From IMG/VR virus record IMGVR_UViG_3300046694_000136, positions 62,001 to 126,000 of that record: 64,000 bases of DNA; one strand, 5' to 3'. Positions 1-64,000 of the stretch are shown here, piece by piece. The translations under genes were made by a program, and so were the position numbers. Within the stretch, counting starts at the first letter, position 1, and every line of letters starts with the position of its first letter. This DNA is from a virus. A model generated the notes under the pieces. It had not been told where the DNA came from. It saw only the letters and a program-made list of their open reading frames with translations, and did no database searches.

Positions 1-1
1 T

Positions 2-307
2 GACAACCGGGGTATCATTGGCGATAAGAACGTCTACATCGCTGTAAACCGTGCTATCGGAGCTCAGCTGAAATATCTGGTACGTGGGTTGGGCGGTACT
101 GCTGCTAACAAAGGCAACGGTATCGTCATTACACTGCCGGAAACCATCCCTTACTTCAAGACCCGTGAACAGGAACGTCCGGTTAATGAGGTGAATGCTC
201 TGTTCGTTAAGTCGATCAAGTATCTGTGGGAAGAGAAGTCTACCTGCATTGAGATTGACTCTTCGGAACACTTGTACGTTACCGATGACTTCATGGTGAC
301 CCACAAC
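2..307 (+). mobile_element. C-terminal part of an intein interrupting terL
   Basis: Translated in frame with the terminase, the segment ends EHLYVTDDFMVTHN followed by T. This is the typical C-terminal intein block (hydrophobic strand, D, FMVTHN), with the catalytic Asn at 305-307 and Thr as +1 nucleophile. Upstream, LKYLVRGLGGTAAN resembles the segment found after the homing-endonuclease region of LAGLIDADG-type inteins. The N-terminal splicing block and any endonuclease lie outside the window. Position before T-V-S-V-Q suggests insertion inside the Walker A loop (GK/T), a common intein site; this is inferred. Confidence 0.8.
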
Positions 308-2092
308 ACGGTGTCGGTTCAGGTCATTAACTTCTGGCTGACCTACATCATGGGTCGAGGGTATACATCTCACCTCATTACCCTGAAGAGTGATAACCGG
401 GCTCAGTTCGTCAACGCCATTAAGACGATCCGTAGCAGTATTCCTAAGTTCTTGGTTAACTCGACCTATAAGGACAAGGACGCTGGTACATCGTTAACGT
501 ATAAAGCGTTTGGTGAGGATCAGGTTAATACCCTGTACATCAACGTTCCGCAACAAGGGGCTGACGCAGCAGGCGACTTGGCACGTGGTCTGACAGTAGG
601 TTCTGGTTGGTACGACGAATCAGCGTACATCAAGTACATCGACTTGATCATCGACGGTTCTGGTCCTTCCATGCTAACCGAGATGGCTGTATGTCGTTCT
701 AAAGGCCTGCCACACGGGATCAGTCACATCACAACACCGAACACAACGCTGCACCCAAGTGGTCAGTTCATGTTCAAACGTTTGATGGACTCTACCGAAT
801 GGCGAGAGAAGTTCTTTGACTGCTTCAGCGAGTCCGATCTGCATGACAAGCTGATTAAAGCGTCTCCAGTCGAAACCACGTCTCCTAAACTGGCGATGGT
901 GTATAACTACCTCCAGCTGGGTAAAGACAAGGACTGGGTGAAGTGGGTTATCGACGACCTTAACTTGAGTAAAGCTAAGGCCAAGATCGACTTGCTGTTG
1001 ATGTGGGTGGAAGACGGGGAGAACCGGTTGTTTGATGACCAGACCCGTGAAGCCATTAACAACATGAAGCGGGACGTAGTGTGGAGCAAAGAGTACAAGG
1101 ACTTTAACCTTTACATGGACTTCTTTGTTACACAGAACGAACTGGCTGAAATGTGCGCGAAGTCTTACAACGACTTCTTCTTGATCGGTTGCGATACTTC
1201 CTCCGCTATCAACAAGGACGCCTGCACCATCGTAATCCGCAGTATGAAGACTGGTAAGGTCGTTGGGGTAGGTCGATACGCTCTTACCTATCTGGACCAC
1301 GTAGCGAGCATCTTGGTGGACTTGCTGGAATGCATTCAGAACAGTATCCTGATCCCTGAACGCAACTATGCTCACCACATGATCGATACGCTCCTGATCA
1401 CGCTGCCTGCTAAGGGTATGGATCCATTCACCCGGATCTACAACACGGTCTACAACGACACGGTTGGTCACGAGAAGGAGTACGAAGAAGTTAGACGTAC
1501 TGGGTTCGCTACTCGTAGCAAGAACTTCTACCTGAAGTTCAAGCAGCACTTTGGGTTCCTCACCACAGGTACTTCTCGTAAGACACTTTACGGGTTGATC
1601 ATCGAAGCGGTAGGGAACACGGGTTATGGGTTGGCGTACAGCAAGCTTGCGGATGAACTGATTAACCTGCGGCTTAAGGCAGACCGGATTGACCACGACT
1701 CTAAGCAACACGATGACTTGGTTATTTCGTGGCTGTTGAGTTACTGGTTCATTAAGCTGGGGATGAACAAATCGCTATACGGGATTCCTCCTGGACTGGC
1801 ATTGACTGAAACCCGTAACTTGATGAACGAAGCAGCAGGTGTGAAGACTCCAGAAACGGAACCTCACATTATCCACTTGCTCCAGAAAGTCAGAGCGAAG
1901 ATCACTACACTTACGGATGAGTTGTTGTCTACGAACGATAACCTGCTGGCCTTGCGTCTGGAAGCAGAGATTCGGAAGCTGACGAAGTACCTCCCACCTG
2001 AACAAGCACGTTCGATGACGATCGACAAAGTTATCGACGACGCTCGTTTGGATCGGAACAAGCGCATTATGGATCAGCGCAGAGTTGCATAA
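2..2092 (+). CDS. terL: Large terminase subunit, 5'-truncated, with intein remnant at its visible start
   Basis: DNA-packaging motor ATPase/nuclease. The frame is open from base 2, so the gene begins outside the window. The first ~102 codons are the end of an intein and the extein resumes at the Thr codon 308-310. Downstream, WYDESAYI (about base 610) fits a Walker B motif. GCDTSSAINKDACT (about base 1190) and QHDDLVISW (about base 1710) fit the acidic motifs of the RNase H-like nuclease domain. The Walker A segment must lie mostly upstream of the intein. The gene ends in a bidirectional hairpin against convergent minus-strand genes. In phiKZ the equivalent is gp25. Family assignment is firm; the precise ATPase residues cannot be checked because the N-terminal half is absent. 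Confidence 0.85.
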   Translation, partial: DNRGIIGDKNVYIAVNRAIGAQLKYLVRGLGGTAANKGNGIVITLPETIPYFKTREQERPVNEVNALFVKSIKYLWEEKSTCIEIDSSEHLYVTDDFMVTHNTVSVQVINFWLTYIMGRGYTSHLITLKSDNRAQFVNAIKTIRSSIPKFLVNSTYKDKDAGTSLTYKAFGEDQVNTLYINVPQQGADAAGDLARGLTVGSGWYDESAYIKYIDLIIDGSGPSMLTEMAVCRSKGLPHGISHITTPNTTLHPSGQFMFKRLMDSTEWREKFFDCFSESDLHDKLIKASPVETTSPKLAMVYNYLQLGKDKDWVKWVIDDLNLSKAKAKIDLLLMWVEDGENRLFDDQTREAINNMKRDVVWSKEYKDFNLYMDFFVTQNELAEMCAKSYNDFFLIGCDTSSAINKDACTIVIRSMKTGKVVGVGRYALTYLDHVASILVDLLECIQNSILIPERNYAHHMIDTLLITLPAKGMDPFTRIYNTVYNDTVGHEKEYEEVRRTGFATRSKNFYLKFKQHFGFLTTGTSRKTLYGLIIEAVGNTGYGLAYSKLADELINLRLKADRIDHDSKQHDDLVISWLLSYWFIKLGMNKSLYGIPPGLALTETRNLMNEAAGVKTPETEPHIIHLLQKVRAKITTLTDELLSTNDNLLALRLEAEIRKLTKYLPPEQARSMTIDKVIDDARLDRNKRIMDQRRVA

Positions 2093-2102
2093 ATAACCCT
2101 AC

Positions 2103-2132
2103 CCTCCAGAGCCCTTGACGGGGCTCTGGAGG
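2103..2132. terminator. Bidirectional hairpin between terL and convergent gene
   Basis: Perfect 12-bp stem CCTCCAGAGCCC / GGGCTCTGGAGG around TTGACG, between two convergent stop codons. T-rich sequence follows on the plus strand only weakly. The inner sequence AGCCCTTGACGGGGCT-like core recurs in the terminator at 39225. Confidence 0.7.
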
Positions 2133-2148
2133 TATAGGTGTTTATTTG

Positions 2149-2955
2149 TTACTTGGTGTTGATGTTCAGATACTGAATCATCTCTTCGTACGAACGACCG
2201 GTCAGGCTGGCCAGAGGCTTGGTACCAGCAACACGTTCGTTGAAGGTATAACCCGCCACACTTTCGGAACGGAAGTACTCAGCGTTGATCAGAGCAGCAC
2301 GATCTTTGAGCTGCAAGAGAGTACCGGAGATTGGAGCGGAGTCAAGCTTAGCCACCACGTGGATCAGATGGAGCTTCTTGTTCACCAGCACTTCGGCGAG
2401 ACCCATCATCACGTAACCACCGCCCTCAGCTTTAGAAGCTTCGCTGCGGATGATTGGGATCAGGCCGTCTTCAACATGACCTACTTGATCACGATCTTCG
2501 AAATGATCGACGGTGCAGTTGTAGGACTTCGCGAAGAAAGTCTTCTTCAGGTTGTCGAACTCCATCTCACCGGTCACCAGACGCTTGGCACAGTACTCGG
2601 CCATCTCGCGACTGAGGAAGTAGACCTCACCACCGGAACGGGTAATCTGCGAAGGGATGTTGAGGTCTACCGAGAAGCTGCCACTGAGAGACGTTTTGTG
2701 GATCAAGACCGCAATGGCTGGCCGGCCACCATGACTGTCCAGATAGAAACCGTCCATGATGTAGAAATCGCCGTATTCGGCAGGGGCTTGGTTCTTCAGG
2801 TAGAACAGGCTGACAGTAGGGTTATCAGCTGGACCAAATTCGAACTTACCGGTCATCTTGAGATCGTCGAGAGCTTTAGTGAGACTTTCTTCATTCCCAG
2901 CAGTCGTACCTTTCTTCAGTTCGTTAGCAGAAGAAGTGCGTTGGGCCATGTTCAT
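2149..2955 (-). CDS. Uncharacterised protein, probable structural or assembly gene
   Basis: 268 aa. Start ATG at 2955 is preceded by AAGGAAAG; a second ATG follows two codons later. No membrane segment, signal peptide or catalytic motif is recognised. The protein is soluble-looking with mixed alpha/beta character. It is the last of five minus-strand genes (6540 down to 2149) that run tightly together and face the terminase gene. In phiKZ-type genomes genes next to the terminase encode sheath, tube and other virion parts, so a structural role is plausible but rests only on position. Confidence 0.6.
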   Translation of the reverse strand: MNMAQRTSSANELKKGTTAGNEESLTKALDDLKMTGKFEFGPADNPTVSLFYLKNQAPAEYGDFYIMDGFYLDSHGGRPAIAVLIHKTSLSGSFSVDLNIPSQITRSGGEVYFLSREMAEYCAKRLVTGEMEFDNLKKTFFAKSYNCTVDHFEDRDQVGHVEDGLIPIIRSEASKAEGGGYVMMGLAEVLVNKKLHLIHVVAKLDSAPISGTLLQLKDRAALINAEYFRSESVAGYTFNERVAGTKPLASLTGRSYEEMIQYLNINTK

Positions 2956-2965
2956 GTTTCTTTCC

Positions 2966-3478
2966 TTACTTGCTTTGAGTCAGTGGAGTGGTAATTGGGA
3001 AAACAGGAAATTCACTGTGTTCCACTTTTTCGAATTGCTTAAAATAATCAATCATCTCTTGCGCTGTACGACAACCGAATTCATTATCGGTCACCGCGGT
3101 AACCAGCACGCCCTTGGCTTGACACGCCAGTACACAGTTGATGGTATCTGCCAGCGACGTGAAGTAGCGCTCGCCCTCGCCACGATGGAGCGTGATACTG
3201 TGCATCCCCTCAATAGGGTAACGGACCTTCATGTTCTCTTTAGGAGTCAGCATGAAGGCTTTGAAACGATGCGGAAATTGACCCGGGTAGGCGGTTTTGT
3301 AAGTCGCCATGGTGAACAGGTACTGATCAAAGTTTACTTCGAGGCCAGGTGGGATAAACACCCGTGGATCACCCGCCAGCGCTTTGGGTACGTTGAACTC
3401 AATATCGAACGAGTCGTAAGGTTGGTAACCCTTAACGATCTCATCGAAAATTTCTGCCATCGGGCTTTGTTGTTCCAT
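2966..3478 (-). CDS. Uncharacterised protein in minus-strand structural cluster
   Basis: 170 aa, ATG at 3478, without a strong Shine-Dalgarno sequence, so expression may depend on coupling to the upstream gene ending at 3496. No known motif seen. It contains a Pro/Gly-rich segment (VPKALAGDPRVFIPPG, about residues 30-45) and several aromatic residues but no membrane helix. Only 10 bp separate it from the 2149-2955 gene, so both are likely on one transcript. Confidence 0.55.
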   Translation of the reverse strand: MEQQSPMAEIFDEIVKGYQPYDSFDIEFNVPKALAGDPRVFIPPGLEVNFDQYLFTMATYKTAYPGQFPHRFKAFMLTPKENMKVRYPIEGMHSITLHRGEGERYFTSLADTINCVLACQAKGVLVTAVTDNEFGCRTAQEMIDYFKQFEKVEHSEFPVFPITTPLTQSK

Positions 3479-3495
3479 GGGTGTTTACTCGAAGA

Positions 3496-4203
3496 TTATC
3501 TGAGTTCTTGTGCAATACGGATACCAGTAACCGTCGCTTTCCCTACCGAGTTAACAAGCCCACGGAGATCGTTGAGAAGAGCGCCGGTGAAAACGTCATC
3601 GAGTTCTTCAACAGGGATCACGTTACCGGTAACAATGTTCCGCAAAGCAGTGAGCTTACCGGCCAGGCATTTCGTGATGAGGGAGCAGCGCTGACGATCA
3701 AACGAGGCAACGACCGAAACGCTAAGCAGTGGGTCGTAACCAAGGGCTTTGAATCCGGCGAAGACTTCTTCACCAATGTTCTTCCCGCACCAGGTCTCGG
3801 TATTAAGACCGCTCACCTTGAGCATTCTCATATCCAACAAGACACTGCTGCCTTCTGGCGCCTTGATGAAGGCGGAGGTTGGCATCGCGGTGGTAGCAAC
3901 GTGAGCGTGGTAAATCTTCCCTTCCACCTCAAAGGAAACCATCAGGGCATTTACCCGCATCGCGCTTACGTCGAGCTCGTCCATTACTCCCCACGGACGC
4001 TGGCCAGGAACTTGGCAAAGCGCGAAGTAGTTAGGAATGTCGACAGGTACCGTCAGAAACTGGCTATGGTGACCTTTACGACCGAAAGGATCGCCTTTCG
4101 AGTACTCGACCGCTAACGGCGCAGCCAGAACCGGGGAAACAAAGAACTTTGCAGTGTCGGTATTTTCTTCGTAAACTGGATACGCGCGGGTAATGAATTC
4201 CAT
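3496..4203 (-). CDS. Uncharacterised protein in minus-strand structural cluster
   Basis: 235 aa. The frame extends further upstream to 4287 inside the neighbouring gene, but the ATG at 4203 has the ribosome site AGGAAAG 5-6 bases before it and begins a sensible protein (MEFITRAYPVYEEN), so this start is preferred. No family is recognised and no membrane segment is present. Eight bases separate it from the stop of the 4212-5681 gene, indicating an operon. Confidence 0.6.
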   Translation of the reverse strand: MEFITRAYPVYEENTDTAKFFVSPVLAAPLAVEYSKGDPFGRKGHHSQFLTVPVDIPNYFALCQVPGQRPWGVMDELDVSAMRVNALMVSFEVEGKIYHAHVATTAMPTSAFIKAPEGSSVLLDMRMLKVSGLNTETWCGKNIGEEVFAGFKALGYDPLLSVSVVASFDRQRCSLITKCLAGKLTALRNIVTGNVIPVEELDDVFTGALLNDLRGLVNSVGKATVTGIRIAQELR

Positions 4204-4211
4204 GATCTTTC

Positions 4212-5681
4212 CTATTCGAATAGTTCTTTCGTGATCACACGAATCACCATGTACAGTGACAGAGCAGTCCGTGTGGTTAGGACCCATTGCGGGGTCTTAC
4301 GCCCAGTGATGTCAATTACGATCTTGTCACCCAACTCTCGGATGATTTTAACCTGGTCGTTGTTACTGCGAGAAGCCCCGTACGCACCACGCATCTTAAT
4401 CAATACGTCGTACACGTTACTCCGCTTAATACCATTGGCATGCAAGTATTCAAACATGTGCAAAACAATGGTTTCAGCAAACGTTTTGTAATCGGGGTAC
4501 TTCGGGTTGTTGTACCGCTTAGCAAACTCCTGGATCGAATACTGGAGCATCTCCATACGGACGTTATCCAACACACCCGCAGCGTACTCCATCAGTTCCT
4601 CTTTGAAGAACGAACTCTCTTCAGTAAGGATCCGGTCCAGATAAAGAACATGGGCGGTTACATCTTTCGCCACGCTCTTGATACTTAATTCGTCCTTCAG
4701 TTGAACTTTAGCGGACTCAACTTTTACGATGTTGGTTTTGTTCTTCACATCGTGGAAGACTTTGTTGATGTCGTTAATAGCCCGACGCAACCGGTTCTGG
4801 ATATCACCCACCATGTAGACAATCTTCTTGTCGTTGTCCATCTTGGACCACGCTTCGTAGTGAATTCCCGTCTTAGGGTTGATGATGTACTCAGCACGAG
4901 CCTCGATGAGGGCCTTCCAGCTACCGTAGCGCTTGATGTCGTACTTCAGGCTCAAGCGGTTATAGGTCTCGTATACGACTTCCTTACGAGCTTGGAACGG
5001 ATAGTCATTATGTACGATGCTGGTCAGGCACTTGTAGTGATACATGGAAACCACGTCCACCATAGCCCGGTGTTTCTCATCCGCTTTCAACGTACTCTTG
5101 TTGATACGGAACAAGAGGTAAGGGACGGTCATGTTGAACGCGTCGCCTACGACCGCCCACTCGCTCTTGATCGCGGCGCAAGCGTGCAGGTTTTCCCGCA
5201 GCTCATCTTCATCGCAGTCAAAGATCTCGTTGAACCACTCGTTACGGTCAGCCGTGGTGAAGGTGATCTTCTCCAGACCAAGGTAAGGTGCGCCGAAGAA
5301 CGCCATGTGGTCGTGCATCCCAACTTTACGAGTGATGAAGTTGTAGACGTACTTCTTAAGGGTAAGGGCCCACTTAGAGTTAACCTCCAAGTACTGACCC
5401 ATCTTTTCGAAGACTTGCAGGATGGCGTTGGTGCTTTCGAAGTTTACCCCTTGCAGGAGCGCTTCCATCCCTGCTACATCACTCAGTTCATACTGAGGAG
5501 GTGAAGGCTTGGCGAACTCGTGAGGGTGTCTGTCTTGAAAGAGACCGAGGTATTGATCAGGTACAAAGATCGAGGGTTGCTTGTTCCAGTACTCGTTCTC
5601 AGCTTCCTCAGCCGCTCGATCCGAACTGAGGTCTTCTGGGTTGTACTGAACCGGTACTCGGCTGAAATCTAATTCTGACAT
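4212..5681 (-). CDS. Uncharacterised 489-aa protein, probable virion or assembly component
   Basis: 489 aa. ATG at 5681 follows an excellent AAGGAGG site and is preferred over an upstream in-frame ATG at 5708. The protein is highly charged and largely helical, with Tyr-rich segments and no recognised catalytic motif. Its centre (about residues 290-340) is lysine/aspartate-rich and could form a coiled coil. It lies between the 282-aa gene (5692-6540) and the 235-aa gene with ~10-bp gaps. A structural role is suggested only by location next to the terminase. Confidence 0.6.
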   Translation of the reverse strand: MSELDFSRVPVQYNPEDLSSDRAAEEAENEYWNKQPSIFVPDQYLGLFQDRHPHEFAKPSPPQYELSDVAGMEALLQGVNFESTNAILQVFEKMGQYLEVNSKWALTLKKYVYNFITRKVGMHDHMAFFGAPYLGLEKITFTTADRNEWFNEIFDCDEDELRENLHACAAIKSEWAVVGDAFNMTVPYLLFRINKSTLKADEKHRAMVDVVSMYHYKCLTSIVHNDYPFQARKEVVYETYNRLSLKYDIKRYGSWKALIEARAEYIINPKTGIHYEAWSKMDNDKKIVYMVGDIQNRLRRAINDINKVFHDVKNKTNIVKVESAKVQLKDELSIKSVAKDVTAHVLYLDRILTEESSFFKEELMEYAAGVLDNVRMEMLQYSIQEFAKRYNNPKYPDYKTFAETIVLHMFEYLHANGIKRSNVYDVLIKMRGAYGASRSNNDQVKIIRELGDKIVIDITGRKTPQWVLTTRTALSLYMVIRVITKELFE

Positions 5682-5691
5682 GGGGTCCTCC

Positions 5692-6540
5692 TTATGTTCT
5701 GCGAGCAATGCCCATGCGTTGAGCGTCGTGTACGTTCTGCTTGTCGCTCCAAGTCATGCAAGGAGTCCAAACCTTCAGGAAGTATTCCTTGTAGTTAGTC
5801 CACGCATCCTTGTACTCAGCGATATCGTCTTTGATATCCGAGAGCGCAACACCCATCTTGACAGCGGCTTCGTTAACCGGGCTTTTCAGTTTACGGTACA
5901 AGTACGCTTTAACACCCAGCTCTACCAGCTCAGCGAACTGCAAGTAGTGGTGAGCGTGGATGCTGCTCATCGCTTCGTCGTATTCCATGATGACCTTGGC
6001 ACTCATGTTAAAAGTACCCATGTTGATACCGAAGATCACAAAGACGTTGTTACCCGTCATCTGGCAATCGGTATAGGTCTGCGGCATGGACTTGTTACCG
6101 GCCATGTTGTTAATCATGGAACCCATCATTTCGTTCACAACACCAGAACCACACTCAGCGTCGTTACCCACACCGATGCCCAGCTGACCGATAGCCGAGT
6201 TCATGGAACCGAGGTAGCACTCAGTCACCGAAACAATCTTGGCACCTCGAGTGGTCATCTCAGGAACCTTAACTTCTAGGCAGCCGTTACCGATACTGCG
6301 CATCTCTGAACCACCGAGGTCCAGGTACTCTGTCTTACCACCACCGACCTTACAGTCAGGCAGGATCAACTGGTGGATAATCTTTTCACGGATACCTTGT
6401 TCAATGGTGGTCTCGTTGACCATGTTGTACCAGTTACCGAGTACGTTGGCGTTCTTGTTAGCAAAAGCCAATTCAAAAAGGTACTCACTGATGTCGGAGT
6501 TCAAAACCCGACTGATAGCAAAATCTACTGGGTTACCCAT
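5692..6540 (-). CDS. Putative abundant structural protein (282 aa)
   Basis: 282 aa, ATG at 6540 with AAAGGA ten bases upstream. The centre is rich in Gly, Asn and Met (for example NEMMGSMINNMAGNKSM, about residues 136-152), and the C-terminal third is helical and aromatic. No enzymatic motif seen. It is the first gene of the five-gene minus-strand unit, with a long leader that carries a repeated CAATCAAAGGA and a short overlapping reading frame. Size and position next to the terminase are compatible with a tail tube or similar repeated virion protein, but the sequence alone does not show this. Confidence 0.55.
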   Translation of the reverse strand: MGNPVDFAISRVLNSDISEYLFELAFANKNANVLGNWYNMVNETTIEQGIREKIIHQLILPDCKVGGGKTEYLDLGGSEMRSIGNGCLEVKVPEMTTRGAKIVSVTECYLGSMNSAIGQLGIGVGNDAECGSGVVNEMMGSMINNMAGNKSMPQTYTDCQMTGNNVFVIFGINMGTFNMSAKVIMEYDEAMSSIHAHHYLQFAELVELGVKAYLYRKLKSPVNEAAVKMGVALSDIKDDIAEYKDAWTNYKEYFLKVWTPCMTWSDKQNVHDAQRMGIARRT

Positions 6541-7022
6541 AATCTAATGTCCTTTGATTGGTCAGGCTAAACATAACATTTCCTTTGATTGTTTTCTTAG
6601 GAGTATTTCATTGTATGTCTTACCTATACTTTTTGATTTTTGAAGAGTGGGGGTAAGAGTAAGACTTATGGAGTGGAGTAGCCCGAAGGGATACGGAACG
6701 GAATAAGGATTACTCTGGGGGAGTTGGTTGGGTTGGTTAGGTTCCGGATCATGCCCTACTGCCCTAAGGCCGCAGGCCTTTAAAGAAAAGTATTTTATTA
6801 CTGTAATTATTATAAAGCTAATTTAAACAATTTAAATAACTCTATTCCTGTTAAGGGAGTAGGGTAAGGGTCTACTATGCAAAAAGATAATAAACCTACA
6901 TTACTAGAGTGAATAAACACTTGATAATCTATTTTAAGCAATCAAGATGACTGGGTAAGGGGTTAGTTGGGATAAATCATCCTTAGTAACCCTTTGAGTC
7001 GATAACTGTAAGGAAGAAGAAA
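6541..7022. other. 480-bp divergent intergenic region, partly AT-rich
   Basis: Separates the minus-strand structural genes from the plus-strand early genes. Contents: a direct repeat TCCTTTGATTG (6550 and 6581); a small hairpin TAAGGCC-GCA-GGCCTTA (6765-6781); an AT-rich stretch (about 6782-6840); and the early-type promoter TACATTAC at 6897. No convincing gene is seen inside. The AT-rich stretch beside a hairpin could be a promoter cluster or a melting site; function unknown. Confidence 0.5.
6897..6904 (+). promoter_or_regulatory. Early-type promoter element (TACATTAC)
   Basis: TACATTAC in the context ACCTACATTACTAG, one base away from the phiKZ early consensus TATATTAC, and sharing the flanking CCT...TAG with the other copies in the window. 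It lies 126 bp before the first Ntn-hydrolase gene. Recognition by the virion RNA polymerase is inferred from phiKZ. Confidence 0.65.
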
Positions 7023-7703
7023 ATGACCATTGTTTGTTATGACGGTAAGAAGATGATCGCTGATAGTCTGGCTGCTACAGGGGATATGAAGCTCCCCGGA
7101 GCTTTTCAGAAGATCTATCATCCGCTGGATGATGAGTACTGGGAGATCAACAAAACAAAGGTTATTGCGTTTGGTTTTTCTGGTGCCTTGCCGGCGATTC
7201 CTTATATTCGGGAATTATTGAGTCAAGGGGTTACTTACCGGACGATCATTAAGCCGGATATCGACGTGGTCTTCGAAGCACTGTGCGTACTGGAAACGGG
7301 CGACGCGTACGTACTCAGCACTGAACCAACTCGGGCTAAAGGTCCAAGTGCTCACGAGTTCGTTATGGTTCCGGTACCAGTTCCGGTAGCGGTAGGTAGC
7401 GGTGGTGTGTTTGCCTACGCGGCTATGGGGCCTAAAGATAAGAACCAAGCCGAGAAGGGCGTAGAGGCGGCTAAACGGCTTTGTCCTTTCTGTGGCGGGG
7501 ATAACGTGGTCTGGGAGCTCCCACCTCCTCCAGAAGTCCCGAGCAAGCGTCCAGTATCGGTTCTGCCTGAGCTGGTAAACATTGAAGAGACCTATCCGAT
7601 CAATGGGCTCAACATGGGACAGCTTAAGCACGTGGTTAGTGGGATCGTATCTGATCTGATGAAGAAAGCTGATGAACCAGTGACGGAGGTGAAGAATGGA
7701 TAA
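7023..7703 (+). CDS. HslV/proteasome beta-like Ntn hydrolase, copy 1
   Basis: 226 aa. Begins MTIVCYDGKKMIADS. Removal of Met would expose an N-terminal Thr. Asp14 (IADS) and Lys30 (FQKI) match the spacing of HslV Asp17 and Lys33 within a few residues, and GSGG (125-128) matches the conserved glycine-serine loop of HslV and proteasome beta subunits. It therefore looks like a threonine peptidase or related Ntn hydrolase. Copy 1 is longest, with an extra C-terminal part carrying CPFCGG (154-159), possibly metal-binding, and a Pro-rich stretch. Ribosome site AAGGAAG. Followed by two paralogues (7943, 8473). Substrate and partner ATPase unknown. Confidence 0.75.
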   Translation: MTIVCYDGKKMIADSLAATGDMKLPGAFQKIYHPLDDEYWEINKTKVIAFGFSGALPAIPYIRELLSQGVTYRTIIKPDIDVVFEALCVLETGDAYVLSTEPTRAKGPSAHEFVMVPVPVPVAVGSGGVFAYAAMGPKDKNQAEKGVEAAKRLCPFCGGDNVVWELPPPPEVPSKRPVSVLPELVNIEETYPINGLNMGQLKHVVSGIVSDLMKKADEPVTEVKNG

Positions 7704-7941
7704 TCCGGAAACTATCACGATTACTTTGCCTAAAGGTAAGCTGGATTCCATTGAATCAATTACTACTCGGCCTATCGAGGGATATCCTGGGGTATCTGAA
7801 GTACTGATCAATGGGGAACCCGGTCGTCTGCTGGTCGACCTTTCTCAATTCGAAAACAATGAAAATGATCTGCGACGTCTGTACACCGGTGTCGGGGAAG
7901 GTTTTATCAAGCACCATGTGCGAAAAAATAACAGGAGCTAG
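7696..7941 (+). CDS. Small protein translated within the Ntn-hydrolase operon
   Basis: 81 aa, ATG at 7696 overlapping the end of the preceding gene by 8 bases, with GGAGGTG just upstream. No homology recognised. Begins MDNPETITITLPKGKLDS; predicted beta-rich first half and charged second half, no membrane segment. It sits between Ntn-hydrolase copies 1 and 2 and is one base from the start of copy 2, so it is probably co-expressed. It might be a regulator or partner of the hydrolases; that is speculation from position. Confidence 0.6.
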   Translation: MDNPETITITLPKGKLDSIESITTRPIEGYPGVSEVLINGEPGRLLVDLSQFENNENDLRRLYTGVGEGFIKHHVRKNNRS

Positions 7942-7942
7942 T

Positions 7943-8458
7943 ATGACTACTGTAGCTTGGGATGGTAAATTGTTGGTAGCTGACTCACAGTCCACTGTTA
8001 ACGGGCTGGCTACACTTAGTGTCTCTACAAAGATCTTCCTTCCCCCTGAAGGGGTTCTTACTAAATGGACGATCCAAGGAGAGTCGGTCGCGGCAATTGG
8101 TCTAGCGGGTTGTGCCATGGCACAATATACCTTTACGGACATGCTTGCGGAGGGGCTTACCCACCGTAGTCCAGTCCCTAAAGAATCCAGCTCCTTTGCC
8201 GCGTTGGTCATTACCCATACCGGTAAATGCTTCCGGTTTAACTATCGGAAGAAAGATGGCGAGGGTCCAAGCGTCCAATTGAGTTTTTCAAACGGCAAGG
8301 ACGCAATCGGTAGTGGGGGTAGTTTTGCCAATGCTGTGATGAGTATCAATATCGACGCTGGTTTGGCAGTACAGGCGGCTATCAATGTTGATCCTAGCAG
8401 CGGTGGTTCGCTTCAAATCTGGAACTCTGCTGAGCCAGGTGTTATTTCCATTCGTTGA
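7943..8458 (+). CDS. HslV/proteasome beta-like Ntn hydrolase, copy 2
   Basis: 171 aa. ATG at 7943 has AGGAG upstream. It starts MTTVAWDGKLLVADS, with candidate nucleophile Thr2, Asp14 and Lys30 (TKIF), and AIGSGGSFANAVM at about 121-133, the same framework as HslV. The size matches HslV (about 175 aa) better than copy 1 does. Paralogue of the neighbours at 7023 and 8473, all on one early transcript. Conservation of the three key positions in all copies argues against decay. Confidence 0.78.
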   Translation: MTTVAWDGKLLVADSQSTVNGLATLSVSTKIFLPPEGVLTKWTIQGESVAAIGLAGCAMAQYTFTDMLAEGLTHRSPVPKESSSFAALVITHTGKCFRFNYRKKDGEGPSVQLSFSNGKDAIGSGGSFANAVMSINIDAGLAVQAAINVDPSSGGSLQIWNSAEPGVISIR

Positions 8459-8472
8459 GGTTAAGGGTAATT

Positions 8473-9066
8473 ATGACAACAGTAGCGTGGGACGGTAATA
8501 CCTTAGCAGCAGATACTCTTTACGTGGCCGGTACTCGTAAGCTGGGAGGGGATTATGAAAAGATCCTGCTTCCGGAAGATACTCCATGGACAGTTAACGG
8601 TAAACCCATTCTGGCAGTTGGCTTCAGTGGGTCGATTGCGACTATCCCATGCATCAAGAAAGTTCTGGAAGCTGACGCAGTACCCGGGGTTGATCCAGCA
8701 TGTGGAGATTACAGCTTCACGATCTTGTTGGTAACCGATAAGAAAGAAGTTTACTACTGGAACTACGGCTCCACTGCTAAAGGCGAAGTGATTAACGAGC
8801 TCTTCGCTGTGGAAGGTAATCACGCTATTGGTAGCGGCGGGATTTACGGTCTAGGGGTCATGGCCATTAAAGGCGATGCAATCAACGCAGTGAAAGCCGG
8901 TATCAAAATCGATGTCAACAGCGGCGGTTACATTGACGTGTGGTCTTTCGAGACTCCTCGTCTGCTGACACGGATTAACCCCAAGGGCGGTGAAATCATC
9001 TCTGCCAAACAAAACACACCTGCTCCCGAAAAGAGCAAAGCTATCTTATGCGCCGTGAACGGCTGA
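8473..9066 (+). CDS. HslV/proteasome beta-like Ntn hydrolase, copy 3
   Basis: 197 aa, ATG at 8473 after TTAAGGG. Begins MTTVAWDGNTLAADT, with Thr2, Asp14, Lys30 (YEKI) and HAIGSGGIYGLGVM at 117-130. The core aligns with copies 1 and 2, and the C-terminus adds a short charged tail. Phages of several groups encode single proteins of this kind, but three adjacent copies are unusual. Followed by two hairpin terminators. Peptidase activity is inferred from the motif set, not shown. Confidence 0.78.
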   Translation: MTTVAWDGNTLAADTLYVAGTRKLGGDYEKILLPEDTPWTVNGKPILAVGFSGSIATIPCIKKVLEADAVPGVDPACGDYSFTILLVTDKKEVYYWNYGSTAKGEVINELFAVEGNHAIGSGGIYGLGVMAIKGDAINAVKAGIKIDVNSGGYIDVWSFETPRLLTRINPKGGEIISAKQNTPAPEKSKAILCAVNG

Positions 9067-9175
9067 GTTAGCCATCGCTCCATCGAGATCGTGGTGGGTT
9101 ATGGGAGGTTAGACACCACACCCCCTCTTTACAGACTATTCTCTATCTGGTCTGTGAGGGTTGCCTACAAAACTT

Positions 9176-9240
9176 CCCCCCTCTCCCCCTACTCCTTCGG
9201 GGGTGGGGGTTAGGGGGTTATATTTTTATTTCATTTTTTG
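9176..9240 (+). terminator. C/G-tract hairpin terminator after Ntn-hydrolase operon
   Basis: CCCCCTCTCCCCC pairs with GGGGGTGGGGG around TACTCCTTC, followed by the T-rich sequence TATTTTTATTTCATTTTTT. A standard intrinsic terminator layout on the plus strand. Confidence 0.65.
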
Positions 9241-9352
9241 TAACTGGGACCAGATACTATGTCCCCAGTACTGATTAGTGTGTCATGGCTCTCGTCAGTG
9301 CAAGGGGTGTTGCAAACCAATGTGATCTCCCCACACTCCATTTTGGAGGCCT

Positions 9353-9399
9353 GGCGATGCCCTATGTGGCGTAGGCATTGCCGGGTAACTTTTTTATTT
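9353..9399 (+). terminator. Second terminator with shared 19-bp tail
   Basis: GGCGATGCC (9353-9361) pairs with GGCATTGCC (9374-9382, one G-U pair), followed by GGGTAACTTTTTTATTTGC. The same 19-base tail follows the terminator at 13186. Confidence 0.65.
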
Positions 9400-9426
9400 G
9401 CAATTTGGGCTGAAATATTTCGGCTC

Positions 9427-9434
9427 TATATTAC
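9427..9434 (+). promoter_or_regulatory. Early promoter TATATTAC before phuZ
   Basis: Exact match to the phiKZ early element, in CTCTATATTACTAG, 70 bp before the phuZ start codon and downstream of a terminator, so phuZ has its own promoter. Confidence 0.8.
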
Positions 9435-9503
9435 TAGGTTGTAGAGCAAATAGAGAATGCTTTATAACCTATTTTTGTAACGTCAACTCAAGAGTGATTA
9501 ATA

Positions 9504-10469
9504 ATGTCTGATTCTACCGATCTGAAAATCTGGGCTTGCGGTGGTACTGGTATCAACGTTTCGGCCGAAGCCAAAGCCAAGCCTCTGACTCAAGCAATCA
9601 AAGATGCACACGTGATCGGCCTGGACAGCTCTGACGCCAACGACAGCTCTGACCTGTTCGAAATCCACCGCATCGCAGGTCTGCAAGGCGCCGGCAAAGA
9701 CGCCAACAAAATCATGGACAAAGTCCGTCCGTTCGTGAAGGCTCTCGTTGCCAGCGAAAAACCTGGTAACCACAACATCGTCGTCGTGAACATCTCCGGT
9801 GGTACCGGTCGTGGTATGGCGTTCCAACTGGTGCGCGAACTGATCGAGAAAGAAGCGATCGTTATCCTGGCAATGATCTCGGACTTCACCTCGGTCACCG
9901 AGAAAGAAAACTCGGTCAAACAGCGCACTGCTCTGGTGAACATGATCAACCAGCTCGGCAAGCCGATCTGCTTCATGGAGTTCACCGAAGACGCTGACAA
10001 AACTCGCGGTGAAGTGAACGCGGAAGTTATCCAAGGCATTGCTCTGGCCTCGGTGTTCCTGAGCAAGTACAAGTCGGAAATGGAAGTCTCCGACCTGACC
10101 AACCTGTTCAACTACTCCTACGACAACAAGGTTCCGCCGGCGCTGAGTCGTATCCAGTTCTACGACGAAGTCACTTCCAAGGAATACAACGGCCCGACTC
10201 CTGTAGCGGTTGGTAGTTTGTTCATCGACAACGCTTCGGTTCGCCAAGTGTTCCCTGGAACGGTTTACCGTAGTACCGGTATTCTGAACAAGAAGAACAA
10301 CCCGCCTGGCGATCTGAAAGAACTGCACCTGACTCTCGACCACGGTGAAGCGTACGCTGCACTGCAAGAAGAGATCAAGGCGCTGGCCGACGACAAAGCC
10401 CAACTGGCTGCCCGCTTCGTGTCCCAGAAAGACATGAGTGCCGGTGCTGCTGATGACGGCTTCTGCTAA
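9504..10469 (+). CDS. phuZ: Phage tubulin/FtsZ-like GTPase (PhuZ)
   Basis: 321 aa. In phiKZ-like phages PhuZ forms the bipolar spindle that centres the phage nucleus and moves capsids. Evidence: an N-terminal GGTG (13-16) in the first nucleotide-binding loop; ISGGTGRG (97-104), the tubulin signature with one Gly replaced by Ser; helix-strand alternation typical of the GTPase domain; and the expected length (PhuZ is about 315 aa). The C-terminus is short and weakly acidic (GAADDGFC) compared with the strongly acidic tail of 201phi2-1 PhuZ. Codons are strongly Pseudomonas-preferred, implying high expression. Own early promoter at 9427, perfect palindrome terminator at 10487. Confidence 0.82.
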   Translation: MSDSTDLKIWACGGTGINVSAEAKAKPLTQAIKDAHVIGLDSSDANDSSDLFEIHRIAGLQGAGKDANKIMDKVRPFVKALVASEKPGNHNIVVVNISGGTGRGMAFQLVRELIEKEAIVILAMISDFTSVTEKENSVKQRTALVNMINQLGKPICFMEFTEDADKTRGEVNAEVIQGIALASVFLSKYKSEMEVSDLTNLFNYSYDNKVPPALSRIQFYDEVTSKEYNGPTPVAVGSLFIDNASVRQVFPGTVYRSTGILNKKNNPPGDLKELHLTLDHGEAYAALQEEIKALADDKAQLAARFVSQKDMSAGAADDGFC

Positions 10470-10486
10470 GTAGCAGACGGTAAATA

Positions 10487-10518
10487 CCTTAGTTAGGAGC
10501 GCGCGCTCCTAACTAAGG
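10487..10518. terminator. Perfect 32-bp palindrome after phuZ
   Basis: CCTTAGTTAGGAGC followed by GCGC and its exact complement, with no unpaired loop required beyond the centre. It lies 17 bp after the phuZ stop; only a weak T-run follows (GGTTTATTATG). Probably a terminator or mRNA 3'-end stabiliser; protein binding as duplex DNA is possible. Confidence 0.6.
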
Positions 10519-10551
10519 GTTTATTATGCAAAACTGTATTTTTACTGGGCT

Positions 10552-10559
10552 TACATTAC
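10552..10559 (+). promoter_or_regulatory. Early-type promoter element (TACATTAC)
   Basis: GGGCTTACATTACTATAG, 38 bp before the preferred start of the next gene. Like the copy at 6897 it carries TACATTAC and has TATGCAAAA upstream, which sets these two apart from the TATATTAC copies. Confidence 0.65.
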
Positions 10560-10596
10560 TATAGTGGGTTGTGTATTTGAAAATGAGGGCTTAAAC

Positions 10597-10890
10597 GTGT
10601 CTAAGAGCTTCTGTATTGATTTGAATCACTATCAGTTGACCCGGACCATAGGTAACGGAGGAAAGACGCTTAGAACGGCTGTAGATCGATCCGATCTCAT
10701 TAACTGTTTAGAAGGCCTCGGTTACAATAGACTTGCTGAAGTGTCTTTCGGCAATGGTCGGTTTGGTTCTATCCCTGATTTTGAAGATGTGTTGCTTAAG
10801 CAGACATTAGGTATTCCTACCTCTGCTAACGTGGAAGTTAACCGAATAGGGACAGCGGGTAACATCTATTATCTTTCCTTCACTTATTGA
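10597..10890 (+). CDS. Small early protein (97 aa), unknown
   Basis: GTG at 10597 with GAGGG seven bases upstream is chosen. An upstream in-frame GTG at 10564 would lie directly on the promoter and probably outside the transcript. Protein begins MSKSFCIDLNHYQLTR. No recognised domain or membrane segment. It is first in a run of seven small plus-strand genes (to 13172) driven by the early promoter at 10552, a typical place for host-takeover proteins. Confidence 0.6.
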   Translation: MSKSFCIDLNHYQLTRTIGNGGKTLRTAVDRSDLINCLEGLGYNRLAEVSFGNGRFGSIPDFEDVLLKQTLGIPTSANVEVNRIGTAGNIYYLSFTY

Positions 10891-10899
10891 GACAACCTG

Positions 10900-11475
10900 A
10901 TGATTCTTTTTAACGTGTTTGAATTGGCCAAAGATCTTTTCTTCGAAGAGAAGGTCGAAGCTTCAGTACGACAGGTACTGGCTAAGGATATGGTTGACTC
11001 AGCCGTAGAGATCTTTAATTACCCCCATCTCGAGAATGCCGAGATCTGCAAGTTCCTGGAAGAATGGGAATCTGCTTACGGGGTGATGAACATCGAAAAG
11101 GTTATGGTTGGGTTAGTCAACACCATCCGTAAAAATGTCAGAAGATCTGGTTGGGATCGCCGTTGCTTAGCTAAAGTGGAATATCAAGGTGACGGTCGTG
11201 GGTTCTTAATGGCTCGTGTGGTAATGGACTTGGATGAAACCATGGCCAAGATGCTAGCGAGTATCCCTGCTGTGGATAACTCTGAACCAGTCGCAGAAGC
11301 GGTATCTGACCATCCTGATCCGGATATGTTAAATGAACTCAACAAAACGGCTGAAAAACAGACCCGCCGGAATCTACAGGTACTATCAGGTAGTGTTGCT
11401 CCCAACCTACGATCAGATTCGCCAAAAGGTTGGCGGAGTGTGCAACGGGGAGATACGGGGAACTGGGGCGTATAA
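10900..11475 (+). CDS. Small early protein, unknown; C-terminus doubtful
   Basis: 191 aa as read. Residues 1-150 look like genuine protein (helical N-terminus, then KVEYQGDGRGFLMARVVMDLDE). The last ~35 residues (Arg/Ser/Trp-rich) look like out-of-frame translation and coincide with the region where the next frame (11333-11749) already reads as real protein. The real product may therefore end earlier, or the two frames may be one gene joined by a +1 shift or separated by an indel. Function unknown. Confidence 0.5.
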   Translation: MILFNVFELAKDLFFEEKVEASVRQVLAKDMVDSAVEIFNYPHLENAEICKFLEEWESAYGVMNIEKVMVGLVNTIRKNVRRSGWDRRCLAKVEYQGDGRGFLMARVVMDLDETMAKMLASIPAVDNSEPVAEAVSDHPDPDMLNELNKTAEKQTRRNLQVLSGSVAPNLRSDSPKGWRSVQRGDTGNWGV

Positions 11476-11749
11476 CGAAGTAGCTCAAGGAGTCTTCCAG
11501 ATTGCTCTTGACCGGTTTGCGATGGTTAATAGAGGACTGGACATGGAGAGCTTAGCGTTCGGCACCGGCAGAGCGCGTTACCACATCAAGGATGAGGATC
11601 TGGAGAATCTGGTTGAGGATGCCTATTACCAAATAGGGGTACCGATCTTTAACTTGTTGGCGAACACGTCGTTTAAGAAACCGTTCATGTTTTGGTTGTT
11701 CCCCAACTTCCATTTGGTAGTAGCAATTAACGCGCAGGATTTCCGATGA
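11333..11749 (+). CDS. Small early protein, unknown, overlapping previous gene
   Basis: 138 aa from the ATG at 11333, which has only a weak GGAT before it. A GTG at 11393 would start a more convincing protein (VLLPTYDQIRQKVGG). Either start overlaps the previous gene by 83-143 bp, far more than other overlaps in this genome. The body, QIALDRF to the hydrophobic end KPFMFWLFPNFHLVVAI, resembles loosely that of the 12382-12747 protein. Stop overlaps the next start by 4 bases. Confidence 0.5.
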   Translation: MNSTKRLKNRPAGIYRYYQVVLLPTYDQIRQKVGGVCNGEIRGTGAYNEVAQGVFQIALDRFAMVNRGLDMESLAFGTGRARYHIKDEDLENLVEDAYYQIGVPIFNLLANTSFKKPFMFWLFPNFHLVVAINAQDFR

Positions 11750-12078
11750 GTCAAGTCATCACGATTACGACTACTAACGTCCATAGAGCCTTTCAGAACA
11801 AAGGTTATACGGACGAAAAGATTTGCTCTATTTTAACTGGACTAGTAAGTATTTGGAGGGTTAACGAAAATATTGAAGATATCACTAACAATGTGGTGAT
11901 GTCTGAGCTTGAAGATGATGATCTGATGGCCGCGTTTTTGTGGAACTCGGTTAGCAAAGAGTTAATCGAGACCGGGCGGTATGTACGGGAACTTTCTTTG
12001 AAGCACATGTTGGTACGTTGGTCGGTTGTTCCTTTCGCAATTATGTTGGAGTTTGAAGATGGACCCAAAACCACTTAA
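11746..12078 (+). CDS. Small early protein (110 aa), unknown
   Basis: ATG at 11746 overlaps the previous stop (ATGA), typical translational coupling. Protein MSQVITITTTNVHRAFQNKG...; helical, acidic middle (SELEDDDLM), hydrophobic near the C-terminus (VVPFAIMLEF). No recognised family. Part of the early operon after 10552. Confidence 0.6.
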   Translation: MSQVITITTTNVHRAFQNKGYTDEKICSILTGLVSIWRVNENIEDITNNVVMSELEDDDLMAAFLWNSVSKELIETGRYVRELSLKHMLVRWSVVPFAIMLEFEDGPKTT

Positions 12079-12370
12079 GACGGTTAGTCATTTGGTAACC
12101 CTTGGTTATTTGGCGGATGTACAGTACTGTTTGAACTTGTATGCGGCACTGTTCACTGGTATGGGTATCACTAACACCATTCTCCAAGTCCCCGCTGCTG
12201 GTCCTGCGCATCCTATCGAAACTGAAGCTACAAGGATCAACGCAGCATTCTTTAGAGACATGCAAACCTTTAAACAACTCACGATCAGTAAAGTCAACGT
12301 CCACGTTGTCAGTGCCACGGTCAACGGTTTCAATCTTCATTTCATGATCGGGTATAACGAACCCTACTAA
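12059..12370 (+). CDS. Small early protein (103 aa), unknown
   Basis: ATG at 12059 lies inside the end of the previous gene (20-bp overlap) with GGAG ten bases before it, so it is preferred over an in-frame start at 12026. Protein MDPKPLKTVSHLVTLGYLAD.... No motif recognised; alternation of helices and a final beta-rich segment (VNVHVVSATVNGFNLHFMIGY). Same early operon. Confidence 0.6.
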   Translation: MDPKPLKTVSHLVTLGYLADVQYCLNLYAALFTGMGITNTILQVPAAGPAHPIETEATRINAAFFRDMQTFKQLTISKVNVHVVSATVNGFNLHFMIGYNEPY

Positions 12371-12381
12371 GGTCCTTTTCC

Positions 12382-12747
12382 ATGACGCAACGGATCCTAA
12401 AGATAAACTACACCCAAGTAGCAGCTCATTTGGGTGAACGGCTAGCTCGCTCGCAGGATCCAGACACCCCTCCGCACAACCTCACTTTTGGGTGTGTTCA
12501 TGGAATCCTAACCAGCTTGTTCAACGATTACGAGGGAGAACTTAACTACCCCTTTGGGAAGGAACATCTTACTGAGGTCCCATACGGCACCATAGGTACC
12601 GAAGCTCAAGCCCTTACTGAAATCCTTTTTGCGGATCTTGGTTCGGACAGTTTCGACGACGTGGTGATTAGTAACACGCCTGGGGTTGTAACGTGGTATA
12701 AGGAGAATCCCATCATGTTCCCCTTGGTACTCATCAAAGTAAGTTGA
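12382..12747 (+). CDS. Small early protein (121 aa), unknown
   Basis: ATG at 12382 preceded by AAGG. Protein MTQRILKINYTQVAAHLGER...; the end (ENPIMFPLVLIKVS) and the layout (Y-x-Q near the start, a GV-x-x-I helix, terminal hydrophobic strand) faintly resemble the 11333-11749 product. This may reflect old duplication. No function can be assigned. Confidence 0.6.
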   Translation: MTQRILKINYTQVAAHLGERLARSQDPDTPPHNLTFGCVHGILTSLFNDYEGELNYPFGKEHLTEVPYGTIGTEAQALTEILFADLGSDSFDDVVISNTPGVVTWYKENPIMFPLVLIKVS

Positions 12748-12758
12748 AGGGGGTAGTA

Positions 12759-13172
12759 ATGATCAAACCATTAATGAACGACATCGTTGATTTCAAGTAC
12801 GTGCAGTCTGGGATCATTGGCGACGAAGAACGGGGCTGCGTGATCATCGGTCCCGAGCTGAACTTCCAGGCTGCGCGCTTGATTGCTCCAGAAATTGTGG
12901 TCAAGCACGCCAACATGTTCCCGTACTTCGGGGATAAGGTTAACCAGAACAACGACCCAGGCGCTTACAACTACTTCCTGATTCGTCGTCCTAATGACTC
13001 GGTTGAAGTCATCGGCTACCCTTGGGTGAACGAAGATACGTTCAAGACTGTCTCTGGTCGAGTGCGGATCTACAACCTCAGCAACTTCAGCGAGAAGATG
13101 GCGGGTCCTATCGCTAAGCTGTTTGCTGACTTGGGAATCTCCTACACTCAGAACGATGTCGACACCCAGTGA
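12759..13172 (+). CDS. Small protein (137 aa), unknown
   Basis: ATG at 12759 with GGGGG upstream, chosen over a TTG at 12744. Protein MIKPLMNDIVDFKYVQSG; compact alpha/beta, no membrane segment. Codons are more GC-rich and Pseudomonas-like than those of the preceding small genes, suggesting higher expression. It ends the early operon just before a hairpin terminator at 13186. Confidence 0.6.
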   Translation: MIKPLMNDIVDFKYVQSGIIGDEERGCVIIGPELNFQAARLIAPEIVVKHANMFPYFGDKVNQNNDPGAYNYFLIRRPNDSVEVIGYPWVNEDTFKTVSGRVRIYNLSNFSEKMAGPIAKLFADLGISYTQNDVDTQ

Positions 13173-13185
13173 AAGTTTTCAAAAA

Positions 13186-13231
13186 CCACACCTCCTATTA
13201 GTTAGGGGGTGTGGGTAACTTTTTTATTTGC
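13186..13231 (+). terminator. Terminator ending the small-gene operon
   Basis: CCACACCTCC pairs with GGGGGTGTGG (one G-U pair) around TATTAGTTA, followed by GGGTAACTTTTTTATTTGC (13213-13231), identical to the tail of the terminator at 9353. Confidence 0.7.
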
Positions 13232-13279
13232 CTCTTTATTTTTTCTTTAATCACTTAACACGCACGAGAGCATTGGACC

Positions 13280-15385
13280 ATGGGTGTACCTGCTAAAGTA
13301 GACGGTGGTGTAACCATCGCTGTATCACCCTTCATGGACAAGAATTACGAAACCAACCGAAATTTCCTGAAACCTTACCACTATCAAGCCGCTAACTTCC
13401 TGTCGATCGTTTACAACTACGATTACGACCATTTGCTAGAACTGATGCGGGTAGTGTTCGTACCTGCTGAGAATGGCTTTAAAGAAGCTAAGTTCAAGAT
13501 CTTCAAGAAGAACAAACACGGTGACCGGGTCGTAGAAGTTGTATACACCCGTGAGTTCTTCAATTACGTTAGACAAAAGAATTACCACTTATCTCCGTCG
13601 CTGGTAGCGTATACCCATACCGACGAAGAACAGTCCGTTAACTCGATCGCAACTGAAACCTTCATTGACTTCCGTCGTTTCTACAAAGGTAAGTTACACG
13701 AAGCCAAAGAAGTAGGTGATTCCGAAGCGGCCAAAGCGTTCCACGAGATCCAGAACGCCTTGAAGATCTTCAACAACGCCCAGTCGGGTGCAATGTCGTC
13801 TTCGGGTACTCCGCTATTCAACCACTCTGGTCATACCACTCTGACCAGTATCTGCCGTTCCCTGACTTCGACTGCAAACTTGATTAACGAACGACTGATT
13901 ACCGGTAACCGGTTACTGTTGTCGTACAACAAGACCATTGAAGGCTTCTTGGCTCAGTTGCAGTTCTCTGACCATCACCTCATTGAGGAAGTGATTAAAG
14001 AACACGGTATGAAGTACGCGACTGTTGACCAAGTCATGGACATGGTTCGTCGTTGCGCTAACTACTACTTCAGCAGCAAGTCTAAGCTGGCGAAAATTCA
14101 TCGTTTCGTTGAGTTGTTGACGGGTCTGGAACGTACCATCCTGCTGTGCGTGATGGACATTCGTGGTCTGTACACGACTAACCCGAAAGTCATGACCCAG
14201 TTCTTTGCTGAGTGGTGTGCGGTTCCTGAGATTCCAGAAGGCGCTGAGCCTGACGACTTCCTCAAGCCAACCAACGGGGACTACAAGATCCTCTGCTTGA
14301 CCAAGCTGGGCCGTGACCCAAGCAAGTTGGCAATGAACCACCTGAACCAGTACCACGTGAGTTTGGAAGCCAAGTGGTCCAAGTTCATCATGGCATTCTT
14401 CCGTTCTCGTATCCCACCGACTGGGATTTACGATGTAAAAGAGATCGTTCGTGAAAGCGTAATGACCTCCGACACTGACTCCGTGATCTACAGTGTTGAC
14501 ATGGTAATTGAGAACTTCGCTAAGGACGAAGAAACCGAGATTCGTTTCAATGGCGTATTGACGTACTTCATCCGTTGCATTGCTGTAGACCAACACGCCA
14601 AGCTCAGCGTTAACATGAACGTGGCGAAGAAGTTCCAGCATCGTCTGCACATGAAGAATGAGTTCCTGTATACAGCCTACTTCACAACCAACATGTCTAA
14701 GCACTACTTCATGCTGGAGCTGATGTGTGAAGGGGTAATGTACGAAGCGGCTAAGCTGGAGAAGAAAGGGGTTCACTTGAAGGGCGTGAAGATCGCGGAA
14801 CTGGTCCGTAACTTTACGGGTAAAGTGATGAGACAAGCACTTGATACGCTGTACAACAAAGAGAAGTTGTGCGCAGCGACCCTGCTTAAAGAAGTGGCTG
14901 ACATTGAACGAGCGTTGATCGACAATATCAGTAATGGCGGATGGTTGTGGTTGCGGAAGGATAACATCAAGCATGAATCGGTGTACGCCAATCCGGACTC
15001 GAGTATCTACTACTACCACAAGATGTGGAAAAACCTACTGGAGCCTAAATACGGCGAAGCTCCACAACTGCCGTACAAAGCTTATAAAGTAAACTTGGCT
15101 CTCGATGGCAAGAAGAAGATGGCAACCTTCATTGACAGTATCGAGGATGAGAACTTTAAAGCGATGGCTCAGTCCTTCTTTAAAGATCGTGATGGTCTGA
15201 CGTCTCTGTACGTCCCAACAGACATGATCGAAGGCATTGGGGGGATTCCTAAAGAGTTCTTGCCGTTTGTAGACATTCGGCAGGTTATCCAACAGAACCT
15301 GAAGTCGGTGTACGCAATCTTGGAATCGTTCGGTCTATACATTCTGAACGCCAAGACAACCCGACTGGTATCGGACGAACATTAA
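13280..15385 (+). CDS. Family B DNA polymerase, C-terminal half (motifs B and C)
   Basis: 701 aa. Carries the nucleotidyl-transfer motif C as MTSDTDSVIYSVD (DTDS at 398-401) and, at 161-176, a motif-B-like segment KIFNNAQSGAMSSSG (K-x3-N-x2-SG). There is no exonuclease domain and no motif A (D-x2-S-L-Y-P). Those parts are encoded by the minus-strand gene at 47419-49239, so the polymerase is split between motifs A and B and must assemble from two chains. The region after residue 400 is the palm end and thumb. It begins the unit after the 13186 terminator, and its stop overlaps the next ATG (TAATG). Confidence 0.82.
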   Translation: MGVPAKVDGGVTIAVSPFMDKNYETNRNFLKPYHYQAANFLSIVYNYDYDHLLELMRVVFVPAENGFKEAKFKIFKKNKHGDRVVEVVYTREFFNYVRQKNYHLSPSLVAYTHTDEEQSVNSIATETFIDFRRFYKGKLHEAKEVGDSEAAKAFHEIQNALKIFNNAQSGAMSSSGTPLFNHSGHTTLTSICRSLTSTANLINERLITGNRLLLSYNKTIEGFLAQLQFSDHHLIEEVIKEHGMKYATVDQVMDMVRRCANYYFSSKSKLAKIHRFVELLTGLERTILLCVMDIRGLYTTNPKVMTQFFAEWCAVPEIPEGAEPDDFLKPTNGDYKILCLTKLGRDPSKLAMNHLNQYHVSLEAKWSKFIMAFFRSRIPPTGIYDVKEIVRESVMTSDTDSVIYSVDMVIENFAKDEETEIRFNGVLTYFIRCIAVDQHAKLSVNMNVAKKFQHRLHMKNEFLYTAYFTTNMSKHYFMLELMCEGVMYEAAKLEKKGVHLKGVKIAELVRNFTGKVMRQALDTLYNKEKLCAATLLKEVADIERALIDNISNGGWLWLRKDNIKHESVYANPDSSIYYYHKMWKNLLEPKYGEAPQLPYKAYKVNLALDGKKKMATFIDSIEDENFKAMAQSFFKDRDGLTSLYVPTDMIEGIGGIPKEFLPFVDIRQVIQQNLKSVYAILESFGLYILNAKTTRLVSDEH

Positions 15386-15714
15386 TGGATGCACTTAAAG
15401 AGCTCCTTGCTAAAACCATCCAGGCCGAGGAAATCCTCATTCACGAACCAACCGGTCTGAAGATTGCTTGCTTTGGTGACGACCCCACACCGGCAAATTG
15501 TAAGCATTCAAGGGGTCACCCTCCTATTGAAGTTCTGGAACACATTTACGTAGGAGTGTGTGTCTACGACAACGTCACTGACCTCCGGGTAGAGCGTTTT
15601 GAAGACATTCAGAAACTGCTGGAGATTTCCATGGAAGGTCGCGGTGGACCGCCTATGGTGGTTATATCCCCGCAGCTCCTAGAGGTCATGACAGGAGGTA
15701 TTAATGACAAATAA
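15385..15714 (+). CDS. Small protein, paralogue of next gene
   Basis: 109 aa. ATG overlaps the polymerase stop, so translation is coupled. Shares with the 15704-16090 protein the elements HEPTGLKIA, a central EHIYV-x-V segment, L-x-VERFEDIQKLL and a terminal VVISPQLL, in the same order. Family not recognised; no catalytic residues or membrane segments evident. Position suggests a replication-associated or early function, unproven. Confidence 0.65.
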   Translation: MDALKELLAKTIQAEEILIHEPTGLKIACFGDDPTPANCKHSRGHPPIEVLEHIYVGVCVYDNVTDLRVERFEDIQKLLEISMEGRGGPPMVVISPQLLEVMTGGINDK

Positions 15715-16090
15715 AACCTTAGGAATGCTTGAGGGTGCATCCATGACTGAGTTCAATAAAGATGAGACATTCACGTTAGAAATCAGCGATGACTTGGATC
15801 ACTACCATAACGCTATTTACTTCCATGAACCTACTGGGTTGCGGGTAGGAACGACCTACGACCTCTGTGTAATACCCGCCAGGACTAAAGTACCCAGACC
15901 GGCAACCATGCAAGCATTCAAGCATGTGTGGGTTACCGTTGACGATTGTGGAGAGGCTAGTCCTCTTTATGTAGAGCGATTGGAAGACGCGCCTCGACTT
16001 ATCTCGGTGCTTGAAGAAATCCACCATAAGGGCAAGATAAGTATCGTGATCTCTGAAGAGTTCTTGAAGAAGTCGATACTTAACCTTTAG
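15704..16090 (+). CDS. Small protein, tandem paralogue of previous gene
   Basis: 128 aa, ATG at 15704 overlapping the previous stop by 11 bases, with GGAGG upstream. Matches the preceding protein at HEPTGLRVG, PAT-x-QAFKHVWVTV, LYVERLEDAPRLI and IVISEEFL. The N-terminus is longer by about 25 residues; an internal ATG (15743, MTEFNKDE) could also serve as start. Clear tandem duplication that has diverged strongly. Function unknown. Confidence 0.65.
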   Translation: MTNKTLGMLEGASMTEFNKDETFTLEISDDLDHYHNAIYFHEPTGLRVGTTYDLCVIPARTKVPRPATMQAFKHVWVTVDDCGEASPLYVERLEDAPRLISVLEEIHHKGKISIVISEEFLKKSILNL

Positions 16091-16103
16091 CCTTTATCAG
16101 ACC

Positions 16104-16111
16104 TATATCAC
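16104..16111 (+). promoter_or_regulatory. Early-type promoter element (TATATCAC)
   Basis: GACCTATATCACTAGGG, one mismatch from TATATTAC with conserved CCT and CTAG flanks, 45 bp before the next gene. Confidence 0.6.
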
Positions 16112-16155
16112 TAGGGTAACTAAGACTTATCATCTCGTTATCCTTGGAGGTTGTT

Positions 16156-16476
16156 ATGGGTACTGTTCATTTCTTGCGTTCCAGTGATCGTAGTCATGTG
16201 TCTAGTGACTTGCTTGCTAAGCATCAAGCGATCATCGATGAAGTCAGAGAACTCCACCAGAAAGCAGGAGGATTGATAGACGAAGCCAATGCACTTCTGG
16301 ATGCTGATCTGGTGGCCATCGGGACTGACCCAAATTATAAGTACGATAATGGGGTCCGGGAAAAGTTGGCTGAGCTGCGGGGTGAGCGAGAAGCTCTTAC
16401 TCAGCGCAGTGAGCTCTTACTCAAAAGAGCGGCTGAGTATCTCGAATGGCATGACGAGCTTTTTAAAGATGAGTAA
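16156..16476 (+). CDS. Small coiled-coil protein
   Basis: 106 aa. ATG at 16156 is preceded by TTGGAGGTTGTT, so it is chosen over a TTG at 16144. Almost wholly helical: residues 20-60 and 70-105 show heptad-like Leu/Ala spacing (EVRELHQKAGGLIDEANALLDADL; EKLAELRGEREALTQRSELLLKRAAEYL split here by function). Likely a two-helix coiled coil or oligomer. Single-gene transcript between the early promoter at 16104 and the strong terminator at 16481. Confidence 0.65.
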   Translation: MGTVHFLRSSDRSHVSSDLLAKHQAIIDEVRELHQKAGGLIDEANALLDADLVAIGTDPNYKYDNGVREKLAELRGEREALTQRSELLLKRAAEYLEWHDELFKDE

Positions 16477-16480
16477 TAAT

Positions 16481-16508
16481 GGGAGAGTGGGCTCGCGCCC
16501 ACTCTCCC
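16481..16508. terminator. Bidirectional terminator between convergent genes
   Basis: Perfect 12-bp stem GGGAGAGTGGGC / GCCCACTCTCCC with TCGC loop, followed on the plus strand by TTATCTATGCTCTTTATTTTTT. It lies between stop codons of the plus gene (16476) and the minus gene (16522). Confidence 0.8.
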
Positions 16509-16521
16509 TTATCTATGCTCT

Positions 16522-17631
16522 TTATTTTTTGCCCAAGTTTTCTTCGTTCAGCTTGTTCACCAACATTGCCAACTCGTAGAACCAGCCTTTGAAGTAGGCT
16601 TCTGGAACACGGGCCAAGTTCTGGATACGCAAGTGGTGTGTCTTGGCAATCATGGTGTTGACATCACCAGCTTTATACCCACCTTCATTACAGTAGGTCA
16701 GGTAGATAGCCAGCAGCTTCAAGATAGCCGGTTCCCAAATCCACATGGTCTGGGAGAAAATAGCGTTGTTACCTGCCCGGATGTAGTTGAAGTACGGTTC
16801 CGAGTAGATGCTGACAATGGCTTTGATGAAGTGATCGAAGTTAACCAGACGACGATTCTTGTAGTAGCCTACCAAGTGACGGATCAGCTCGCCGTAGAAC
16901 CGCTGGTCGTTAGCAAGGGTGAACCGTACCTTATCCGTCGTAATTAATTCTTCACAGGAGACACCATTTATAACGTGCTCATACAACACGTTGATGACAC
17001 TCAGCTGGTTATGCATCAGCTGGGCATAGACGAAAGGATACTGAGCGATGTAGGCTCCAGGTCCTGTGTCGCGTTCCCGATTAAGTTTTTGGTAACCCCA
17101 CCATCCTACTGCCAGCTCTACGAGATCCACACCCATGACTGCCAAGTCGCCAACAGACGACAAGAGGTAGTTAACCGGTTTGGTCACGTTGTGCTTGTAG
17201 CCGTTGGAGGTAATAGTGGAACACAGAGGGACCACAGGTCTCAACTGGTCCAAGTCCAAGGTCGCTTCATCGTAAACCTTGGTGTTGTCAATCAAGCACC
17301 AGTGCTCTCGAGTGTTGTTTCTGTAGAACCCGTCACTGATTGCTTGACCCACTCTGTTCGGAGAAGTAATCTTGAACTGAGTGCATAATGAATATGCTCG
17401 TAGCCGAGTGTAATCAACAACGTACTTCAAGCTCCAGTCTTTATCGATGCTGAGCTGTTGCAGAATCCCTACCAAGATGTGTTCGTTCTCAACGTTAAAA
17501 GGTTGATCAGCGGTCCACTCAAGGAAGGCGTTTCTGTTGAAGTCTGTTTGTCGACGCATATTGTCGACTTCTGGGAATCGGAGTATTGGGTAGCGTGTTC
17601 TGGACGATGCAGGAAACGATAAGGTTCTCAT
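16522..17631 (-). CDS. Uncharacterised 369-aa protein
   Basis: ATG at 17631 with GGAAA nine bases before it. Aromatic-rich, mostly helical, no recognised catalytic motif. A segment at about 160-185 (GDLAVMGVDLVELAVGWWGYQ) is hydrophobic but too polar to be a clear membrane helix. It is an isolated minus-strand gene among early plus-strand genes, with its 5' end facing chimallin across a 269-bp region. phiKZ-like genomes contain several such virion proteins, but no specific match is claimed. Confidence 0.6.
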   Translation of the reverse strand: MRTLSFPASSRTRYPILRFPEVDNMRRQTDFNRNAFLEWTADQPFNVENEHILVGILQQLSIDKDWSLKYVVDYTRLRAYSLCTQFKITSPNRVGQAISDGFYRNNTREHWCLIDNTKVYDEATLDLDQLRPVVPLCSTITSNGYKHNVTKPVNYLLSSVGDLAVMGVDLVELAVGWWGYQKLNRERDTGPGAYIAQYPFVYAQLMHNQLSVINVLYEHVINGVSCEELITTDKVRFTLANDQRFYGELIRHLVGYYKNRRLVNFDHFIKAIVSIYSEPYFNYIRAGNNAIFSQTMWIWEPAILKLLAIYLTYCNEGGYKAGDVNTMIAKTHHLRIQNLARVPEAYFKGWFYELAMLVNKLNEENLGKK

Positions 17632-17677
17632 AACTAGTTATTTCCGTTTGTCGTTCTATTCTATACACACACTAATA

Positions 17678-17697
17678 TTCCGGGCGAGATCCCGGAA
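17678..17697. repeat. Hairpin in the region upstream of chimallin
   Basis: TTCCGGG-CGAGAT-CCCGGAA, 7-bp perfect stem, in the divergent space between the 16522-17631 gene and chimallin. Without a T-run it is not an obvious terminator; it may lie in the leader of the minus-strand gene. Confidence 0.4.
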
Positions 17698-17741
17698 AGT
17701 CCAGAGTGCGTTTAGTAAATTTGGGCTAATGATTTAAAGCT

Positions 17742-17751
17742 GCTATAGCAT
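17742..17751. promoter_or_regulatory. GCTATAGCAT palindromic element
   Basis: GCTATAGC palindrome followed by AT; the same ten bases occur at 41505-41514 in a 39-bp divergent promoter space. Possible second (middle/late) promoter for chimallin. Confidence 0.35.
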
Positions 17752-17799
17752 TCCCGTCGGTTGGAGTGGAAAGTTACAGTAGCTAAATAATTTGAGGCC

Positions 17800-17807
17800 T
17801 ATATTAC
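17800..17807 (+). promoter_or_regulatory. Early promoter TATATTAC before chimallin
   Basis: Exact match in GGCCTATATTACTAG, about 100 bp before the chimallin start. Early expression of the nuclear shell protein is established for phiKZ-like phages. Confidence 0.8.
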
Positions 17808-17900
17808 TAGTACGAATCGAAGATATAAATGTGTGTAGGCATACACTGTGCGATTCTGCTAACAGTCACCCTTTCTTAAGAAAAGATGGAGTTATACCTT

Positions 17901-19886
17901 ATGGCCGTTCAACAAAACCGCAAAGGCGCGGGCAGCAATTCCTGGGATGGTAAAAATGGCAACGCCGCAGAGTTCTCCGCTCTGTCGGAACTCTTCCATA
18001 CCCCTTCCATGTCGTCCGACAACCGCCAGTTGCCGGAAGTTGATGAGGTGATCGAGATCCTCAAGAAGGGCTACACTGCGATGAGTGAATCCACCATCCA
18101 GCCTGCCCAACGCGCAATCATCCCGACTGTCGACAAAGTGTCGCCTGTCATCAGCTCCACCCTGCCGGGTCTGGTAATGCACCGCCTGGTCGGCCAGAGC
18201 GTCTGGGTCATGCTGGTACTGTTCTCCAACAAGGACAACGCCATCGCGACCGAAACCGTTCAAGTGCTTCAGCCTATGGGCATGCCGCACAAGACCTCGG
18301 TCCTGCTGACCCCGACCAACTACTTCACCCACGAGCTGGTCGACAACCTGAAGAAGCACTTCAAGGGCGTCCTGGAAAACGAAGGCCTGAAAGGCGAAGT
18401 CGAGATCATCAACCTGATGACCGAAGACTTGGAAATGCTGCAACACTCCCAGGCCGGTGAGCCGAAAGAGCGTCCACAGCGCATCGCCAACTACCTGAAA
18501 GGCGAGTGGGAAACCGCGGTGTTCTGCAAACTGTCCTCGGAGTATCCGAAGCACAAGCAGACTCTGCCTTCGCCGTTCAAAGATCCTGATGCACCGTACG
18601 GCAAAGACGGCTGGGCCGAAGCACGCGTTACCGCAATCGACGGCAAGGTCTCCCGCGCCGGCACGCTGATGCCGTCCAACATGGAACTGGTGATTTCGAC
18701 CACCAACAACCCGAACAGCAGCAACAACAACCAGAACAACCCGAACTCGAAAGGGATCGTGCGCGCTCTGGCTACTGTTCAGTTGTCGGCCATCAGTTAC
18801 CAAATGCACATGCAGAACATCGCGGCCATCTCGCAGGCCGGCGGTCAAGCCGATGCTATCCAGGCGTTCCTGGGCATCAACGGCGGCATGTACATGAACG
18901 GCTACCGTCCGCTGCACCCGGTCATCACTCTCGACCACGCCAACGCGGAAGAGATGATGAACTACAACAACGGCCTGTTCCCGCACTACTACGCGCTGTT
19001 CGCGCTGATGTGCACCAACACCGACTACATCTTCACTGAACCACTGCGTCGCGCCAACGTCGGCTCCCGGGGCAACCTGAGCTCCTTCGAACCGCGCATC
19101 GAACAGCTGGTTGCTCAGGCGTTCACCGGTGTTCGTCCAGTAATGGACGACAAGACCATCCTGGACACCGAAGCAGTCAACAAGTGGATCCACCAGAACA
19201 TCTCGCCGAACGCTCTGTTCCGCAGCAACGTGATCCTGGGCGGCCTGTCGTCCCCGGTGAACAAGCACCTGGAAGTTCTGTCGGATCCGGTCCTGGCCAA
19301 CCGTCAGTCGGCGGTACAAACCATGATCGCGGTAATGGACGCAATCTCCAAAGGTCGTTTCTCGCAGATCGTTGCGGAAAACGTCAAGTCTGGCAAAGGC
19401 TGGAAGCCAGGCGATGTTGCGCTGCACCGCACGAAGATGATCGCGGTGAACGGTCTCGCGAAGAACCCACAAGGTCGCGAGCTGAACACCCTGGAAGTCG
19501 ACGAAATGTACCTCGGTACTCACAAAGGTAAGGCTGGGCTGCAACAGTCCATGAACTACCTGAGCGTGCTGTACGGCACCAACAACGAAGAAGTTCGTTC
19601 GCGTTGCCAGAAGCTGCGTATCGAAATGACCACCGGTCTGTTCGATGGTCACGTGCACATCAACAACTTCGGTTACTCCTGCGTCTGGGATCCGCATCTG
19701 ATGGCTGTTATCGGTGCCGCTCTGTCGGAAATCGGTACGCTGAACGTTGCGAACACCTACAGCTCGATGCGTCCGAACAACATGGCGTTCATGCCAATGG
19801 CTGGTCTGCAAACCGTTACGTCGGTCGGCAACAGCAACAACATGAACCTCCTGGGTGGTTTCGGTAACGGCGGGATCTGGGGCTAA
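17901..19886 (+). CDS. chmA: Chimallin-like major nuclear shell protein
   Basis: 661 aa from the ATG at 17901, which has GGAG nine bases before it; an in-frame ATG at 17886 lacks a ribosome site. ChmA (phiKZ gp54, 201phi2-1 gp105, about 600-630 aa) forms the square lattice enclosing phage DNA. Support: position directly before the RNAP beta' N-terminal gene, as gp54-gp55 in phiKZ; matching length; early promoter; very strong codon bias fitting an abundant protein; and flexible polar N- and C-terminal segments. A low-complexity Asn/Ser insert lies at about 274-284 (NNPNSSNNNQNNPNS). Ends GFGNGGIWG, nearly the same as the 29462-30976 product. Identification rests on context and general features; no structural comparison was possible. 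Confidence 0.75.
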   Translation: MAVQQNRKGAGSNSWDGKNGNAAEFSALSELFHTPSMSSDNRQLPEVDEVIEILKKGYTAMSESTIQPAQRAIIPTVDKVSPVISSTLPGLVMHRLVGQSVWVMLVLFSNKDNAIATETVQVLQPMGMPHKTSVLLTPTNYFTHELVDNLKKHFKGVLENEGLKGEVEIINLMTEDLEMLQHSQAGEPKERPQRIANYLKGEWETAVFCKLSSEYPKHKQTLPSPFKDPDAPYGKDGWAEARVTAIDGKVSRAGTLMPSNMELVISTTNNPNSSNNNQNNPNSKGIVRALATVQLSAISYQMHMQNIAAISQAGGQADAIQAFLGINGGMYMNGYRPLHPVITLDHANAEEMMNYNNGLFPHYYALFALMCTNTDYIFTEPLRRANVGSRGNLSSFEPRIEQLVAQAFTGVRPVMDDKTILDTEAVNKWIHQNISPNALFRSNVILGGLSSPVNKHLEVLSDPVLANRQSAVQTMIAVMDAISKGRFSQIVAENVKSGKGWKPGDVALHRTKMIAVNGLAKNPQGRELNTLEVDEMYLGTHKGKAGLQQSMNYLSVLYGTNNEEVRSRCQKLRIEMTTGLFDGHVHINNFGYSCVWDPHLMAVIGAALSEIGTLNVANTYSSMRPNNMAFMPMAGLQTVTSVGNSNNMNLLGGFGNGGIWG

Positions 19887-19910
19887 GCAGTACTGCTGTA
19901 ATTGAGTAGT

Positions 19911-19952
19911 GGGTTAGGGGGCTTCGGTCCCCTAACCCCTATTCTTCTTTTT
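19911..19952 (+). terminator. Terminator after chimallin
   Basis: GGGTTAGGGG and CCCCTAACCC form a perfect stem closed by C-TTCG-G-like loop, followed by TATTCTTCTTTTTT. It probably reduces read-through into the RNAP gene, allowing much higher chimallin mRNA. Confidence 0.8.
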
Positions 19953-19973
19953 TAAATTTCAGGAGTTAGCTTT

Positions 19974-21629
19974 ATGTTTGTACCCAACTTAACTCCCAGT
20001 AATGAACTAGCGATCAAGATGCTGACGCGGTTCAGTGAAGAGAACCTGGATCCCATGCCATGGTTCGCGCGGTTCGCCAGTAACTTGACCTCGTCGCTGG
20101 AAGATGATCCGCAATTCTCTAAACCGTTGTATCCGGATTTCCCTGACTATAACCACATGCACGATACCAGCCGGTTGAAGCATGTGTACCTGAACGAATT
20201 CGACTTCAACTTGGAAGAAGATCGTGAACGGTTGGCACGGATTACCCGGATGGAGTTCGAAGAGAACTCTTTTGAAACAGTCGCGAAGTGTCAGTACGGT
20301 TGTACGAAAGGTAACTACCTGCTTAATAGTGGACGGGTCTGTAAGAAGTGTGGTACTCCGGTAGAGATCTTCCTGAACGAGGGTGAAGACACTCGCGTAT
20401 GGTTGAAATGTCCGGAGGGAGTGGAGAAGTTTATCAACATCGGCTTCTTTACTACGTTCTTCAACAACATTTTGATTGCTAACCCCAGTCCTTCTATTTC
20501 GGTACCTCGGTTCTTTGTTGATCCGGTTTACCGCGCCGAGCAAAAGAAGAAACGTAACGGTTCCAACATTGCGTTGAACCAACTGCTGCAAGATCTAAAG
20601 ATTACCCAGATTAACCTGAACACGTTTTACCAGAACTGCGATGCGATCATGGAATACATTCTGGTCGGCAAGGGGGCGCGTTACTCCAAGCTGAAGAAGG
20701 ATGGTCCTGAAGCGCTGGCCATGTACTACAAGTTCAAAGATATTGCGTTCTGCGATTACATCAAGGTTCCAGCTCGTTACTGTGTGGTACTGGAGAAGAC
20801 CGGGAAAGAAGTACTGAGCTACAAGCACCACCCGGAGACAGCTAAGCTCTACCACGCCATTGCAGATACCGCGAAAAGTAACTCATTGGTGAAGTTGGGT
20901 CAGAAAGACCTGTTGAAGAACATTGATATCACCGGTAAGAACTTGGTAGCGCTGAGCGACCAATATCGTGAGACCAATAACCCTAAAGGTATCTTCAACA
21001 AGCCAGGGATCAACCGTAAGCACGTTTGTGCGGGTCCAGTCCCTGTAACCGGCAGATCGGTTATTACGTCTCAAACAGGCATCATCAACGCTGATGAGAT
21101 CATGGTGCCTTGGAAGCTCATGAATCAGATGTACGAAACACCGATCCTGAGTTTCCTGTATCGCAAAGGCTACAGCCCAGTTAAAGCAAAACTGCTTCAC
21201 CGCAGAGCGTCGTATGAGATTGTACCGGAGATCGATGAGTTCTTCCGTGATGCGGAAGAGGGTCGCAAGATGGTTATGCTTGCGGGTCGTAACCCTTCGA
21301 TTGAATATTTGAGTCGTAAAGCGTTCTTCCCACGTGTTAACCGAGACCTGACAGATGAAAGCGTCAAGATCCCGATTACTGGTACACGGGAATTTAACGC
21401 TGACTTTGACGGGGATCAGATGTATTTGATCGGGCTCATTGATAACGAGTCCAAGGCGAAGGCATACGGAGCGTGGGGTCACCATCAGGTACTCGATCGA
21501 AACGTGCCTTTTAAAGTCAGTCGTTATGCTGGACAAACGGTTACAACACAGATGAACCTTAACACTATGTTGATGCAAACACCGTTGATGACCAGTCTGC
21601 CGGAGGGTCAGAACTTTGAACAGCGCTGA
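19974..21629 (+). CDS. Non-virion RNA polymerase beta' subunit, N-terminal part
   Basis: 551 aa. Contains the beta' catalytic Mg motif as NADFDGDQM (475-483) and an N-terminal zinc ribbon with Cys106, Cys110, Cys123 and Cys126 (KCQYGC...VCKKCG). It stops shortly after the active-site region, so the bridge helix and trigger loop must come from another chain (33697-35712). Corresponds to phiKZ gp55 by motif content and by position after chimallin. Part of the phage RNA polymerase that transcribes middle/late genes in phiKZ. GGAG-like site before ATG at 19974. Confidence 0.88.
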   Translation: MFVPNLTPSNELAIKMLTRFSEENLDPMPWFARFASNLTSSLEDDPQFSKPLYPDFPDYNHMHDTSRLKHVYLNEFDFNLEEDRERLARITRMEFEENSFETVAKCQYGCTKGNYLLNSGRVCKKCGTPVEIFLNEGEDTRVWLKCPEGVEKFINIGFFTTFFNNILIANPSPSISVPRFFVDPVYRAEQKKKRNGSNIALNQLLQDLKITQINLNTFYQNCDAIMEYILVGKGARYSKLKKDGPEALAMYYKFKDIAFCDYIKVPARYCVVLEKTGKEVLSYKHHPETAKLYHAIADTAKSNSLVKLGQKDLLKNIDITGKNLVALSDQYRETNNPKGIFNKPGINRKHVCAGPVPVTGRSVITSQTGIINADEIMVPWKLMNQMYETPILSFLYRKGYSPVKAKLLHRRASYEIVPEIDEFFRDAEEGRKMVMLAGRNPSIEYLSRKAFFPRVNRDLTDESVKIPITGTREFNADFDGDQMYLIGLIDNESKAKAYGAWGHHQVLDRNVPFKVSRYAGQTVTTQMNLNTMLMQTPLMTSLPEGQNFEQR

Positions 21630-22254
21630 TGCTTTTAGCTTCTCCATCTCGGGTAGTCATACCGAGAGCTCGATTAACCGTTACGCGGACTATCTGAACC
21701 GCGCCAACAGCGCGTTGAATCGGTTCGGTGGTTGGTTAGGTGATCAAGCAGCGAAGAACATGGAGTCGTTTGATAACTTCCTCAGCTCCCGTGCTTGGGA
21801 AATGGGTAAGCGGCTCCTGAACAAAGAAGATGGTGAGTTTGTTGGTCGTTATTCGATCGGTTACTTGGGTAGCATGAATGCCCAGCAACAGGCAGACGGC
21901 TACATGCGTGACGTGATCATGGCTAACCCTATTATCCAGCAGTTGTACATGGATGGTGAGGTTGATGGTTACGGCGGTGAGTTCAGTCACTTCGCTCGTG
22001 GCATCGGTGAGGAAAACTTGATCTGGCGTCGGATGTTCGACGGCGTGGTTAACTTGACCAAGCAGGATGAAGTGAATCACTTGAGTCGCGTGTCGTACAA
22101 CGACTCGGCAGTTGGTAAGTACAGCTACCGGGATAAAGTTTACGCTCACAAGACGCACGCGGCAAGTAATCACCACATCGCTACAACTCAGTTCGACATC
22201 ACGTCGAGCAATGGTAACAAGCGAACGTCGTTCTTGGATCTGGTTGACGAGTAA
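21616..22254 (+). CDS. Uncharacterised protein, TTG start inside RNAP gene
   Basis: 212 aa. The only credible start is TTG at 21616, eight bases after GGAGGG (21602-21607); it overlaps the end of the RNAP gene by 14 bases. The next in-frame ATG is about 50 codons later and would cut into well-formed protein. Begins MNSADAFSFSISGSHTESS. Mixed helical, no membrane segment or known motif. Likely coupled to the polymerase gene, so a transcription-related role is possible but unproven. Confidence 0.65.
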   Translation: MNSADAFSFSISGSHTESSINRYADYLNRANSALNRFGGWLGDQAAKNMESFDNFLSSRAWEMGKRLLNKEDGEFVGRYSIGYLGSMNAQQQADGYMRDVIMANPIIQQLYMDGEVDGYGGEFSHFARGIGEENLIWRRMFDGVVNLTKQDEVNHLSRVSYNDSAVGKYSYRDKVYAHKTHAASNHHIATTQFDITSSNGNKRTSFLDLVDE

Positions 22255-22269
22255 CTCCTAAAAATACAG

Positions 22270-22289
22270 GTGAGGGGTAACGCCCTCAC
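22270..22289 (+). terminator. Short terminator hairpin
   Basis: GTGAGGG-GTAACG-CCCTCAC followed by TTGTTTACTCCCTTTTCTTTTTT, after the 21616-22254 gene. Confidence 0.6.
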
Positions 22290-22350
22290 TTGTTTACTCC
22301 CTTTTCTTTTTTCTCTTCTTATAGAGGGTTATTTTTATTGGGAGTTATTT

Positions 22351-22761
22351 ATGGGCCGGTATTGCATTGCGACAATGGACACCCGTAGCGGCGGCTGGGA
22401 GACTGAATCACCAACTAACGCTATCTCTCTCCATACCACTTATTTCTTTGCAGCTCGAGAGAATCAGGACAAGCTACTGGGCAACGTCCCTAACTTCTAC
22501 GGACTCTGGCAGAAGTACGGAGAGACGCCAGAACGGTTGATGGAGAATCTTAAGTCCATCTTTACCGACTACATGAAAGAACAGTTCGATGAAGTTCTTA
22601 TTGGAGTCGTTAAACAAAATATCACTGGGCAGGCAAATAACTACAGGCTAATATTGACCGGGAAGATTGTGGTCGATGGAGCTGTCTACGACTTGGCTGA
22701 AACCATCCTGGTTACCGGCGAGTTTTACAAAGTCCTAACTAACGAGAGACTGAAACAATGA
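22351..22761 (+). CDS. Small uncharacterised protein (136 aa)
   Basis: ATG at 22351 with GGAG ten bases upstream is preferred; the frame is open back to 22270, but that stretch would encode a hydrophobic peptide across the terminator. Protein MGRYCIATMDTRSGGWETE; beta-rich ending (LILTGKIVVDGAVYDLAETILVTG written here in two parts: LILTGKIVVDG, then VYDLAETILVTG). Stop overlaps next start (ATGA). Function unknown. Confidence 0.6.
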   Translation: MGRYCIATMDTRSGGWETESPTNAISLHTTYFFAARENQDKLLGNVPNFYGLWQKYGETPERLMENLKSIFTDYMKEQFDEVLIGVVKQNITGQANNYRLILTGKIVVDGAVYDLAETILVTGEFYKVLTNERLKQ

Positions 22762-23636
22762 ACCAGATGGAACGCGATCAAATCATCGAGAACGACTTGG
22801 GCTGGGCAAGAAGCATCAAAGTCAGCGAGATCGATGGCAAGCTCATGATGGGCAACAACGGGGCTCCTCTCCCGTTTAACGTCTCTCACGTTATGAAAGA
22901 AGAAGAGTTCGTCAAGAAGTGGATGCTGGCCTTTGCGGTGGGTAACCGTCTGGGTGTCAACTACTTCAACCAAGGCGAATGGTTCAGTTTCTCCTACGGT
23001 GGTACTCGGGCAGTCCTGATCGTCGGCCTGAACCCTGCTACGGGCGTCTACGACCCCATCTTCATCGTTCCCCCACTCACCACAGTCAACTTGACCAAAG
23101 AAGACCGTGAGAAGCTCCGTCTGGCCGCTGGTGTGATGTACGCCAACAGCGAAGATGCTTCGAAGAAGAACGATATCAACGCCAACCTCTCTGTTGCCAA
23201 CACTCTGGCTGACGAGCGCATCGGTCTGGAAGCACAGCCGATGGAAATGAGCGATCTGGTACGGGCTGACTTCTTCGCCAAGTACAACATCGTTCCTGAA
23301 GTTGAGCGTGGTGTTTACTTCGTTCGTGACGTGGTCCGTGGTGCCGAAGTCAAAGACGACAACGGTCGTGTTATCCGTCCGGGTCTGGAAACCTCCCTCG
23401 CAGACCTCGATAAGACCCGCAGCATCCTGCACCGTGAACACTTCGGTAAGCAGGTAACCAAAGAAGAGTACAAGTTCCTCAACGAACTCAGTCTCGGTTG
23501 GTTCGACATCAGCAACAAAGTAGGCGTGGATTACATTACCGACGGCGGCGACAATTTGGACACTCCTGTGAATAAAGAAACACAGCAGGTCCAATCTACT
23601 ACACCGGCAGTACCAGATTCACCATTTGAGTGTTAA
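22758..23636 (+). CDS. Uncharacterised 292-aa protein
   Basis: ATGA overlap with the previous gene. Begins MNQMERDQIIENDLGWARS. The N-terminal half is compact alpha/beta, the C-terminal ~25 residues are disordered and Thr/Pro-rich. No recognised motif. Codon usage is GC-rich, suggesting good expression. It precedes the Mre11-like nuclease, so an accessory role in DNA metabolism is possible. Confidence 0.6.
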   Translation: MNQMERDQIIENDLGWARSIKVSEIDGKLMMGNNGAPLPFNVSHVMKEEEFVKKWMLAFAVGNRLGVNYFNQGEWFSFSYGGTRAVLIVGLNPATGVYDPIFIVPPLTTVNLTKEDREKLRLAAGVMYANSEDASKKNDINANLSVANTLADERIGLEAQPMEMSDLVRADFFAKYNIVPEVERGVYFVRDVVRGAEVKDDNGRVIRPGLETSLADLDKTRSILHREHFGKQVTKEEYKFLNELSLGWFDISNKVGVDYITDGGDNLDTPVNKETQQVQSTTPAVPDSPFEC

Positions 23637-23660
23637 GTTTTTAGGGTAAGGGGATTACCA

Positions 23661-24776
23661 ATGCGGGCTCTGGCATGTTCCGATCAACACACGCTGCACC
23701 CAACCACTCCAACGCATCATGTGCTGGGGAACATGTCACAGTTCTTCTACAAAGATAACGATCTCAACAACATTGACATTGTGTTCTTTGGCGGGGACAT
23801 GATGGATCGTCTGGTGGACGCTCCTAATGCTGACTTGTTAAAGGTTAAGGAATGGTTTAAAGGGTTCGGCGATCGATGTACTGCAAGTAAGACAAAAGTT
23901 CTGTTGTTGGAGGGGACCTTTTTCCATGAATGGGGTCAACCAAAGCACTTAGTGACTGTGGTACCAACAGGCTTTGACTTGCGTTATGTCGACAAGATTG
24001 AAGTTGTACGTTACACAGATCTCGATGATTTAACAGTTTTGTGCATTCCAGATAACCTTCAGGCTATGACTCCTGATGAGATTTGGGAAGCAGCTTTAAA
24101 TGTTCTGAAGCAAAACAATCTGGACAAAGTGGACATGGTGTTATTCCACCAAGCGTTCACTGACCAGCTACCGACCAAGATGAGACACGTCACTCACGAT
24201 CAGGCGCGATGGGAATCCATTTGCACCTACTTTATCTTGTCGGGTCATATTCACACCCCGTCAGTTGTTGGTAAACGTTACACGATGGGGTCGTTCGATC
24301 GGATCAGTCATGGTGAGGAACATCCAAAGGGTGGTTACCTCATTGATCTGGATAAGAAGAAAGAAACATTCAACATCCAGTTCTGGGAGAATAAGCGAGC
24401 GCTCCCTTATGTGACGTTGACGGTTAAGGAAGATATCTCAACAGAAGTATTGGTTAAGAAACTTCGCGAATTCATCCGCGATAAGAATTTACCCCCTTTC
24501 TCTCAAGTCAGGATTAAGGGCGGACCGGCAGACATTGTTACTCCGGTCATCAAGATCTTTGAGAAGGAGTTTACTCAGTACGGGTTCAAGGCCAAAAACA
24601 TCAAGGCTGAAGAAGAGCTTGTAGAAGAGGAAATCTATTCAGACAGTACCTACAGTGGAGTATCCGTCACTAAAGACAATATCTCCACATTACTAGCCAA
24701 AGAAGCCACGAGCGAATTTGCTGATAAACAAATCGACATGGCTGAGGCGTTGGCAGTGTTGGAGGAATTCAAATGA
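23661..24776 (+). CDS. Mre11/SbcD/T4 gp47-like recombination nuclease
   Basis: 371 aa. Metallophosphoesterase motifs in order: SDQH (7-10, D-x-H), GGDMMD (44-49), LLEGTFFHE (82-90, in place of the usual GNHD), LFHQAF (about 160) and LSGHIHTP (about 196-203, G-H-x-H). It would act as the Mn-dependent nuclease of a recombination/repair complex on phage DNA. The usual ATPase partner (SbcC/Rad50/gp46) is not next to it; the following gene is not an ABC-type ATPase. The Asn-to-Thr change in the third motif may alter activity. TAAGGGG before ATG; ATGA overlap with next gene. Confidence 0.78.
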   Translation: MRALACSDQHTLHPTTPTHHVLGNMSQFFYKDNDLNNIDIVFFGGDMMDRLVDAPNADLLKVKEWFKGFGDRCTASKTKVLLLEGTFFHEWGQPKHLVTVVPTGFDLRYVDKIEVVRYTDLDDLTVLCIPDNLQAMTPDEIWEAALNVLKQNNLDKVDMVLFHQAFTDQLPTKMRHVTHDQARWESICTYFILSGHIHTPSVVGKRYTMGSFDRISHGEEHPKGGYLIDLDKKKETFNIQFWENKRALPYVTLTVKEDISTEVLVKKLREFIRDKNLPPFSQVRIKGGPADIVTPVIKIFEKEFTQYGFKAKNIKAEEELVEEEIYSDSTYSGVSVTKDNISTLLAKEATSEFADKQIDMAEALAVLEEFK

Positions 24777-25567
24777 GAAGTCTAGGTGCGTTGGGGATGA
24801 GCATCGGCACGTCCCTTGCCATCGAGCAACCGGAGGCAGCTGCACAGATTCGAGGTTCTGACGTTATACTCTTTAATTTGCTTACTTTGATCCGTAACGC
24901 TCACGATGCGTACGAGAGCAAAGAAGACAAGGCTGACCTTAAGCCTGAACAACTTATGGAAGACGTTGTAAACGACCTCAAGATGCTCAGCAGGTGGTTA
25001 GAGGAGGTTCGCAAGACTAAACCGCTCCAGTTGATCGTTTATTATCCGTCGTATTTCTCGATGAAGTTCAGATTCCCTTTGGCTGACTTAGCAAAGCGTG
25101 AAACGGACAACCAGAAGAAGTTCGACAAGCTATCGGATAAAACCGCTGACCTTATTTATGACAAGTACAAGAAACTGATTGAACGTACTGATATTGGAAT
25201 GCCGTCATTTAAAGGTAAAGGGATTGTAATGACTCACCGTGTGGTTGACCTAGCTGTGCATGATCATGTACTCAGGTTAACTTTGATGGAATCCTACACG
25301 GGGAAGCTTAAACCCTACACGCAGTGGTACACGAAGCTCACCGGTGGGAAAGAGCTTTACTACCTGCCGTTTAACAAGCTCACCATTCAAATCTTCGGTG
25401 ACAAGTCAACAGACTTTGCCTCTTCTTCCAAAGCCATTAAGGATCTGGTCAAGAAGCTGGCTCAGGATTCCAGCTGGACCCCTGCCACTACGGTAAGCAG
25501 GTGCCGTCTCAACATCAACATGTTAAACGATGGTATTGATAAAGCAGCGTTACTGAAAATGCTTTAA
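24773..25567 (+). CDS. Uncharacterised protein coupled to the Mre11-like nuclease
   Basis: 264 aa, starting within the stop of the nuclease gene (ATGA). Begins MRSLGALGMSIGTSLAIEQ, a mildly hydrophobic start without a clear signal peptide. The remainder is Lys-rich and helical, containing no Walker or zinc motifs. Strict coupling suggests that it acts with the nuclease, perhaps as an adaptor, but this is inferred only from arrangement. Confidence 0.6.
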   Translation: MRSLGALGMSIGTSLAIEQPEAAAQIRGSDVILFNLLTLIRNAHDAYESKEDKADLKPEQLMEDVVNDLKMLSRWLEEVRKTKPLQLIVYYPSYFSMKFRFPLADLAKRETDNQKKFDKLSDKTADLIYDKYKKLIERTDIGMPSFKGKGIVMTHRVVDLAVHDHVLRLTLMESYTGKLKPYTQWYTKLTGGKELYYLPFNKLTIQIFGDKSTDFASSSKAIKDLVKKLAQDSSWTPATTVSRCRLNINMLNDGIDKAALLKML

Positions 25568-25615
25568 TAATACTGTCGACACCATATTCTTGTACCGAAT
25601 TAAGGAATTTTTCGC

Positions 25616-26305
25616 ATGGCACAGCCAAACAACAACGCCCGCCGCAAGACCATCTTCGACGACTGGAAACAGCCTCAAGCCGCTACCATTGATCCGGTAC
25701 AAGGCGGTAAGTATCCGGCGACCTGGATTATCCAGCAGAAGTCGAACGGCAAGATCGTCATGAAGATCAACGACGGTATCTACGATCCGAACTCCAAGTC
25801 GAACGTCCACAAAGAAGTGGAGATGAACTGGTCGGACCGTAACGCCCTGATGGAAGGCATCAAGGAGGCCTGCGCGGATCCATCGTTCGAAACCAGCCAG
25901 CTGGTCGTTCGTAAGAAAGACTTCATCAAGTCCGGTGGCCAGAGCAAGATCTCTGACAACCCGATCGTTAAGGCGATGTTCACCATCGACCGCGACAAGA
26001 ACTCCGGCGTGATCAGCGTGACCTACCGTAAAGGTGAGTACAACGCCAAGATCGTCTTCCGCGGTGCCAACGACACCGTGCTGTACCGTAAAGACTCCAC
26101 CGGTAACAAAGTTGAAGACCATGGCACCCTGTCCCGTTGGGCGGCCAAGGCCTGGGTTAAGTGGCACCAGGATCCAGTGAACCAAATGGAACGTGAGATG
26201 TACGAGCCGCCTGCTCCTAAAGAAGGCGCATTCCCTGCCAAGAATGACAAGCCTCGTAACGATAGCGACTTCGATTCGTCCTATGACGACGACGCCGACT
26301 TCTAA
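25616..26305 (+). CDS. Candidate single-stranded DNA-binding protein
   Basis: 229 aa. Basic, aromatic-containing beta-rich body followed by a disordered Pro/Asp-rich tail that ends SDFDSSYDDDADF. An acidic tail with terminal Phe is the protein-docking signature of bacterial and phage SSBs (for example E. coli DDDIPF and T7 gp2.5). No canonical OB-fold signature was recognised. The strong codon bias implies abundance, as expected for an SSB. Neighbours: the Mre11-like nuclease upstream and an RNAP subunit downstream. Own terminator at 26322. Confidence 0.55.
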   Translation: MAQPNNNARRKTIFDDWKQPQAATIDPVQGGKYPATWIIQQKSNGKIVMKINDGIYDPNSKSNVHKEVEMNWSDRNALMEGIKEACADPSFETSQLVVRKKDFIKSGGQSKISDNPIVKAMFTIDRDKNSGVISVTYRKGEYNAKIVFRGANDTVLYRKDSTGNKVEDHGTLSRWAAKAWVKWHQDPVNQMEREMYEPPAPKEGAFPAKNDKPRNDSDFDSSYDDDADF

Positions 26306-26321
26306 GGACTAGTGAGATAAA

Positions 26322-26345
26322 GAGAGGGAGGGAAACCTCCCTCTC
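26322..26345 (+). terminator. GAAA-loop terminator
   Basis: GAGAGGGAGG-GAAA-CCTCCCTCTC, perfect 10-bp stem with a GNRA tetraloop, then CCCTCTTTTCCC. Confidence 0.75.
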
Positions 26346-26379
26346 CCCTCTTTTCCCTATAGGTGGAATTTTTAAAACC

Positions 26380-26387
26380 TATATTAC
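26380..26387 (+). promoter_or_regulatory. Early promoter TATATTAC
   Basis: Exact match in AAACCTATATTACCAG, 31 bp before the next start codon and just after a terminator. Confidence 0.78.
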
Positions 26388-26417
26388 CAGTGTGTTAGGT
26401 AGCCTCTGGAGTTGCTG

Positions 26418-27977
26418 ATGTTAACGATTGAAGTTATTCGAAAATCCATGAAGGGAATGAAGGCTATGGTTGTAGCCCTCAATGAACACTCCCTCAGGTT
26501 TAACGGCGACAACTCTATTAAACTGGAGAAGTCCAACAAGGGTAATATTAAGTCACAGGAAGGTAAACTGTTTGATGCGTTTAACGATTATGTTGAACGT
26601 TACTTTGATTCTGAAGAACGGCTAGCGTTATACAAGCTGTACGAGAAAGCTCACCGGATCTGCGAGAACCCGACTTACCGTGGGTACAAAGTAGAACTGC
26701 CTGAGATCAAACCGATCATCAACCAGATCTTGGATTTCATCCAGCCAGCTCGGTTCATGGACTTCGTCGGTAACTCTCGGCATCTGGTGATTCCTCCAGA
26801 GTTGAATGTGGCAGCCAGCAAAGGGTACTACCCTGCTGAAACCACGATCACCGAAGAACATTACGTTCACTTGGTGAAGATGACTCTGCTGGTTCGCAAC
26901 ATCTATCCGATTATCTTCTCGCTGACGTATCGTTATGCTGGGTTCATGAACATGAGCTTTGCAGAATTCGTTTGCGGTGACTTGATCAAGGACAACCCTC
27001 ACATCATCAATACCGAGGGCTGGCGTAAGCTGTTGCTGTATGTGGATTATTCATTCAAGAAGCGTGGGGAACCGTTAAAGGTCGACGGTGTGGGAAGCAT
27101 GGAGTATTTCGTGGAGCATGTGCTCTACAATACTGTCTTCACACGTTTGTGCTGTGCCATTATTCCGGAAACGGAAGAAGGCAAGAACTTGGCAACTGCG
27201 ATCAACGCTGCTGTACGGCAGCATGAGTCCAGTGGCGCTAAGTGGCGTCGTAAGGACGACGGTTATGAAGGGGAAGAAGAGAAGCGTTCGCTGTATGAGC
27301 GTTATCAAGCGAAAGAGGACGTTAAGTCTACCGACGAAGAAGTTGAAGCTGAATTCTTCTCGATGGGTTTGATGGACGAGTGCGACAATGAACGTCACAC
27401 GGATCGCTTTGCCATCCCATGCATGTCACTGGGCATCAAGCAGCCAGATCTTGTAGAGAAGATCTTCGACAACATCCCACCCAACTGGGAGTTCGAGCTT
27501 GCACCTCACAACCTTAAATTACTGCAAATGGTATTTAAGGGTGACATTTCTATCATGATTTACTGGGCGGCTAACTATACCCAACTGATGGCAGCCATTG
27601 CGCTGGCTCAGGTTCGGTTAGCTGAATGGGGTTACGAGTACCTCCCGACTATTGTTGGGGCTATTCATGATCCAAACGGCATGCGGTCTATTGCCGATAT
27701 TCTGAAGTTGACCTCGACGGATAAAGATTATCTGGAGAGTATCTGTGACGTCCAAAGTAGAAACGATGAGGGTCGATCCTTCAACGAAGCTATTGAAGAC
27801 GCTACCGACTTCTTGGAAGGTCTTGCAGCGGGTCAGTGGAAATCCAACTTGGAGTATGGTGTTCTTAACGAACTCGAGATTTACGATCGAGTCGAACGCG
27901 GTGCCTTGTTTGAGATCGAGATTGAACCCAAGATACGTGAAGAGTTTATGCGTTTGGTTAGGCAAATCAGCGAATAA
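26418..27977 (+). CDS. Probable fifth subunit of the non-virion RNA polymerase (phiKZ gp68-like)
   Basis: 519 aa from ATG 26418 (GGAG seven bases upstream; a TTG at 26412 is less likely). No catalytic motif of its own. It lies between the gp55-like and gp71/73-like genes exactly where phiKZ carries gp68, which binds the nvRNAP and is needed for promoter recognition. Mostly helical, rich in charged residues, with an acidic/basic linker at about 277-312 (KWRRKDDGYEGEEEKRS). It has its own early promoter. Assignment is by synteny and size, not by sequence comparison. Confidence 0.55.
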   Translation: MLTIEVIRKSMKGMKAMVVALNEHSLRFNGDNSIKLEKSNKGNIKSQEGKLFDAFNDYVERYFDSEERLALYKLYEKAHRICENPTYRGYKVELPEIKPIINQILDFIQPARFMDFVGNSRHLVIPPELNVAASKGYYPAETTITEEHYVHLVKMTLLVRNIYPIIFSLTYRYAGFMNMSFAEFVCGDLIKDNPHIINTEGWRKLLLYVDYSFKKRGEPLKVDGVGSMEYFVEHVLYNTVFTRLCCAIIPETEEGKNLATAINAAVRQHESSGAKWRRKDDGYEGEEEKRSLYERYQAKEDVKSTDEEVEAEFFSMGLMDECDNERHTDRFAIPCMSLGIKQPDLVEKIFDNIPPNWEFELAPHNLKLLQMVFKGDISIMIYWAANYTQLMAAIALAQVRLAEWGYEYLPTIVGAIHDPNGMRSIADILKLTSTDKDYLESICDVQSRNDEGRSFNEAIEDATDFLEGLAAGQWKSNLEYGVLNELEIYDRVERGALFEIEIEPKIREEFMRLVRQISE

Positions 27978-28004
27978 ACGAATTAAGATAGATGGAGAAC
28001 AGCG

Positions 28005-29450
28005 ATGGCTGAAATTACTACTGTACTGCAACGCGCTTATTTTGGTATCGGCACGACTCAACACGACCACGTGCACCGGCATAGCACGTTGCATCTGGAG
28101 AACGTCGAGATCGACCGACTCCGTCACGAACAAGAGAAGGGCGGGATTCTTCCCAAGACTCTCCACGACGTCGCAATGAACTCCGGTCAGCTCTGCTCGC
28201 AGCCTCAAGGCTATGTCTCGGTTGAAGAAGGTATGAACATGCGTCGTGGCATCTGCCTCCTCCAGTTCGAGATCTATTCGAACGCGGCAGAAGCGTCCAA
28301 CATGTCCGTCGTCTGCTACTTGGTCGGCGGTAACAGCTCAGCCGAGAATGGCCTGGATCCTACTACTCGGATTCAACCGGTTCGTTGCTGGAGCACGCTG
28401 ACCTCGCAGACCAACGATGCCCAAGGCTATCCAACTGTTCGCCAAGTCGTCGACACTACACACCAGTTCCTGCTGGGGGATCCGTACGGCGCTAAAGAAA
28501 TGGCGGCAGTGCGTCCGTATGACGTGGCCAGTGCTGCATTGGGCTTTGCTGTCAGTGATGGTGACGGCTCCGCTCAGAACTATTGCGGTGTAGCCAACTC
28601 CGACCTGACCAATCAGTTGCTGATGTCGAAGACTCAGAACCTGAACCCAACTCACTACGCGAAAGAGCTGTTGAAGTTGGCGGTACAGACTGGCGATGAA
28701 GTCAGTCAGAACGGTCAAGACATGGCGTGGGCTATTGGTGACTACATGACCACCAGCAGCCTGAACGAGATCTCTCCGCACGATAACCCATTCATGCAGA
28801 CCATGATGAGTGTGCTGAGCGTTCACAGTCTGGCAAGCTTCCGTGGTTGGTCGATCGATGAAATGGTTGAAGTATGGCCAAACTTCCTCGACGTACTGAA
28901 CCTGGACAACATGGACGTAACCAAGTTCGCTGCCGATGATACTACGTTGGTCACCAGCGACTACGGTCGTGTGAACCAGCACGAGATCATCGCATCCGAA
29001 GCGGCCATGATGTGTGTACACCAACTGCTGGCGTGCGGTCTGATGTCGTATCAGTTCAGCGCGACCAACAACCCGACGGCTTTCGACGGGATCGGTGGTG
29101 ACGAAGGTGGCGGTGTATCGTTCTCTCCAGGCAAGGCAATGTCGGTTCTGGATAACGACACCAACATGGAAGGTCGTACCGAAACGTTCAACCGTCAGTT
29201 CACTGATGCGTTCTTCGCCAAGTACACTGGTCCGTACGCTCACCTGCGAACGCTCATCAACCTGAACATGGAGTGTCATATGTTCGGTGAGACCCGCGTG
29301 ACCATCTCGTTCGGTAACGAGTACCACAACGGTAAAACGTTCAGCAACGCAACCTATTACATTAACCATTCCAGTTCTTCCATCTCTGGTACCGAGAACG
29401 GTCTTTCAGAGTCCCGGAACTACTTGAGCAACATCAAGGAATACTTCTAA
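28005..29450 (+). CDS. phiKZ gp69-position protein, candidate nuclear import factor (PicA/Imp1)
   Basis: 481 aa, ATG 28005 preceded by GGAG. Alpha/beta with few charged clusters and no recognised catalytic motif or membrane segment. In phiKZ the gene after gp68 is gp69, described as an import factor associated with chimallin (Imp1/PicA). The same position here is the only ground for the name. Codon bias is strong, indicating abundance. The gene is 11 bp from the 29462-30976 gene, suggesting that the two are expressed and may act together. Alternative: another shell-associated or structural protein. Confidence 0.45.
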   Translation: MAEITTVLQRAYFGIGTTQHDHVHRHSTLHLENVEIDRLRHEQEKGGILPKTLHDVAMNSGQLCSQPQGYVSVEEGMNMRRGICLLQFEIYSNAAEASNMSVVCYLVGGNSSAENGLDPTTRIQPVRCWSTLTSQTNDAQGYPTVRQVVDTTHQFLLGDPYGAKEMAAVRPYDVASAALGFAVSDGDGSAQNYCGVANSDLTNQLLMSKTQNLNPTHYAKELLKLAVQTGDEVSQNGQDMAWAIGDYMTTSSLNEISPHDNPFMQTMMSVLSVHSLASFRGWSIDEMVEVWPNFLDVLNLDNMDVTKFAADDTTLVTSDYGRVNQHEIIASEAAMMCVHQLLACGLMSYQFSATNNPTAFDGIGGDEGGGVSFSPGKAMSVLDNDTNMEGRTETFNRQFTDAFFAKYTGPYAHLRTLINLNMECHMFGETRVTISFGNEYHNGKTFSNATYYINHSSSSISGTENGLSESRNYLSNIKEYF

Positions 29451-29461
29451 GGTGACCCGCC

Positions 29462-30976
29462 ATGAATGAACTCAATAAGCTGTACAAGGACATGCTGTTG
29501 TCCTGGAACACCCAAGTCAAAACTGATGGGCGTATCCTGCTGGACTTGGACGGCGATGAGTATCCCATCACCATCGACGGGATGAACCTCTACCTGCCGA
29601 CTACTGACGTCCTCGACGAAGTAGCAGTGGGCAAGGTCTTCTTCCACCCAGCGTGTGAAGATATCACCTCGAAGGAAACCGAAGTCTTCAAGGTGTTGCG
29701 TAAGGTTACTTCCTTGCGTCTCCTGAGCGCCTTCCGTTCGGTCCCTCCGGTGTTGCTACCGCTTGCAGGTCCTAAGCCTAAGAGTTCGTGGAACCAACGC
29801 GTGCTGGACCTCCTGGAGCCTCTCAAGAGCGCTAAAGGCGCCGTGGTTAAAGAACTGACGGATCTGTTCGGTCGTCTGCATGTGGAAGTTGAAGAGAACG
29901 GTCTGGATAACCGCTTCGTCCACTTCAAGACCACCAAGTCCAGCGGTAAGTTGTCGAAGGCTACCGGCGAGAAGGTTTACTACACCACCAAGCCGGAGTT
30001 CCCGTTCTACAACGAACTGGTTCGCCGTCTGGCTCGTACCGAAGGCAAGACCGACAACCAGCAGATCGAAATCAACAACCACAGCGTGTCTCGTGCTGCG
30101 GTGAAGTTGGCTATCCATCTGTTCCAGCACATCGTTCCAGCAGTGCTGTCGCCAGACGATCACGTCCACGAAGCGAATACTCCGATTGCAGCACGTATGG
30201 TTTCGTACCTGGGCTGTTACGCAGATATCGCCGAGCAGATCAACAAGGTCCAAGGTACCTTCCGGGCAGAGTTTGCCAAGGCCGGTATCTACCCGATCAA
30301 CTTGAGCTGGACCGAAGATCTGGAAAACCTGCCTGAGTGGTATAAGCAGGTTCCGAAGATGGACTACAACACCCACAACACCCACGAAGAAACCGTCCAT
30401 CAAGCAGCAGGACGTCAAGACTTCGCCGGGCTGATGTCGGTAAGTAGCAACATCAACCAAACGCCGGTCCAACAAACCCCGGGTAGCCAAGTGCAACAAG
30501 CGGGTGCAGGTATTGACCCAATGACTGGCTTCGTGATCACTCCACCACCTCAAGTGCTGGCGTCTGACCGCCTGACCCGTTACGAGTGCAACTTCGGTAC
30601 TGGTCGGGTGACTCACTACGGTGTTGACACTCTGACCAACCTGCCGGTCATGTACATCTGTACTCGTCAGGGTTCGTTCTTGGAGCGTCAAACTCCAAAC
30701 CCTAATGCCGGCATGATGAACATGTTGGGTGGTTTCAACATGGGCATGGGTGGCATGGGTGGTATGAACGGCATGGGTGGTATGGGTAACATGAACCTGA
30801 TGGCCCAGCCACAACTGCTTCCGAATGGCATGATCCAATTGCCAAACGGTCAGATCATTCACCCGGCTCAGCTTCAACAGCAACAGCAACCTGTGATGCC
30901 AACCGGTTCTCCAAGCGTAACCAACTTGGATAACAACAGCGGTAGCGGCTTCAGCAATAGCCCGGCCTGGGGTTAA
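29462..30976 (+). CDS. phiKZ gp70-position protein with chimallin-like C-terminal peptide
   Basis: 504 aa, AAGGTGA before ATG. The first ~300 residues form a folded alpha/beta/helical part. Residues ~315-360 are Gln/Thr-rich linker. About 415-445 is a Met/Gly repeat (NMLGGFNMGMGGMGGMNG). A Gln-rich stretch (QLQQQQQ) follows, and the protein ends GFSNSPAWG. Chimallin ends MNLLGGFGNGGIWG. The shared GF-x-N-x3-WG terminus suggests docking to the same surface of the shell lattice. Function otherwise unknown. Ends at a 17-bp perfect bidirectional terminator. Confidence 0.6.
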   Translation: MNELNKLYKDMLLSWNTQVKTDGRILLDLDGDEYPITIDGMNLYLPTTDVLDEVAVGKVFFHPACEDITSKETEVFKVLRKVTSLRLLSAFRSVPPVLLPLAGPKPKSSWNQRVLDLLEPLKSAKGAVVKELTDLFGRLHVEVEENGLDNRFVHFKTTKSSGKLSKATGEKVYYTTKPEFPFYNELVRRLARTEGKTDNQQIEINNHSVSRAAVKLAIHLFQHIVPAVLSPDDHVHEANTPIAARMVSYLGCYADIAEQINKVQGTFRAEFAKAGIYPINLSWTEDLENLPEWYKQVPKMDYNTHNTHEETVHQAAGRQDFAGLMSVSSNINQTPVQQTPGSQVQQAGAGIDPMTGFVITPPPQVLASDRLTRYECNFGTGRVTHYGVDTLTNLPVMYICTRQGSFLERQTPNPNAGMMNMLGGFNMGMGGMGGMNGMGGMGNMNLMAQPQLLPNGMIQLPNGQIIHPAQLQQQQQPVMPTGSPSVTNLDNNSGSGFSNSPAWG

Positions 30977-30984
30977 CAGGTAGC

Positions 30985-31023
30985 AATAATAACCAGCAGG
31001 GTCACCCCCTGCTGGTTATTATT
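30985..31023. terminator. 17-bp perfect bidirectional terminator
   Basis: AATAATAACCAGCAGGG and its exact complement separated by TCACC, followed by a TTTTTT run on the plus strand and preceded by A-rich bases for the minus strand. Between convergent genes ending at 30976 and 31045. Confidence 0.85.
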
Positions 31024-31044
31024 TTTTGTCTTAAAAAACTATTT

Positions 31045-31374
31045 TTATGCTCTGGCTGTATTATTACGTGCAATGCGTGTGTTTAATGCGCTTTCATTGA
31101 TCCGATAGATCACCGTCAGCTTGGTGATGTCCTGATGAGGATCAGTGATTCCGTTGATGTACGCAGTCGTCCACCAGAGGTAAGAAGGAATACCCATTAC
31201 CCGTAGAAAACGATAGAAGTCATTTTTGTAAGCCTGTTGGATAGCGGGAACTACCTGCTGGAAGACAGTCGCCTCCTTACGGATGAGTTCTAATTCAGAC
31301 CTAACTAACGTTTTGTACCGCTCCGTATAGAAGACATCTTTACCATTGCTGAAATCGTTATTGGGAAGTGGCAT
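31045..31374 (-). CDS. Small uncharacterised protein (109 aa)
   Basis: ATG at 31374, weak ribosome site (GAAGG several bases upstream). Protein MPLPNNDFSNGKDVFYTERY; helical middle, Trp pair (LWWTT), basic C-terminus. No family recognised. Lone minus-strand gene between the gp70-like gene and the RNAP beta gene; its upstream region overlaps the early promoter of the opposite strand. Confidence 0.55.
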   Translation of the reverse strand: MPLPNNDFSNGKDVFYTERYKTLVRSELELIRKEATVFQQVVPAIQQAYKNDFYRFLRVMGIPSYLWWTTAYINGITDPHQDITKLTVIYRINESALNTRIARNNTARA

Positions 31375-31410
31375 AAGTAACCTTCAGGTGGAGTCAATAA
31401 ATTTAGAACC

Positions 31411-31418
31411 TATATTAT
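31411..31418 (+). promoter_or_regulatory. Early-type promoter element (TATATTAT), with a second partial copy
   Basis: GAACCTATATTATC at 31407-31420, then GAACCTATATACC nineteen bases further (TATATACC at 31430-31437). The partial duplicate may be a second start site or decay of an older promoter. Both precede the RNAP beta gene at 31460. Confidence 0.65.
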
Positions 31419-31459
31419 CTTCCTGAACCTATATACCCTGATGTCGAAGAGGTCACTTG

Positions 31460-33700
31460 ATGAATGAGTTCGAATTTAACTTAACAGGTATAACGGATGC
31501 AGTCCGTTATAAATACGGGTGTGGTGAAAACCAACTTCATCCAGCGCTGATTGGTGTTAGCAGTAACTTAATTGTTTTCCCTATGTGTTCCTCTGCCGGT
31601 CGTATGTACATGGCCGGTAACATGATTCCCAAATCTGTTCCTACTGAAGGTGCAGGTGTTCGTTGGCTCATGAGTGGTAACGAACGTAAATACGGTAAGA
31701 CTTCTCGTAAAGTAGAAGCGCCGAGCAACATGATCGTGGAAGAAGTGTTCAGTATCCAAAGTTTGGACCTGAGCAAGAACACAGACGCATGGCAGCCGAC
31801 TCATATCGTTTATAAGAACGACGAGAAGAACGCCTACGACCTGATGGATCTTCCGGCTTACCACACTCAGAACACCAGTGTGGGTTGGGAGTACGTTTAC
31901 GACAAAGATGTACTGCGTAAACTGAAACCCGGTGCATGGTTACCGAAGGGTACGGTCTTTGCACAAAGTCCTCGTATTGACGAAGACGGCATCTGGCGAT
32001 TCTCGATGCCGACTAAAGTGGCCGCCTATTCGGACCACCGGACTGAAGAGGACGGTATCGTCATCACCGAGTCGTTTGCTGAACGTTGCGCGTGTATGTT
32101 CAAACATATCCGCGGGTTCAACTGGAACGAGGATGAATACATTCCGTTGATGCTGTACGGGACTGAAGAGAATCCTTCTCCATTCCCTCAACCGGGTGAA
32201 CCTATCCGTGAAGACGGTCTCGTGATGGGCTTCCGTAAACGTATTAAAGAGAATGCCTTGGTGAGTCTGACCAAGAAAGCTCTGCGTGAACCGGACCCAA
32301 CTTACGACCACCTGCTTTATGCTCCGCGTGACTGTGAAGTTACAGCGGTCCATGTTGAATCGGATCGTAGCAAGAACAAAGCCAACAACCGCAACACGAC
32401 GTACATCCCGCAACGCCATAACCAAATGCTGGATCGTTATGAGCGTAAGCGTAATGAGATGTGGGTGGCCGTGCTGAACTGGTACGAAGGCAAAGTTCGT
32501 ATGAGTCGTAATGGCAAGATCGCTATGACTCACCGCCTGAACACTTTTATCCGTGATGCTTACGGTAACTACACTGACCGTACTGGCCGTCCTAATCCAC
32601 TGTTCCGTTCCATTAAGCGGGAGAAGTACAAGGATTGGAACGTTACCATTGAACTTAAGCAACGCATGACTGGTCGTGTGAAGTGGAAGTTGTCTGGTTT
32701 GAACGGTGACAAAGGTGTTGTGATCAGCATCATCCCCGATGACCATGCGCCGATGTATGCGGACGGTACTCGGGCAGAAGTGATCCTCAACAACATTCCG
32801 GCTTTCCGCCGGCAGATCTACGCGTTGTTGTTGGAGTTGAGTATCAACTTCTTGACCATGCACATCCATCGTGAAGTGCAGCACCTCCGTAAAGAAGGTG
32901 ATTACCGTGGTGCCCACCGGATCCTGATGGAGTACTTCGAGCAGGGCTTCCCTGAGTTCGCTGAGATGTTCAAACTGGCGACCGAAGAAGAGTCCGATCT
33001 GATCGAGTACATTGATAACGTGAGCAAGAAGAACATCTCTATTCACATTATCAGTAACTCCAAGCTGTTCGGGGTTAACTTGATCAACAAGCTGCGGGAG
33101 CGTTATAAGTACCAGCCGCAGAAAGCAACCTGGGTCAACTCGTTGGGTGAGAAGCAAGAGACTGCGAACCCGATCATGATCAGTATCCAAGACTTGATCC
33201 TTCTGGACAAGTTCGGTAGTGACATGAGTGCTCAGTGCATGCCCAAGTCTAACTTGTTCGGCATGCCAGCGAAGATGAGTGACAGTGACCGTTACAGCTT
33301 GCCAATGAACGATAAGGGTAACAAGAACACTGCTGAGACTGAAGGTCGTTGGGTAACCAGCCAGTCAGGTGGTCAAGAGGTTGTGAAGTTGTTTTCTTTG
33401 GCATACTCACCCGAGAACCGCATCAGCGCAGTTCGTCGTTGGGTGCGCGCTAACGATACTCACAACATTCCTCAGATCATTAAGCCTGAAGAGTACGTGA
33501 ATAACCGTGCGTTGAACATGTCCGTCAGCATGATGAAAGACTCTGGGTTGGCTCTGCGTAATGAGTTGCCTAGTGACATCGTCAGCAACGAACACTTGCA
33601 AGGTTACAACGAAACCCGTTTGGGTGGATTCTTGGCTGAACTTAACGAGAAAGAAGCGGCACTCAAAAGCCAACAACAGGGTGGGCAAGTATCCTCATGA
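31460..33700 (+). CDS. Non-virion RNA polymerase beta subunit, C-terminal part
   Basis: 746 aa from ATG 31460 (GAGG upstream). Matches the second half of bacterial beta: EEDGIVITESF (about 197-207, cf. YEDAIVIS) and LNGDKGVVISIIPDDHAPMYADG (about 415-437, cf. the GxKGVVS-x-I-P-x-EDMPY-x-DG region), split here as LNGDKGVVISIIP then DDHAPMYADG. It provides part of the catalytic cleft. Equivalent of phiKZ gp71-73, but uninterrupted: no intron or endonuclease gene as at phiKZ gp72. C-terminus is Gln/Gly/Ser-rich. ATGA overlap with the beta' C-terminal gene ensures balanced expression. The beta N-terminal part (phiKZ gp123) is not in the window. Confidence 0.9.
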   Translation: MNEFEFNLTGITDAVRYKYGCGENQLHPALIGVSSNLIVFPMCSSAGRMYMAGNMIPKSVPTEGAGVRWLMSGNERKYGKTSRKVEAPSNMIVEEVFSIQSLDLSKNTDAWQPTHIVYKNDEKNAYDLMDLPAYHTQNTSVGWEYVYDKDVLRKLKPGAWLPKGTVFAQSPRIDEDGIWRFSMPTKVAAYSDHRTEEDGIVITESFAERCACMFKHIRGFNWNEDEYIPLMLYGTEENPSPFPQPGEPIREDGLVMGFRKRIKENALVSLTKKALREPDPTYDHLLYAPRDCEVTAVHVESDRSKNKANNRNTTYIPQRHNQMLDRYERKRNEMWVAVLNWYEGKVRMSRNGKIAMTHRLNTFIRDAYGNYTDRTGRPNPLFRSIKREKYKDWNVTIELKQRMTGRVKWKLSGLNGDKGVVISIIPDDHAPMYADGTRAEVILNNIPAFRRQIYALLLELSINFLTMHIHREVQHLRKEGDYRGAHRILMEYFEQGFPEFAEMFKLATEEESDLIEYIDNVSKKNISIHIISNSKLFGVNLINKLRERYKYQPQKATWVNSLGEKQETANPIMISIQDLILLDKFGSDMSAQCMPKSNLFGMPAKMSDSDRYSLPMNDKGNKNTAETEGRWVTSQSGGQEVVKLFSLAYSPENRISAVRRWVRANDTHNIPQIIKPEEYVNNRALNMSVSMMKDSGLALRNELPSDIVSNEHLQGYNETRLGGFLAELNEKEAALKSQQQGGQVSS

Positions 33701-35712
33701 TGCAGTTTAGTCTTCGAGAGTTTGCGAACATTCCAGAAGAGATGATGTTGCGCTGGCGAGGTTATCGATGTCCGGTAACCGTAGTCGACGACGAAGGTGA
33801 GTCTGTTGAGTCTGACACCTATGTGCTGATGTTGACGTGGTTGGGGTTGATTATCCATCGACACTACAACCACATCCCTTATTCGATTAAGGAGTTGATC
33901 CCCTCGAATAAGGTGGCTGGTAATACAGACAAGATGATCACCTACGACGACGACGTCCAGACCGTCCCCATTAACTACATGCTCGCCAAGCTGCTCCCAA
34001 CTATTAAAAGCTTGGCAGAAATTGATGACATCAAGCGGATGATCCACATCTGGCAGAACAAGCTCCATAACTTATCCGTAGTGATGGGTGAAGGTTCTTC
34101 GCTGTCAGCCTCTGCTGAGTCCGTGGGTGATCTCATGGCCGATGATGGGGTAATGGAGATCCGTGATCAGATCCTCGAGAAGAAGATCTCGATCGATGAA
34201 GGTGAAGATAAGTTCAACCACCACATCAAGTCAGCAGAAACCTTGGACCGTAACGTCATGGCCATGCTGGCTCGGACTGGCGGTGTAAGTGTGAACCAGG
34301 CGTATCAACTGTCCGTGATGCGGGGTGGGGTGTTCAGCTTGAACAACACCATTCACCCCAATGCGGTCTCTGTACCGTACGCTCACGGCATTACTAACTT
34401 GGCGGATTCGCTGGGTGAGAAGAATGCGTCTGGTAAAGCTCTAACCAACAACGGTAAAGCGTTGAAGGACTCGGAGCTGTTTCACCGTAAGACCCACATC
34501 CTGACTGCTGTTGTGCGTGGCATGAGCTTCGGTTGGGATTGTGGTACTCGGATCGCTGTTCCTGTCAAGATTGCCAGCATGAACGTTGCCATGGGGCTGC
34601 GCGGCAAGTGGCAACAAATGCCTGCCGGCAATCTCCAGCTTATTGACAACGATAATGTCTGGGACATCAAGGTTGGGGAAACGGTCTACATTCGTTCGGT
34701 TGCGTTCTGTAATAGTCGCGACGCTGGTGTTCCGTGTGGAACATGTTACGGGATGATGGCGACGTCAATCCCGTTTAACCAGATGATGGACAAGATTGCT
34801 AACGTGGGCATGTGGTCAGCAACCTCTATCTGTAACCCGATGGGTCAGGGGATGCTTTCTACTAAACACTTTATCCGAAATGCAATTACACGGCAGTTCG
34901 TCCCGCACAAGCGCGACACGAATATCATTTCCAGTAATGGCGATGAGATCTTCTTGAATCCTGAGGTCATTGAACCTGGCTGTGACATGGTCTTGGGAGC
35001 AGATATTGTTAACGTCCTTTCGGACATCCGAAGCTTGGGTGACCTTAACGCCGTTAGTCTGGAGAAACTGCCGTATTTCGCTGAAGTGACTTTCCGTTAT
35101 GCAGTTGAAGATATCATGATGGGCGGTAAAACGATTCAGCAACACGCTGCCCATACATCGATCTCCTCTCGTAAAGCGCGGTTCTCGTTGGAATTCCTCC
35201 GTTATGTGTTGGACTACGGTTGGGAGACTCTCGGGAAGAAGCATGTCAAGATCGACCTGAGCCATTGGAATGTAATGGAGCCTGTGTTTAGTCTGCCATT
35301 CATCCGGGAAGACTTGGATGCTCACCGTGCTCGTGTTGAGAGCTTCATCACCTTTAGCAAGCGTAACTCTACGTGGAAAAATCAGGTAGTCACTCCGAAG
35401 ATCTTTGGTGAGGTGCTAACTGAGTACTGGACACTCATTGCTCAGGAAATTAAAGGTATTAACGTCGTACACCCAGAGTTGATGCTGTACAGCTGTCTGA
35501 CAGCGACTCCAGGGGGTATTGACGCATCGATCCCAATGGGCGATGTGCCTAAGTACTTCTCCAGTTTCGAAGAGGCTGTAATCGGTCGAGGTATTGGCCA
35601 CCTGATGATCTACGAGCGACAGCAGAACGTACTGAACAAGATGAAAACTTTCCGGATGGTCAACCGTCAAGGTAGTCCGTTGGAGGCTTTCTTCGCACTG
35701 GGTGTTGGTTAA
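33697..35712 (+). CDS. Non-virion RNA polymerase beta' subunit, C-terminal part
   Basis: 671 aa. GWDCGTRI (279-286) matches the DCGT of bacterial beta'; RSVAFCNSRDAGVPCGTCYG (333-352) matches the second zinc site, giving Cys282, Cys338, Cys347 and Cys350. NVGMWSATSICNPMGQGMLS (369-388) aligns with [20 protein letters not shown], and VNQAYQLSVMRGG (199-211) lies in the preceding helix region. It therefore contains the trigger-loop-proximal part and C-terminal region missing from 19974-21629. Equivalent of phiKZ gp74. Translationally coupled to the beta gene. Confidence 0.9.
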   Translation: MMQFSLREFANIPEEMMLRWRGYRCPVTVVDDEGESVESDTYVLMLTWLGLIIHRHYNHIPYSIKELIPSNKVAGNTDKMITYDDDVQTVPINYMLAKLLPTIKSLAEIDDIKRMIHIWQNKLHNLSVVMGEGSSLSASAESVGDLMADDGVMEIRDQILEKKISIDEGEDKFNHHIKSAETLDRNVMAMLARTGGVSVNQAYQLSVMRGGVFSLNNTIHPNAVSVPYAHGITNLADSLGEKNASGKALTNNGKALKDSELFHRKTHILTAVVRGMSFGWDCGTRIAVPVKIASMNVAMGLRGKWQQMPAGNLQLIDNDNVWDIKVGETVYIRSVAFCNSRDAGVPCGTCYGMMATSIPFNQMMDKIANVGMWSATSICNPMGQGMLSTKHFIRNAITRQFVPHKRDTNIISSNGDEIFLNPEVIEPGCDMVLGADIVNVLSDIRSLGDLNAVSLEKLPYFAEVTFRYAVEDIMMGGKTIQQHAAHTSISSRKARFSLEFLRYVLDYGWETLGKKHVKIDLSHWNVMEPVFSLPFIREDLDAHRARVESFITFSKRNSTWKNQVVTPKIFGEVLTEYWTLIAQEIKGINVVHPELMLYSCLTATPGGIDASIPMGDVPKYFSSFEEAVIGRGIGHLMIYERQQNVLNKMKTFRMVNRQGSPLEAFFALGVG

Positions 35713-35742
35713 CCCTTTAGTTTAGCGGCTGCTTAACCGGAC

Positions 35743-35764
35743 GGGGGTCCCGAAAGGGCCCCCT
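35743..35764 (+). terminator. Hairpin after RNAP beta' gene
   Basis: GGGGGTCCC-GAAA-GGGCCCCC, with one internal mismatch and a GNRA loop. No T-run follows, so termination may be partial and the helicase gene 22 bp later co-transcribed. Confidence 0.5.
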
Positions 35765-35786
35765 CCTACCGACTTAAGAGGTCGTT

Positions 35787-37313
35787 ATGCGTACAACAGT
35801 CACGATCAGTAAGGCGTATCATTACTTAAGGATATTTGATTACCACCCGGATTTCGTTAATAACGTTATAAAACCGTTTTGCCGTATGCACATGTACCAG
35901 ATGGGGATGAAGCCTAACGCCCAAACCCGTCAGATGGAACGCGTGCTGGATCACGTATTTGCGAGATCTAACCACGACAAGACAGAGTATCGTTTCTCAG
36001 TTAACTTACTGCAACAGTTCTTGGACTTTGCAGTGTACCGCGGTTACGATCGTTCTCGGATTACAATCATCGACGAACCGATCATTGAACCTGTCAGGGT
36101 AGACTTTACCTTTCAGGAAGGATACGAAACACCACGACCGGGTCAGGTGGAATGGACTGACTACATGTTGAGCGAAGGTTACCTTAAGGTAAACAACGAC
36201 AACACAGGTGGTGGTAAAGGTTACATGTCCATCTATGCGATGGCTAAGCGGGGGATGCGAACTGTCATCACCATGCAGCCGCGCTACATTCCGATCTGGA
36301 AAGGGGAGCTACACAAGTTCCTTAAACTGGATCCTGGTGATTTGCTTGTTTGGGAACACCCATTACCGAAGTTAGTAGAAGCTTTTAATAACGGTACGGT
36401 TAATCCTAAGATTGTTATCTTGCCAATGTCCCGGATCGAACCCTTCTTAAGGAAGAAAGAGATTCCAGACCCTGTAGACCTTGATGATGTATTCAAGGCT
36501 ATCAGGCCGGGGACGCGCATTATTGAAGAAGGGCACGAGGCTATTCACCAAGTGTTCTCCTCTTTGATGTACGGCAACCTGTTGATGACGTATGTACTGT
36601 CAGCAACGTTGAAGTCCGATGATGCGTTTGTTAACCGTGTCTATGAGTGGCTGTTCCCTGTCTCTGAGCGTCTGAGAGAAGCGAACGACCAGAACTACAT
36701 CGATACCGTTGCTCTCTTGTACAAAATCAACCTGCGCAAGCACAAGGTCAAGTATGAGAGGTATGGGGCCTACGATGACAAGGTATTTGAAGAAAGTATC
36801 TTGGCGTCTAAGGAGATGACGGACTTCTTCTTCGAGCTATGGGATAAAGCGTTCCAAGAGTGGTACATACCGTTCAGAGAGGAGGGAACGAAAGCCTTGT
36901 TCTTCTTCTCCCGGAAGCAGATGTGTAAAGAGATGCGCAAACGTTTCCTAAAGAAATATCCAGGATGGGATATGGAGACGTTCTTGGCTAGTGAAGAGAA
37001 GGACAAAGAGAAGTACAAGAAGCATGAAATACTCTTCACGACGCAGGGTAGCTGCGGTACCGGTAAAGATATTCCGGGACTGATCCGTGTATTCTGTAGC
37101 CATACCGTGTTTTCTACACAAACCAACCGTCAGATGATCGGTCGTCTACGCGAAATCTTCAGGATGTTCGGCGGGCTCATTACCCCTATGTTCATCTTTG
37201 GTGTCTGCGTTGACATCGATAAACATCTGTCGTGTATGGATAAACGTAAAACTGCTTTCGCGGCTAAGTCCAAGTCGTTCAAGCGGATGAACCTGGATTG
37301 CGCTCTGGAGTAA
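35787..37313 (+). CDS. Superfamily 2 DNA helicase (phiKZ gp75 position)
   Basis: 508 aa. Motifs in order: PRPGQVEW (116-123, Q-like), NTGGGKGYMS (139-148, Walker A in which the usual K-T/S is K-G), IIEEGHEAIH (245-254, motif II in place of DEAH), LSATL (271-275, motif III), SCGTGKDIPGL (about 430-440, motif V) and RQMIGRLREI (about 457-466, motif VI). Layout resembles UvsW-type helicases, likely acting in replication or recombination. The missing Thr/Ser after the P-loop Lys and the EEGH box are unusual and could weaken ATPase activity. GAGG before ATG. Confidence 0.8.
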   Translation: MRTTVTISKAYHYLRIFDYHPDFVNNVIKPFCRMHMYQMGMKPNAQTRQMERVLDHVFARSNHDKTEYRFSVNLLQQFLDFAVYRGYDRSRITIIDEPIIEPVRVDFTFQEGYETPRPGQVEWTDYMLSEGYLKVNNDNTGGGKGYMSIYAMAKRGMRTVITMQPRYIPIWKGELHKFLKLDPGDLLVWEHPLPKLVEAFNNGTVNPKIVILPMSRIEPFLRKKEIPDPVDLDDVFKAIRPGTRIIEEGHEAIHQVFSSLMYGNLLMTYVLSATLKSDDAFVNRVYEWLFPVSERLREANDQNYIDTVALLYKINLRKHKVKYERYGAYDDKVFEESILASKEMTDFFFELWDKAFQEWYIPFREEGTKALFFFSRKQMCKEMRKRFLKKYPGWDMETFLASEEKDKEKYKKHEILFTTQGSCGTGKDIPGLIRVFCSHTVFSTQTNRQMIGRLREIFRMFGGLITPMFIFGVCVDIDKHLSCMDKRKTAFAAKSKSFKRMNLDCALE

Positions 37314-37349
37314 GTTCAGAGCGTGTCCTTCCTTTTGTGGGTGATCAAC

Positions 37350-37805
37350 ATGCTACCTCACTTAACCAGCCAAACACTGGTACTGTTAAAAACCGGCTGC
37401 AACGGGGTAAATTCAGTCCTCGGTGAAATCGGTGTTATTAAGTGCCTAGAGGATTACCTCAAGTACACCCGAACTGGTAATGCTGTTTGTGCCATTGCGG
37501 GCGAAGAGTTGGTGTGGAAAGATCCGGAGTTCGTTGAAGATTTTGTCGACAGTCATCTCTTTGATAAAGACGGTGTACCGCTGTTGTCGACATGCGGAGA
37601 GGAATTTCACGCTGCATTAAACGATCCAACCAATGCCAAGATCGGTTACGAGATGGAGATCTTTGATTCAGTCGAAGGACTCTTCATCAGCAATCAATCC
37701 GTGTTGGGGGATCTCGCCACTAATTATTGCATCGAGAACTGGGAAGTTGTTCGTCAACTCCCGGGACTAATGGTTCTGTCTGTTAAGGGAGCTAAAGTCA
37801 AATAG
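37350..37805 (+). CDS. Small protein, paralogue of the next gene's first domain
   Basis: 151 aa from ATG 37350 (GGGTGAT before it), preferred over GTG 37323. Shares with the first ~135 residues of the 37835 protein the pattern P-x-[FW]-[VI]-E-D-x-V...LFD-x-DG-x-P...E-x-x-x-x-L...N-x-x-L, ending in L-x-x-KG/LTG. No known domain or membrane segment. Possibly an early host-interaction gene; function unknown. Confidence 0.6.
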   Translation: MLPHLTSQTLVLLKTGCNGVNSVLGEIGVIKCLEDYLKYTRTGNAVCAIAGEELVWKDPEFVEDFVDSHLFDKDGVPLLSTCGEEFHAALNDPTNAKIGYEMEIFDSVEGLFISNQSVLGDLATNYCIENWEVVRQLPGLMVLSVKGAKVK

Positions 37806-37834
37806 ACAACAATAGGTACGTCACTAACCAGCCG

Positions 37835-38644
37835 GTGTTTCTGGAATACAGAAGCAATATTGAATGGGACTCTGTTATCCAAGAGATTATGGAAGAGATC
37901 CTTGACAATGCATTTCGTTATGGCGATGGATTTGGAGGCTTTAGTCTATTCGGGGGTACTCCTAGTTGGGCTAACCCTGTTTGGATAGAAGACCGAGTTC
38001 GTGGCCTGTTGTTTGACGAAGACGGTTGGCCTCGCCGGAGTGTCGATGATGGTGAGTATTGGGAGTTCCTTAGGGCTCCTAAGACTGTGGTGAATAGGTA
38101 CACCGCAATCATCACCGATATCACGGAGAGACTTATTGTCGACAATGCGCTTCTGCTTAATTCCCTGTATTCACGCTATCTAGTAGAGAGCACAGAATAC
38201 ACCAGAACCGTTCGAAACCACATCATAATCAAGCTCACTGGGTGGGACAAAATGGCTAAGCAATCTTTTGCACCAGTTCCGAAGAACGTGAAATCCGTTA
38301 TCATCAGACTCCCGAGCTCGCCGACGGACAATGTTGACAAACAGTTCATGTTACGACTGCTGGTGGTCGAGCGCATTCGTGCGTACATCGACGTGCTGGA
38401 TTTTAAAGCACTCCAGGAGGAACTCCTCCAAAAACGTATCACCATTCCGGTGTACTACGAAACGGACGAACAAAAGAAAGACTACTTCGAGTCGGAGGCG
38501 ATGGAGATCAGAAGTCTCTACGACCGTATCGAGCTGGATCCTTTGTTCAAAGAAGACTTCATGTCCCTCAAACCCTACCAAGGCCACAAGTGGGACCTCA
38601 AGTCCACCACTGAACACGCCATCCTCCTGTCTATCGAGGTTTAA
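37835..38644 (+). CDS. Two-part protein: paralogue of previous gene joined to a second domain
   Basis: 269 aa from GTG 37835, but no ribosome site precedes it. Similarity to the preceding protein extends upstream of this codon (VTNQPVFLE against LTSQTLVLL), so the true start may be a nonstandard codon near 37802-37820. Residues 1-~135 match the previous protein. At ~139 (base 38251) MAKQSFAPVPKNVKS begins what looks like a separate protein, preceded by GGGTGGG, a possible internal start. It may be an in-frame fusion by loss of a stop codon. No function assigned. Confidence 0.55.
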   Translation: MFLEYRSNIEWDSVIQEIMEEILDNAFRYGDGFGGFSLFGGTPSWANPVWIEDRVRGLLFDEDGWPRRSVDDGEYWEFLRAPKTVVNRYTAIITDITERLIVDNALLLNSLYSRYLVESTEYTRTVRNHIIIKLTGWDKMAKQSFAPVPKNVKSVIIRLPSSPTDNVDKQFMLRLLVVERIRAYIDVLDFKALQEELLQKRITIPVYYETDEQKKDYFESEAMEIRSLYDRIELDPLFKEDFMSLKPYQGHKWDLKSTTEHAILLSIEV

Positions 38645-38645
38645 T

Positions 38646-39209
38646 GTGGAATTCCTTATTGTCAAGCTGGACCCGGATACTCGTGATGAACTGTATTCGG
38701 ACATCAACCCCAATCTCGTTGACTTCGTTCTGCTGGAAGCCATCACCCTCGCCGGTAAAGAGATGATCAACAACCCTGATGCCATGATCGAAGCCTCAGG
38801 TGATGAAGTCTATCACCTGAACGATCCTGACATCGACATGGAAGACAGTATCCGCGCAATCCTCGACGTGATGGTGGAAACCGACAAACTCGCCGGCGTC
38901 GACACCACTGCTGAAGGTTACGACATCGAAGAGAAGTACCCGTTCATTTCGGACAAACTGGTACTGGCGCTGTCGTCGATCACCTTTGCTAACAAAGTTG
39001 GCGAAGTGATCATGTTCCACAACGTTATCTCTAATCCGAAGTTTGCCCAAGGCGTACACGTCAAAGGCACTCACCTGGGTAACGTCGCTACACTGTCGTT
39101 GACACCACTGGCTGAAGCTGCTCAAGCGGCGGTTGCGGTATCGAAAGCGGTAGAGATGGTCAAAGAGCAACTCATCAATGACCTGAACTCCCACATCAAG
39201 AAAGGCTGA
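38646..39209 (+). CDS. Uncharacterised 187-aa protein
   Basis: GTG at 38646 with GAGG seven bases before is chosen; the frame is open far upstream inside the previous gene, but there the sequence is a Ser/Arg-rich shadow. Protein MEFLIVKLDPDTRDELYSD; acidic first half, Ala/Val-rich helical end (LAEAAQAAVAVSKAVEMV). Good codon bias. Ends at a strong bidirectional terminator. Function unknown. Confidence 0.6.
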   Translation: MEFLIVKLDPDTRDELYSDINPNLVDFVLLEAITLAGKEMINNPDAMIEASGDEVYHLNDPDIDMEDSIRAILDVMVETDKLAGVDTTAEGYDIEEKYPFISDKLVLALSSITFANKVGEVIMFHNVISNPKFAQGVHVKGTHLGNVATLSLTPLAEAAQAAVAVSKAVEMVKEQLINDLNSHIKKG

Positions 39210-39224
39210 CACCCCCACTTAATA

Positions 39225-39254
39225 CCCTCCTAGCCCTTGACGGGGCTAGGAGGG
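39225..39254. terminator. Bidirectional terminator between convergent genes
   Basis: CCCTCCTAGCCC / GGGCTAGGAGGG around TTGACG, followed by GGTTAGGACCTTTCTTTTTTTT on the plus strand. The core AGCCCTTGACGGGGCT also occurs at 2109-2124. Confidence 0.8.
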
Positions 39255-39276
39255 GTTAGGACCTTTCTTTTTTTTT

Positions 39277-40581
39277 CTATTTCAATGCGATATCAAGGTC
39301 AAGGATTGACGTCTTGCTACCAGCGGTGTGAGCGGCCTTCATACGTTGCAACATCATTCGGGTAGGGATCAACACGATCTCGGAGCTAAGACGTTCTCCG
39401 TAAGCTCCTAGGCCTATCCCGCAGCAGATCTGGCAATACTCACCATCAACCAAGATACAACGGTTGGTAACACGGACTTGAGTAGGCTTACCTACCAGAC
39501 TGTCCACGTTCTCCTTGGTAATCAGGGTAGTTGCTTTGTTGATAGACGCATAAACACCAATCCAGTACTTCTTGTTGGACTTGGCGATCAACACTGTCTC
39601 AGTAGAAGGACTACCGCAATCAGGAGTGGTCATGGAAACCACTGCACGACCGATCAGGCGCAGAGTTTCCTTAACCTGACTACCACCTTCACCTGTTGCC
39701 ATGGAACGGCTGTACGAGCCTGCTACGGCGGTGTTGATGTACGCAGCCAGATGAGTAACGTCCCAGCCTTCATCCAGAGACTGAGTAAGCGCAACCCATC
39801 CATCCCCAGTGTCATTCGGCTCAATACCGAATGCAATGAACATCCGCTTCCGGCTGTTATCGATGAACTTCTTGTTAATGAAGAATTTCTTACTGGGTCC
39901 TTCCAGCATCTTCTTCATGTCCAGTGCTACAACCTGGTCCACGATGGTGGTGAAGACAACCGGGTCATTCAGTTCGTGAGCATGCTCTTTGAAGAGACGA
40001 TCACGAAGCGCAATAACTTCAGGGTCTACTGTCAGGGCATCCAGACCGCCCGGCTTGATGTAGTGGGTCCCCAAGCCTTCGAGGAAGTTACAGTTGTGGG
40101 TGAACATGAGACATTCATCCACAGAGGCTTTGCCCTGAGGGACTGTTTCACCCTGTTTAGGGTTGTCAACCATGATCTCCCGGAAGAGGTCTTCAAAGAA
40201 CCCTTTGGTAAATTCACGGTTAACGTATTCAACAGTACCCTTGAACGGTTCCCAGATCAGGATGATGTTGAAGATGAACAACCCGAAGGTGGTCTTAACC
40301 GGTTTACCTTTCAGGATAGGGTGGAAGTCACCCGGCAGTTCCAGCAACTCATCCATGTAGAAGAGAGGTTCATTGACGTTACCCCCTTCAACCCGAACAG
40401 GCATGCCATCGATAAGGGTCCAGTGATAACCTTTCTCGATATAGACCGCATGAGGTTCCAGTTTGAACAGTTCAGACGAATCAGGGTCTTCGAACTGAAT
40501 AGTGATCAGGGACTGGATACTGCCCTTGCTGTCGTAACCGTCATTGGTAATAAAGTGCTTGAGGTATTCGAGCTTATTCAC
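39277..40581 (-). CDS. Virion RNA polymerase beta' C-terminal part (phiKZ gp80-like)
   Basis: 434 aa. TTPDCGSPST (318-327) corresponds to the DCGT of bacterial beta'. RVTNRCILVDGEYCQICCG (370-388) gives Cys375, Cys383 and Cys386, which with Cys322 rebuild the second beta' zinc site. IPTRMMLQRMKAAHTAG (405-421) aligns with the [17 protein letters not shown] region. A second, more divergent copy of the fragment at 33697-35712, as expected if this phage has two RNA polymerases. In phiKZ gp80 belongs to the virion enzyme injected with the DNA. Overlaps the 40574-41476 gene by 8 bases. Confidence 0.75.
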   Translation of the reverse strand: MNKLEYLKHFITNDGYDSKGSIQSLITIQFEDPDSSELFKLEPHAVYIEKGYHWTLIDGMPVRVEGGNVNEPLFYMDELLELPGDFHPILKGKPVKTTFGLFIFNIILIWEPFKGTVEYVNREFTKGFFEDLFREIMVDNPKQGETVPQGKASVDECLMFTHNCNFLEGLGTHYIKPGGLDALTVDPEVIALRDRLFKEHAHELNDPVVFTTIVDQVVALDMKKMLEGPSKKFFINKKFIDNSRKRMFIAFGIEPNDTGDGWVALTQSLDEGWDVTHLAAYINTAVAGSYSRSMATGEGGSQVKETLRLIGRAVVSMTTPDCGSPSTETVLIAKSNKKYWIGVYASINKATTLITKENVDSLVGKPTQVRVTNRCILVDGEYCQICCGIGLGAYGERLSSEIVLIPTRMMLQRMKAAHTAGSKTSILDLDIALK

Positions 40582-41476
40582 TGATGATTACCCCTTCAAT
40601 CATTTCTTCTATTCTGGTGATCGAGGTAATGTCTTCAATCACACTGTACAGATACTGAGAGACCTTCTCTTTCAGCCAATGGTCGTTGATCTCGGAGATA
40701 AGGTAGAAACACAACACTTCCTTGGCGTACGCAAGGTTAGCTTCCACGGTATTAACCGCTAGGAGCTCCTCTAGGTAGTCTTTAAAGAAGTTTAGGTACG
40801 TTGGCATAGTGCCACCAGCCTGACCGTTGTTAATCAAGTGGTCGTACGCCTTAGTGCCTTCCAGAAACGCTTTGTTAGCTATCACCCGGTTAACAATGTT
40901 ATCTGGAGTGTTGGCCATCTCCTCGGGACTGAAGAGAGTATCCTTAATAGCTTTCAACGTTACTTCGGAAATGTCTTCGATCATGCACTCGTATTCCGAC
41001 AGATCCTCATCTTCACCCCATAACTTCTGCATAGCCTGAAGGAGACGATTGACCGGCGGAATGTCCATGCATTCTAAAAGGGACTTCAGTCCGATGAGAT
41101 CTTGATAGTCTTGGAGACTCAAGAAGAAGTCCAGCAGTTTGCTCAACTCCTTGAGCTTGTCCTCACCAACCACGTCTTGATTGAGGGTAACTCCCATTTC
41201 AGTCAGCAGATTAATTGTATTGACTGTCAACATTACAAAGACAGCCTGCTTCTTGACCGGCATGTCCAGGTCAGTGTTAGCAAGCACGTCAGCAATCTGG
41301 CTAGGGAGAACCGAGTTCTCATCCGACAGCATAATTAAATTAAACGCGTTATCCAATATTTTAGCCTGTAGAGGCGGGATAGCACTGCGGAACGTAAACC
41401 ACATCCCACCGACCATAGTGTCGGCGAGGTTACCTTCCTCGTTCAAGTCTACTGATTCTTCGACATCGATAAGCAT
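40574..41476 (-). CDS. Uncharacterised 300-aa protein upstream of the virion RNAP subunit
   Basis: ATG at 41476, AGAGGG before it. Acidic, almost entirely helical, Leu-rich, no motifs recognised. Starts MLIDVEESVDLNEEGNLAD. Coupled to the virion RNAP fragment downstream by an 8-base overlap. Could be a virion protein packaged with the polymerase; this is inferred from arrangement only. Confidence 0.6.
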   Translation of the reverse strand: MLIDVEESVDLNEEGNLADTMVGGMWFTFRSAIPPLQAKILDNAFNLIMLSDENSVLPSQIADVLANTDLDMPVKKQAVFVMLTVNTINLLTEMGVTLNQDVVGEDKLKELSKLLDFFLSLQDYQDLIGLKSLLECMDIPPVNRLLQAMQKLWGEDEDLSEYECMIEDISEVTLKAIKDTLFSPEEMANTPDNIVNRVIANKAFLEGTKAYDHLINNGQAGGTMPTYLNFFKDYLEELLAVNTVEANLAYAKEVLCFYLISEINDHWLKEKVSQYLYSVIEDITSITRIEEMIEGVIISE

Positions 41477-41515
41477 CGATTAACCCTCTGTTTAATTCAA
41501 GGAAGCTATAGCATC
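41477..41515. promoter_or_regulatory. 39-bp divergent promoter space with GCTATAGCAT
   Basis: Only 39 bases separate two divergent start codons and must contain both ribosome sites (AAGGAAG for plus, AGAGGG for minus). GCTATAGCAT at 41505-41514 matches the element at 17742. No TATATTAC. Promoters may therefore lie partly inside the coding regions. Confidence 0.4.
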
Positions 41516-42367
41516 ATGGCAACTAAAAAACAAAGCATGAAAGCCAAAAAAGACACTCGCAAGAAGACGAAAGCGAAGGTTCGGGTTAAATCATCGCAGA
41601 GCAGTGTCTTCGGTCAACGTAGCGCCGGTGGCTTCCACGACAAACGCGTCAGCATCTACGACCTGATCAACGACGTCAAAAGCGGCGCCACTCACATCAA
41701 GTCCAAACTGGCCAAAGGCGAGATTCCTGAAGTAGGGATCGATCGTCTGGACTTCCTGAAAGGTATTCAGGAAACCATGGGCCAAGTGATCAAGATGCAC
41801 GGCGGTATCGCGGTGTACATGCTGCTGGCTGAGAACGAAAGCCGCTTCCAGATCACTCCTGAGAACGCCGAGCGTATCGAGGGCTACGAGCGTTCCGTTG
41901 TTCGCTTTGTAGAAAACGTTGATGCCGTGGTTCTGCTGGACCAAGCCAAGAAACTGCCAGAAGATTACATCGAACTGGTTATCGACATGGCCGACGTACT
42001 GCGTGACCTGATGGTTATCCAGCACATTCCTACTTACGAGATGCTCAAGCGTAAGGAACAGGAAATCAACCGCTACATCACCGAACACCTGCCAACCGGT
42101 ATGGACGTCTTCGAATACACCCGTGGTCTCCACGAAGAGCGTATCAAGCAGGTCGGTCCTCTGTACGTGACCACTGAAGGCGTCAGCGCCAAAGAGATCG
42201 CCGACATGGTCCTGATGACTCAGGATCTCATGAACGAGAATGGTGAAGACGTTGTTGTCTCCGTTGACACCAGCAACATCAAGCCGGACGAGCATCCTGA
42301 CGTCGAGCCGGTTAAAGATATCCCGCAAGACCCTATTACCGAACAACGTATCAAGGACGCTCAATAA
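41516..42367 (+). CDS. Uncharacterised 283-aa protein with basic N-terminus
   Basis: ATG at 41516. Residues 1-28 are strongly basic (KKQSMKAKKDTRKKTKAKVR), suited to nucleic-acid contact. The rest is helical and acidic, with a disordered Asp/Pro-rich tail. First gene of the late plus-strand block; stop overlaps the next start. Good codon bias. A virion or DNA-packaging role is plausible but unproven. Confidence 0.6.
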   Translation: MATKKQSMKAKKDTRKKTKAKVRVKSSQSSVFGQRSAGGFHDKRVSIYDLINDVKSGATHIKSKLAKGEIPEVGIDRLDFLKGIQETMGQVIKMHGGIAVYMLLAENESRFQITPENAERIEGYERSVVRFVENVDAVVLLDQAKKLPEDYIELVIDMADVLRDLMVIQHIPTYEMLKRKEQEINRYITEHLPTGMDVFEYTRGLHEERIKQVGPLYVTTEGVSAKEIADMVLMTQDLMNENGEDVVVSVDTSNIKPDEHPDVEPVKDIPQDPITEQRIKDAQ

Positions 42368-44082
42368 TGGCTGACGAAAACAAACCGACCGAACCCACGG
42401 AACAGTCCGCTCTGGCCAGCGCTGTAGCAAGCGCCATTCCTCCGGCACCCAAGGTCTTCAGTTACGGCGATACCCACACCCCCGAGAACACCCCACTGAA
42501 GGTTCCGGTAAACTCTCTGCCTGAATCGGTAGGTAAGCTGGAAGACAGCGACGTCACTCGTGGTCAGGGCTTCACCACGGTGTACATCGGTAACAGTAAG
42601 GAAGACTACACTGCTGTTCAGGAACTGGTTTCCATCTGGTTCTCGATCAGCAGCATCCGTAACGCTTCCAAAGGCAACCGTATCAACCAGAGCATGCTCA
42701 ACGCTGCCATGGCTGAATGGAAACAGTACTGTGATGACAACTTCCCGGGCGTTACTTACGACGAGATGGAAGCGCGTGCGGCGGATATGTACCGCTACCT
42801 CCAGAACACGTCGGACCCGATCATGGTCAAGACCCGCATGATGCTGGAAGATGTTTCCAACGTCTACAAGGCCTCTGACACCATCGTGGTGGGTGATATC
42901 ACCGGCATGATCCCGAGTGCTACGGCTAAACCCAACAGCCTGTCTGAAGAGATGGAGCGTGGCGCTTCCCGCGGTAACTCCAGTCCGTACCTGTACTCGG
43001 TAGGTCTGCGTAACAGCTTCTGTAAGTTCCAGTTCTCCCGTGGTCACAAGACCGATGCGGCGATCATGATCAACGAGATCAACGCGACCATTCGTGGTTA
43101 CGTTCGTACCGTCGGCGGTAATTCTCTGGTGTTGTCGACCATTGCCGGTTACCGTGCTGTCTGGAACTGGCTGGTTCCTTATATCACCAGCTCCAGTGTT
43201 GACGGCGTTGCTGACTTCAACGATCTGGCTCGGGTTATCCGTTTCCGTGACATGGAAGTTATCCTGGCTGCGCTGCTGGCGTCCTTCGAAGACGATGAAG
43301 CCAACATGGACCTGCGTTGCTTCAACATGGGCTGTGACTGGAGCTCGTACGAGAAGATCAACCCTGCGCTGCTGGTTCGCGCTCGTCCGGTAGCTCATAC
43401 CGAACAAGAGCTGGCTGTTCTGGGTAACATCTTCAACGGTACTGCCCGCTACAACATCCGTCAGGTTCTGGACTTGATCGACAATGCCACCTACGGCATC
43501 GAAGATAACTACCTGTACAACGAGAAGCAGACCATCCGCTTGACTATGGGTTCGACTTCGTTGGCTGAGGCCTTCGCTGCGCTGGACTACATGGTTACTC
43601 AGGTGGATCCGCAGATCGCCAGTGCACGTAGCACCCTGACCGACCAGGCTGCTCTGGAAGCTCAGATCGGTATCATCCTGAGCGGTGTTGGTGGTTGCGA
43701 GTTCCTGCATTGGGTTAAAGAGTTCGCTCTGCTGCCTGAACCGGGTACCGAAGGCGAGCCGAAGATCTTCAAGCGTCGTGACTCTGACCAGCTCGAGTTC
43801 AACAAAGGCCTGCGTGGCGTGTTGAAGGTAGACCCTTACCTCGACAACCAAGTTACCCGGTTCGCGTACACCGTTGGTCCGTACATGACCAAGACCTTTA
43901 TTGGTCTGCGTAACTGCAAGTGCCCGAAATGTGGCAAGGGTGCTGAAGAAGTGAACGGTCAAGCTCGCAACTTGGGCTACACCCCGATCGATGTGTTCAT
44001 GACTTTTTTTACCCATACCCAGTTCATGTTGGTGCGTCAAGCGGAAGCGAAACAGCGAGTCGAGCTCGCAGCCCGCTCTTAA
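42367..44082 (+). CDS. Probable virion/tail assembly protein with C-terminal zinc motif
   Basis: 571 aa, AAGGA before ATG. Disordered Pro/Thr-rich N-terminus (to ~40), long helical body, and a C-terminal zinc knuckle-like CKCPKCG (about 518-524). Twenty-four codons before the stop lies T TTT TTT (44004-44010), a canonical -1 slippery heptamer in phase. The -1 frame then runs open to 44579. The gene may therefore produce both a 571-aa and a longer fusion protein, as tail assembly chaperone genes of many tailed phages do. Family not recognised. Confidence 0.6.
   Translation: MADENKPTEPTEQSALASAVASAIPPAPKVFSYGDTHTPENTPLKVPVNSLPESVGKLEDSDVTRGQGFTTVYIGNSKEDYTAVQELVSIWFSISSIRNASKGNRINQSMLNAAMAEWKQYCDDNFPGVTYDEMEARAADMYRYLQNTSDPIMVKTRMMLEDVSNVYKASDTIVVGDITGMIPSATAKPNSLSEEMERGASRGNSSPYLYSVGLRNSFCKFQFSRGHKTDAAIMINEINATIRGYVRTVGGNSLVLSTIAGYRAVWNWLVPYITSSSVDGVADFNDLARVIRFRDMEVILAALLASFEDDEANMDLRCFNMGCDWSSYEKINPALLVRARPVAHTEQELAVLGNIFNGTARYNIRQVLDLIDNATYGIEDNYLYNEKQTIRLTMGSTSLAEAFAALDYMVTQVDPQIASARSTLTDQAALEAQIGIILSGVGGCEFLHWVKEFALLPEPGTEGEPKIFKRRDSDQLEFNKGLRGVLKVDPYLDNQVTRFAYTVGPYMTKTFIGLRNCKCPKCGKGAEEVNGQARNLGYTPIDVFMTFFTHTQFMLVRQAEAKQRVELAARS
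44004..44010 (+). promoter_or_regulatory. Candidate -1 ribosomal frameshift site (T TTT TTT)
   Basis: Seven T residues placed so that the zero-frame codons are ACT-TTT-TTT, matching the X XXY YYZ rule. Slippage leads into the frame of the 44178-44579 reading frame. A downstream stem GCGAG-TCGAG-CTCGC (44055-44069) is rather far away; no closer stimulator was recognised. Confidence 0.5.
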
Positions 44083-44177
44083 TCACGGGGCAGGCTTTCC
44101 ATAACGATCAGTACAGGCAAGCGTTCGCTAACTTAGCGGACATCGATCAGTCTATCTTCACGACTGAACAGCTTGCC

Positions 44178-44579
44178 TTGAACAAAGATCTGTTATACGA
44201 CATGAATATGGGTTATATCGACGTCAAGCGAATTCGACCCGGTCATGGTGCTCTCTATTACGAGGCCGAGAATGAGTACAATCATCCTTGGTCAATGGAA
44301 TACGTGATGGAACAGTATCATTTCCATAAGCTGCACGAGTTCATGACGTTGACGGAATACCTGAACACACCTGCCTTTATGGTTAAGCGAATCCTTAAAG
44401 GCAGTGCTAAAGGCAAAGCTGATCGCGCTAAATGGGATGAGGAGAAAAGGAAGGAAGCTGAGCGGCTCAAGAAGGGTCAGTTCAAGGACACTTCCAATCC
44501 CAACATGCCTATTGAAGATGAGCAACTTGCTGAAGCATGGAAACTTGCCAATACAGAAATGGGAGGCAAGAACCAATAA
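44178..44579 (+). CDS. Downstream reading frame, probable frameshift extension of 42367-44082
   Basis: 133 aa if begun at TTG 44178, but no ribosome site precedes this codon or the ATGs at 44202/44208. The frame is open back past 44010 with protein-like sequence before the TTG (GQAFHNDQYRQAFANLADID) and no ATG or GTG. This favours synthesis as the C-terminal part of a -1 frameshift product. C-terminal half is Lys/Glu-rich and helical. Ends before a perfect terminator (44591). If translated alone it would need an unrecognised start. Confidence 0.55.
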   Translation: MNKDLLYDMNMGYIDVKRIRPGHGALYYEAENEYNHPWSMEYVMEQYHFHKLHEFMTLTEYLNTPAFMVKRILKGSAKGKADRAKWDEEKRKEAERLKKGQFKDTSNPNMPIEDEQLAEAWKLANTEMGGKNQ

Positions 44580-44590
44580 GCTTATATCTC

Positions 44591-44612
44591 AGGCCTCCCC
44601 AAAGGGAGGCCT
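44591..44612 (+). terminator. Terminator
   Basis: AGGCCTCCC-CAAA-GGGAGGCCT, perfect 9-bp stem, followed by GGGTATTTTATGG. Confidence 0.7.
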
Positions 44613-44674
44613 GGGTATTTTATGGTGTACACCCATGTAGCACTTTATTTTCTATTCAGGAAGGGGCCCCTTTC

Positions 44675-45286
44675 ATGAGCAAACGCGAAGATTACGTTGC
44701 ACCGGTAGTTGAGAAACTATCCGGCGAGCAACTGCCTGCTGTGGAGGTTGTTGAAACCGCCCCAGTAGTTAAAGCGGAGACTGCACGTCTTCCGGGTATT
44801 GTTATCCCCACACAGATCGGTGTTGGTAAGCTGCTGAACGCCAAGGCGACCGCAGTGACCGACATCCTGATCAGCCGTGTTGAAAAGCACCTCGGTCACA
44901 CCATCGGCGAAGTTGGCTTTGTCGATAAAGAAGATCGGGCTAACGAGCAGGGCGGTTTCATCAATACCGTTCTGGGTAGCTTGGAGCTGGACTTCGACAA
45001 GTATGTGGTCTTCACTGACTACCTGCTGACCCAGCTGCGTGAAAACGCTGCCTCGATCAACACGGGTAAACTGCTTCGTCATATGGCCGGCTTGCCCGAG
45101 TCGTACGACAAAGACAAGGTTCGCAAGTACACCACGTACATGTCGTTCCTGACCCGCATTGCGTTGAACTGGAACATCCGCTACAAACTGAACACCCTGA
45201 TCGACGTTAACTTGTTCGTCTCGGGTTTCAGCGAGAAAGGCTCGGAAAACATCACCACTTATTTCAACCAGCTTCAGAACGTTTAA
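44675..45286 (+). CDS. Uncharacterised 203-aa protein
   Basis: ATG at 44675 with AGGAAGGGG upstream; the frame is open to 44537 but that part crosses the terminator. Disordered Val/Pro/Glu-rich N-terminus (to ~40), helical remainder. No S/A/G-x-E-GF processing motif as in its downstream neighbours. Ten bases before the next gene. Probably a virion or assembly gene by location. Confidence 0.6.
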   Translation: MSKREDYVAPVVEKLSGEQLPAVEVVETAPVVKAETARLPGIVIPTQIGVGKLLNAKATAVTDILISRVEKHLGHTIGEVGFVDKEDRANEQGGFINTVLGSLELDFDKYVVFTDYLLTQLRENAASINTGKLLRHMAGLPESYDKDKVRKYTTYMSFLTRIALNWNIRYKLNTLIDVNLFVSGFSEKGSENITTYFNQLQNV

Positions 45287-45296
45287 GGATTCCATC

Positions 45297-46307
45297 ATGA
45301 GTCAGGAAAACGCAATGCAAGACGATATCGTTATCGACGAGAACGAAGAGTTCGTCGCACCTGAATCCAGCCACATCGAGCTGGTCTTCCAAGCCCTCGG
45401 TGACACTGTCAATGCCGTTGCTGGTACCGAAGGTCTGACCACCGCTCAACTGTACTTCCACGGCGTTCTGAACGCGTCTGGCCAGCTGAGCTACACCGAC
45501 TCGGTCTCCGGTGCTGAAGGCTTCTTCGCCAACGTGAAAGAAGGTGCTTCCAAAGCCATCGCTTACATCAAGAAGATGGTCAAGGAAATCTGGGGCTTCT
45601 TCTTCAAGAAGCAAGGTCCGGAAGAAGCCAAGGCTGTTAAGGAAGCTGTTGCTGGTACCGCTGCCGACCTCGCCAACGTCGAGAAAGTCAAATCCGGCCT
45701 GAAGAGCGCCGCTGGTTCCGACTCGAAAGAGCTGGTTGAACACATCAGTAAGGCGAGCACCATCGCTGAACTGAACACCGTGTCGAAAGACGTGGCGAAG
45801 AAGAACACCAAGGCTCAGCAAGGTCTGGTCGTCAAGATCAACCAACTGGTTGAATCGCTGGAAGCCGAAGTCAAGCTGGCTGAAGAAGTCGAAACCGAAG
45901 CCAAGAAGTCCGGCGAAGCAGGTTACACCGCTTGGGCATCGGGCGTGAAAGGCGGCGTGTCGGGTACTCAGTCCCTGATCACCACCCTGAAAGGTATTCG
46001 CGATCTGGCTGACCTGAAGGCTGCTGAAGACACCCTCGGTGCACTGAAGTCTCACGTCGAGATCATCAGCCGCGCTCTGGAAGCCTCCGGCGGTACCGAA
46101 TCCCGCGTTCAGGGCATGATCGACACCCTGTCCACCCTGGATGGCAACAACTCCGCCAGCGACGAACAGAAGAAGCAAGGCGACGACAACCTGAAAGCTC
46201 TCCAGCTTTTCGTTAAGTCGGCTGCTCGCTACTCTGCTCTCCTGAAGCGCACCCTTTCCCATATGAAATCTGTCAACACTGCCACCGGCAAAGTGTTCGG
46301 CGTTTAA
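45297..46307 (+). CDS. Inner-head/ejected virion protein, paralogue A, predicted propeptide
   Basis: 336 aa, AAGGA before ATG. Acidic N-terminal region, AVAGTE (40-45), then SGAE-GFF (71-77). After this comes an amphipathic helix KAIAYIKKMVKEIWGFFFKK (about 87-106) and a long Ala/Lys/Glu helical body. The phiKZ prohead protease cleaves after S/A/G-x-E, so cleavage after Glu45 or Glu74 is predicted. Paralogue of the next gene. Resembles the phiKZ gp93-gp95 type of inner-body proteins in arrangement. Very strong codon bias implies many copies per virion. Confidence 0.65.
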   Translation: MSQENAMQDDIVIDENEEFVAPESSHIELVFQALGDTVNAVAGTEGLTTAQLYFHGVLNASGQLSYTDSVSGAEGFFANVKEGASKAIAYIKKMVKEIWGFFFKKQGPEEAKAVKEAVAGTAADLANVEKVKSGLKSAAGSDSKELVEHISKASTIAELNTVSKDVAKKNTKAQQGLVVKINQLVESLEAEVKLAEEVETEAKKSGEAGYTAWASGVKGGVSGTQSLITTLKGIRDLADLKAAEDTLGALKSHVEIISRALEASGGTESRVQGMIDTLSTLDGNNSASDEQKKQGDDNLKALQLFVKSAARYSALLKRTLSHMKSVNTATGKVFGV

Positions 46308-46317
46308 GGAGTCCTCG

Positions 46318-47361
46318 ATGGACGAAGTAATGAGCGAAGACGAACTGAGCATGGAAGTGGCTATCCCTGCTCCGGAACACATCGAAACCATCCTCGACGG
46401 CGTCAGCGACTCCCTCGACCAGGTGGCGGGTACCGAAAGCTTGACCAACGCACAGGTTTACCTGGGTTCGGTTCTGGCTGCCAACGGTTACATCCGCAAG
46501 AACCAGGTTGGTCAGGAAGGCTTCTTGGCGAAAGCCGGTGAAGGTTTCAAAGCCGCTGTTGCCTACGTCAAGAAGATGTTCACCAACCTCTGGGACTTCT
46601 TCTTCAAGCGTGACGCACCGAAGCTGGTAGCTGAGGCCAAGGAAGAGGTCAAGGCTGCTGAAGACGCCCTCAAGGTCATCGAGTCCGGCGGTAGCAACGA
46701 GAAAGAAACCACTGAAGCGCTGACCAACATGCGCAAAGTGATTCTGGCTCTGAGCCACGAACCTGACACCAACAAGTCTGCTCTGGATCAGATCCTGAAA
46801 GAAGCGGACGAAGCGATGAAGGGCGATCAAGCCAAGAAGAAAGCTGCCGTTCTCATGATCGGTCGTGAACTTCCGAAGCTGAACAAGCGCTCGACTACCG
46901 CCATGAAGAAACGTGTCGACGACATGGTTCGTGTCCTGGTTGCGACCGAGAAGGCTGTCGACGCTGTTATCGACAAAGGCGAAGGTGTCAACGCTGCTTC
47001 GATCGAAAGGGTCTACGGCGCCAAGCTGAAGTCTGAGAAAGGTGAAATCGCTGGTGTCCTTGCCAAGTTCCAAAAGGCCAGTAGCGAAACCACTCCGGCT
47101 AACCTGAAGGACTGCTACACGTACACCTCGCAATCCATTGAAGCGGCAAGCCGTGCGCACACATCGCTGAAAGAGGGCGAGACCTCCATCAAGGCTGAAA
47201 TCGCCAAGCTGGAAGCCGGTGAGGAGTCTACTCTCAAGAGTAGTGTTCAAGACCTCAAACGTCTGCTGAGTTCGGTTACCTCTTTGGCCCAAGTGACCAA
47301 GGAACTGCTGGGCTCCAGCCGTCAGTTGCTGAAAACCGGTAACAAGGCTTTCGGCTACTAA
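46318..47361 (+). CDS. Inner-head/ejected virion protein, paralogue B
   Basis: 347 aa, AAGGAG before ATG. QVAGTE (35-40) and VGQE-GFL (64-70), then KAAVAYVKKMFTNLWDFFFK (about 77-96), matching paralogue A residue by residue in spacing. The rest is helical and Lys/Glu/Ala-rich. The N-terminal ~40 residues are acidic, like a scaffold-type propeptide. Predicted to be processed by the head protease and packed in the capsid. Convergent with the DNA polymerase exonuclease gene across a perfect terminator. Confidence 0.65.
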   Translation: MDEVMSEDELSMEVAIPAPEHIETILDGVSDSLDQVAGTESLTNAQVYLGSVLAANGYIRKNQVGQEGFLAKAGEGFKAAVAYVKKMFTNLWDFFFKRDAPKLVAEAKEEVKAAEDALKVIESGGSNEKETTEALTNMRKVILALSHEPDTNKSALDQILKEADEAMKGDQAKKKAAVLMIGRELPKLNKRSTTAMKKRVDDMVRVLVATEKAVDAVIDKGEGVNAASIERVYGAKLKSEKGEIAGVLAKFQKASSETTPANLKDCYTYTSQSIEAASRAHTSLKEGETSIKAEIAKLEAGEESTLKSSVQDLKRLLSSVTSLAQVTKELLGSSRQLLKTGNKAFGY

Positions 47362-47374
47362 GTTGCAAACCTGT

Positions 47375-47409
47375 ACCCCTACCCCGAGCCTTCCGGCCGG
47401 GGTAGGGGT
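47375..47409. terminator. Bidirectional terminator
   Basis: ACCCCTACCCCG and CGGGGTAGGGGT pair exactly (12 bp) around an 11-base loop, between convergent stop codons. Confidence 0.7.
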
Positions 47410-47418
47410 TATGGCTGC

Positions 47419-49239
47419 TTATGCTGCTTCGTTGAAGAACTCTTGGTTAGTGAACTTCTTGCGAGGTTTCTTACCGGCTTTGATATCTACCAGCAATTCT
47501 TCCTTGCCTTGTTCTTTCATGATGCGTTCAAACACTTCTTGAATCTTGTCAGCTTCTGGGAACCCGAACAATGAGTTACACAGACCAATAGCGTTAGCCT
47601 CAGCACTACTTGCAAAGTTAACACCGATCTCACGGAACTTGTTAGCATCCGCCCCTTGAATAACCACAGTCTCAACTTGAGTCGTACGGTTACTCACGTT
47701 ACCTGCCAAACCACCGTGAGGATAAGCGCCCTCAACGTCGATGTCATCGTTCATCCGACGACCCTGACTGATAACGTCCAGAAGCCCCTCAAAGATCGCA
47801 TAACCAACGCTAGCGTTCTTCTCAGTGTCGAGGAGGGCAATCCAGTTCTTAAGCGTAGGAAGCTGTTCTGTGAAGCTTGTGTCACGTTTGCTCGGAGTAC
47901 TGCCCCACACAAAGCCATTATCCCGAGCTACGAAGCTAATCGTGTCAGAAATAACCTTAGGCTGAGATGAGTAGTTAAAGAACTCAGAGTACTTGAGCAA
48001 CATCCCCAACGACAGTGTCAAGTCATTTGTCTTATCGTTGATGTATTCAATAACCCAGTTGTCGCAGATGCAATAACTGGAGTACAGATACGGATACTTC
48101 TTCTGCATGTAACGGTGCCACTGAGGAGAGCCCGGCAACAAGTGAGCGCCTTCTTCGGTGTACAGCTTACCACTCACCCCTACAGCTTTGGCACAACCTT
48201 CCAGTGACGTATCAGGCTGCTTGCCATCCACAGGCTGACGTTTGATACAGAAGAAGGACATGTAGTCGACCCACTTCCACTTCGCCATGCAGCGAACCGT
48301 TGGCCACTTCTCTTGAGGGTCCAGCGGACTACTACTACCGTCTTCCTTGATCTTGTGAGTCCGACCCAAGTCCAGTTTGTAGAAACGGAACTCTTGAGGG
48401 ATAGATGGATCGCAGTAAGCATCATCGAGGTTATAACCCTCGTTAGCCAACGCACGTTCCATTGCCTTCATGTCGTATTCAGCGTTCCAGCTAGTGATCC
48501 AGTCAGGACCCCACTCGTGGAACTTGTCCAGCATCGCTTTAGCTACTTGACCCGGAGTGTCAAAGAGCTCATAAACGATTTCAGCAACCTTACGTTCGAT
48601 CTTGTGTTTCGCTAAATACTTGTCTTCGGATTCTCGTAACCGTGCAATGATTTCTTCATCACTAGGTTGTCGTCCATCCGCTTCCTTGTAGAACCCACGA
48701 ACCCCTGCGAAGTACACCCGATGCTTCATGGTCAAAGCGGCCATGATCATAGGACGAGTGGCATCGTCTTCCCACTCCATATCTGCTTCAACGTCGAATG
48801 ACGCAACAGAGTAAGGTTCCTTCTCTTGGTATTCCCCGTACTTCTTAAAGAACGCATATTTAACGTGAACAGGTGGGGTCTGGTCCAAACCAAATACAAA
48901 CTGGTTGTTCGACACATCACGAATGTTTGCTTTGTAATCCAAAGCCCCGTAGATCTGTTTCTTAACCATCGATGCGATCTGGCAACGAGGAAGTCTGTAC
49001 TCCCGAACCGCACTCTGTTCGATGTAATCTTTATGTTGCTCGAACTTCCGACGCTCTGGTTTTACGATCCACACCGGCTGCTTGTAATTCTTGATTGCAA
49101 TGAAAGAATCGCTACGAGTCTGATCTTCGTGAATGTTGGTAATCTTGACACAGGTCAGGTCGTCTCTAGACACCTTACTTACTGAGTAAGTGGCGTTTTT
49201 ACAAACCTTGGCGATGATTGGTGAAGTGTTCTCGGTCAT
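47419..49239 (-). CDS. Family B DNA polymerase, N-terminal half (exonuclease and motif A)
   Basis: 606 aa. Exo I ASFDVEADM (Asp149, Glu151), Exo II WNAEYDMKAM (Asn252, Asp256), Exo III YCICD (389-393) and polymerase motif A DIDVEGAYPHG (Asp501, Tyr506) are all present; motifs B and C are absent. The protein ends about 100 residues after motif A. The complement is encoded on the plus strand at 13280-15385. It lies alone on the minus strand among virion genes. Together the two would form one proofreading replicase; each alone lacks one of the two catalytic Asp sets. ATG at 49239; ribosome site weak (GGAACTAGGAA upstream). Confidence 0.83.
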   Translation of the reverse strand: MTENTSPIIAKVCKNATYSVSKVSRDDLTCVKITNIHEDQTRSDSFIAIKNYKQPVWIVKPERRKFEQHKDYIEQSAVREYRLPRCQIASMVKKQIYGALDYKANIRDVSNNQFVFGLDQTPPVHVKYAFFKKYGEYQEKEPYSVASFDVEADMEWEDDATRPMIMAALTMKHRVYFAGVRGFYKEADGRQPSDEEIIARLRESEDKYLAKHKIERKVAEIVYELFDTPGQVAKAMLDKFHEWGPDWITSWNAEYDMKAMERALANEGYNLDDAYCDPSIPQEFRFYKLDLGRTHKIKEDGSSSPLDPQEKWPTVRCMAKWKWVDYMSFFCIKRQPVDGKQPDTSLEGCAKAVGVSGKLYTEEGAHLLPGSPQWHRYMQKKYPYLYSSYCICDNWVIEYINDKTNDLTLSLGMLLKYSEFFNYSSQPKVISDTISFVARDNGFVWGSTPSKRDTSFTEQLPTLKNWIALLDTEKNASVGYAIFEGLLDVISQGRRMNDDIDVEGAYPHGGLAGNVSNRTTQVETVVIQGADANKFREIGVNFASSAEANAIGLCNSLFGFPEADKIQEVFERIMKEQGKEELLVDIKAGKKPRKKFTNQEFFNEAA

Positions 49240-49271
49240 TTCCTAGTTCCGCATTTTATGCCTACTTGGAC

Positions 49272-49285
49272 GCTATAATGATAGC
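49272..49285. promoter_or_regulatory. GCTAT-AATG-ATAGC inverted repeat in divergent region
   Basis: Lies in the 80-bp space between the divergent polymerase half and the metallopeptidase gene. Outer bases resemble the GCTATAGC element at 17742 and 41505. Possible late promoter or regulator site. Confidence 0.35.
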
Positions 49286-49319
49286 CATCTGAGTCACTTT
49301 TTACTCTGGAGCATCTTTC

Positions 49320-50693
49320 ATGATCGACATGGATTTTCTTGTTCGCAAAGAACAAGTGGCTGGTCTGGAGTTTATGAACTTCCAGAACGATTCGTTTTAC
49401 GTAACATTGGTAAGCATCCTTAAAGAGCACCTCAGCTACGCAACCAAGGTCCCGGTGCTCCAGAAGACTGTACAGGAACCCCTGCTTAAAGTTCTGAAAG
49501 ACTATACTGGTTTCGAGAACATCAACGTCAAGTTCATGGAGGATAACAACCTCTACATGGACACCGGTTACTTCTCCCCTGGTCACGTTATCAACATCAA
49601 AGGTGTTGAGTACTGGCTGGACAGCACCGATACCACTATCTACCGTTGGTTCACCCAGAACAAGGACAAGATCTTTAAAGGGTCTGTGGACTACAAGACG
49701 GGCAAGGTAGCAGGTTCGTTCTGCACCATTCCTCTGGAGCTGGGGATCAACGTTAACGTCAGTGAATACTTCGGGGTTAAAGAAACCGAGAAGTGGAAAG
49801 TAACCACTGAAGATTTGTTGGCTGGTGGTATTGTACATGAAATGGGTCATGCGTTCAGCGGGTGCATGATGATGGCAACAGCGTTCAGTGACAACATCGT
49901 TGCTCAAGCCTCCATTGCTGCGTACCGTAACTGCAAGCGTGACGAGGACCGTGTGGTAGTGCTGAAAGATTCGGCTACACTGCTGGGTCTCAAGACACCT
50001 AAAGCTGATGAGCTGATCGAGTTCGCTAAACAGGCTAACGACGAATCCTTCTTGATGTACTACACCAAGATGACCGCTCAGCGTAACAACCAGCGTGCCC
50101 TCTCGGTAGGTGTAGCTGAGATGACCTCAGAGGTCGCTGCTGACATGTACGCCATCCGTATGGGTTGCAGCAAGGGTATCGTGGCGGCTGTCGGTGTTCT
50201 CACTTCCCGTGGTGTTATCGCGTCGTTCATGAGCAACTTACTCATGAGTACCATGGCAGGGATCTGGTTAGCTTATGCTGCTGCATTGCCACCACTTCTG
50301 TTGGGCGGGGTTGTAAGCGCACCTGTTCTGATTGGTGCAATGGCCATTGGCTTCACGCTCAGTTTCACGTTGAACTACTTTGCTCCTTCTTATTCTGGTG
50401 TGTACAACTCGGATGCTCGTCGTCTGGAAGACGCTGTCCGTCAGTTGATCGCCAAGCTGAAGGAATGCAAGGGCATGCCAGCTCCTGAAAAGAGCAAGCT
50501 GTCCGCTGAGATCGGTCAACTGCTGAAGGTTCTTGAACAGAACCGTACTTGGTTCGACAACACTGTTATTTACCGTGCTATGGGCTGGGTGTTCTCAGGG
50601 AGTGACTTTAAGCTCCGTGAAATCGAACACTACACTCAAGCGCTCAACAACAATGAAATGACTGTTCTGGCTGAACGTCTGAAAGGAGTTTGA
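49320..50693 (+). CDS. Membrane zinc metallopeptidase
   Basis: 457 aa, GGAG before ATG. HEMGH (173-177) is a zinc-binding HExxH, and TSEVAADMYAIRMG (269-282) supplies the downstream E-x-x-x-D typical of gluzincins of M48 type. Two adjacent hydrophobic segments follow (about 306-328 and 330-352), so the enzyme probably sits in a membrane with the active site before the helices. VAGLE-F (13-18) near the N-terminus resembles the processing motifs of neighbouring virion proteins. Its place among inner-head genes suggests a packaged or membrane-acting peptidase; target unknown. Confidence 0.7.
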   Translation: MIDMDFLVRKEQVAGLEFMNFQNDSFYVTLVSILKEHLSYATKVPVLQKTVQEPLLKVLKDYTGFENINVKFMEDNNLYMDTGYFSPGHVINIKGVEYWLDSTDTTIYRWFTQNKDKIFKGSVDYKTGKVAGSFCTIPLELGINVNVSEYFGVKETEKWKVTTEDLLAGGIVHEMGHAFSGCMMMATAFSDNIVAQASIAAYRNCKRDEDRVVVLKDSATLLGLKTPKADELIEFAKQANDESFLMYYTKMTAQRNNQRALSVGVAEMTSEVAADMYAIRMGCSKGIVAAVGVLTSRGVIASFMSNLLMSTMAGIWLAYAAALPPLLLGGVVSAPVLIGAMAIGFTLSFTLNYFAPSYSGVYNSDARRLEDAVRQLIAKLKECKGMPAPEKSKLSAEIGQLLKVLEQNRTWFDNTVIYRAMGWVFSGSDFKLREIEHYTQALNNNEMTVLAERLKGV

Positions 50694-50696
50694 CCC

Positions 50697-51140
50697 ATGT
50701 CTCATCTTAAACGAGTTATCGCTTTCCGTGGTTATCTGGTCGACCACGGCATCACCTGCAACAAGAATCAGACCAAGGCGACCGAAGAAGCGTTCATCCG
50801 TGCACTGATCCAGTACAACTGCAAGATGAACAACACCTTCCATTTCGGTAACAACGCCGAAGAAACCATCTGGGAACAGATGGATACCTGGAACTCGGTG
50901 TTCCCAATCAACGCCCGCTTCATCCTCGAGTCGGCCAAGAACCGTCTGGCGGAGATGCACAAGGAACTGTGCCGTACCGGTACCTTGGCGTCGAGTAACT
51001 TGTACGAAGTCGTGTTCGACGTTGAAACCCACAACGCTGAAGGCAACGTGGTTCCTTCCAAGTTCGTAGCGACCGACAACGATCTGTTCACCGATCTGGT
51101 TGGCTATCTCTACAAAGAACTGGTAGGTCACCATGAATAA
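50697..51140 (+). CDS. Uncharacterised 147-aa protein
   Basis: AGGAG before ATG, three bases after the metallopeptidase stop and overlapping the next gene by 8 bases. Compact, no motif recognised; contains FRGYLVDHGI, a helical centre and a final acidic helix. Probably translated together with the peptidase and the 506-aa virion protein. Possibly a chaperone or minor virion protein. Confidence 0.6.
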   Translation: MSHLKRVIAFRGYLVDHGITCNKNQTKATEEAFIRALIQYNCKMNNTFHFGNNAEETIWEQMDTWNSVFPINARFILESAKNRLAEMHKELCRTGTLASSNLYEVVFDVETHNAEGNVVPSKFVATDNDLFTDLVGYLYKELVGHHE

Positions 51141-52653
51141 CAGTCCTCTGAACGCGTACCTGCAAAAGAGCGACCCGGTCGATCAGTGGAAACCAGGTGA
51201 AGGTGGACAGCTGGTCGATCTGGATGAGTTCTACGCCGAAACGGATCAAGATAAAGCAGACTTCATGGTTCAGGGTACCGAGTCGTTCTCCCTGAACCGT
51301 CTGGACCGTAAGCTGGCCAGCATCTTGGGTATCGAGTCGTATACCCAGATGGACTCTCACGCTTCTGAGCGTAATGCACTCTTGGGTGCTGAGGGTTTCT
51401 TCTCGGTGTTGTATGAAGGCTTCCAAAGCTTCATCGAAAATATCATCAAGTACATCCGTATGGCCATCGACTGGGTGGCCAACACTGTTAAGGGGATCTT
51501 CGGTTTCCGTAAGAGTGAGCGGATCGAAAAGGCGATCGACAGTAAGCTGGGTAACCTGAAGACTGAGTTCGAGCAAACCTTGAACGGTCTGGGCTTCCCG
51601 GGTGGTAACTACACTCTGGAGAAGTTCATAGGTACTCTGCCTAACGGTATTGACCGAGTGGGTCAGTTGACGGTCATGAAGACCAAGTTCGAATCCGACA
51701 AGGAAGCGATCGAAGGCCTGGGTGCGTCGATACCGCTGTTCCAGCAGACCATTGCTGAGCTGACCAAAAGCTCGAACAAAGCGGTCAAGTCTTTCAATGA
51801 CTTCAAACGCATGATTCAAGAAGAGTACCAAAAGACTCGTGTACGTCGGGTCAAAGGTGAGGGTGTTGACTTCGCTCAGTCTCCTGAAGTAGCCCGTATC
51901 CTGAAAGGCTGCGCTGAAACCACTCTGGCTGTCTCCAGCGCCACTGTGGTCCCACTTGTGGCTGAACTGCTGGGCTCGCTGTACAAGGTGACCTTCAGCA
52001 ACGATGAGCTGACCAACGGCTTTGCTGACGTTCGTAAGCGCTTGGACCAAATGGTTCAATTGGAATCGGTGAAACTCAGCCAAGGTAACGCGACTCAGCT
52101 GATGACCACTATCCAAGGTCTGAACGCTCACTACGCCAATGTTGCGGATAACTCCATCGACATGTCAGGTATCAACCTGAGGCAGTTGGGTACCGCCATT
52201 GACAAGAGCGATGCTGACAAGATCAAGGCCATGGGTGATTACTACAATGCACCTATGATCGTGGCTGAATACCAAGCGGTAGCGCTGGCTGTACGTAACT
52301 ACACCCAGTTCTGTCAGTTGGTGACTCGTCAGCTGTCGATGGTCGGCCGTCAGATCGACAACCTGGTCCGTTGGCATGCCCGGGGTTACCTGTGGTTCTA
52401 CCACGCTCTGCTGGATGACCTTCAGAAGCTGCGTGAACTGAACCTCGAAGCCAAGCAGCAAGGTCACAACCCGATGATGGGTCCTGACGGTACACCGGCT
52501 GTCAAGTTCGAGTTCATTGACGAGGCGGACGCCAAGACCTTCATGGAGAAGTTCGGGGGTACCTCCCAGGAGATTATCGATAAGGATATCGGGAACCTCA
52601 AAACTATTTACAACAACCTTGTTAAAGAAACTGGGATGGGAAGAACGATATGA
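51133..52653 (+). CDS. Inner-head/ejected virion protein, paralogue C (506 aa)
   Basis: Starts within the previous gene's end. Acidic N-terminal region, MVQGTE (45-50), LLGAE-GFF (83-90), then a hydrophobic/amphipathic helix region SFIENIIKYIRMAIDWVANT (about 98-117) and KGIFGFRKSERI. Same order as paralogues A and B, with a longer helical body. Cleavage after Glu87 by the head protease is predicted. Last codons overlap the next gene (ATGA). Confidence 0.62.
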   Translation: MNNSPLNAYLQKSDPVDQWKPGEGGQLVDLDEFYAETDQDKADFMVQGTESFSLNRLDRKLASILGIESYTQMDSHASERNALLGAEGFFSVLYEGFQSFIENIIKYIRMAIDWVANTVKGIFGFRKSERIEKAIDSKLGNLKTEFEQTLNGLGFPGGNYTLEKFIGTLPNGIDRVGQLTVMKTKFESDKEAIEGLGASIPLFQQTIAELTKSSNKAVKSFNDFKRMIQEEYQKTRVRRVKGEGVDFAQSPEVARILKGCAETTLAVSSATVVPLVAELLGSLYKVTFSNDELTNGFADVRKRLDQMVQLESVKLSQGNATQLMTTIQGLNAHYANVADNSIDMSGINLRQLGTAIDKSDADKIKAMGDYYNAPMIVAEYQAVALAVRNYTQFCQLVTRQLSMVGRQIDNLVRWHARGYLWFYHALLDDLQKLRELNLEAKQQGHNPMMGPDGTPAVKFEFIDEADAKTFMEKFGGTSQEIIDKDIGNLKTIYNNLVKETGMGRTI

Positions 52654-53357
52654 GTCCTGAACTGCGTGAATTTAAAGCCAATGCAATGGCTGAACTGGTA
52701 AGCCTCAAGGAGATCGGTGTAGCGGTCACCAAGAAGCTGGAAGGTCCTGTTGAGATCACCGAGGCTTACAGCATCGTTGATAAGCTGTGGTTGCCTGCTG
52801 AAGCCAACCGCCTCAAGACCGAGCTGTCCGGTGAGTTCCCTGATCGTAACGGCAGTGTCATCCTGAACTCGCCTTTGACCGGTGAAACGTCTCTGTTGCT
52901 GGAAGTGCCTAAGACTCTCGAGTTCATGGCCAAAGCCTTCCCGGAGATCATCCTCAAGGTCAACGAGATCTACGCTCAGATCAACAACCTGGGTATCAAC
53001 AACCAGGAAGCGATCGACAAGTACAACAGTTTCCGTAAGGAGCCGGCTAAGTTCGCTGACTTCGTGCAGGACCTGTGGTATCCGGACAGCGACTCGTTGC
53101 AGAACGGTACCGTCAAGACATGGAAGGACATCGGTCGTGACAGCTATCGCGTCGAGAACGGCGACTACCTGCTGATGGTAGATTACGGTGAAGTTATCCG
53201 TAAGTCTCAGGACCATTTGAAAGAATGTCTCCTGGACACCCTCGTCTCTCAGGACATGCGTCTGGGTGATGTGGACTACCGTGCAGAGCAACTGATCGGG
53301 ATGATTGAAATGATCGGTCTGTTCTCTGATTACCTCAGCGAAGTAGATCTGGGCTAA
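52650..53357 (+). CDS. Uncharacterised 235-aa protein coupled to paralogue C
   Basis: ATGA overlap with the preceding gene, GGAAG upstream. Starts MSPELREFKANAMAELVS; helical ends and a beta-containing middle. No GTE or GAE-GF motif, so not a member of the processed family. Likely assembly partner or virion protein by context. Ends at a perfect 15-bp terminator. Confidence 0.6.
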   Translation: MSPELREFKANAMAELVSLKEIGVAVTKKLEGPVEITEAYSIVDKLWLPAEANRLKTELSGEFPDRNGSVILNSPLTGETSLLLEVPKTLEFMAKAFPEIILKVNEIYAQINNLGINNQEAIDKYNSFRKEPAKFADFVQDLWYPDSDSLQNGTVKTWKDIGRDSYRVENGDYLLMVDYGEVIRKSQDHLKECLLDTLVSQDMRLGDVDYRAEQLIGMIEMIGLFSDYLSEVDLG

Positions 53358-53370
53358 CACCTTAAACAGC

Positions 53371-53405
53371 TACCCTACCCAGCCCGTAAGGCTGGGTAGG
53401 GTAGT
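53371..53405. terminator. 15-bp perfect bidirectional terminator
   Basis: CTACCCTACCCAGCC / GGCTGGGTAGGGTAG with CGTAA loop, between convergent genes ending at 53357 and 53418. Confidence 0.82.
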
Positions 53406-53417
53406 ATGTGTGTTACA

Positions 53418-56348
53418 TCAAACGATCGAACGCATCCGGATGTCGTGTGGTTGGAAGATGGTATCAACCGACTCCTTAACCCCCAGCAGTCCATCACTGG
53501 TCAACTCCAGACGTTTACGGATACTGAAGCCTGTGAGGTTATCCAGGTTACTGATAACGTCCACAGTACTGTCACCCGCCATAGCGCTCAACTTAACCGC
53601 CACCACTTCCTCACTGATGTTTACCGAGCTGACTTGAGCTTGGAGCGCTTCAGTGGAGATAGTAGTCTTGTTGTACAGCCCCAAGTTCAACTGCTTAGGA
53701 TCACTGGCGGCCAATGTAGCTTTAAGTGCAGCGTTACGCATCCCCGACTCAGTCAAGTAGTAAGTGACCACAAAGGACAGATCCTGACGGAGTACCCCTT
53801 CATAGTTACTGTTGATCACCACTTGCTGATAACCCAGCTTACTTCTCGGCTGGAAGAACAGGTTGGTCTGGTTGATCGTCTCAGACGACAGACGCTCCAT
53901 GTCACCGATGATGGTGTTAGTGAAGTAACGTTTGGTATCCGCTGCAAACTGGATATCGTATTCGTCCTTACTGAAGAAGTAGTTCCCATCGAAGGCTACG
54001 AAGTCCCAATGGTATTTCTTCTTCCGAGGCTCCAGCTCTACCGGCAAGCCGTTCTCGTACACCACGTCAATACCCGCCCGGTACTTCAGTGTAGGGGTAA
54101 TGCCATCAGCCCCATACATGATATCGCCTTTGCGGTACTCAACGATTGGATCACCCGCGTCATCGAACTGCAACTGACCATTAACCCGAACGTACTTGGT
54201 TTCCTCGTAAGTAGCAGGAACATCCACCGAGTAACGCTTGTACTGAGCTTCACCGACCAATGGACGGATGCGGCTGTACATGTTCTTCAGGTGTTTGCCG
54301 AAGGTTACGTTGTACGTGGTCTCGAGGATACCCACCATCTCTTCAGGGAAGATGGAACCATCGATCTTCGGATCCAGCAGCGAGCGAGTGAGGTCTTGGT
54401 CACCCTCAACGCAGAAGATGAATGTCATGTCTGTTGCCAGAGCACTACGCACCTTGTCCTGCTGAGAACCGAACTGGTTAAAGTTGTTGAAGTACAACAG
54501 ATCATTCAAATCCACATCGAAACGACTGTCGAGGTAGAACTCCCAGTTACGCTCCCCGCTGCTGTTAACCGAAATCAACTTACCTGCCAAGTTAGCGGTC
54601 TGACTGGTTTCAGGAGGAGAGATAGATAACTGGATGCCCAACTGCTCGTTGATCAACTGCTTGTATGCATTGTCCGACTTGGTAGTCAGGTAAATGGTGT
54701 AGCCGTCTTCTCGGTGAGCAATAGACAAGCTACCAACACCAACGCCCAGACCCAATGCAGGGTTATCCCGTACGTAGGTTTGGTAGTTGATCAGTGGAGT
54801 GTCCAAGTTGTAGGTACGCAGAGACACCTGATCGTCCGTAACGTCCAAGACGTAATAGAACGGGGTGTAGACCAGCGTCTTGTTAGCCAGCAGGTCAACC
54901 TTACGCTCGGAGGAGAGGTTCAGGTAACCTTCCTTGGTGTAGTTATTAACCAGCACCGAAGTCGGCTGAGAGATGTCGAACAGGACGTTGTGAGGGACAG
55001 TAACACGATCCCCGTTGTCCTTAGCCACACCACTACCCAACAGGTCTTCAATCGACGCCAAGTAACTACCAACGTAGCAACTCATTGGAGCCAAGAAGTC
55101 TTTGTTCGACTGATACGGTAACTCACCGCTCAATGCAAACTGACGACCGGTCACGTAGTCGATTACCAGTACCGAACTGTAGCCGTTGTTCAGGGCCACA
55201 CCTTCCACGTTCTTCTCGGTGATAGGCAGTGTACGGATCTGCCGACCGTCGATAACCCGCTGCTTCATTTCAACGAACGACGTTGGACTACGACCACCCT
55301 TGACGTTATCCACCGCTTGCCATACCACGTTACTGGCATTACGGAAAGGAGCAGAGTACTCGTTCAGATTACCGAGACCATAACGATAATCCTGATAGTT
55401 CGGAACGATGCTCGATGGAGACACGTCCTTCAGGTCTTTAACCAGAGCGCCCTTGGTGGTGTAGGTGTAGATACGAACCGTACCAACACCCAGACCGTTG
55501 GAGATGTAAACGTCAGGGATCTCAAAGCTCACCCGCTTGTTAACAGTGTCCAGCTCACAAGCCAGAGTAACCGTCAACGGATCAAAGACCGCTTGGTCAA
55601 ACGCCACCACGATCTCTGTCATCCCGGTACTGTTTACCAAGAAGGCACGGATACCGTACAAGTGGTCGGTGTAGTTGTAAGTACCCGAGCAACCCGACGC
55701 GCTGTTGGCAGTGATGTTCTCAATGCCTTTGCAGCTCATCTGAAGTACAGGAACGTACATCATCAAATACTGCACGTCGTTTTGGAGTTTGAACATCGGC
55801 TCGATAAGGTTGCTACTGATCGGACTCAGCGGGTTGTTGGTATCCGAATCGAAGATGATGTTCCAACCACTTCGCTCGTTGTACAGGATACGGATCCCGT
55901 TCATGATGGAGAAGTCATACCCGTTGATAGGGATGATCGTGTCCTTCGGAACCAGCAGCTCTTTATACGTAACCGACAGTTGACCCTGCTGCTCAGTACG
56001 GTCACGGGCCAGACCCATAAACGTTTCCACCGACAGAGCCAGCATGAGGGTGCTGGTAGCGGCGTCAGCGAACAGGCCGTAGGTTTCCTGGCTACTCATG
56101 TTGCGACTGAGCTGAGAGATGTTGCGGGCGTGCTTAGCGTGCAGTTCACTGGTCGCATCAGCGATACGGTTAAAGAACCCGCTCGCTGTACCGAGGATCA
56201 GGGTGTACGCCAGAACTGCCGGGTGAGCTTTACTGTTGATTTGCTTGAGACCATTGAAGTAGCCGTCTTCAATCCCGTTAACCACTAGGTTAATACCCCG
56301 CATGGGGTTAGCGGCCAGCAGTTCGAGTTCTTCTTGACTCAGATTCAT
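53418..56348 (-). CDS. Large virion structural protein (976 aa)
   Basis: ATG at 56348 overlaps the end of the next upstream gene. Helical N-terminus (~150 residues), then a long beta-rich body with many Tyr/Asn/Gly residues, typical of tail or baseplate proteins. Contains VGVGSLSI-like Gly repeats (about 555) and acidic loops; no enzymatic motif. Paired with the 361-aa gene upstream. Baseplate wedge, collar or fibre-attachment roles are all possible; none can be chosen from sequence alone. Confidence 0.6.
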   Translation of the reverse strand: MNLSQEELELLAANPMRGINLVVNGIEDGYFNGLKQINSKAHPAVLAYTLILGTASGFFNRIADATSELHAKHARNISQLSRNMSSQETYGLFADAATSTLMLALSVETFMGLARDRTEQQGQLSVTYKELLVPKDTIIPINGYDFSIMNGIRILYNERSGWNIIFDSDTNNPLSPISSNLIEPMFKLQNDVQYLMMYVPVLQMSCKGIENITANSASGCSGTYNYTDHLYGIRAFLVNSTGMTEIVVAFDQAVFDPLTVTLACELDTVNKRVSFEIPDVYISNGLGVGTVRIYTYTTKGALVKDLKDVSPSSIVPNYQDYRYGLGNLNEYSAPFRNASNVVWQAVDNVKGGRSPTSFVEMKQRVIDGRQIRTLPITEKNVEGVALNNGYSSVLVIDYVTGRQFALSGELPYQSNKDFLAPMSCYVGSYLASIEDLLGSGVAKDNGDRVTVPHNVLFDISQPTSVLVNNYTKEGYLNLSSERKVDLLANKTLVYTPFYYVLDVTDDQVSLRTYNLDTPLINYQTYVRDNPALGLGVGVGSLSIAHREDGYTIYLTTKSDNAYKQLINEQLGIQLSISPPETSQTANLAGKLISVNSSGERNWEFYLDSRFDVDLNDLLYFNNFNQFGSQQDKVRSALATDMTFIFCVEGDQDLTRSLLDPKIDGSIFPEEMVGILETTYNVTFGKHLKNMYSRIRPLVGEAQYKRYSVDVPATYEETKYVRVNGQLQFDDAGDPIVEYRKGDIMYGADGITPTLKYRAGIDVVYENGLPVELEPRKKKYHWDFVAFDGNYFFSKDEYDIQFAADTKRYFTNTIIGDMERLSSETINQTNLFFQPRSKLGYQQVVINSNYEGVLRQDLSFVVTYYLTESGMRNAALKATLAASDPKQLNLGLYNKTTISTEALQAQVSSVNISEEVVAVKLSAMAGDSTVDVISNLDNLTGFSIRKRLELTSDGLLGVKESVDTIFQPHDIRMRSIV

Positions 56349-57418
56349 AGAGCACCCCAGTATTCCATTTCCATGTTCTGTAAGTTAATCCAAGGGTACA
56401 TGCCGTATTGGCCAGCCATGTATTCCCGGAACGAATATTTCTTGTAGTACCGACCTCTAACCGACGGGTGCATGTTGGGGTTACGGTACAAGGTGTTGTC
56501 GTTAAAGGCTTTAGCAATCGAGATGTTGTTAAAGCGGAAACCCTGACAAGTATAAGTCACTTCGAACTCATCTTGCCCCTGGCCACGCAGAGTGTTCTGT
56601 GTCCGGTCAATGGTACTGTAAGCACCAGACGGGAACGTGGTAGGCCAGCCCCCGCCACAGCAGAAGATCCACTCGATGTTGCGCATGTTCTTGTTCATAA
56701 TCAAGTGGTAAATACGTGTGGTGTAATCTTTGTAGTTACCGGCCAACGGTTTCCAGTACGGTTCCATGCCTTCGTCACCGAGGGTCACTGCTTCAATGTA
56801 GTGAACCCAAGTGTTGAACAGAGCAGGGATAATGCCCGGCTTGACGTTGTGGAAACTCTGGTGAATCTCGAAGTCGTAGTTGACTTTCAGGATTCCGTCG
56901 ACATACGCATAAACCTCTCCCCTGAACCCAGCAGTACTTTTACCAGTACCCAAACTCAAGTCAGGGAACCCCGAACTTACTTTCAAATAGTTCGTTAAAA
57001 CTGGGATCCAAGGGCACAGCGGATCGTAGACTTGGTTAAGTCCACTGTTAGCAGCACCCCACTTAGGGTCGAGTATTCCTTTGATATAAGCAGCAGGACT
57101 ATTCGGTCTAGGACTGACCAAGTTGGCCAGTTGACTGTGTAGCTGAACATTCGAGTCCGACAGGTTTAAAGACGGTCGAGTGCAGAACATTAATCCTATG
57201 GTGTCGTCGGGGATAGCAGCCATTGCATGGCCAGGTCCTAAGACTCTAATGCCCCGCAAACTGTTTATTAGAGCGGAGTCGAACCCAGGTCCACCGTTTT
57301 CGGAATAGACTGTATTGAGCCACTCGCGGTAGTTACTGTTGTTCAGTTGCTCCCCAGGAGAATTTACCCCGGGTGTCTTGTTGAAGAAATCCTGGGAGTC
57401 ATTCGTTTCATCAGCCAT
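56345..57418 (-). CDS. Structural protein (357 aa), probably tail/baseplate
   Basis: ATG at 57418 (MADETNDSQDFF) is preferred; TTG at 57430 would add four residues. Disordered N-terminus, Gly/Pro/aromatic-rich beta body (FCCGGGWPTTFPSG at about 250-263), aromatic C-terminus. Overlaps the 976-aa gene by 4 bases, so the two products are likely made together and possibly assemble together. No specific family recognised. Confidence 0.6.
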   Translation of the reverse strand: MADETNDSQDFFNKTPGVNSPGEQLNNSNYREWLNTVYSENGGPGFDSALINSLRGIRVLGPGHAMAAIPDDTIGLMFCTRPSLNLSDSNVQLHSQLANLVSPRPNSPAAYIKGILDPKWGAANSGLNQVYDPLCPWIPVLTNYLKVSSGFPDLSLGTGKSTAGFRGEVYAYVDGILKVNYDFEIHQSFHNVKPGIIPALFNTWVHYIEAVTLGDEGMEPYWKPLAGNYKDYTTRIYHLIMNKNMRNIEWIFCCGGGWPTTFPSGAYSTIDRTQNTLRGQGQDEFEVTYTCQGFRFNNISIAKAFNDNTLYRNPNMHPSVRGRYYKKYSFREYMAGQYGMYPWINLQNMEMEYWGAL

Positions 57419-57449
57419 TTCAATACCCAATGATTAAAGGTGAAAATAC
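57419..57449. promoter_or_regulatory. 31-bp divergent space between late genes
   Basis: Holds AAAGGTG (ribosome site of the plus gene) and little else. No early element. Promoters for both strands must be very compact or embedded in the coding sequences. Confidence 0.35.
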
Positions 57450-58568
57450 ATGAACACGCAAAACCACATGGTTGGAGATATCCTGAACGTCGGTTCTTTC
57501 TTTCTGGATATCATGAAAAAGCTGTATCCGGATAATAAGGACATCGCTGGAGCCACCAACGTTGCTGACGTGATGCGACAGACATACGATGTGGTCTCGA
57601 CTACCTCGATTGGCCAGAACGCCCGGCGTACTCTGCTCTCCCCAATGGTCGTGATCCAAGGCGACCTGCTGCATCAGGATTACATGCCGGATCTGATCAC
57701 AGTGATCAACATCCGTGACATCGTTGCTACCCTGTCGCACTTCGCTATCCGTAACGCTGAACAGATCGGTGTGAACATCTCCACCTACCTGGGCCGTGTT
57801 AACCCAAACCGTGCGGGTCTCCAGTCGCTGATCGCCGGCATCGAGTCCTTTGCTGCGGGTAACATTGACCCGAACCGTCCAAAGCCGGGTGAAGGTTCTT
57901 TCACTGTTAACGGCAAGACCATCCAGGAACTGCAAGAATACGTTCCACTGTCGATCGGTCGTGTTGTGAACGCTACTGTCTTCGGTAAAGACGGTACGTC
58001 GGTTGACCTGCCACTAACCTTCCGCCAGATCATTGTTCCGGCTTCGACTGAGTCTCTGGAAAACACTTTCGGTGTTGCCAAGATCGAAGACGGGTTCAAG
58101 ATGCGCTGGATCATGAAGAACAACGGCGAGATCACCAACCCGGAATGGTTCGACGGTGAAGACATCATCCGTGAACGTTTCAAAGCGCTACGTAACGATG
58201 ACACCAAGTACTACACCGAGTCTCAGGCTCGTGACGTACGTAACAAAGTTGAAGCCGTGCGTACTGGCGTTATCAGTCTGAACACCATGGCAAACACTTT
58301 CATCATCACTGAAGATGAAAAGCAACAAATCGAGATGCAGATTGGCAAGAACTTCTCTAACCCGAAGTCGCGTCAAGACATCTTCAAGGTTGTTAAAGCC
58401 AACACCATCGTCGTAGTTGATGAAGGCCGCGGCTCGTTCACCTTTTACACCAACGGTCAGATGATGCCTGAAATCTACACGCGTCGTGACTTGGCAATCA
58501 AATCCAAGAAAGAGCCGGCTGTTAGCAGCCTGGAAGGTCTGGTCAAACTGCTCAACGGGGGCATCTGA
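57450..58568 (+). CDS. Putative virion structural protein (372 aa)
   Basis: AAAGGTG before ATG. Alpha/beta protein, good codon bias, no catalytic motif. N-terminal half helical, middle beta-rich (SIGRVVNATVFGKDG, about 170-184), C-terminus Ser/Lys-rich. First of a four-gene string with overlapping starts (58568, 59451, 59956), a layout usual for assembly partners. Role inferred from location in the virion gene block. Confidence 0.6.
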   Translation: MNTQNHMVGDILNVGSFFLDIMKKLYPDNKDIAGATNVADVMRQTYDVVSTTSIGQNARRTLLSPMVVIQGDLLHQDYMPDLITVINIRDIVATLSHFAIRNAEQIGVNISTYLGRVNPNRAGLQSLIAGIESFAAGNIDPNRPKPGEGSFTVNGKTIQELQEYVPLSIGRVVNATVFGKDGTSVDLPLTFRQIIVPASTESLENTFGVAKIEDGFKMRWIMKNNGEITNPEWFDGEDIIRERFKALRNDDTKYYTESQARDVRNKVEAVRTGVISLNTMANTFIITEDEKQQIEMQIGKNFSNPKSRQDIFKVVKANTIVVVDEGRGSFTFYTNGQMMPEIYTRRDLAIKSKKEPAVSSLEGLVKLLNGGI

Positions 58569-59458
58569 TGAAAATCACGGATTACGTCAGCAACGTACAA
58601 ACGTTCAAGAAAAGCGAACTGAGCCAACTGGTTACGGTTCTTCAGGTTACCGCTTCTGATCTCCTGGGTAACCTGGAGCGGATGCGCGCTAACAAGATCA
58701 ACCTCGATACTCAGATCGGTCAATGGGCGATCACCAAGAGCATCGTGACCGGTCTGAACAACAACGGCTACCGCGGTATCAGTTTCGACAAGGCTGTTGA
58801 AGCGGCTCTGAATACTGTTGTCGATCTGTCTGCTGCGCTGGACAAGTTGATCAGCAAAGACAAGGACAACGTCTGGGACGGTAAGTTGATCAACCTGCGT
58901 CAGGCCAACATCCTGATGTCGATCGAGCAAATCGATCAGTGGCTGAAATACACCACCTTGGTCTACAACGTTCTGATCAGCCTGAACAACAAGGCCAACC
59001 AGCACGTCGACAGCACTGCCAGTAAGCTCGACCTGCGTTTCCTGACCCAGACTCTCGAGTACTACAAAGGAACCCTCCTGTGGCTCCTGAAGGGCTCCAA
59101 GGCTATCACCGCCGATTTGAACAACATCGCTGAAGTAGAAATCAGTGAAGCGTCGATGGGCGTAATGGAAGGCAGCGGTATGAAAACCCTGCTAGCCAGT
59201 CAATCGCTCGGTATCCACAACTTCAACCCGAAATACTGGTGGAAGTTGAATCGCATGAAGAACCACGTTGAGGAGATCGAACAGATCCGCCTGAACAACG
59301 AGCACTTCGCGATGAAGATCAGCCAAGCGGTCAACCTGAAGAACGGCACCAACGATGCTGCTCTGGAAGATCGGATCGAAGACTACCAGGACCGTATCCT
59401 GAAAGGGACTGCGCGCATCGCTGAGATCGACAACATGTACCGGAGCGCCAATGGCTAA
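58568..59458 (+). CDS. Putative virion/assembly protein (296 aa), helical
   Basis: ATG shares a base with the previous stop (TGATG). Almost fully helical, with many Asn/Leu repeats (NIAEVEISEASMGVMEG at about 190-206) and likely coiled coils. No recognised family. Overlaps the next gene by 8 bases. Confidence 0.58.
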   Translation: MKITDYVSNVQTFKKSELSQLVTVLQVTASDLLGNLERMRANKINLDTQIGQWAITKSIVTGLNNNGYRGISFDKAVEAALNTVVDLSAALDKLISKDKDNVWDGKLINLRQANILMSIEQIDQWLKYTTLVYNVLISLNNKANQHVDSTASKLDLRFLTQTLEYYKGTLLWLLKGSKAITADLNNIAEVEISEASMGVMEGSGMKTLLASQSLGIHNFNPKYWWKLNRMKNHVEEIEQIRLNNEHFAMKISQAVNLKNGTNDAALEDRIEDYQDRILKGTARIAEIDNMYRSANG

Positions 59459-59966
59459 TTATCGTTCATTCGGCAATGGCTTCGTTAACGACGCACTCTC
59501 CGATACTGAACTGGATAACATCTTCAAGAACTTCGCTCTGATGCGTCAGGACGGTATCTTGGATTTCAATCTGGTCATCAACGGTGATCTGTCGATCGAA
59601 ACCATGCGTGAAGCAAAGCGACTGATGGGTGGTAGTTTCAGACAATTTATGGAAGCCAACTACAACGGCGGCTCGGGTCCTTTGGCAACGTTGGTTAAAG
59701 ACGTTGTCCATTTCATCAACGGCAAGATGTCTCCTACACCGTTGATTACCGTGATCAACTTCGAAGAGAACAAAGCCAAGGCGGTGGTTAAGACCCGTTT
59801 GGCTGCGTACAGTCCTTCGAAGCGTACGTCGGGTAACCTGGCCCTGCTGGAAGACGGCTATGTGGTTCACGACTCGGACTTCTTCCACCTGATGGCGGGT
59901 ATTGGTCCGGCTCACGTTATTCGATTCCTTCAACTTATCGGCGGTGGTAGCTACTATGGACAATGA
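59451..59966 (+). CDS. Putative virion/assembly protein (171 aa)
   Basis: ATG at 59451 with GGAG upstream in the end of the preceding gene. Compact alpha/beta; Gly-rich patches (MGGSFRQFMEANYNGGSG). Ends IGGGSYYGQ, overlapping the next gene by 11 bases. Unknown function in the late block. Confidence 0.58.
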   Translation: MANYRSFGNGFVNDALSDTELDNIFKNFALMRQDGILDFNLVINGDLSIETMREAKRLMGGSFRQFMEANYNGGSGPLATLVKDVVHFINGKMSPTPLITVINFEENKAKAVVKTRLAAYSPSKRTSGNLALLEDGYVVHDSDFFHLMAGIGPAHVIRFLQLIGGGSYYGQ

Positions 59967-61260
59967 TCAAGATACACTGTCGGCTCAGATGGCGGCAGTT
60001 AACACAGCAAAGTCCGTCGAGTTGTTCGGCGCGCTCCGTAACACCATTACACTGAACGAAGTCCAGACCACCCTCGACAATTCCGCAGATCGTGTTCTGG
60101 AAGCCCAAAAGCTCCTGGAAGCAGTAGAGCCCTTCGAAGTCAGTCCTGCGCTGGTAGAACTGGTCGATGAGCGTCTTGCTCGTGCCGGTGTTGATATCCC
60201 TCTGGAAACCGGCTTTGCCGAAGTACAGGGTGCTGAGGCACTGGGCCACACTCTGCTGCCAAAGAACTTCCTGTTCACTCGTCTGACTGGCTGCGAGAAC
60301 TTCCTGACTCAGTTCTTCAAGGACTCCCGGGAAGTGGCGATCCAGATCGGTGCTTCGTTCCGCGACACTTGGGTTATCTTCACTCAGTCCGAAGAAGACC
60401 TGAACAAGGCGCTGGATCTGCTGGAAACTCAGATCAACAGTCAGCCTGACTTCATCAGCACCAACTCCTTCATTCTGGAGTTCCGTCTGTTCAACCTGTT
60501 CAAGGTGAATGGCAAGGTGAATGGCGACTGGACGGGTAACCTGAGCAAGCTGAGTTCCACCATCTCGGCGTTGAGCTCTGGTTACTACCTGAACAACAAG
60601 CAAACCCTGAATGCTCTGATGAGTTACTTCGGTGGGTTCACTTCGTTGACTCAGGAAGGCGCAATGGAGCGTTTGCAGATCCTGCCGATCAGCATCCCGG
60701 ACATCCCGTTCAAAGAGTGCAGCTACCCGAACCGTGCTCACGAAAGCCTGCTGGTTACCAGTAAACAGTCGGTAGAGCTGATGGGCGGTGCGTACTTCTT
60801 CGACACTCGTCTGAAGAACCGTCCGAAGCGTTGCGAGACCATCGACTTGATCAGTGAGTTCATCGACCTCCACATCAAGAACGACCGTACTGGTTTCGAG
60901 AACAACGCCCCTCAGACCCACGACCAGGTCGGTACTGAAATCAAAGCGTTGTCCAGCCGTGAAATCAAAGCGATCGTCAAGTCGCTGCGTGCTCTGTTGA
61001 AGGACTGGTCGTCTATGTTCGAGAAGAGCGAGAAGTTCAAGGTCGGTGATGCTGACTTCAACGACATCATCAAAGGCATCGTTGATGCTGAGATCGATGA
61101 GACCACTCGGATGTACATCGCCAAGTGGTTCGGTGCGTTGATCCGTCATAACCAGATGGAGCTGTTGACCATCCGTGTTGGTGTGGCTAACTATCTGACT
61201 CTGATCGTTAACGGTCTGATCCAGATCTGCAACAATTCCATCAAGGTTAACGCCGAGTAA
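59956..61260 (+). CDS. Putative virion protein (434 aa)
   Basis: ATG 59956 (MDNDQDTLSAQM) with GGTGG upstream is preferred over an upstream in-frame start at 59902. Acidic N-terminus and helical body. VQGAEALG (about 92-99) contains a G-A-E that could be a protease site, but lacks the GF that follows it in the paralogue family. Good codon bias. It precedes the processed-protein gene at 61273 by 12 bp. Confidence 0.58.
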   Translation: MDNDQDTLSAQMAAVNTAKSVELFGALRNTITLNEVQTTLDNSADRVLEAQKLLEAVEPFEVSPALVELVDERLARAGVDIPLETGFAEVQGAEALGHTLLPKNFLFTRLTGCENFLTQFFKDSREVAIQIGASFRDTWVIFTQSEEDLNKALDLLETQINSQPDFISTNSFILEFRLFNLFKVNGKVNGDWTGNLSKLSSTISALSSGYYLNNKQTLNALMSYFGGFTSLTQEGAMERLQILPISIPDIPFKECSYPNRAHESLLVTSKQSVELMGGAYFFDTRLKNRPKRCETIDLISEFIDLHIKNDRTGFENNAPQTHDQVGTEIKALSSREIKAIVKSLRALLKDWSSMFEKSEKFKVGDADFNDIIKGIVDAEIDETTRMYIAKWFGALIRHNQMELLTIRVGVANYLTLIVNGLIQICNNSIKVNAE

Positions 61261-61272
61261 AGGGGAACAGTC

Positions 61273-62280
61273 ATGAGTTCAGGTAACAAGACTCAATTGG
61301 CTGTTTGCCTTGAACAGCATCTGGAACTGTCGCGGTCTAACGATGAGCTGGGCCGTATCGGTCGTAGTCTCATTGCGGTGGCCGGGACTGAAGACTTCCA
61401 GAACGTTAAGGACAATGCAGTCAGCGCGTTGAACGCTGTAGGACGCGGGCTGTTCGCTGCGGGTAAATGGGTAGGCGGTGGTACTCTCGACATCGCCTTG
61501 AAAGGGTTCACTGTTGCAGGTAACCAACTGAGTAAGTCTTTCTCGGAAAACGGTACGCTCATTAAGAACGTGCTGAAGGACGTTGCTAAGACGTCGGATA
61601 AAGACCTCAAGGTTCCTGCGGCTAAAGCGTCCCTGATCACAGTCTCGGGCGATGCCAGTCATATCCTTCAAGACATGGAGGTGTTGGCCAAGGCACTCGA
61701 GCTGTGGGTTGCGCACAACAAAGACGTAATGAACTTTCTGGATAAGGAACTCATTACTCTGAAGAAGCTGAAGTCTGCCAACAAGGCTGAACAGATCCAT
61801 GCGATCATCGATGAGTTCGAAGGGTTGAAGTACCCTGAGTTCAAGTTGGGGAACAACATGGGTAAAGCTGTTAAGTCGGACGTGCTTCCGGGTGGCCGTG
61901 TCTTTATCTTCTCTGATGAGGGCACCCCGAAGTACTCTATGGGTGGCGATGCTCCTTCTGGTGAGGCCAAAACCTTGATGATGTCGAAGAGTGAAATCTC
62001 CGATGTCATGAACAAATTGGATAAGGTTAACGAACTCCATTTGAAGGTTAAGGAATCCTATGACGGTTACACGGCTTTCATCAAGTCGTGGGCTGATATG
62101 GTCAAGGGTGTCGATGGCAACCTGAGCCAGTTGGACAAGGTCAGCAAAACGATCCTTGGTGAATGCGAGAAACTCATGAGCGGCAATCAAGGCGCACTCG
62201 CATTTTATAGCGGATTCACTCCACGTGTTGTCGGCTATGTCGACAAGTACATTCATGGTGTGCTTGGGGTCTTCGCTTAA
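61273..62280 (+). CDS. Inner-head/ejected virion protein, paralogue D (335 aa)
   Basis: AGGGG before ATG. AVAGTE-DFQ (35-43) corresponds to the GTE motif of paralogues A-C; a second GAE-GF site is missing. Following it are SALNAVGRGLFAAGKWVGGG (about 51-70), amphipathic and glycine-rich, and a helical Lys-rich body. Predicted cleavage after Glu40 would remove a basic/acidic 40-residue leader. Virion localisation inferred from the family. Confidence 0.58.
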   Translation: MSSGNKTQLAVCLEQHLELSRSNDELGRIGRSLIAVAGTEDFQNVKDNAVSALNAVGRGLFAAGKWVGGGTLDIALKGFTVAGNQLSKSFSENGTLIKNVLKDVAKTSDKDLKVPAAKASLITVSGDASHILQDMEVLAKALELWVAHNKDVMNFLDKELITLKKLKSANKAEQIHAIIDEFEGLKYPEFKLGNNMGKAVKSDVLPGGRVFIFSDEGTPKYSMGGDAPSGEAKTLMMSKSEISDVMNKLDKVNELHLKVKESYDGYTAFIKSWADMVKGVDGNLSQLDKVSKTILGECEKLMSGNQGALAFYSGFTPRVVGYVDKYIHGVLGVFA

Positions 62281-62315
62281 TTGTTTATAAACAACCCTCT
62301 CTTTCGTTAACGAAA
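62281..62315. promoter_or_regulatory. Two adjacent 14-bp palindromes before an abundant late gene
   Basis: TTGTTTATAAACAA (62281-62294) and TTTCGTTAACGAAA (62302-62315), both perfect, fill the 47-bp gap before the 62328 gene. Could be operators, a late promoter, or short RNA hairpins. Confidence 0.45.
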
Positions 62316-62327
62316 AGGATACACGAA

Positions 62328-63662
62328 ATGTCGAAATCCCATCTTGACTACCTGATGATGGTATCTGGTACTGAAAGCCTGAACGGTGGCGACACTGGCG
62401 GCGAGAACATCGATACCGGCGCTGGCAACCTGGGCGGCGGTAACACCGACACCAGCAACATCGAAGCCGTCATCGAAGAAGCACGCGCCGATACCGCCGA
62501 AGCTCAGGTTGTTGTTGAGCAAGCGGCACAAGCAGCTGAAGCTGCTGCTGAAGTCCTGGAACAACACGAAGAAGTTCTGCAAGAACTGACCGAAGAAGTG
62601 GCCGGCGTTGAATCGATGCGCACTGGCGCTACCACCTTCAACGGCATCGCGTTCGCCGATCGCTACAACCGCTGCGTTAAGCTGAACGCCCAACTGGGTG
62701 GCCGCAACTTCAACCTGTGCGGCGCTGAATCCCTGAACGACCTGGCCACTGCCAAGCTGTTCGCTGTTGCTGGTGTCGAAGGCTTCATGGACACCATCAA
62801 GGCCGGCGCAAGCAAGGCGATCGAGTTCATCAAGGGCATCTTCAACTCCATGATCAACTTCTTCGTTGGTCTGAAGTCCACCGCCGACGGCCTGGAGCGT
62901 CAAGCCAAAACCCTCGCGACCACCATCGCCGAGAAAGCGCCGAAGTCGACCATTAAACTGGGCGCCTGGAACATCGGTTGCGACTACGCCAACGCTGGCC
63001 TGAAAGGCATCGACGGCATCCTGCACGCCGGTGTGTTCGACCTGATCTCCAGCTCCCTGCCAGCCTTCATGGACCTGAGCAAGAAACTGGACGGCATCGA
63101 CGTAGGTCAGTTCCGCACTGCCTACAAGAAAGTGACCGACGACATCAAGGAACTGGCCAAGGCTGCTGGTAAGCCAAACGTCAGCCAGACTGCCGACAAG
63201 ACTTCGGTCCTGATGGTTCACGCTGGCTTCCGCGTCTTCGCTGCTTTCAGCGAGAAGTTCGAAACCGAAGCTGAAGCTGTTTCCGCTGCTCGTTCGATCA
63301 AACTGACCTTCGGCAAAACCGACGACGCCGGCAAGTTCACCAAGGGCGAAACCGAGCTCAAGGCAAGCAAGGGTCAGCTGCAAAGCACTCTGAAAGGCGT
63401 GCACGATTACGTGGCCGAGCTGCGCGACAGCAAAGTTGCTGCCAAGTTCTCGAAAGCTGAACGTGACCGCGTCATCGGCACCCTGAACGTCCAGATCAAA
63501 GGCGACCACAGCGAAAGCGACGGCAAGCGTGATCAGGCGAAGAAAGCAATCGAGCTGTGCAAAGCGATCTACGTGTCGGCCTCCGGCCTGACTTCGTCCG
63601 TCGACCGCCTGTACATCTACCTGGCCAACCAGATCCTGGGCGCTGTTAAAGCTCACTTCTGA
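62328..63662 (+). CDS. Inner-head/ejected virion protein, paralogue E (444 aa)
   Basis: AAGG before ATG. VSGTES (12-17), a Gly/Asp/Asn-rich spacer, an Ala/Glu coiled-coil leader (about 45-90), EVAGVE (90-95), LCGAES (130-135) and FAVAGVE-GFM (145-154). Then follows KAGASKAIEFIKGIFNSMIN (158-177), close to the helix in paralogue A. Several S/A/G-x-E sites suggest stepwise processing, with the last before the mature body. Codons are the most strongly biased in the window, implying very high copy number. Own terminator. Confidence 0.65.
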   Translation: MSKSHLDYLMMVSGTESLNGGDTGGENIDTGAGNLGGGNTDTSNIEAVIEEARADTAEAQVVVEQAAQAAEAAAEVLEQHEEVLQELTEEVAGVESMRTGATTFNGIAFADRYNRCVKLNAQLGGRNFNLCGAESLNDLATAKLFAVAGVEGFMDTIKAGASKAIEFIKGIFNSMINFFVGLKSTADGLERQAKTLATTIAEKAPKSTIKLGAWNIGCDYANAGLKGIDGILHAGVFDLISSSLPAFMDLSKKLDGIDVGQFRTAYKKVTDDIKELAKAAGKPNVSQTADKTSVLMVHAGFRVFAAFSEKFETEAEAVSAARSIKLTFGKTDDAGKFTKGETELKASKGQLQSTLKGVHDYVAELRDSKVAAKFSKAERDRVIGTLNVQIKGDHSESDGKRDQAKKAIELCKAIYVSASGLTSSVDRLYIYLANQILGAVKAHF

Positions 63663-63682
63663 TTGCCATCGGTGCGTTGAAC

Positions 63683-63716
63683 CTAACCCGCCTGCCCTAA
63701 CCGGCAGGCGGGTTAG
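63683..63716 (+). terminator. 14-bp perfect terminator
   Basis: CTAACCCGCCTGCC / GGCAGGCGGGTTAG with a six-base loop, followed by TCTTCTTTCTATTT. Confidence 0.82.
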
Positions 63717-63778
63717 TCTTCTTTCTATTTGCATTTTGATGCTATGTGCTAATTATCCACTCGATAGGTAACTCACAC

Positions 63779-64000
63779 ATGAACGGACAAAGTGTGGCTC
63801 CTTTACGGTATATCGTTACCCCGACTCTGAAAGATATTTCTGATCAGGACCGGGAAGAATTCGAAGCCGCTGAAGCACAGCCGGTAATGGCAGAACTCTC
63901 TGCCGAGAACGATCAGGTAAGCGGTACTGAAAAGTACTACAACTACATCCTCCACTCGCAAGCTCTGGTTTCCGCTGAGCTGGGTAGTGTCACCGGTGCT
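63779..64000 (+). CDS. Processed virion protein family member, 3'-truncated
   Basis: ATG at 63779, 74 codons in the window (MNGQSVAPLRYIVTPTLKDI...), open at the window end. Acidic leader followed by VSGTEKYYNYILHSQALVSA (47-66), matching VAGTESLTNAQVYLGSVLA of paralogue B in spacing. It is therefore the next member of the family. A weak GATAGG precedes the start. The rest of the gene lies outside the window. Confidence 0.6.
   Translation, partial: MNGQSVAPLRYIVTPTLKDISDQDREEFEAAEAQPVMAELSAENDQVSGTEKYYNYILHSQALVSAELGSVTGA

Follow-up and report, generated by a model that had tools for sequence, protein, structure and literature searches.

Three tandem genes upstream of phuZ in a virus contig encode paralogous Ntn hydrolases of a phage family, PPH, two of them with a canonical active site and one with a modified site. 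Our best explanation, to which we give about an even chance, is that the three proteins are made together as specialised subunits of one hetero-oligomeric protease encoded by the phage, with two canonical members and a modified one. The window, i.e., the whole stretch of 64,000 nucleotides that was analysed, comprises bases 62001 to 126000 of the 234,503-base contig. Its ORF at 17886 to 19886 is a nuclear shell protein (chimallin) gene (phrog_4795, E = 1.8e-101), and the virus is therefore a phage of the nucleus-forming kind. The three paralogous ORFs fill exactly positions 7023 to 9066 and are the only PPH-type genes in the whole 234-kb contig. The features of the locus are as follows:

6892 to 6904, plus strand: promoter-like phage motif AAACCTACATTAC, 119 to 131 bases before copy 1 (window scans)
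7023 to 7703, plus strand: copy 1, PPH-family Ntn hydrolase, 226 aa (phrog_1040, E = 2.4e-20)
7482 to 7499, plus strand: CPFCGG of copy 1, residues 154 to 159 (EL gp15 and family alignments)
7696 to 7941, plus strand: small ORF, 81 aa, between copies 1 and 2 (homologue in a 229-kb relative)
7943 to 8458, plus strand: copy 2, PPH-family Ntn hydrolase, 171 aa, start ATG at 7943 (phrog_1040, E = 1.8e-23)
8473 to 9066, plus strand: copy 3, PPH-family Ntn hydrolase, 197 aa, start ATG at 8473 (phrog_1040, E = 1.8e-19; site table; tree)
9504 to 10469, plus strand: PhuZ (phage tubulin), 84% identical in the 229-kb relative and 43 to 44% identical to EL PhuZ

Relative to copy 2, identity is 37% for copy 3 and 31% for copy 1, and a Shine-Dalgarno-like sequence precedes each of the three starts. 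All three proteins begin with MT(T/I), with no peptide upstream and no propeptide. Copy 3 carries a C-terminal extension of 39 aa, whose last residues are KAILCAVNG (GAILCAPGG in the orthologue). In the 229-kb relative, contig IMGVR_UViG_3300013713_000001, all three copies recur, together with phuZ and a homologue of the small ORF, and the gene order is unchanged. The small ORF, which is absent from the preliminary description of this DNA, shares 8 bases with the 3' end of copy 1 and had no family match in the family-model searches; its homologue in the 229-kb relative lies at the corresponding position (37% identity, E = 2e-19).

The three copies group with PPH (phage proteasome homolog), a phage family already described (Fuchs et al. 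2021), and not with HslV or 20S beta subunits proper, an assignment that was made via PHROG 1040 and that does not separate PPH from RPC (PPH-like with a C-terminal extension) for copies 1 and 3. Each of them matches PHROG 1040 (“peptidase HslV family”) at the E values listed above. There was no match for the three copies to Pfam PF00227 over the cut-off or to the curated NCBIfam HslV models at E values up to 1, and single-sequence PDB searches with copies 2 and 3 did not find HslV. A profile of 27 phage relatives reached BPH, HslV, and proteasome beta chains in the PDB (E = 8e-9 to 1e-5), and a 79-sequence profile recovered the same groups. AlphaFold2 models of copies 1 and 2, each as a single chain, had pLDDT values of 92.7 and 95.7. 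In Foldseek searches, both models matched HslV, BPH, and 20S beta chains with a probability of 1.0 and TM-scores of about 0.4 to 0.6 (copy 1 versus HslV, E = 1.1e-6; copy 2 versus 20S beta chains, E = 2.4e-7; probability 1.0 in both cases). In the copy 2 model, a single helix (60 to 69) lies between strands 47 to 56 and 85 to 91, and helix H2 is missing; a compact subunit without this helix (as seen in copy 2) and without a propeptide is characteristic of PPH. Thus, the initial reading of the locus as three tandem proteasome/HslV-like Ntn hydrolases holds, with all copies matching phrog_1040 and a predicted fold of the proteasome beta/HslV/BPH type, and a fold unrelated to Ntn hydrolases, which had been named as one of the points that might overturn it, was not what AlphaFold2 and Foldseek returned.

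Thr2, Asp14, Lys30, the oxyanion Gly, and GSGG are present in all three copies; the site table confirms what had been said of the first three residues and of GSGG. In proteasome numbering, all three copies have Thr1, Asp17, Lys33, Gly47, and Ser129, and the combination of Thr1/Asp17/Lys33 and the oxyanion Gly in a proteasome-like Ntn fold is that of PPH. Asp166 and Ser169 are found in copies 2 (DPSSGG) and 3 (DVNSGG) only, so that the 20S-type motif Asp166-x-x-Ser169-Gly170 is present in these two and absent from copy 1, which has Cys at both positions and keeps the rest of the site. The claim that the whole active-site set is retained in every copy must therefore be restricted to copies 2 and 3.

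Another reading to be corrected is that of the CPFCGG motif of copy 1, first described as an extra tail. It aligns with Asp166-x-x-Ser169-Gly-Gly, both via EL gp15 (CPFCGGDNVVWELPPPPEVPSKRP versus DIFSGGRIDTWELPPIPETPSKRP) and in the family alignments, and the segment that directly follows it, VVWELPPPPEVPSKRP, aligns without gaps to DTWELPPIPETPSKRP of EL gp15, which there stands after DIFSGG. CPFCGG is therefore an altered second-shell active-site motif, and the true extension of copy 1 starts beyond it, with a predicted helix at residues 198 to 217 (AlphaFold2); the H3-H4 linker is slightly longer. The copy 1 orthologue in the 229-kb contig reads SPYCGG for CPFCGG and GCGS for GSGG. Because of this SPYCGG, CPFCGG is not a conserved metal or zinc site; a Lar-like zinc finger was also considered and rejected, as the lone match was far below the cut-off (E = 0.15) and there is no second Cys pair. 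The copy 1 frame is intact, and the protein is 57% identical in the 229-kb relative. In yeast beta5, D166N costs about 60% of activity and T1S 40 to 45% (PMC4792962), so such changes impair but do not necessarily abolish activity. Likewise, HslV itself has Cys at position 166 (ICIYTN) in the profile alignment, and copy 1 may therefore be active. Judged by its residues, copy 1 should be termed modified, not dead.

The array is not private to this virus. Phage EL has one PPH gene (gp15) at the same place upstream of phuZ, and PPH and PhuZ profile scans revealed two tandem copies in about nine further uncultivated phage lineages and in Shewanella phage FishSpeaker, where the two copies are separated by −4 to 16 bases (71 in FishSpeaker); the copy numbers were borne out by whole-record searches. 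PhuZ is the constant downstream neighbour of the PPH genes and was present in all nine records searched for it. A chimallin-like protein was found in 16 of the 19 records searched and in 13 of the 14 records with tandem copies. RisingSun has PhuZ and a chimallin-like protein and gave no PPH match. In the named phage collection, PPH is nearly always single (342 places in 339 records; 191 places in 182 records), and in phage Gungnir39 the gene sits among head genes. A scan of genome contigs with alignment A1 yielded 19 bacterial loci. One contig (G006, that of L070) has a third PPH copy at 6731 to 7240, at a great distance from both phuZ and the tandem pair. The Salmonella jumbo phage pSal-SNUABM-04 is reported to carry two HslV genes that lie far apart (PMC7823757). 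PPH itself is known; in the literature searched, we found no report of tandem PPH genes in nucleus-forming phages, or of such arrays beside phuZ in which site residues were lost repeatedly and unequally between the copies.

Phylogeny places the origin of the copies well back. In the maximum-likelihood tree, each of the three copies forms a pair with its counterpart from the 229-kb contig (100/100, 100/100, and 100/99 for copies 1, 2, and 3), and the second copy of contig L069 falls together with copy 3 (99/91). A clade of only the six proteins from the window and the 229-kb contig was rejected (p-AU = 0.024). Thus, the copies are older than this lineage, and the tree and the AU test rule out a lineage-specific triplication.

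Among 117 distinct homologues, Asp17 is conserved in 116 and Lys33 in 115; at position 1, 109 have Thr and 8 have Ser, whereas 101 carry Asp at position 166 and 110 carry either Ser or Thr at position 169. Ser1, in all eight cases, and every Cys at position 166 or 169 are confined to tandem arrays. According to the site table, the modified (B) copies of two-copy phages have Ser1, a changed GSGG, and Cys or Asn at 166. In FishSpeaker, whose tandem genes lie at 4774 to 5298 and 5370 to 5978 of locus L139 (the second alone is annotated as HslV family), Ser129 and Asp166 are gone from both copies; judging from these residues, an array may lack a canonical partner. The pairs in L060, L063, and L069/L070 consist of two canonical copies. 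Modified copies mostly exceed their canonical partners in the length of the C-terminal extension, and the longest tail of all is on a canonical copy (L069).

A single origin of all modified copies was tried and rejected (p-AU = 0.0055), and so was one origin of copy 1 and the B copies (p-AU = 0.0085, or 0.0024 with the active-site columns masked); the groups were picked after the alignment had been seen, and the p-values are somewhat optimistic. As read from these trees and alignments, Asp166 was lost from one copy, often together with a Thr1-to-Ser change, at least three times independently: in copy 1, in the B copies, and in FishSpeaker. dN/dS is 0.09 to 0.22 for the modified B copies, like the 0.06 to 0.19 of the canonical A copies, with some dS values being high; the modified B copies are therefore kept by selection, and their decay as pseudogenes is ruled out. 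This result concerns the B copies of two-copy phages, since the dS of the PPH genes has reached saturation between the window and its 229-kb relative.

The sequences upstream of the array bear on its expression. The motif AAACCTACATTAC is one base off the core (AAACCTACATTAT) of the predicted EL promoter, tabulated as WTTTYAAACCTACATTATY, with TATATTAC for phiKZ (PMC7058600), and TACATTACTAG likewise stands ahead of copy 1 in the 229-kb relative. Window scans found no phage promoter-like motif ahead of copies 2 and 3, and the search of the coding strand for a sigma-70 promoter before copy 1 was likewise negative. The phiKZ motif TATATTAC starts 77 bases before phuZ and 86 bases before the chimallin gene. 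This pattern is compatible with one phage-transcribed unit and says nothing about timing. Of the “early operon” proposed in the preliminary description, the single gene cluster stands, whereas AAACCTACATTAC is compatible with early expression but does not show it.

Some further features of the window were observed. Exact copies of TATATTAC occur three times (9427, 17800, and 26380), all on the plus strand, with 0.75 expected by chance; they precede phuZ, the chimallin gene, and ORF 26412. The gene for the terminase large subunit (1093 aa) occupies positions 1 to 307 and starts 1189 bases before the window (L179, 812 to 4093). Its Walker A motif (PRQQGK...TVSV) is apparently split by an intein-like insert ending in HLYVTDDFMVTHN, for which the TIGR01443 model gave no match at E values up to 1. 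By eye, the adjacent ORFs 45297 to 46307 and 46318 to 47361 look like paralogues (AGTEGLT/AGTESLT region) and are perhaps head proteins.

How might three such proteins work together? As we infer assembly, activity, partner, substrate, and early timing, the subunits would be made together, without a propeptide, from the one gene cluster upstream of phuZ, and removal of Met1 alone would expose Thr1 in each copy. Copies 2 and 3, with the triad (Thr1, Asp17, and Lys33; oxyanion Gly47) and the proton shuttle (Ser129, Asp166, and Ser169), are probably active, and for copy 1 a weakly active, structural, or regulatory role is probable. The working form would most likely be a mixed ring or double ring; in known homologues, H3 and H4 make the main ring-to-ring contacts and the C termini face outwards (PMC8665760). 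Such a ring may cleave host or phage proteins, either ATP-free or with a host unfoldase, because no AAA+ unfoldase was recognised in the contig: searches of the 234 kb, which may be incomplete, gave no match to AAA_2/AAA unfoldases (HslU/ClpX-type partners). This is in line with the newly described homologues, published as lacking a co-occurring AAA+ partner. The phage-made protease suggested at first is thus plausible, and of the two options offered with it, three active enzymes or a hetero-oligomer, the latter fits the copy-specific divergence best. A simple “one active, one structural” rule is challenged most strongly by FishSpeaker, both of whose copies are modified.

Several other explanations have to be weighed. 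The three genes may encode separate homo-oligomeric PPH enzymes with different substrates, a product of ordinary duplication and divergence without mixed particles. The paralogues are indeed old and only about 30 to 37% identical, the single-copy PPH of EL and hundreds of phages implies that one subunit type is enough, and three lineages have both copies canonical; however, the repeated loss of shuttle residues under purifying selection is easier to understand beside an active partner, and we regard this explanation as rather unlikely. Quite improbable, in our judgement, is that the modified copies (copy 1 and the B copies) are decoys or inhibitors that bind host HslU, HslV, or a defence protein and need no catalysis. 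The missing AAA_2/AAA match in the contig, the Ser1, altered GSGG, and Cys/Asn166 of the B copies, and the presence of modified copies only in FishSpeaker would suit such a role, but the modified copies keep Thr1 or Ser1, Asp17, and Lys33, which are superfluous for a pure decoy, and there was no match to the HslV family models.

A further alternative is that PPH proteins are non-degradative, i.e., specific processing enzymes or peptide ligases like connectase of the same superfamily, a proteasome homologue that acts as a monomeric ligase (PMC8665760). PPH proteins are small and lack helix H2 (PMC8665760; copy 2 model), and the location of the Gungnir39 gene among head genes would agree with specific processing. 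The models of copies 1 and 2, however, are devoid of the connectase-like helical insertion between the early strands, and this possibility appears improbable.

The hetero-oligomeric protease has a wider form: independent evolution may have given nucleus-forming jumbo phages a hetero-oligomeric proteasome of their own, made of catalytic and catalytically impaired subunits, repeating the specialisation of the eukaryotic 20S particle. We advance this tentatively, as somewhat short of an even chance. If mixed particles exist, they would be an independent viral instance of 20S proteasome-type specialisation and a candidate route by which nucleus-forming phages remodel the host proteome. The phuZ-side locus with one, two, or three paralogues offers natural comparisons for mixed assembly and for the number of active subunits needed, and two isolates, EL and FishSpeaker (which infects Shewanella oneidensis MR-1), are open to testing.

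The closest known system is PPH (PHROG 1040), with which the array shares a phage-borne gene, an MTT(V/I)A start without a propeptide, a compact Ntn fold without helix H2, and a site composed of Asp17, Lys33, Gly47, GSG, and Asp-x-x-(Ser/Thr)-Gly-Gly. The window differs in having three tandem paralogues instead of the usual one, in their length (171 to 226 versus about 140 aa), and in the Cys residues at 166 and 169 and the helical C-terminal extension of copy 1. EL gp15 likewise lies upstream of phuZ and shows 37% identity to copy 1, with WELPP.PE.PSKRP following the motif in both, whereas it is a single copy with an intact DIFSGG and a short tail. HslV (ClpQ) is similar in fold, Thr1/Asp17/Lys33, GSGG, and length; unlike in HslV, there is no match to its family models, no AAA+ unfoldase such as an HslU partner alongside was found in the 234-kb contig (use of host HslU is possible), and H2 is missing in the model. 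Moreover, HslV has CIYTN where copies 2 and 3 have Asp-x-x-Ser-Gly-Gly. The 20S beta subunits differ in that the phage-encoded copies show no PF00227 match, no propeptide, and no accompanying alpha subunit, but they share the fold and both residue sets, and active and inactive paralogues likewise occur side by side in eukaryotic beta rings.

Follow-up and report, generated by a model that had tools for sequence, protein, structure and literature searches.

Two questions are raised by the gene considered here: what holds accessory proteins on the ChmA lattice of a phage nucleus, and how an import complex comes to be built at one spot on that shell. The gene lies in a stretch of 64,000 nucleotides (the window), positions 62001-126000 of the 234.5-kb record IMGVR_UViG_3300046694_000136, a virus with 229 predicted proteins genome-wide; all features of the window described below are on the plus strand. 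Judged from its ChmA, nvRNAP, and import genes, the window phage is an EL-type member of the Chimalliviridae; a near-identity DNA search of GenBank phages with the window returned no match. The gene in question (29462..30976) encodes a protein of 504 aa. A preliminary description had noticed that this protein and chimallin end in similar peptides, and it proposed that the protein inserts its tail into the groove that joins chimallin subunits and is thereby anchored to the nuclear shell.

By tblastn, PHROGs, and synteny, the 504-aa protein is an orthologue of phiKZ gp70 (PHIKZ070), PhiPA3 gp64, 201phi2-1 gp126, and EL gp035, proteins that are alike in sequence, length, and gene order. It matches phrog_3520 over residues 1-464 (E 1.9e-93), and tblastn gives 54% identity to EL gp035. 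PHROG 3520 is listed with function unassigned, Pfam contains no match for the protein, and sequence searches of Pfam and the PDB returned nothing informative. Its gene is flanked by picA on one side and nvRNAP beta on the other, in an order (gp68, an nvRNAP subunit; picA; gp70; nvRNAP beta) that is conserved in the window and its relatives. The phiKZ gp68-like nvRNAP subunit (26412..27977; phrog_3209) served as the anchor gene for sampling, and PicA/Imp1 (phiKZ gp69), a protein-import factor, is recognized at 28005..29450 by phrog_3141, synteny, and alignment; this PicA lacks the C-terminal extension of the phiKZ type. Further upstream, synteny and an acidic tail identify a protein like ChmC (phiKZ gp67; 25616..26305). 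This protein and its orthologues in L012, L013, L022, and L023 have acidic tips whose last residue is Phe (DDDADF, DDVEF, DEDIPF, DDDIDF), much like the DDDIPF tip of bacterial SSB.

An AlphaFold2 model of the single 504-aa chain, built with 36 relatives, divides the protein into a folded core (residues 1-303, 29462..30370; pLDDT mostly >85), a small beta-sheet domain (residues 365-415, 30554..30706; four strands, E369-410), and a Met/Gly/Gln-rich tether (residues 417-495, 30710..30946; pLDDT <50) that carries indels even between close relatives. The tail motif GFSNSPAWG (residues 496-504, 30947..30973), defined by sequence comparison and proposed here as a docking peptide, stands at the very end of a disordered stretch spanning residues 417-504, or 88 residues. 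A structure search with the core found no PDB fold match at E <0.001; clear structural matches to the core came solely from viral proteins of unknown function, several of them from jumbo phages, and these uncharacterized proteins apparently belong to the gp70 family. The best PDB match, VIA (Z 5.4), covers no more than 63 residues, all in the small beta domain, and settles nothing about the fold.

ChmA of the window phage (666 aa, 17886..19886; phrog_4795) has the chimallin two-domain fold, after which its model leaves about 43 C-terminal residues as a free tail. The model matches solved chimallins with Z 27-30 over about 490 residues (Z 29.8 and rmsd 4.2 over 493 residues against 8fne_A; Z 28-29 against 201phi2-1). 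Structural agreement stops at model residues 623-626, which correspond to 201phi2-1 residues 581-584; the free tail (residues 623-666, 19752..19883; pLDDT <50) is thus equivalent to the CTS1-CTS2 region, and its last 10 residues, GGFGNGGIWG (19854..19883), occupy the position of CTS2, the last 10 residues in 201phi2-1 (PMC9365700). Since both models are disordered here, ChmA and gp70 alike would display the motif on flexible ends.

The two tails, GFSNSPAWG in gp70 and GFGNGGIWG in ChmA, are where the preliminary description placed them, and their resemblance exceeds chance. Over the last nine residues the BLOSUM62 score of ChmA against gp70 is 32, and the runner-up among the genome's 229 predicted proteins reaches 12, so that the suggestion to look for the motif at other C-termini of the genome ends with a wide margin in favor of ChmA; seen from the gp70 side, ChmA ranks first among the 228 other proteins. 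When the last 30 residues were shuffled 200,000 times, only six shuffles attained the tail score, and among 3141 C-termini from 14 genomes a score of 32 is reached only by gp70 and its orthologue. In the nearest relatives, three in IMG/VR, gp70 ends in GFGNSPAWG (twice) or GFGNSPSWG, and ChmA invariably in GFGNGGIWG. The pattern GF[SG]NSP[AS]WG is thus kept, while the Met/Gly linker ahead of it gains and loses residues.

A second element of the original claim, an N-M-N-x-LGGF-like segment preceding both tails, holds for ChmA, in which MNLLGGF comes directly before the tail, and fails for gp70. There MNMLGGF is residues 419-425, within the Met/Gly-rich linker and about 70 residues upstream of the tail. 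The internal ChmA-like segment MNMLGGFNMG (30716..30745) scores 39 in the window against 22.7 when shuffled; in the next relative the score is 24 (p 0.49), no better than a shuffled linker. We consider the segment unconserved and probably incidental, and have dropped LGGF as a second gp70 motif. The second-best match to the ChmA tail, a 114-aa protein ending ISSYWG (G000 5052-5396, outside the window), was likewise rejected; its orthologue in the sister phage G002 has no such tail. A separate 320-aa protein of G002 (117291-118253) ends in RGVWG, near the ChmA tail of that phage, and its homologue in the window phage ends in GTPIW.

We extended the comparison by taking the tails of ChmA, gp70, and PicA from GenBank phages and from IMG/VR loci located through gp68. 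Dereplication at 75% gp68 identity left 36 lineages, 14 EL-type and 22 phiKZ-type, in which same-phage tail scores were compared with scores under shuffled phage labels, all 55 pairs of 11 neighboring families serving as controls. L015 (PQ516283, Pseudomonas phage vB_PQ1) was excluded from the main statistics; its core genes lie in many fragments, and the record probably contains frequent sequencing errors. Among EL-type phages, ChmA-gp70 is the top pair of the 55 for the last 6 residues (Z 3.2, p 0.002) and the last 8 (Z 3.3, p 0.0008), and the second for the last 4. An aromatic residue falls within the last two positions of gp70 in 13 of the 14 EL-type lineages and of ChmA in 11 of the 14, against a background of 17% of all proteins. 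The exact motif that matches ChmA is specific to the window's genus and is not conserved across all gp70 orthologues; outside that genus the ChmA match need not stand out within a genome, as in EL (rank 8 of 192 over the last 8 residues) and RisingSun (rank 31 of 180). In RisingSun alone, an nvRNAP subunit (L013 5473-7104) ends in QNTPVVE, near the gp70 end DNTPAVF of that phage.

In the 22 phiKZ-type lineages the partner is a different one. There gp70 and PicA match over the last 4-8 residues with Z 5.7-6.6 (p <=0.0002), and the other 54 pairs do not exceed 3.3. The signal persists with dereplication set to 35% (p 0.0001 over 11 lineages), is present separately within the phiKZ-like subclade (p 0.001) and outside it (p 0.0001), and is limited to the last 4-6 residues, being gone more than 6 residues upstream. 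When 126 orthologous families from nine genomes were scanned against the gp70 tail of the same phage, PicA came out on top, with a mean of 11.6, and the next family reached 3.1. The tail pairs (gp70/PicA) are GLGLL/DLGLL in PhiPA3, GFGNI/GFGNI in L119, SFSVV/SFGTV in L128, SYL/DYL in L096, and VNRF/KGNF in Goslar; identity exceeds chance at positions -1, -2, and -4, and the terminal motif is retained on PicA extensions whose length ranges between a few residues and about 70. A third protein of L119 (137 aa; L119 20994-21407, G008 5444-5857) ends in SNGFNNI, like the GFGNI of gp70 and PicA there; we rejected it as a motif carrier, its orthologue in L123's genome having no tail. Between gp70 and ChmA tails, by contrast with gp70 and PicA, phiKZ-type phages show no match. 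PicA of the window phage ends in NIKEYF at the core helix, has no tail, and so lacks the motif shared by gp70 and PicA; gp70-PicA has Z about 0 for 4-6 residues in EL-type phages, where PicA is tailless. The C-terminal motif of gp70 is therefore aliphatic and PicA-like in phiKZ-type phages and aromatic and ChmA-like in the window phage, and the motif shared with PicA is, across these lineages, a more general pattern than the ChmA match first noticed. The preliminary description had held that absence of the motif from both homologues of related phages would tell against it, and on that point the evidence divides: the exact motif is confined to the genus, while having a hydrophobic C-terminal motif in common with some other shell protein is a general trait.

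Neighboring genes with matching ends invite the suggestion that the likeness stems from paralogy, from gene conversion, or from overlap of the genes. picA adjoins gp70, and the GFGNI codons of L119 are identical in the two genes. In PhiPA3 (L017 17980-18005) the two genes overlap by 26 nt, the end of picA running into the start of gp70, and the PicA tail codons there also encode the gp70 N-terminus. We regard this origin as highly improbable. A profile comparison of gp70 with PicA (hhalign) detects no homology (probability 0.2%) and gives paralogy no support; synonymous codons differ in PhiPA3, 201phi2-1, and L128, so that in most cases gene conversion is not the source of the match; the match is also found in L119 and L123, where the genes do not overlap; and ChmA is 10 kb away. 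The codon differences and the lack of homology together mostly refute paralogy and gene conversion.

Another suggestion is that these are generic, low-complexity C-termini rich in Gly, Asn, and aromatic residues, without docking function, whose chance match has been amplified by shared ancestry. The motifs are short, and both proteins have Gly/Asn-rich ends. The comparison of each phage with its nearest sister is also weak, giving a slight within-phage advantage for gp70-PicA (p 0.02-0.07) and for ChmA-gp70 (p 0.04-0.45); this contrast is weak because sisters often have the motif in common, and part of the tail signal is, on these comparisons, a motif common to a clade, tuned to the clade rather than tracked residue by residue. 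Nevertheless, the shuffle and genome-wide nulls, the permutation controls over 55 pairs, a signal limited to the final 4-6 residues, and the unbiased family scan all argue against a generic tail, and we think it unlikely. That gp70 bears a selected C-terminal docking peptide is, from the sequence comparisons, well supported.

What the peptide docks on is a harder question, and the published record on these proteins bears on it. PhiPA3 gp64 localizes to the nuclear shell and was found in pulldowns of ChmB (gp2), its function being unassigned (PMC10643120); since that localization has already been published, the association of gp70/gp64 with the shell is not new, and what the literature we examined does not describe is a mechanism of attachment. 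In 201phi2-1, ChmA CTS2 (residues 622-631, the last 10) docks on the neighboring subunit, and its deletion blocks assembly in vitro (PMC9365700). PicA (phiKZ gp69) is an essential import factor that forms a single punctum on the shell (PMC11087766). PicA-sfGFP fusions, C-terminally tagged by name, still give a punctum at the nuclear rim (PMC11087766), so that a free PicA C-terminus may not be essential. PHIKZ070 is absent from a table of top knockdown hits in which 065-069 are listed (PMC12571901). According to one review, the proteins that the gp64 study identified include Imp3, PicA, and ChmC (PMC12908238), and another review states that Imp1/PicA function requires Imp3; gp70 may be Imp3.

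Set against this background, the proposal that the tail enters the chimallin groove and anchors the protein to the shell gains from the location of the orthologue, from CTS2 docking in 201phi2-1, from the disordered tether, and from the co-variation in EL-type phages. The narrower reading, in which the groove is the same one throughout, sits poorly with the unremarkable matches in EL and RisingSun and with phiKZ-type tails that match PicA and not ChmA. These observations would fit instead a receptor other than ChmA at the import site, be it a different protein of the shell or import machinery or the core of gp70 or PicA, and this receptor would also receive the phiKZ-type PicA tail. The resemblance to ChmA seen in the window's genus would then be a lineage-specific coincidence of tails rich in Gly and aromatic residues. 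Such a receptor would account for a gp70-PicA signal far stronger and wider than that of ChmA-gp70, for phiKZ-type ChmA tails that end in aromatics (FY, MY) where those of gp70 and PicA mostly end in L, I, or V, and for the lack of an outstanding ChmA match in EL and RisingSun. It does not account readily for the EL-type ChmA-gp70 signal, which remains significant even when the window's own lineage (genus) is removed (p 0.01-0.02), nor for the aromatic turn that EL-type gp70 tails take, like those of ChmA (13/14 against 17%), in phages whose PicA has no tail. We count a separate receptor as a possibility, though not a probable one.

The explanation we lean toward, with confidence a little better than even, is that gp70 is an adaptor at the shell, with a tethered peptide that fits the ChmA CTS2 groove in the window phage and a pocket shared with PicA in phiKZ-type phages. 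Under this tethered-peptide explanation, gp70/gp64 would be a core shell-associated protein of the Chimalliviridae, its core and small beta domain located at the nuclear shell, and its long disordered tether would display a short docking peptide selected to match a partner protein in its own phage. Because the peptide mimics CTS2, the groove of ChmA that receives CTS2 is the leading candidate pocket in the window lineage, and it is plausible, and on this explanation most likely, that the gp70 tail fills it at open or exchangeable lattice sites, which would make for flexible anchoring to the shell. In phiKZ-type phages, gp70 and PicA would probably share a single pocket where import takes place. 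The EL-type and phiKZ-type pockets may be either one that changed its taste or two. What the analysis itself shows is the tail match with its statistics, the confinement of that match to the terminal residues, and the disorder; the localization of the orthologue and the docking of CTS2 come from the work of others. That the tail physically docks, which pocket takes it, and that it has a role in import are inferred.

Each known system offers a partial likeness. ChmA CTS2 of 201phi2-1 (gp105 residues 622-631) and of Goslar likewise stands at the extreme C-terminus on a flexible linker, and in the window phage its letters nearly coincide with those of the gp70 tail; CTS2, however, links ChmA to ChmA, whereas the window motif sits on an accessory protein distinct from ChmA. 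PicA/Imp1 (phiKZ gp69, PhiPA3 gp63) is encoded by the adjacent gene, is located at the shell, and in phiKZ-type phages carries an extension whose last 4-6 residues match those of gp70, yet it has no detectable homology to gp70, and in the window's group it has no tail. The SSB tip and PDZ ligands are C-terminal peptide motifs read by a groove. By analogy, they too are short hydrophobic C-terminal motifs on a disordered tether, and in the case of gp70 the receptor is a candidate pocket only.

A broader possibility is a phage-specific C-terminal "tail code," in which the unrelated proteins gp70, PicA, and, in some lineages, ChmA share a co-varying peptide of 4-9 residues, such that the import and shell parts of each phage plug only into its own shell. 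We offer this tentatively, rating its chances at somewhat below even. The terminal motif common to gp70 and PicA (or ChmA) nonetheless provides a concrete handle on how accessory proteins are attached to the lattice, and it predicts a pocket. The motif may explain why shell and import parts fail across phage species, and the tail code, if true, would go some way toward explaining why phage-nucleus assembly and import are species-specific.

Follow-up and report, generated by a model that had tools for sequence, protein, structure and literature searches.

Evidence for an unannotated programmed −1 frameshift conserved in phiKZ-like jumbo phages, with a possible link to the T4 hub assembly chaperones

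Results

A slippery heptamer near the end of a phiKZ gp77-like gene

Near its 3′ end, a conserved gene of phages related to phiKZ and EL carries an in-phase slippery heptamer that is followed by a long open −1 frame. We hold with high confidence that this is a genuine programmed −1 ribosomal frameshift, although slippage itself is inferred and no translation or mass-spectrometry data are available, and it is very likely a family-wide trait of the phiKZ/EL-like jumbo phages. The resulting two-form product probably helps to build the phage tail, a role that is untested.

The site was identified in a stretch of 64,000 nucleotides, referred to here as the window, which belongs to a virus record of 234,503 bases. 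Positions 17886-19886 of the window match the nuclear-shell family phrog_4795 (E 1.8e-101); the presence of a nuclear-shell gene in a record of this size identifies the source as a jumbo phage that forms a nucleus, as phiKZ and EL do. The gene, the frameshift site, the −1 frame and the hairpin after it all lie on the plus strand. The zero-frame open reading frame (ORF) encodes 571 aa (42367-44082), falls in phrog_4585 and is the ortholog of phiKZ gp77 and EL PPEV_gp047; its ATG overlaps the stop codon of the preceding 283-aa gene (TAATG). The heptamer T_TTT_TTT (44004-44010) stands in the X_XXY_YYZ phase within the context ATG ACT TTT TTT ACC, where its first T closes the ACT codon. It is separated from the TAA of the 571-aa ORF by 23 sense codons, and the initial annotation, exact in its coordinates and phase, had counted a 24th and placed the site 24 codons before the stop. 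The −1 frame, given there as open for about 190 codons, is open from 43947, directly after a TGA, and its extension from the slip site (44010-44579; phrog_19747 and phrog_24181) comprises 189 codons and a TAA at 44577-44579. Translated from 44010 it begins YPYPVHVGASSG, and the predicted fusion of 737 aa (548 + 189) reads MLSTFFYFGGLEVK across the junction.

Two pairs of cysteines, C318-x4-C323 (43318-43335) and C519-P-K-C522 (43921-43932), precede the slip site, the second of them 25 residues ahead of its Phe-Phe. All four cysteines occupy invariant columns in two alignments and are candidate zinc ligands, in keeping with the earlier description of an unusually long zero-frame protein with a zinc motif. 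Just 3′ of the −1 frame stop lies a terminator-like hairpin with a T tail (44588-44615), which is consistent with both frames ending a single transcription unit; this is a consensus match only, and such matches were no commoner than chance (3 found versus 3.9 expected in shuffles). Two further arrangements were observed in the window. The genes at 45297-46307 and 46318-47361 are adjacent paralogues, both phrog_21850, where EL has one gene and RisingSun apparently none; and the ORFs at 37835-38644 (269 aa, GTG) and 38331-39209 (292 aa, ATG) overlap on the same strand by more than 300 nt in different frames.

Conservation of the site and of the open −1 frame

Relatives of the zero-frame protein were found in 69 phage records, and in 208 with phiKZ gp77 as the query, the two sets overlapping. 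The comparison covered 50 loci, namely the window, 20 named phages, phiKZ, 19 non-duplicate IMG/VR loci and nine further loci (phiEaH2, Special G, Moabite, XC31, PhiPA3, 201phi2-1, SPN3US (L066) and two loci designated L058 and L059). The pattern with which a subset of the loci was collected demanded the first Phe, so that this subset is slightly biased towards it; tblastn retrieved the named phages without this pattern. An in-phase site was present at all 50 loci, as T_TTT_TTN in 47 and G_TTT_TTT in three (25 TTTTTTT, 21 TTTTTTC, 1 TTTTTTA and 3 GTTTTTT). The codon pair TTT TTY was found in the same phase throughout, save for TTT TTA in Kosakonia phage Kc263, where the second Phe is replaced by Leu yet the heptamer remains slippery (T_TTT_TTA). 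At every locus the −1 frame was open for 154-190 codons, and the distance from the heptamer to the zero-frame stop was 21-24 codons in 42 of the 50 and 8-16 or 37 codons in the rest.

These loci span 19 lineages with less than 50% identity, including phiKZ gp77, EL, OBP, SPN3US and 201phi2-1. Outside the site, Phe in these genes is encoded by TTC 829 times versus 263 for TTT; given Phe-Phe and the codon usage of each gene, the chance of finding the site over the 19 lineages is ~1e-21, an estimate that assumes the lineages to be independent. Conservation of the heptamer and of the open −1 frame, which the initial annotation had named as a check on its programmed frameshift reading, thus supports that reading across the phiKZ-like and EL-like phages.

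Two features of the data set count against this interpretation. At the G_TTT_TTT sites of PhiPA3 and the two IMG/VR relatives L058 and L059, a −1 shift is possible only with a P-site mismatch at the first position; G_TTT_TTT is an unusual −1 slip site. SEGD1 (L062, KU726251) has a single continuous ORF of 795 aa spanning both frames. At ~3900-3960 of this locus, immediately 5′ of a T run that is itself unaltered, there is a divergent patch of ~25 nt with a net gain of 1 nt. Among the SPN3US-like records read, SEGD1 alone has such a patch joining both frames, and 21 sister records match the SPN3US sequence over the entire 301-nt query in one piece at no less than 97.7%. The 795-aa ORF could be either a true in-frame fusion or an assembly artefact. 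Sequencing error as the source of the split frames was discounted on their recurrence in the 50 loci, with SEGD1 as the lone exception.

Both frames appear to be under selection

As judged from substitution patterns, the −1 frame in close relatives is under purifying selection ahead of any usable start codon. At 44083-44177 the zero frame has already stopped and the −1 frame has yet to meet a start codon, so that coding is possible in the −1 frame alone. Comparison of the window with one close relative (L022) over this part gave a dN of 0.083 and a dS of 0.707, and for every pair among four close relatives pN before the first start was far below pS. In tblastn, the −1 frame matches EL, RisingSun and Miami from residue 1 onwards, at the slip site, and the residues P2 and P4 directly after the slip are invariant in an alignment of 21 sequences. 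The protein-like sequence that the initial annotation had perceived before any start codon is borne out by the low pN and the invariant prolines.

The overlap (44011-44082) is dual-coding, with a 23-codon C-terminal helix in the zero frame and a [YRH]PxP segment in the −1 frame. In seven loci forming a second group, synonymous difference in the zero frame was ~0.1-0.25 across the overlap, against a dS of mostly 0.35-0.83 in the gene body; a lowered synonymous rate in the overlap is expected if both frames are constrained. Zero-frame body values for the pairs window-L025, window-L024, L022-L025 and L022-L024 were ignored owing to gap misalignment. The C-terminal end of the zero-frame protein was predicted to be helical (pLDDT in the 70s to 80s) and, on this ground, both products seem to be kept.

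Predicted structure points to a possible hub assembly factor

The function of the zero-frame family phrog_4585 is unknown. Pfam and PHROG searches with either frame returned families of unknown function only and no chaperone family, and PDB sequence searches gave nothing useful. The AlphaFold model of the zero-frame protein had a mean pLDDT of 83 and a pTM of 0.84; that of the extension was helical and weaker (pLDDT 64, pTM 0.36). In a Foldseek search of BFVD with the zero-frame model, the top matches were proteins of phiKZ-like phages, a 'Baseplate protein' of ctLnO19 and some unnamed entries, followed by two myovirus models without a named function and then by entries named 'Baseplate hub assembly protein, bacteriophage T4-like' (E 1.7e-3 and 2.0e-3, ranging to 2.5e-3; probability 1.00, TM by target 0.47-0.51). 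Weaker baseplate or hub matches, SP-15 among them, were found further down. A fold search of the PDB gave no match at E 0.001; the VIA-align rows contained a common helical hairpin (residues 76-143) and, for the extension, a weak match to the UTP12 complex. The sister record pEa_SNUABM_43 bears the annotation 'putative baseplate hub assembly protein'. The zero-frame ortholog RisingSun gp53 (L002 1762-3576) is labelled a 'putative ZipA-like cell division protein', for which no support was found.

From these models we infer, with moderate confidence, that the zero-frame protein acts as an assembly chaperone for the baseplate hub or tape measure, of the T4 gp26/gp51 type. A search for the usual tube and tape-measure location around the gene did not find it; the neighbours are a phiKZ gp80-like RNA polymerase β′ subunit, a gp79-like head protein, a DNA polymerase, and paralogous and uncharacterised genes. 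The gene thus adjoins the polymerase subunit, the head protein and the paralogous proteins, and the frameshift could be real while the protein serves as an assembly factor for the head, the internal body or the virion RNA polymerase, a reading that we think unlikely without being able to set it aside. Foldseek instead favours T4-type hub assembly proteins, and tail chaperones recurrently show this layout, in which the gene for a non-virion protein has a −1 shift towards its 3′ end. In the phiKZ record, gp77 and gp76.4 lack the 'structural' note that gp79-gp81 have.

Comparison with T4 gp26 and gp51

In T4, gp26 and gp51 are listed as chaperones in the assembly of the hub (PMC3004832). Both belong to PF12322 (T4_baseplate) and align strongly with each other in hhalign (97%, 1.3e-11), gp51 amounting to gp26 with a further ~46 aa at the C terminus, which start from the helix that closes gp26 with EFFELL. 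The two T4 proteins share two cysteine sites, one of them a CPxC-type knuckle, and then a terminal helix containing either Phe-Phe or Phe-Lys; the order in the phiKZ-like proteins is similar, with a Cys pair, a CPxC knuckle and the Phe-Phe helix that holds the frameshift site. The gp26/gp51 pair thus resembles a short and an extended form, for which T4 uses two genes instead.

The alignment of the phiKZ-like with the T4 gp26/gp51 profiles in hhalign scored 37.4, against a maximum of 25.6 in 60 shuffles, and its probability dropped to 0.6% once the CPxC zinc knuckle was masked. Comparison of the −1 extension with the gp51 extension was at noise level in the profile search. A search against PF12322 yielded no match, with A1 members at E 1 and eight phiKZ-group proteins at E 10, and no solved structure of T4 gp26 or gp51 was found by sequence search. 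Since the sequence link to T4 is confined to the zinc knuckle, the correspondence with gp26/gp51 is a hypothesis only. We therefore offer only tentatively, and short of an even degree of belief, the full proposal that nucleus-forming jumbo phages share an unannotated −1 frameshift yielding a short and an extended hub chaperone of the gp26/gp51 type.

Comparison with frameshifting tail chaperones

The arrangement resembles lambda G/G-T, and the equivalent systems of P2 and further long-tailed phages, in having an in-phase heptamer in the 3′-terminal part of a late gene, a modest −1 extension, a second ORF without a usable start, and two forms that are both apparently maintained. It differs in several respects. 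The phiKZ-like zero-frame protein is long (527-686 aa) and has four conserved cysteines, whereas the lambda-type chaperone is short; its gene lies outside any evident tube or tape-measure cluster; and it has no sequence match to any chaperone family. The slippery heptamer of lambda is G-rich, unlike T_TTT_TTN. The tail-assembly-chaperone layout proposed in the initial annotation is plausible, though a matter of inference: its support is the structural resemblance to T4-type hub assembly proteins, and the usual order of tube, chaperone and tape-measure genes was not seen. Chaperones of the lambda G/GT type are not found in virions, and T4 is a noted exception to G-T frameshifting (PMC5009743).

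A second comparison is offered by phage G, likewise a giant, in which translational frameshifting was predicted to link two late ORFs, those of the tail chaperonins gp181/gp182. Their products were unseen in virions, and this pair differs in keeping the usual order of sheath, chaperonin and tape measure (PMC8570332). In the text read, the phage G pair is not treated as related to the phiKZ-like genes.

Expression of the −1 frame

Under programmed frameshifting, most ribosomes would complete the 571-aa zero-frame protein, and a fraction would slip back by one base at AC T TTT TTT, with both Phe tRNAs re-pairing, and read on in the −1 frame to give the 737-aa fusion. In the fusion, the final 23 zero-frame residues would be swapped for a mostly helical domain of 189 aa. 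As with lambda gpG and gpGT, the ratio of short to long form would be fixed. Folding single sequences of 50, 75 and 100 nt revealed no conserved downstream RNA structure, the z-scores being scattered about zero, and no upstream SD-like stimulator was obvious by eye. Some natural −1 frameshift sites need no stimulatory element. As no stimulator was found, the efficiency of frameshifting cannot be guessed.

The homopolymer run at the junction could also allow the phage RNA polymerase to add one U, so that the fusion would be made from edited mRNA, and the slippage habits of the phage's own multisubunit RNA polymerases are unknown. We regard this as very unlikely, for the T runs are merely 6-7 long, 22 of the 50 sites read TTTTTTC or TTTTTTA and three read GTTTTTT; bacterial polymerases usually need longer runs to slip.

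Start codons were also considered as a source of the second product. The first possible start of the −1 frame in the window, a TTG at 44178, lies 56 codons past the slip (anti-SD +0.4 kcal/mol) and the first ATG is codon 64 (−0.6 kcal/mol), compared with −5.1 kcal/mol at the start of the 571-aa gene, in line with the lack of a ribosome site reported in the initial annotation. Across the 50 loci, the first ATG, GTG or TTG of the −1 frame lies between 4 and 85 codons beyond the slip, and the median anti-SD is −0.6 kcal/mol versus −5.6 at the zero-frame gene start, and only four of these −1 frame starts reach −6 kcal/mol. The records read list two genes here, the second CDS starting variously with ATG, GTG or TTG; in phiKZ, the annotated gp76.4 of 80 aa (L054 5443-5685) is the C-terminal part of the 165-aa −1 frame that follows gp77. 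A separate second gene with its own ATG and ribosome site in relatives would, according to the initial annotation, refute frameshifting; though records annotate separate genes, a consistent ATG with a ribosome site was found in no relative read, and an independent start for the −1 frame was discounted on the start-codon and SD evidence. That the −1 frame is a separate gene, expressed from its own start or by termination-reinitiation as the public records have it and with a ribosome site as placed by Miami's annotators, is scarcely credible, given that selection on the protein sets in at the slip site, as much as 85 codons ahead of the first start, that start positions and types vary, that SD signals are weak, and that the conserved in-phase heptamer would be left unexplained.

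Discussion

Programmed −1 frameshifting at this site most likely makes phiKZ gp77/gp76.4 and their orthologs one gene with two products, against the two-gene annotation of the records read. No earlier report linking phiKZ-like phages with this frameshift was found in the open-access literature; subscription papers and supplements were not covered. The phiKZ-like phages are model giant phages, known for their nucleus and virion RNA polymerases and as therapy candidates, and their tail-assembly factors are largely unknown. The present analysis corrects the two-gene annotations and puts forward a candidate chaperone for the hub or tape measure, and the set of 50 loci can be used as an annotation rule for the phiKZ-like group. 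It also suggests, in a form open to testing, why T4 does without the frameshift common to most long-tailed phages. If the correspondence with gp26 and gp51 is true, T4 would have the same two-form chaperone as paralogous genes, 26 for the short form and 51 for the extended one, and the frameshift and the two-gene layout would both be solutions to one problem of tail length or hub assembly.
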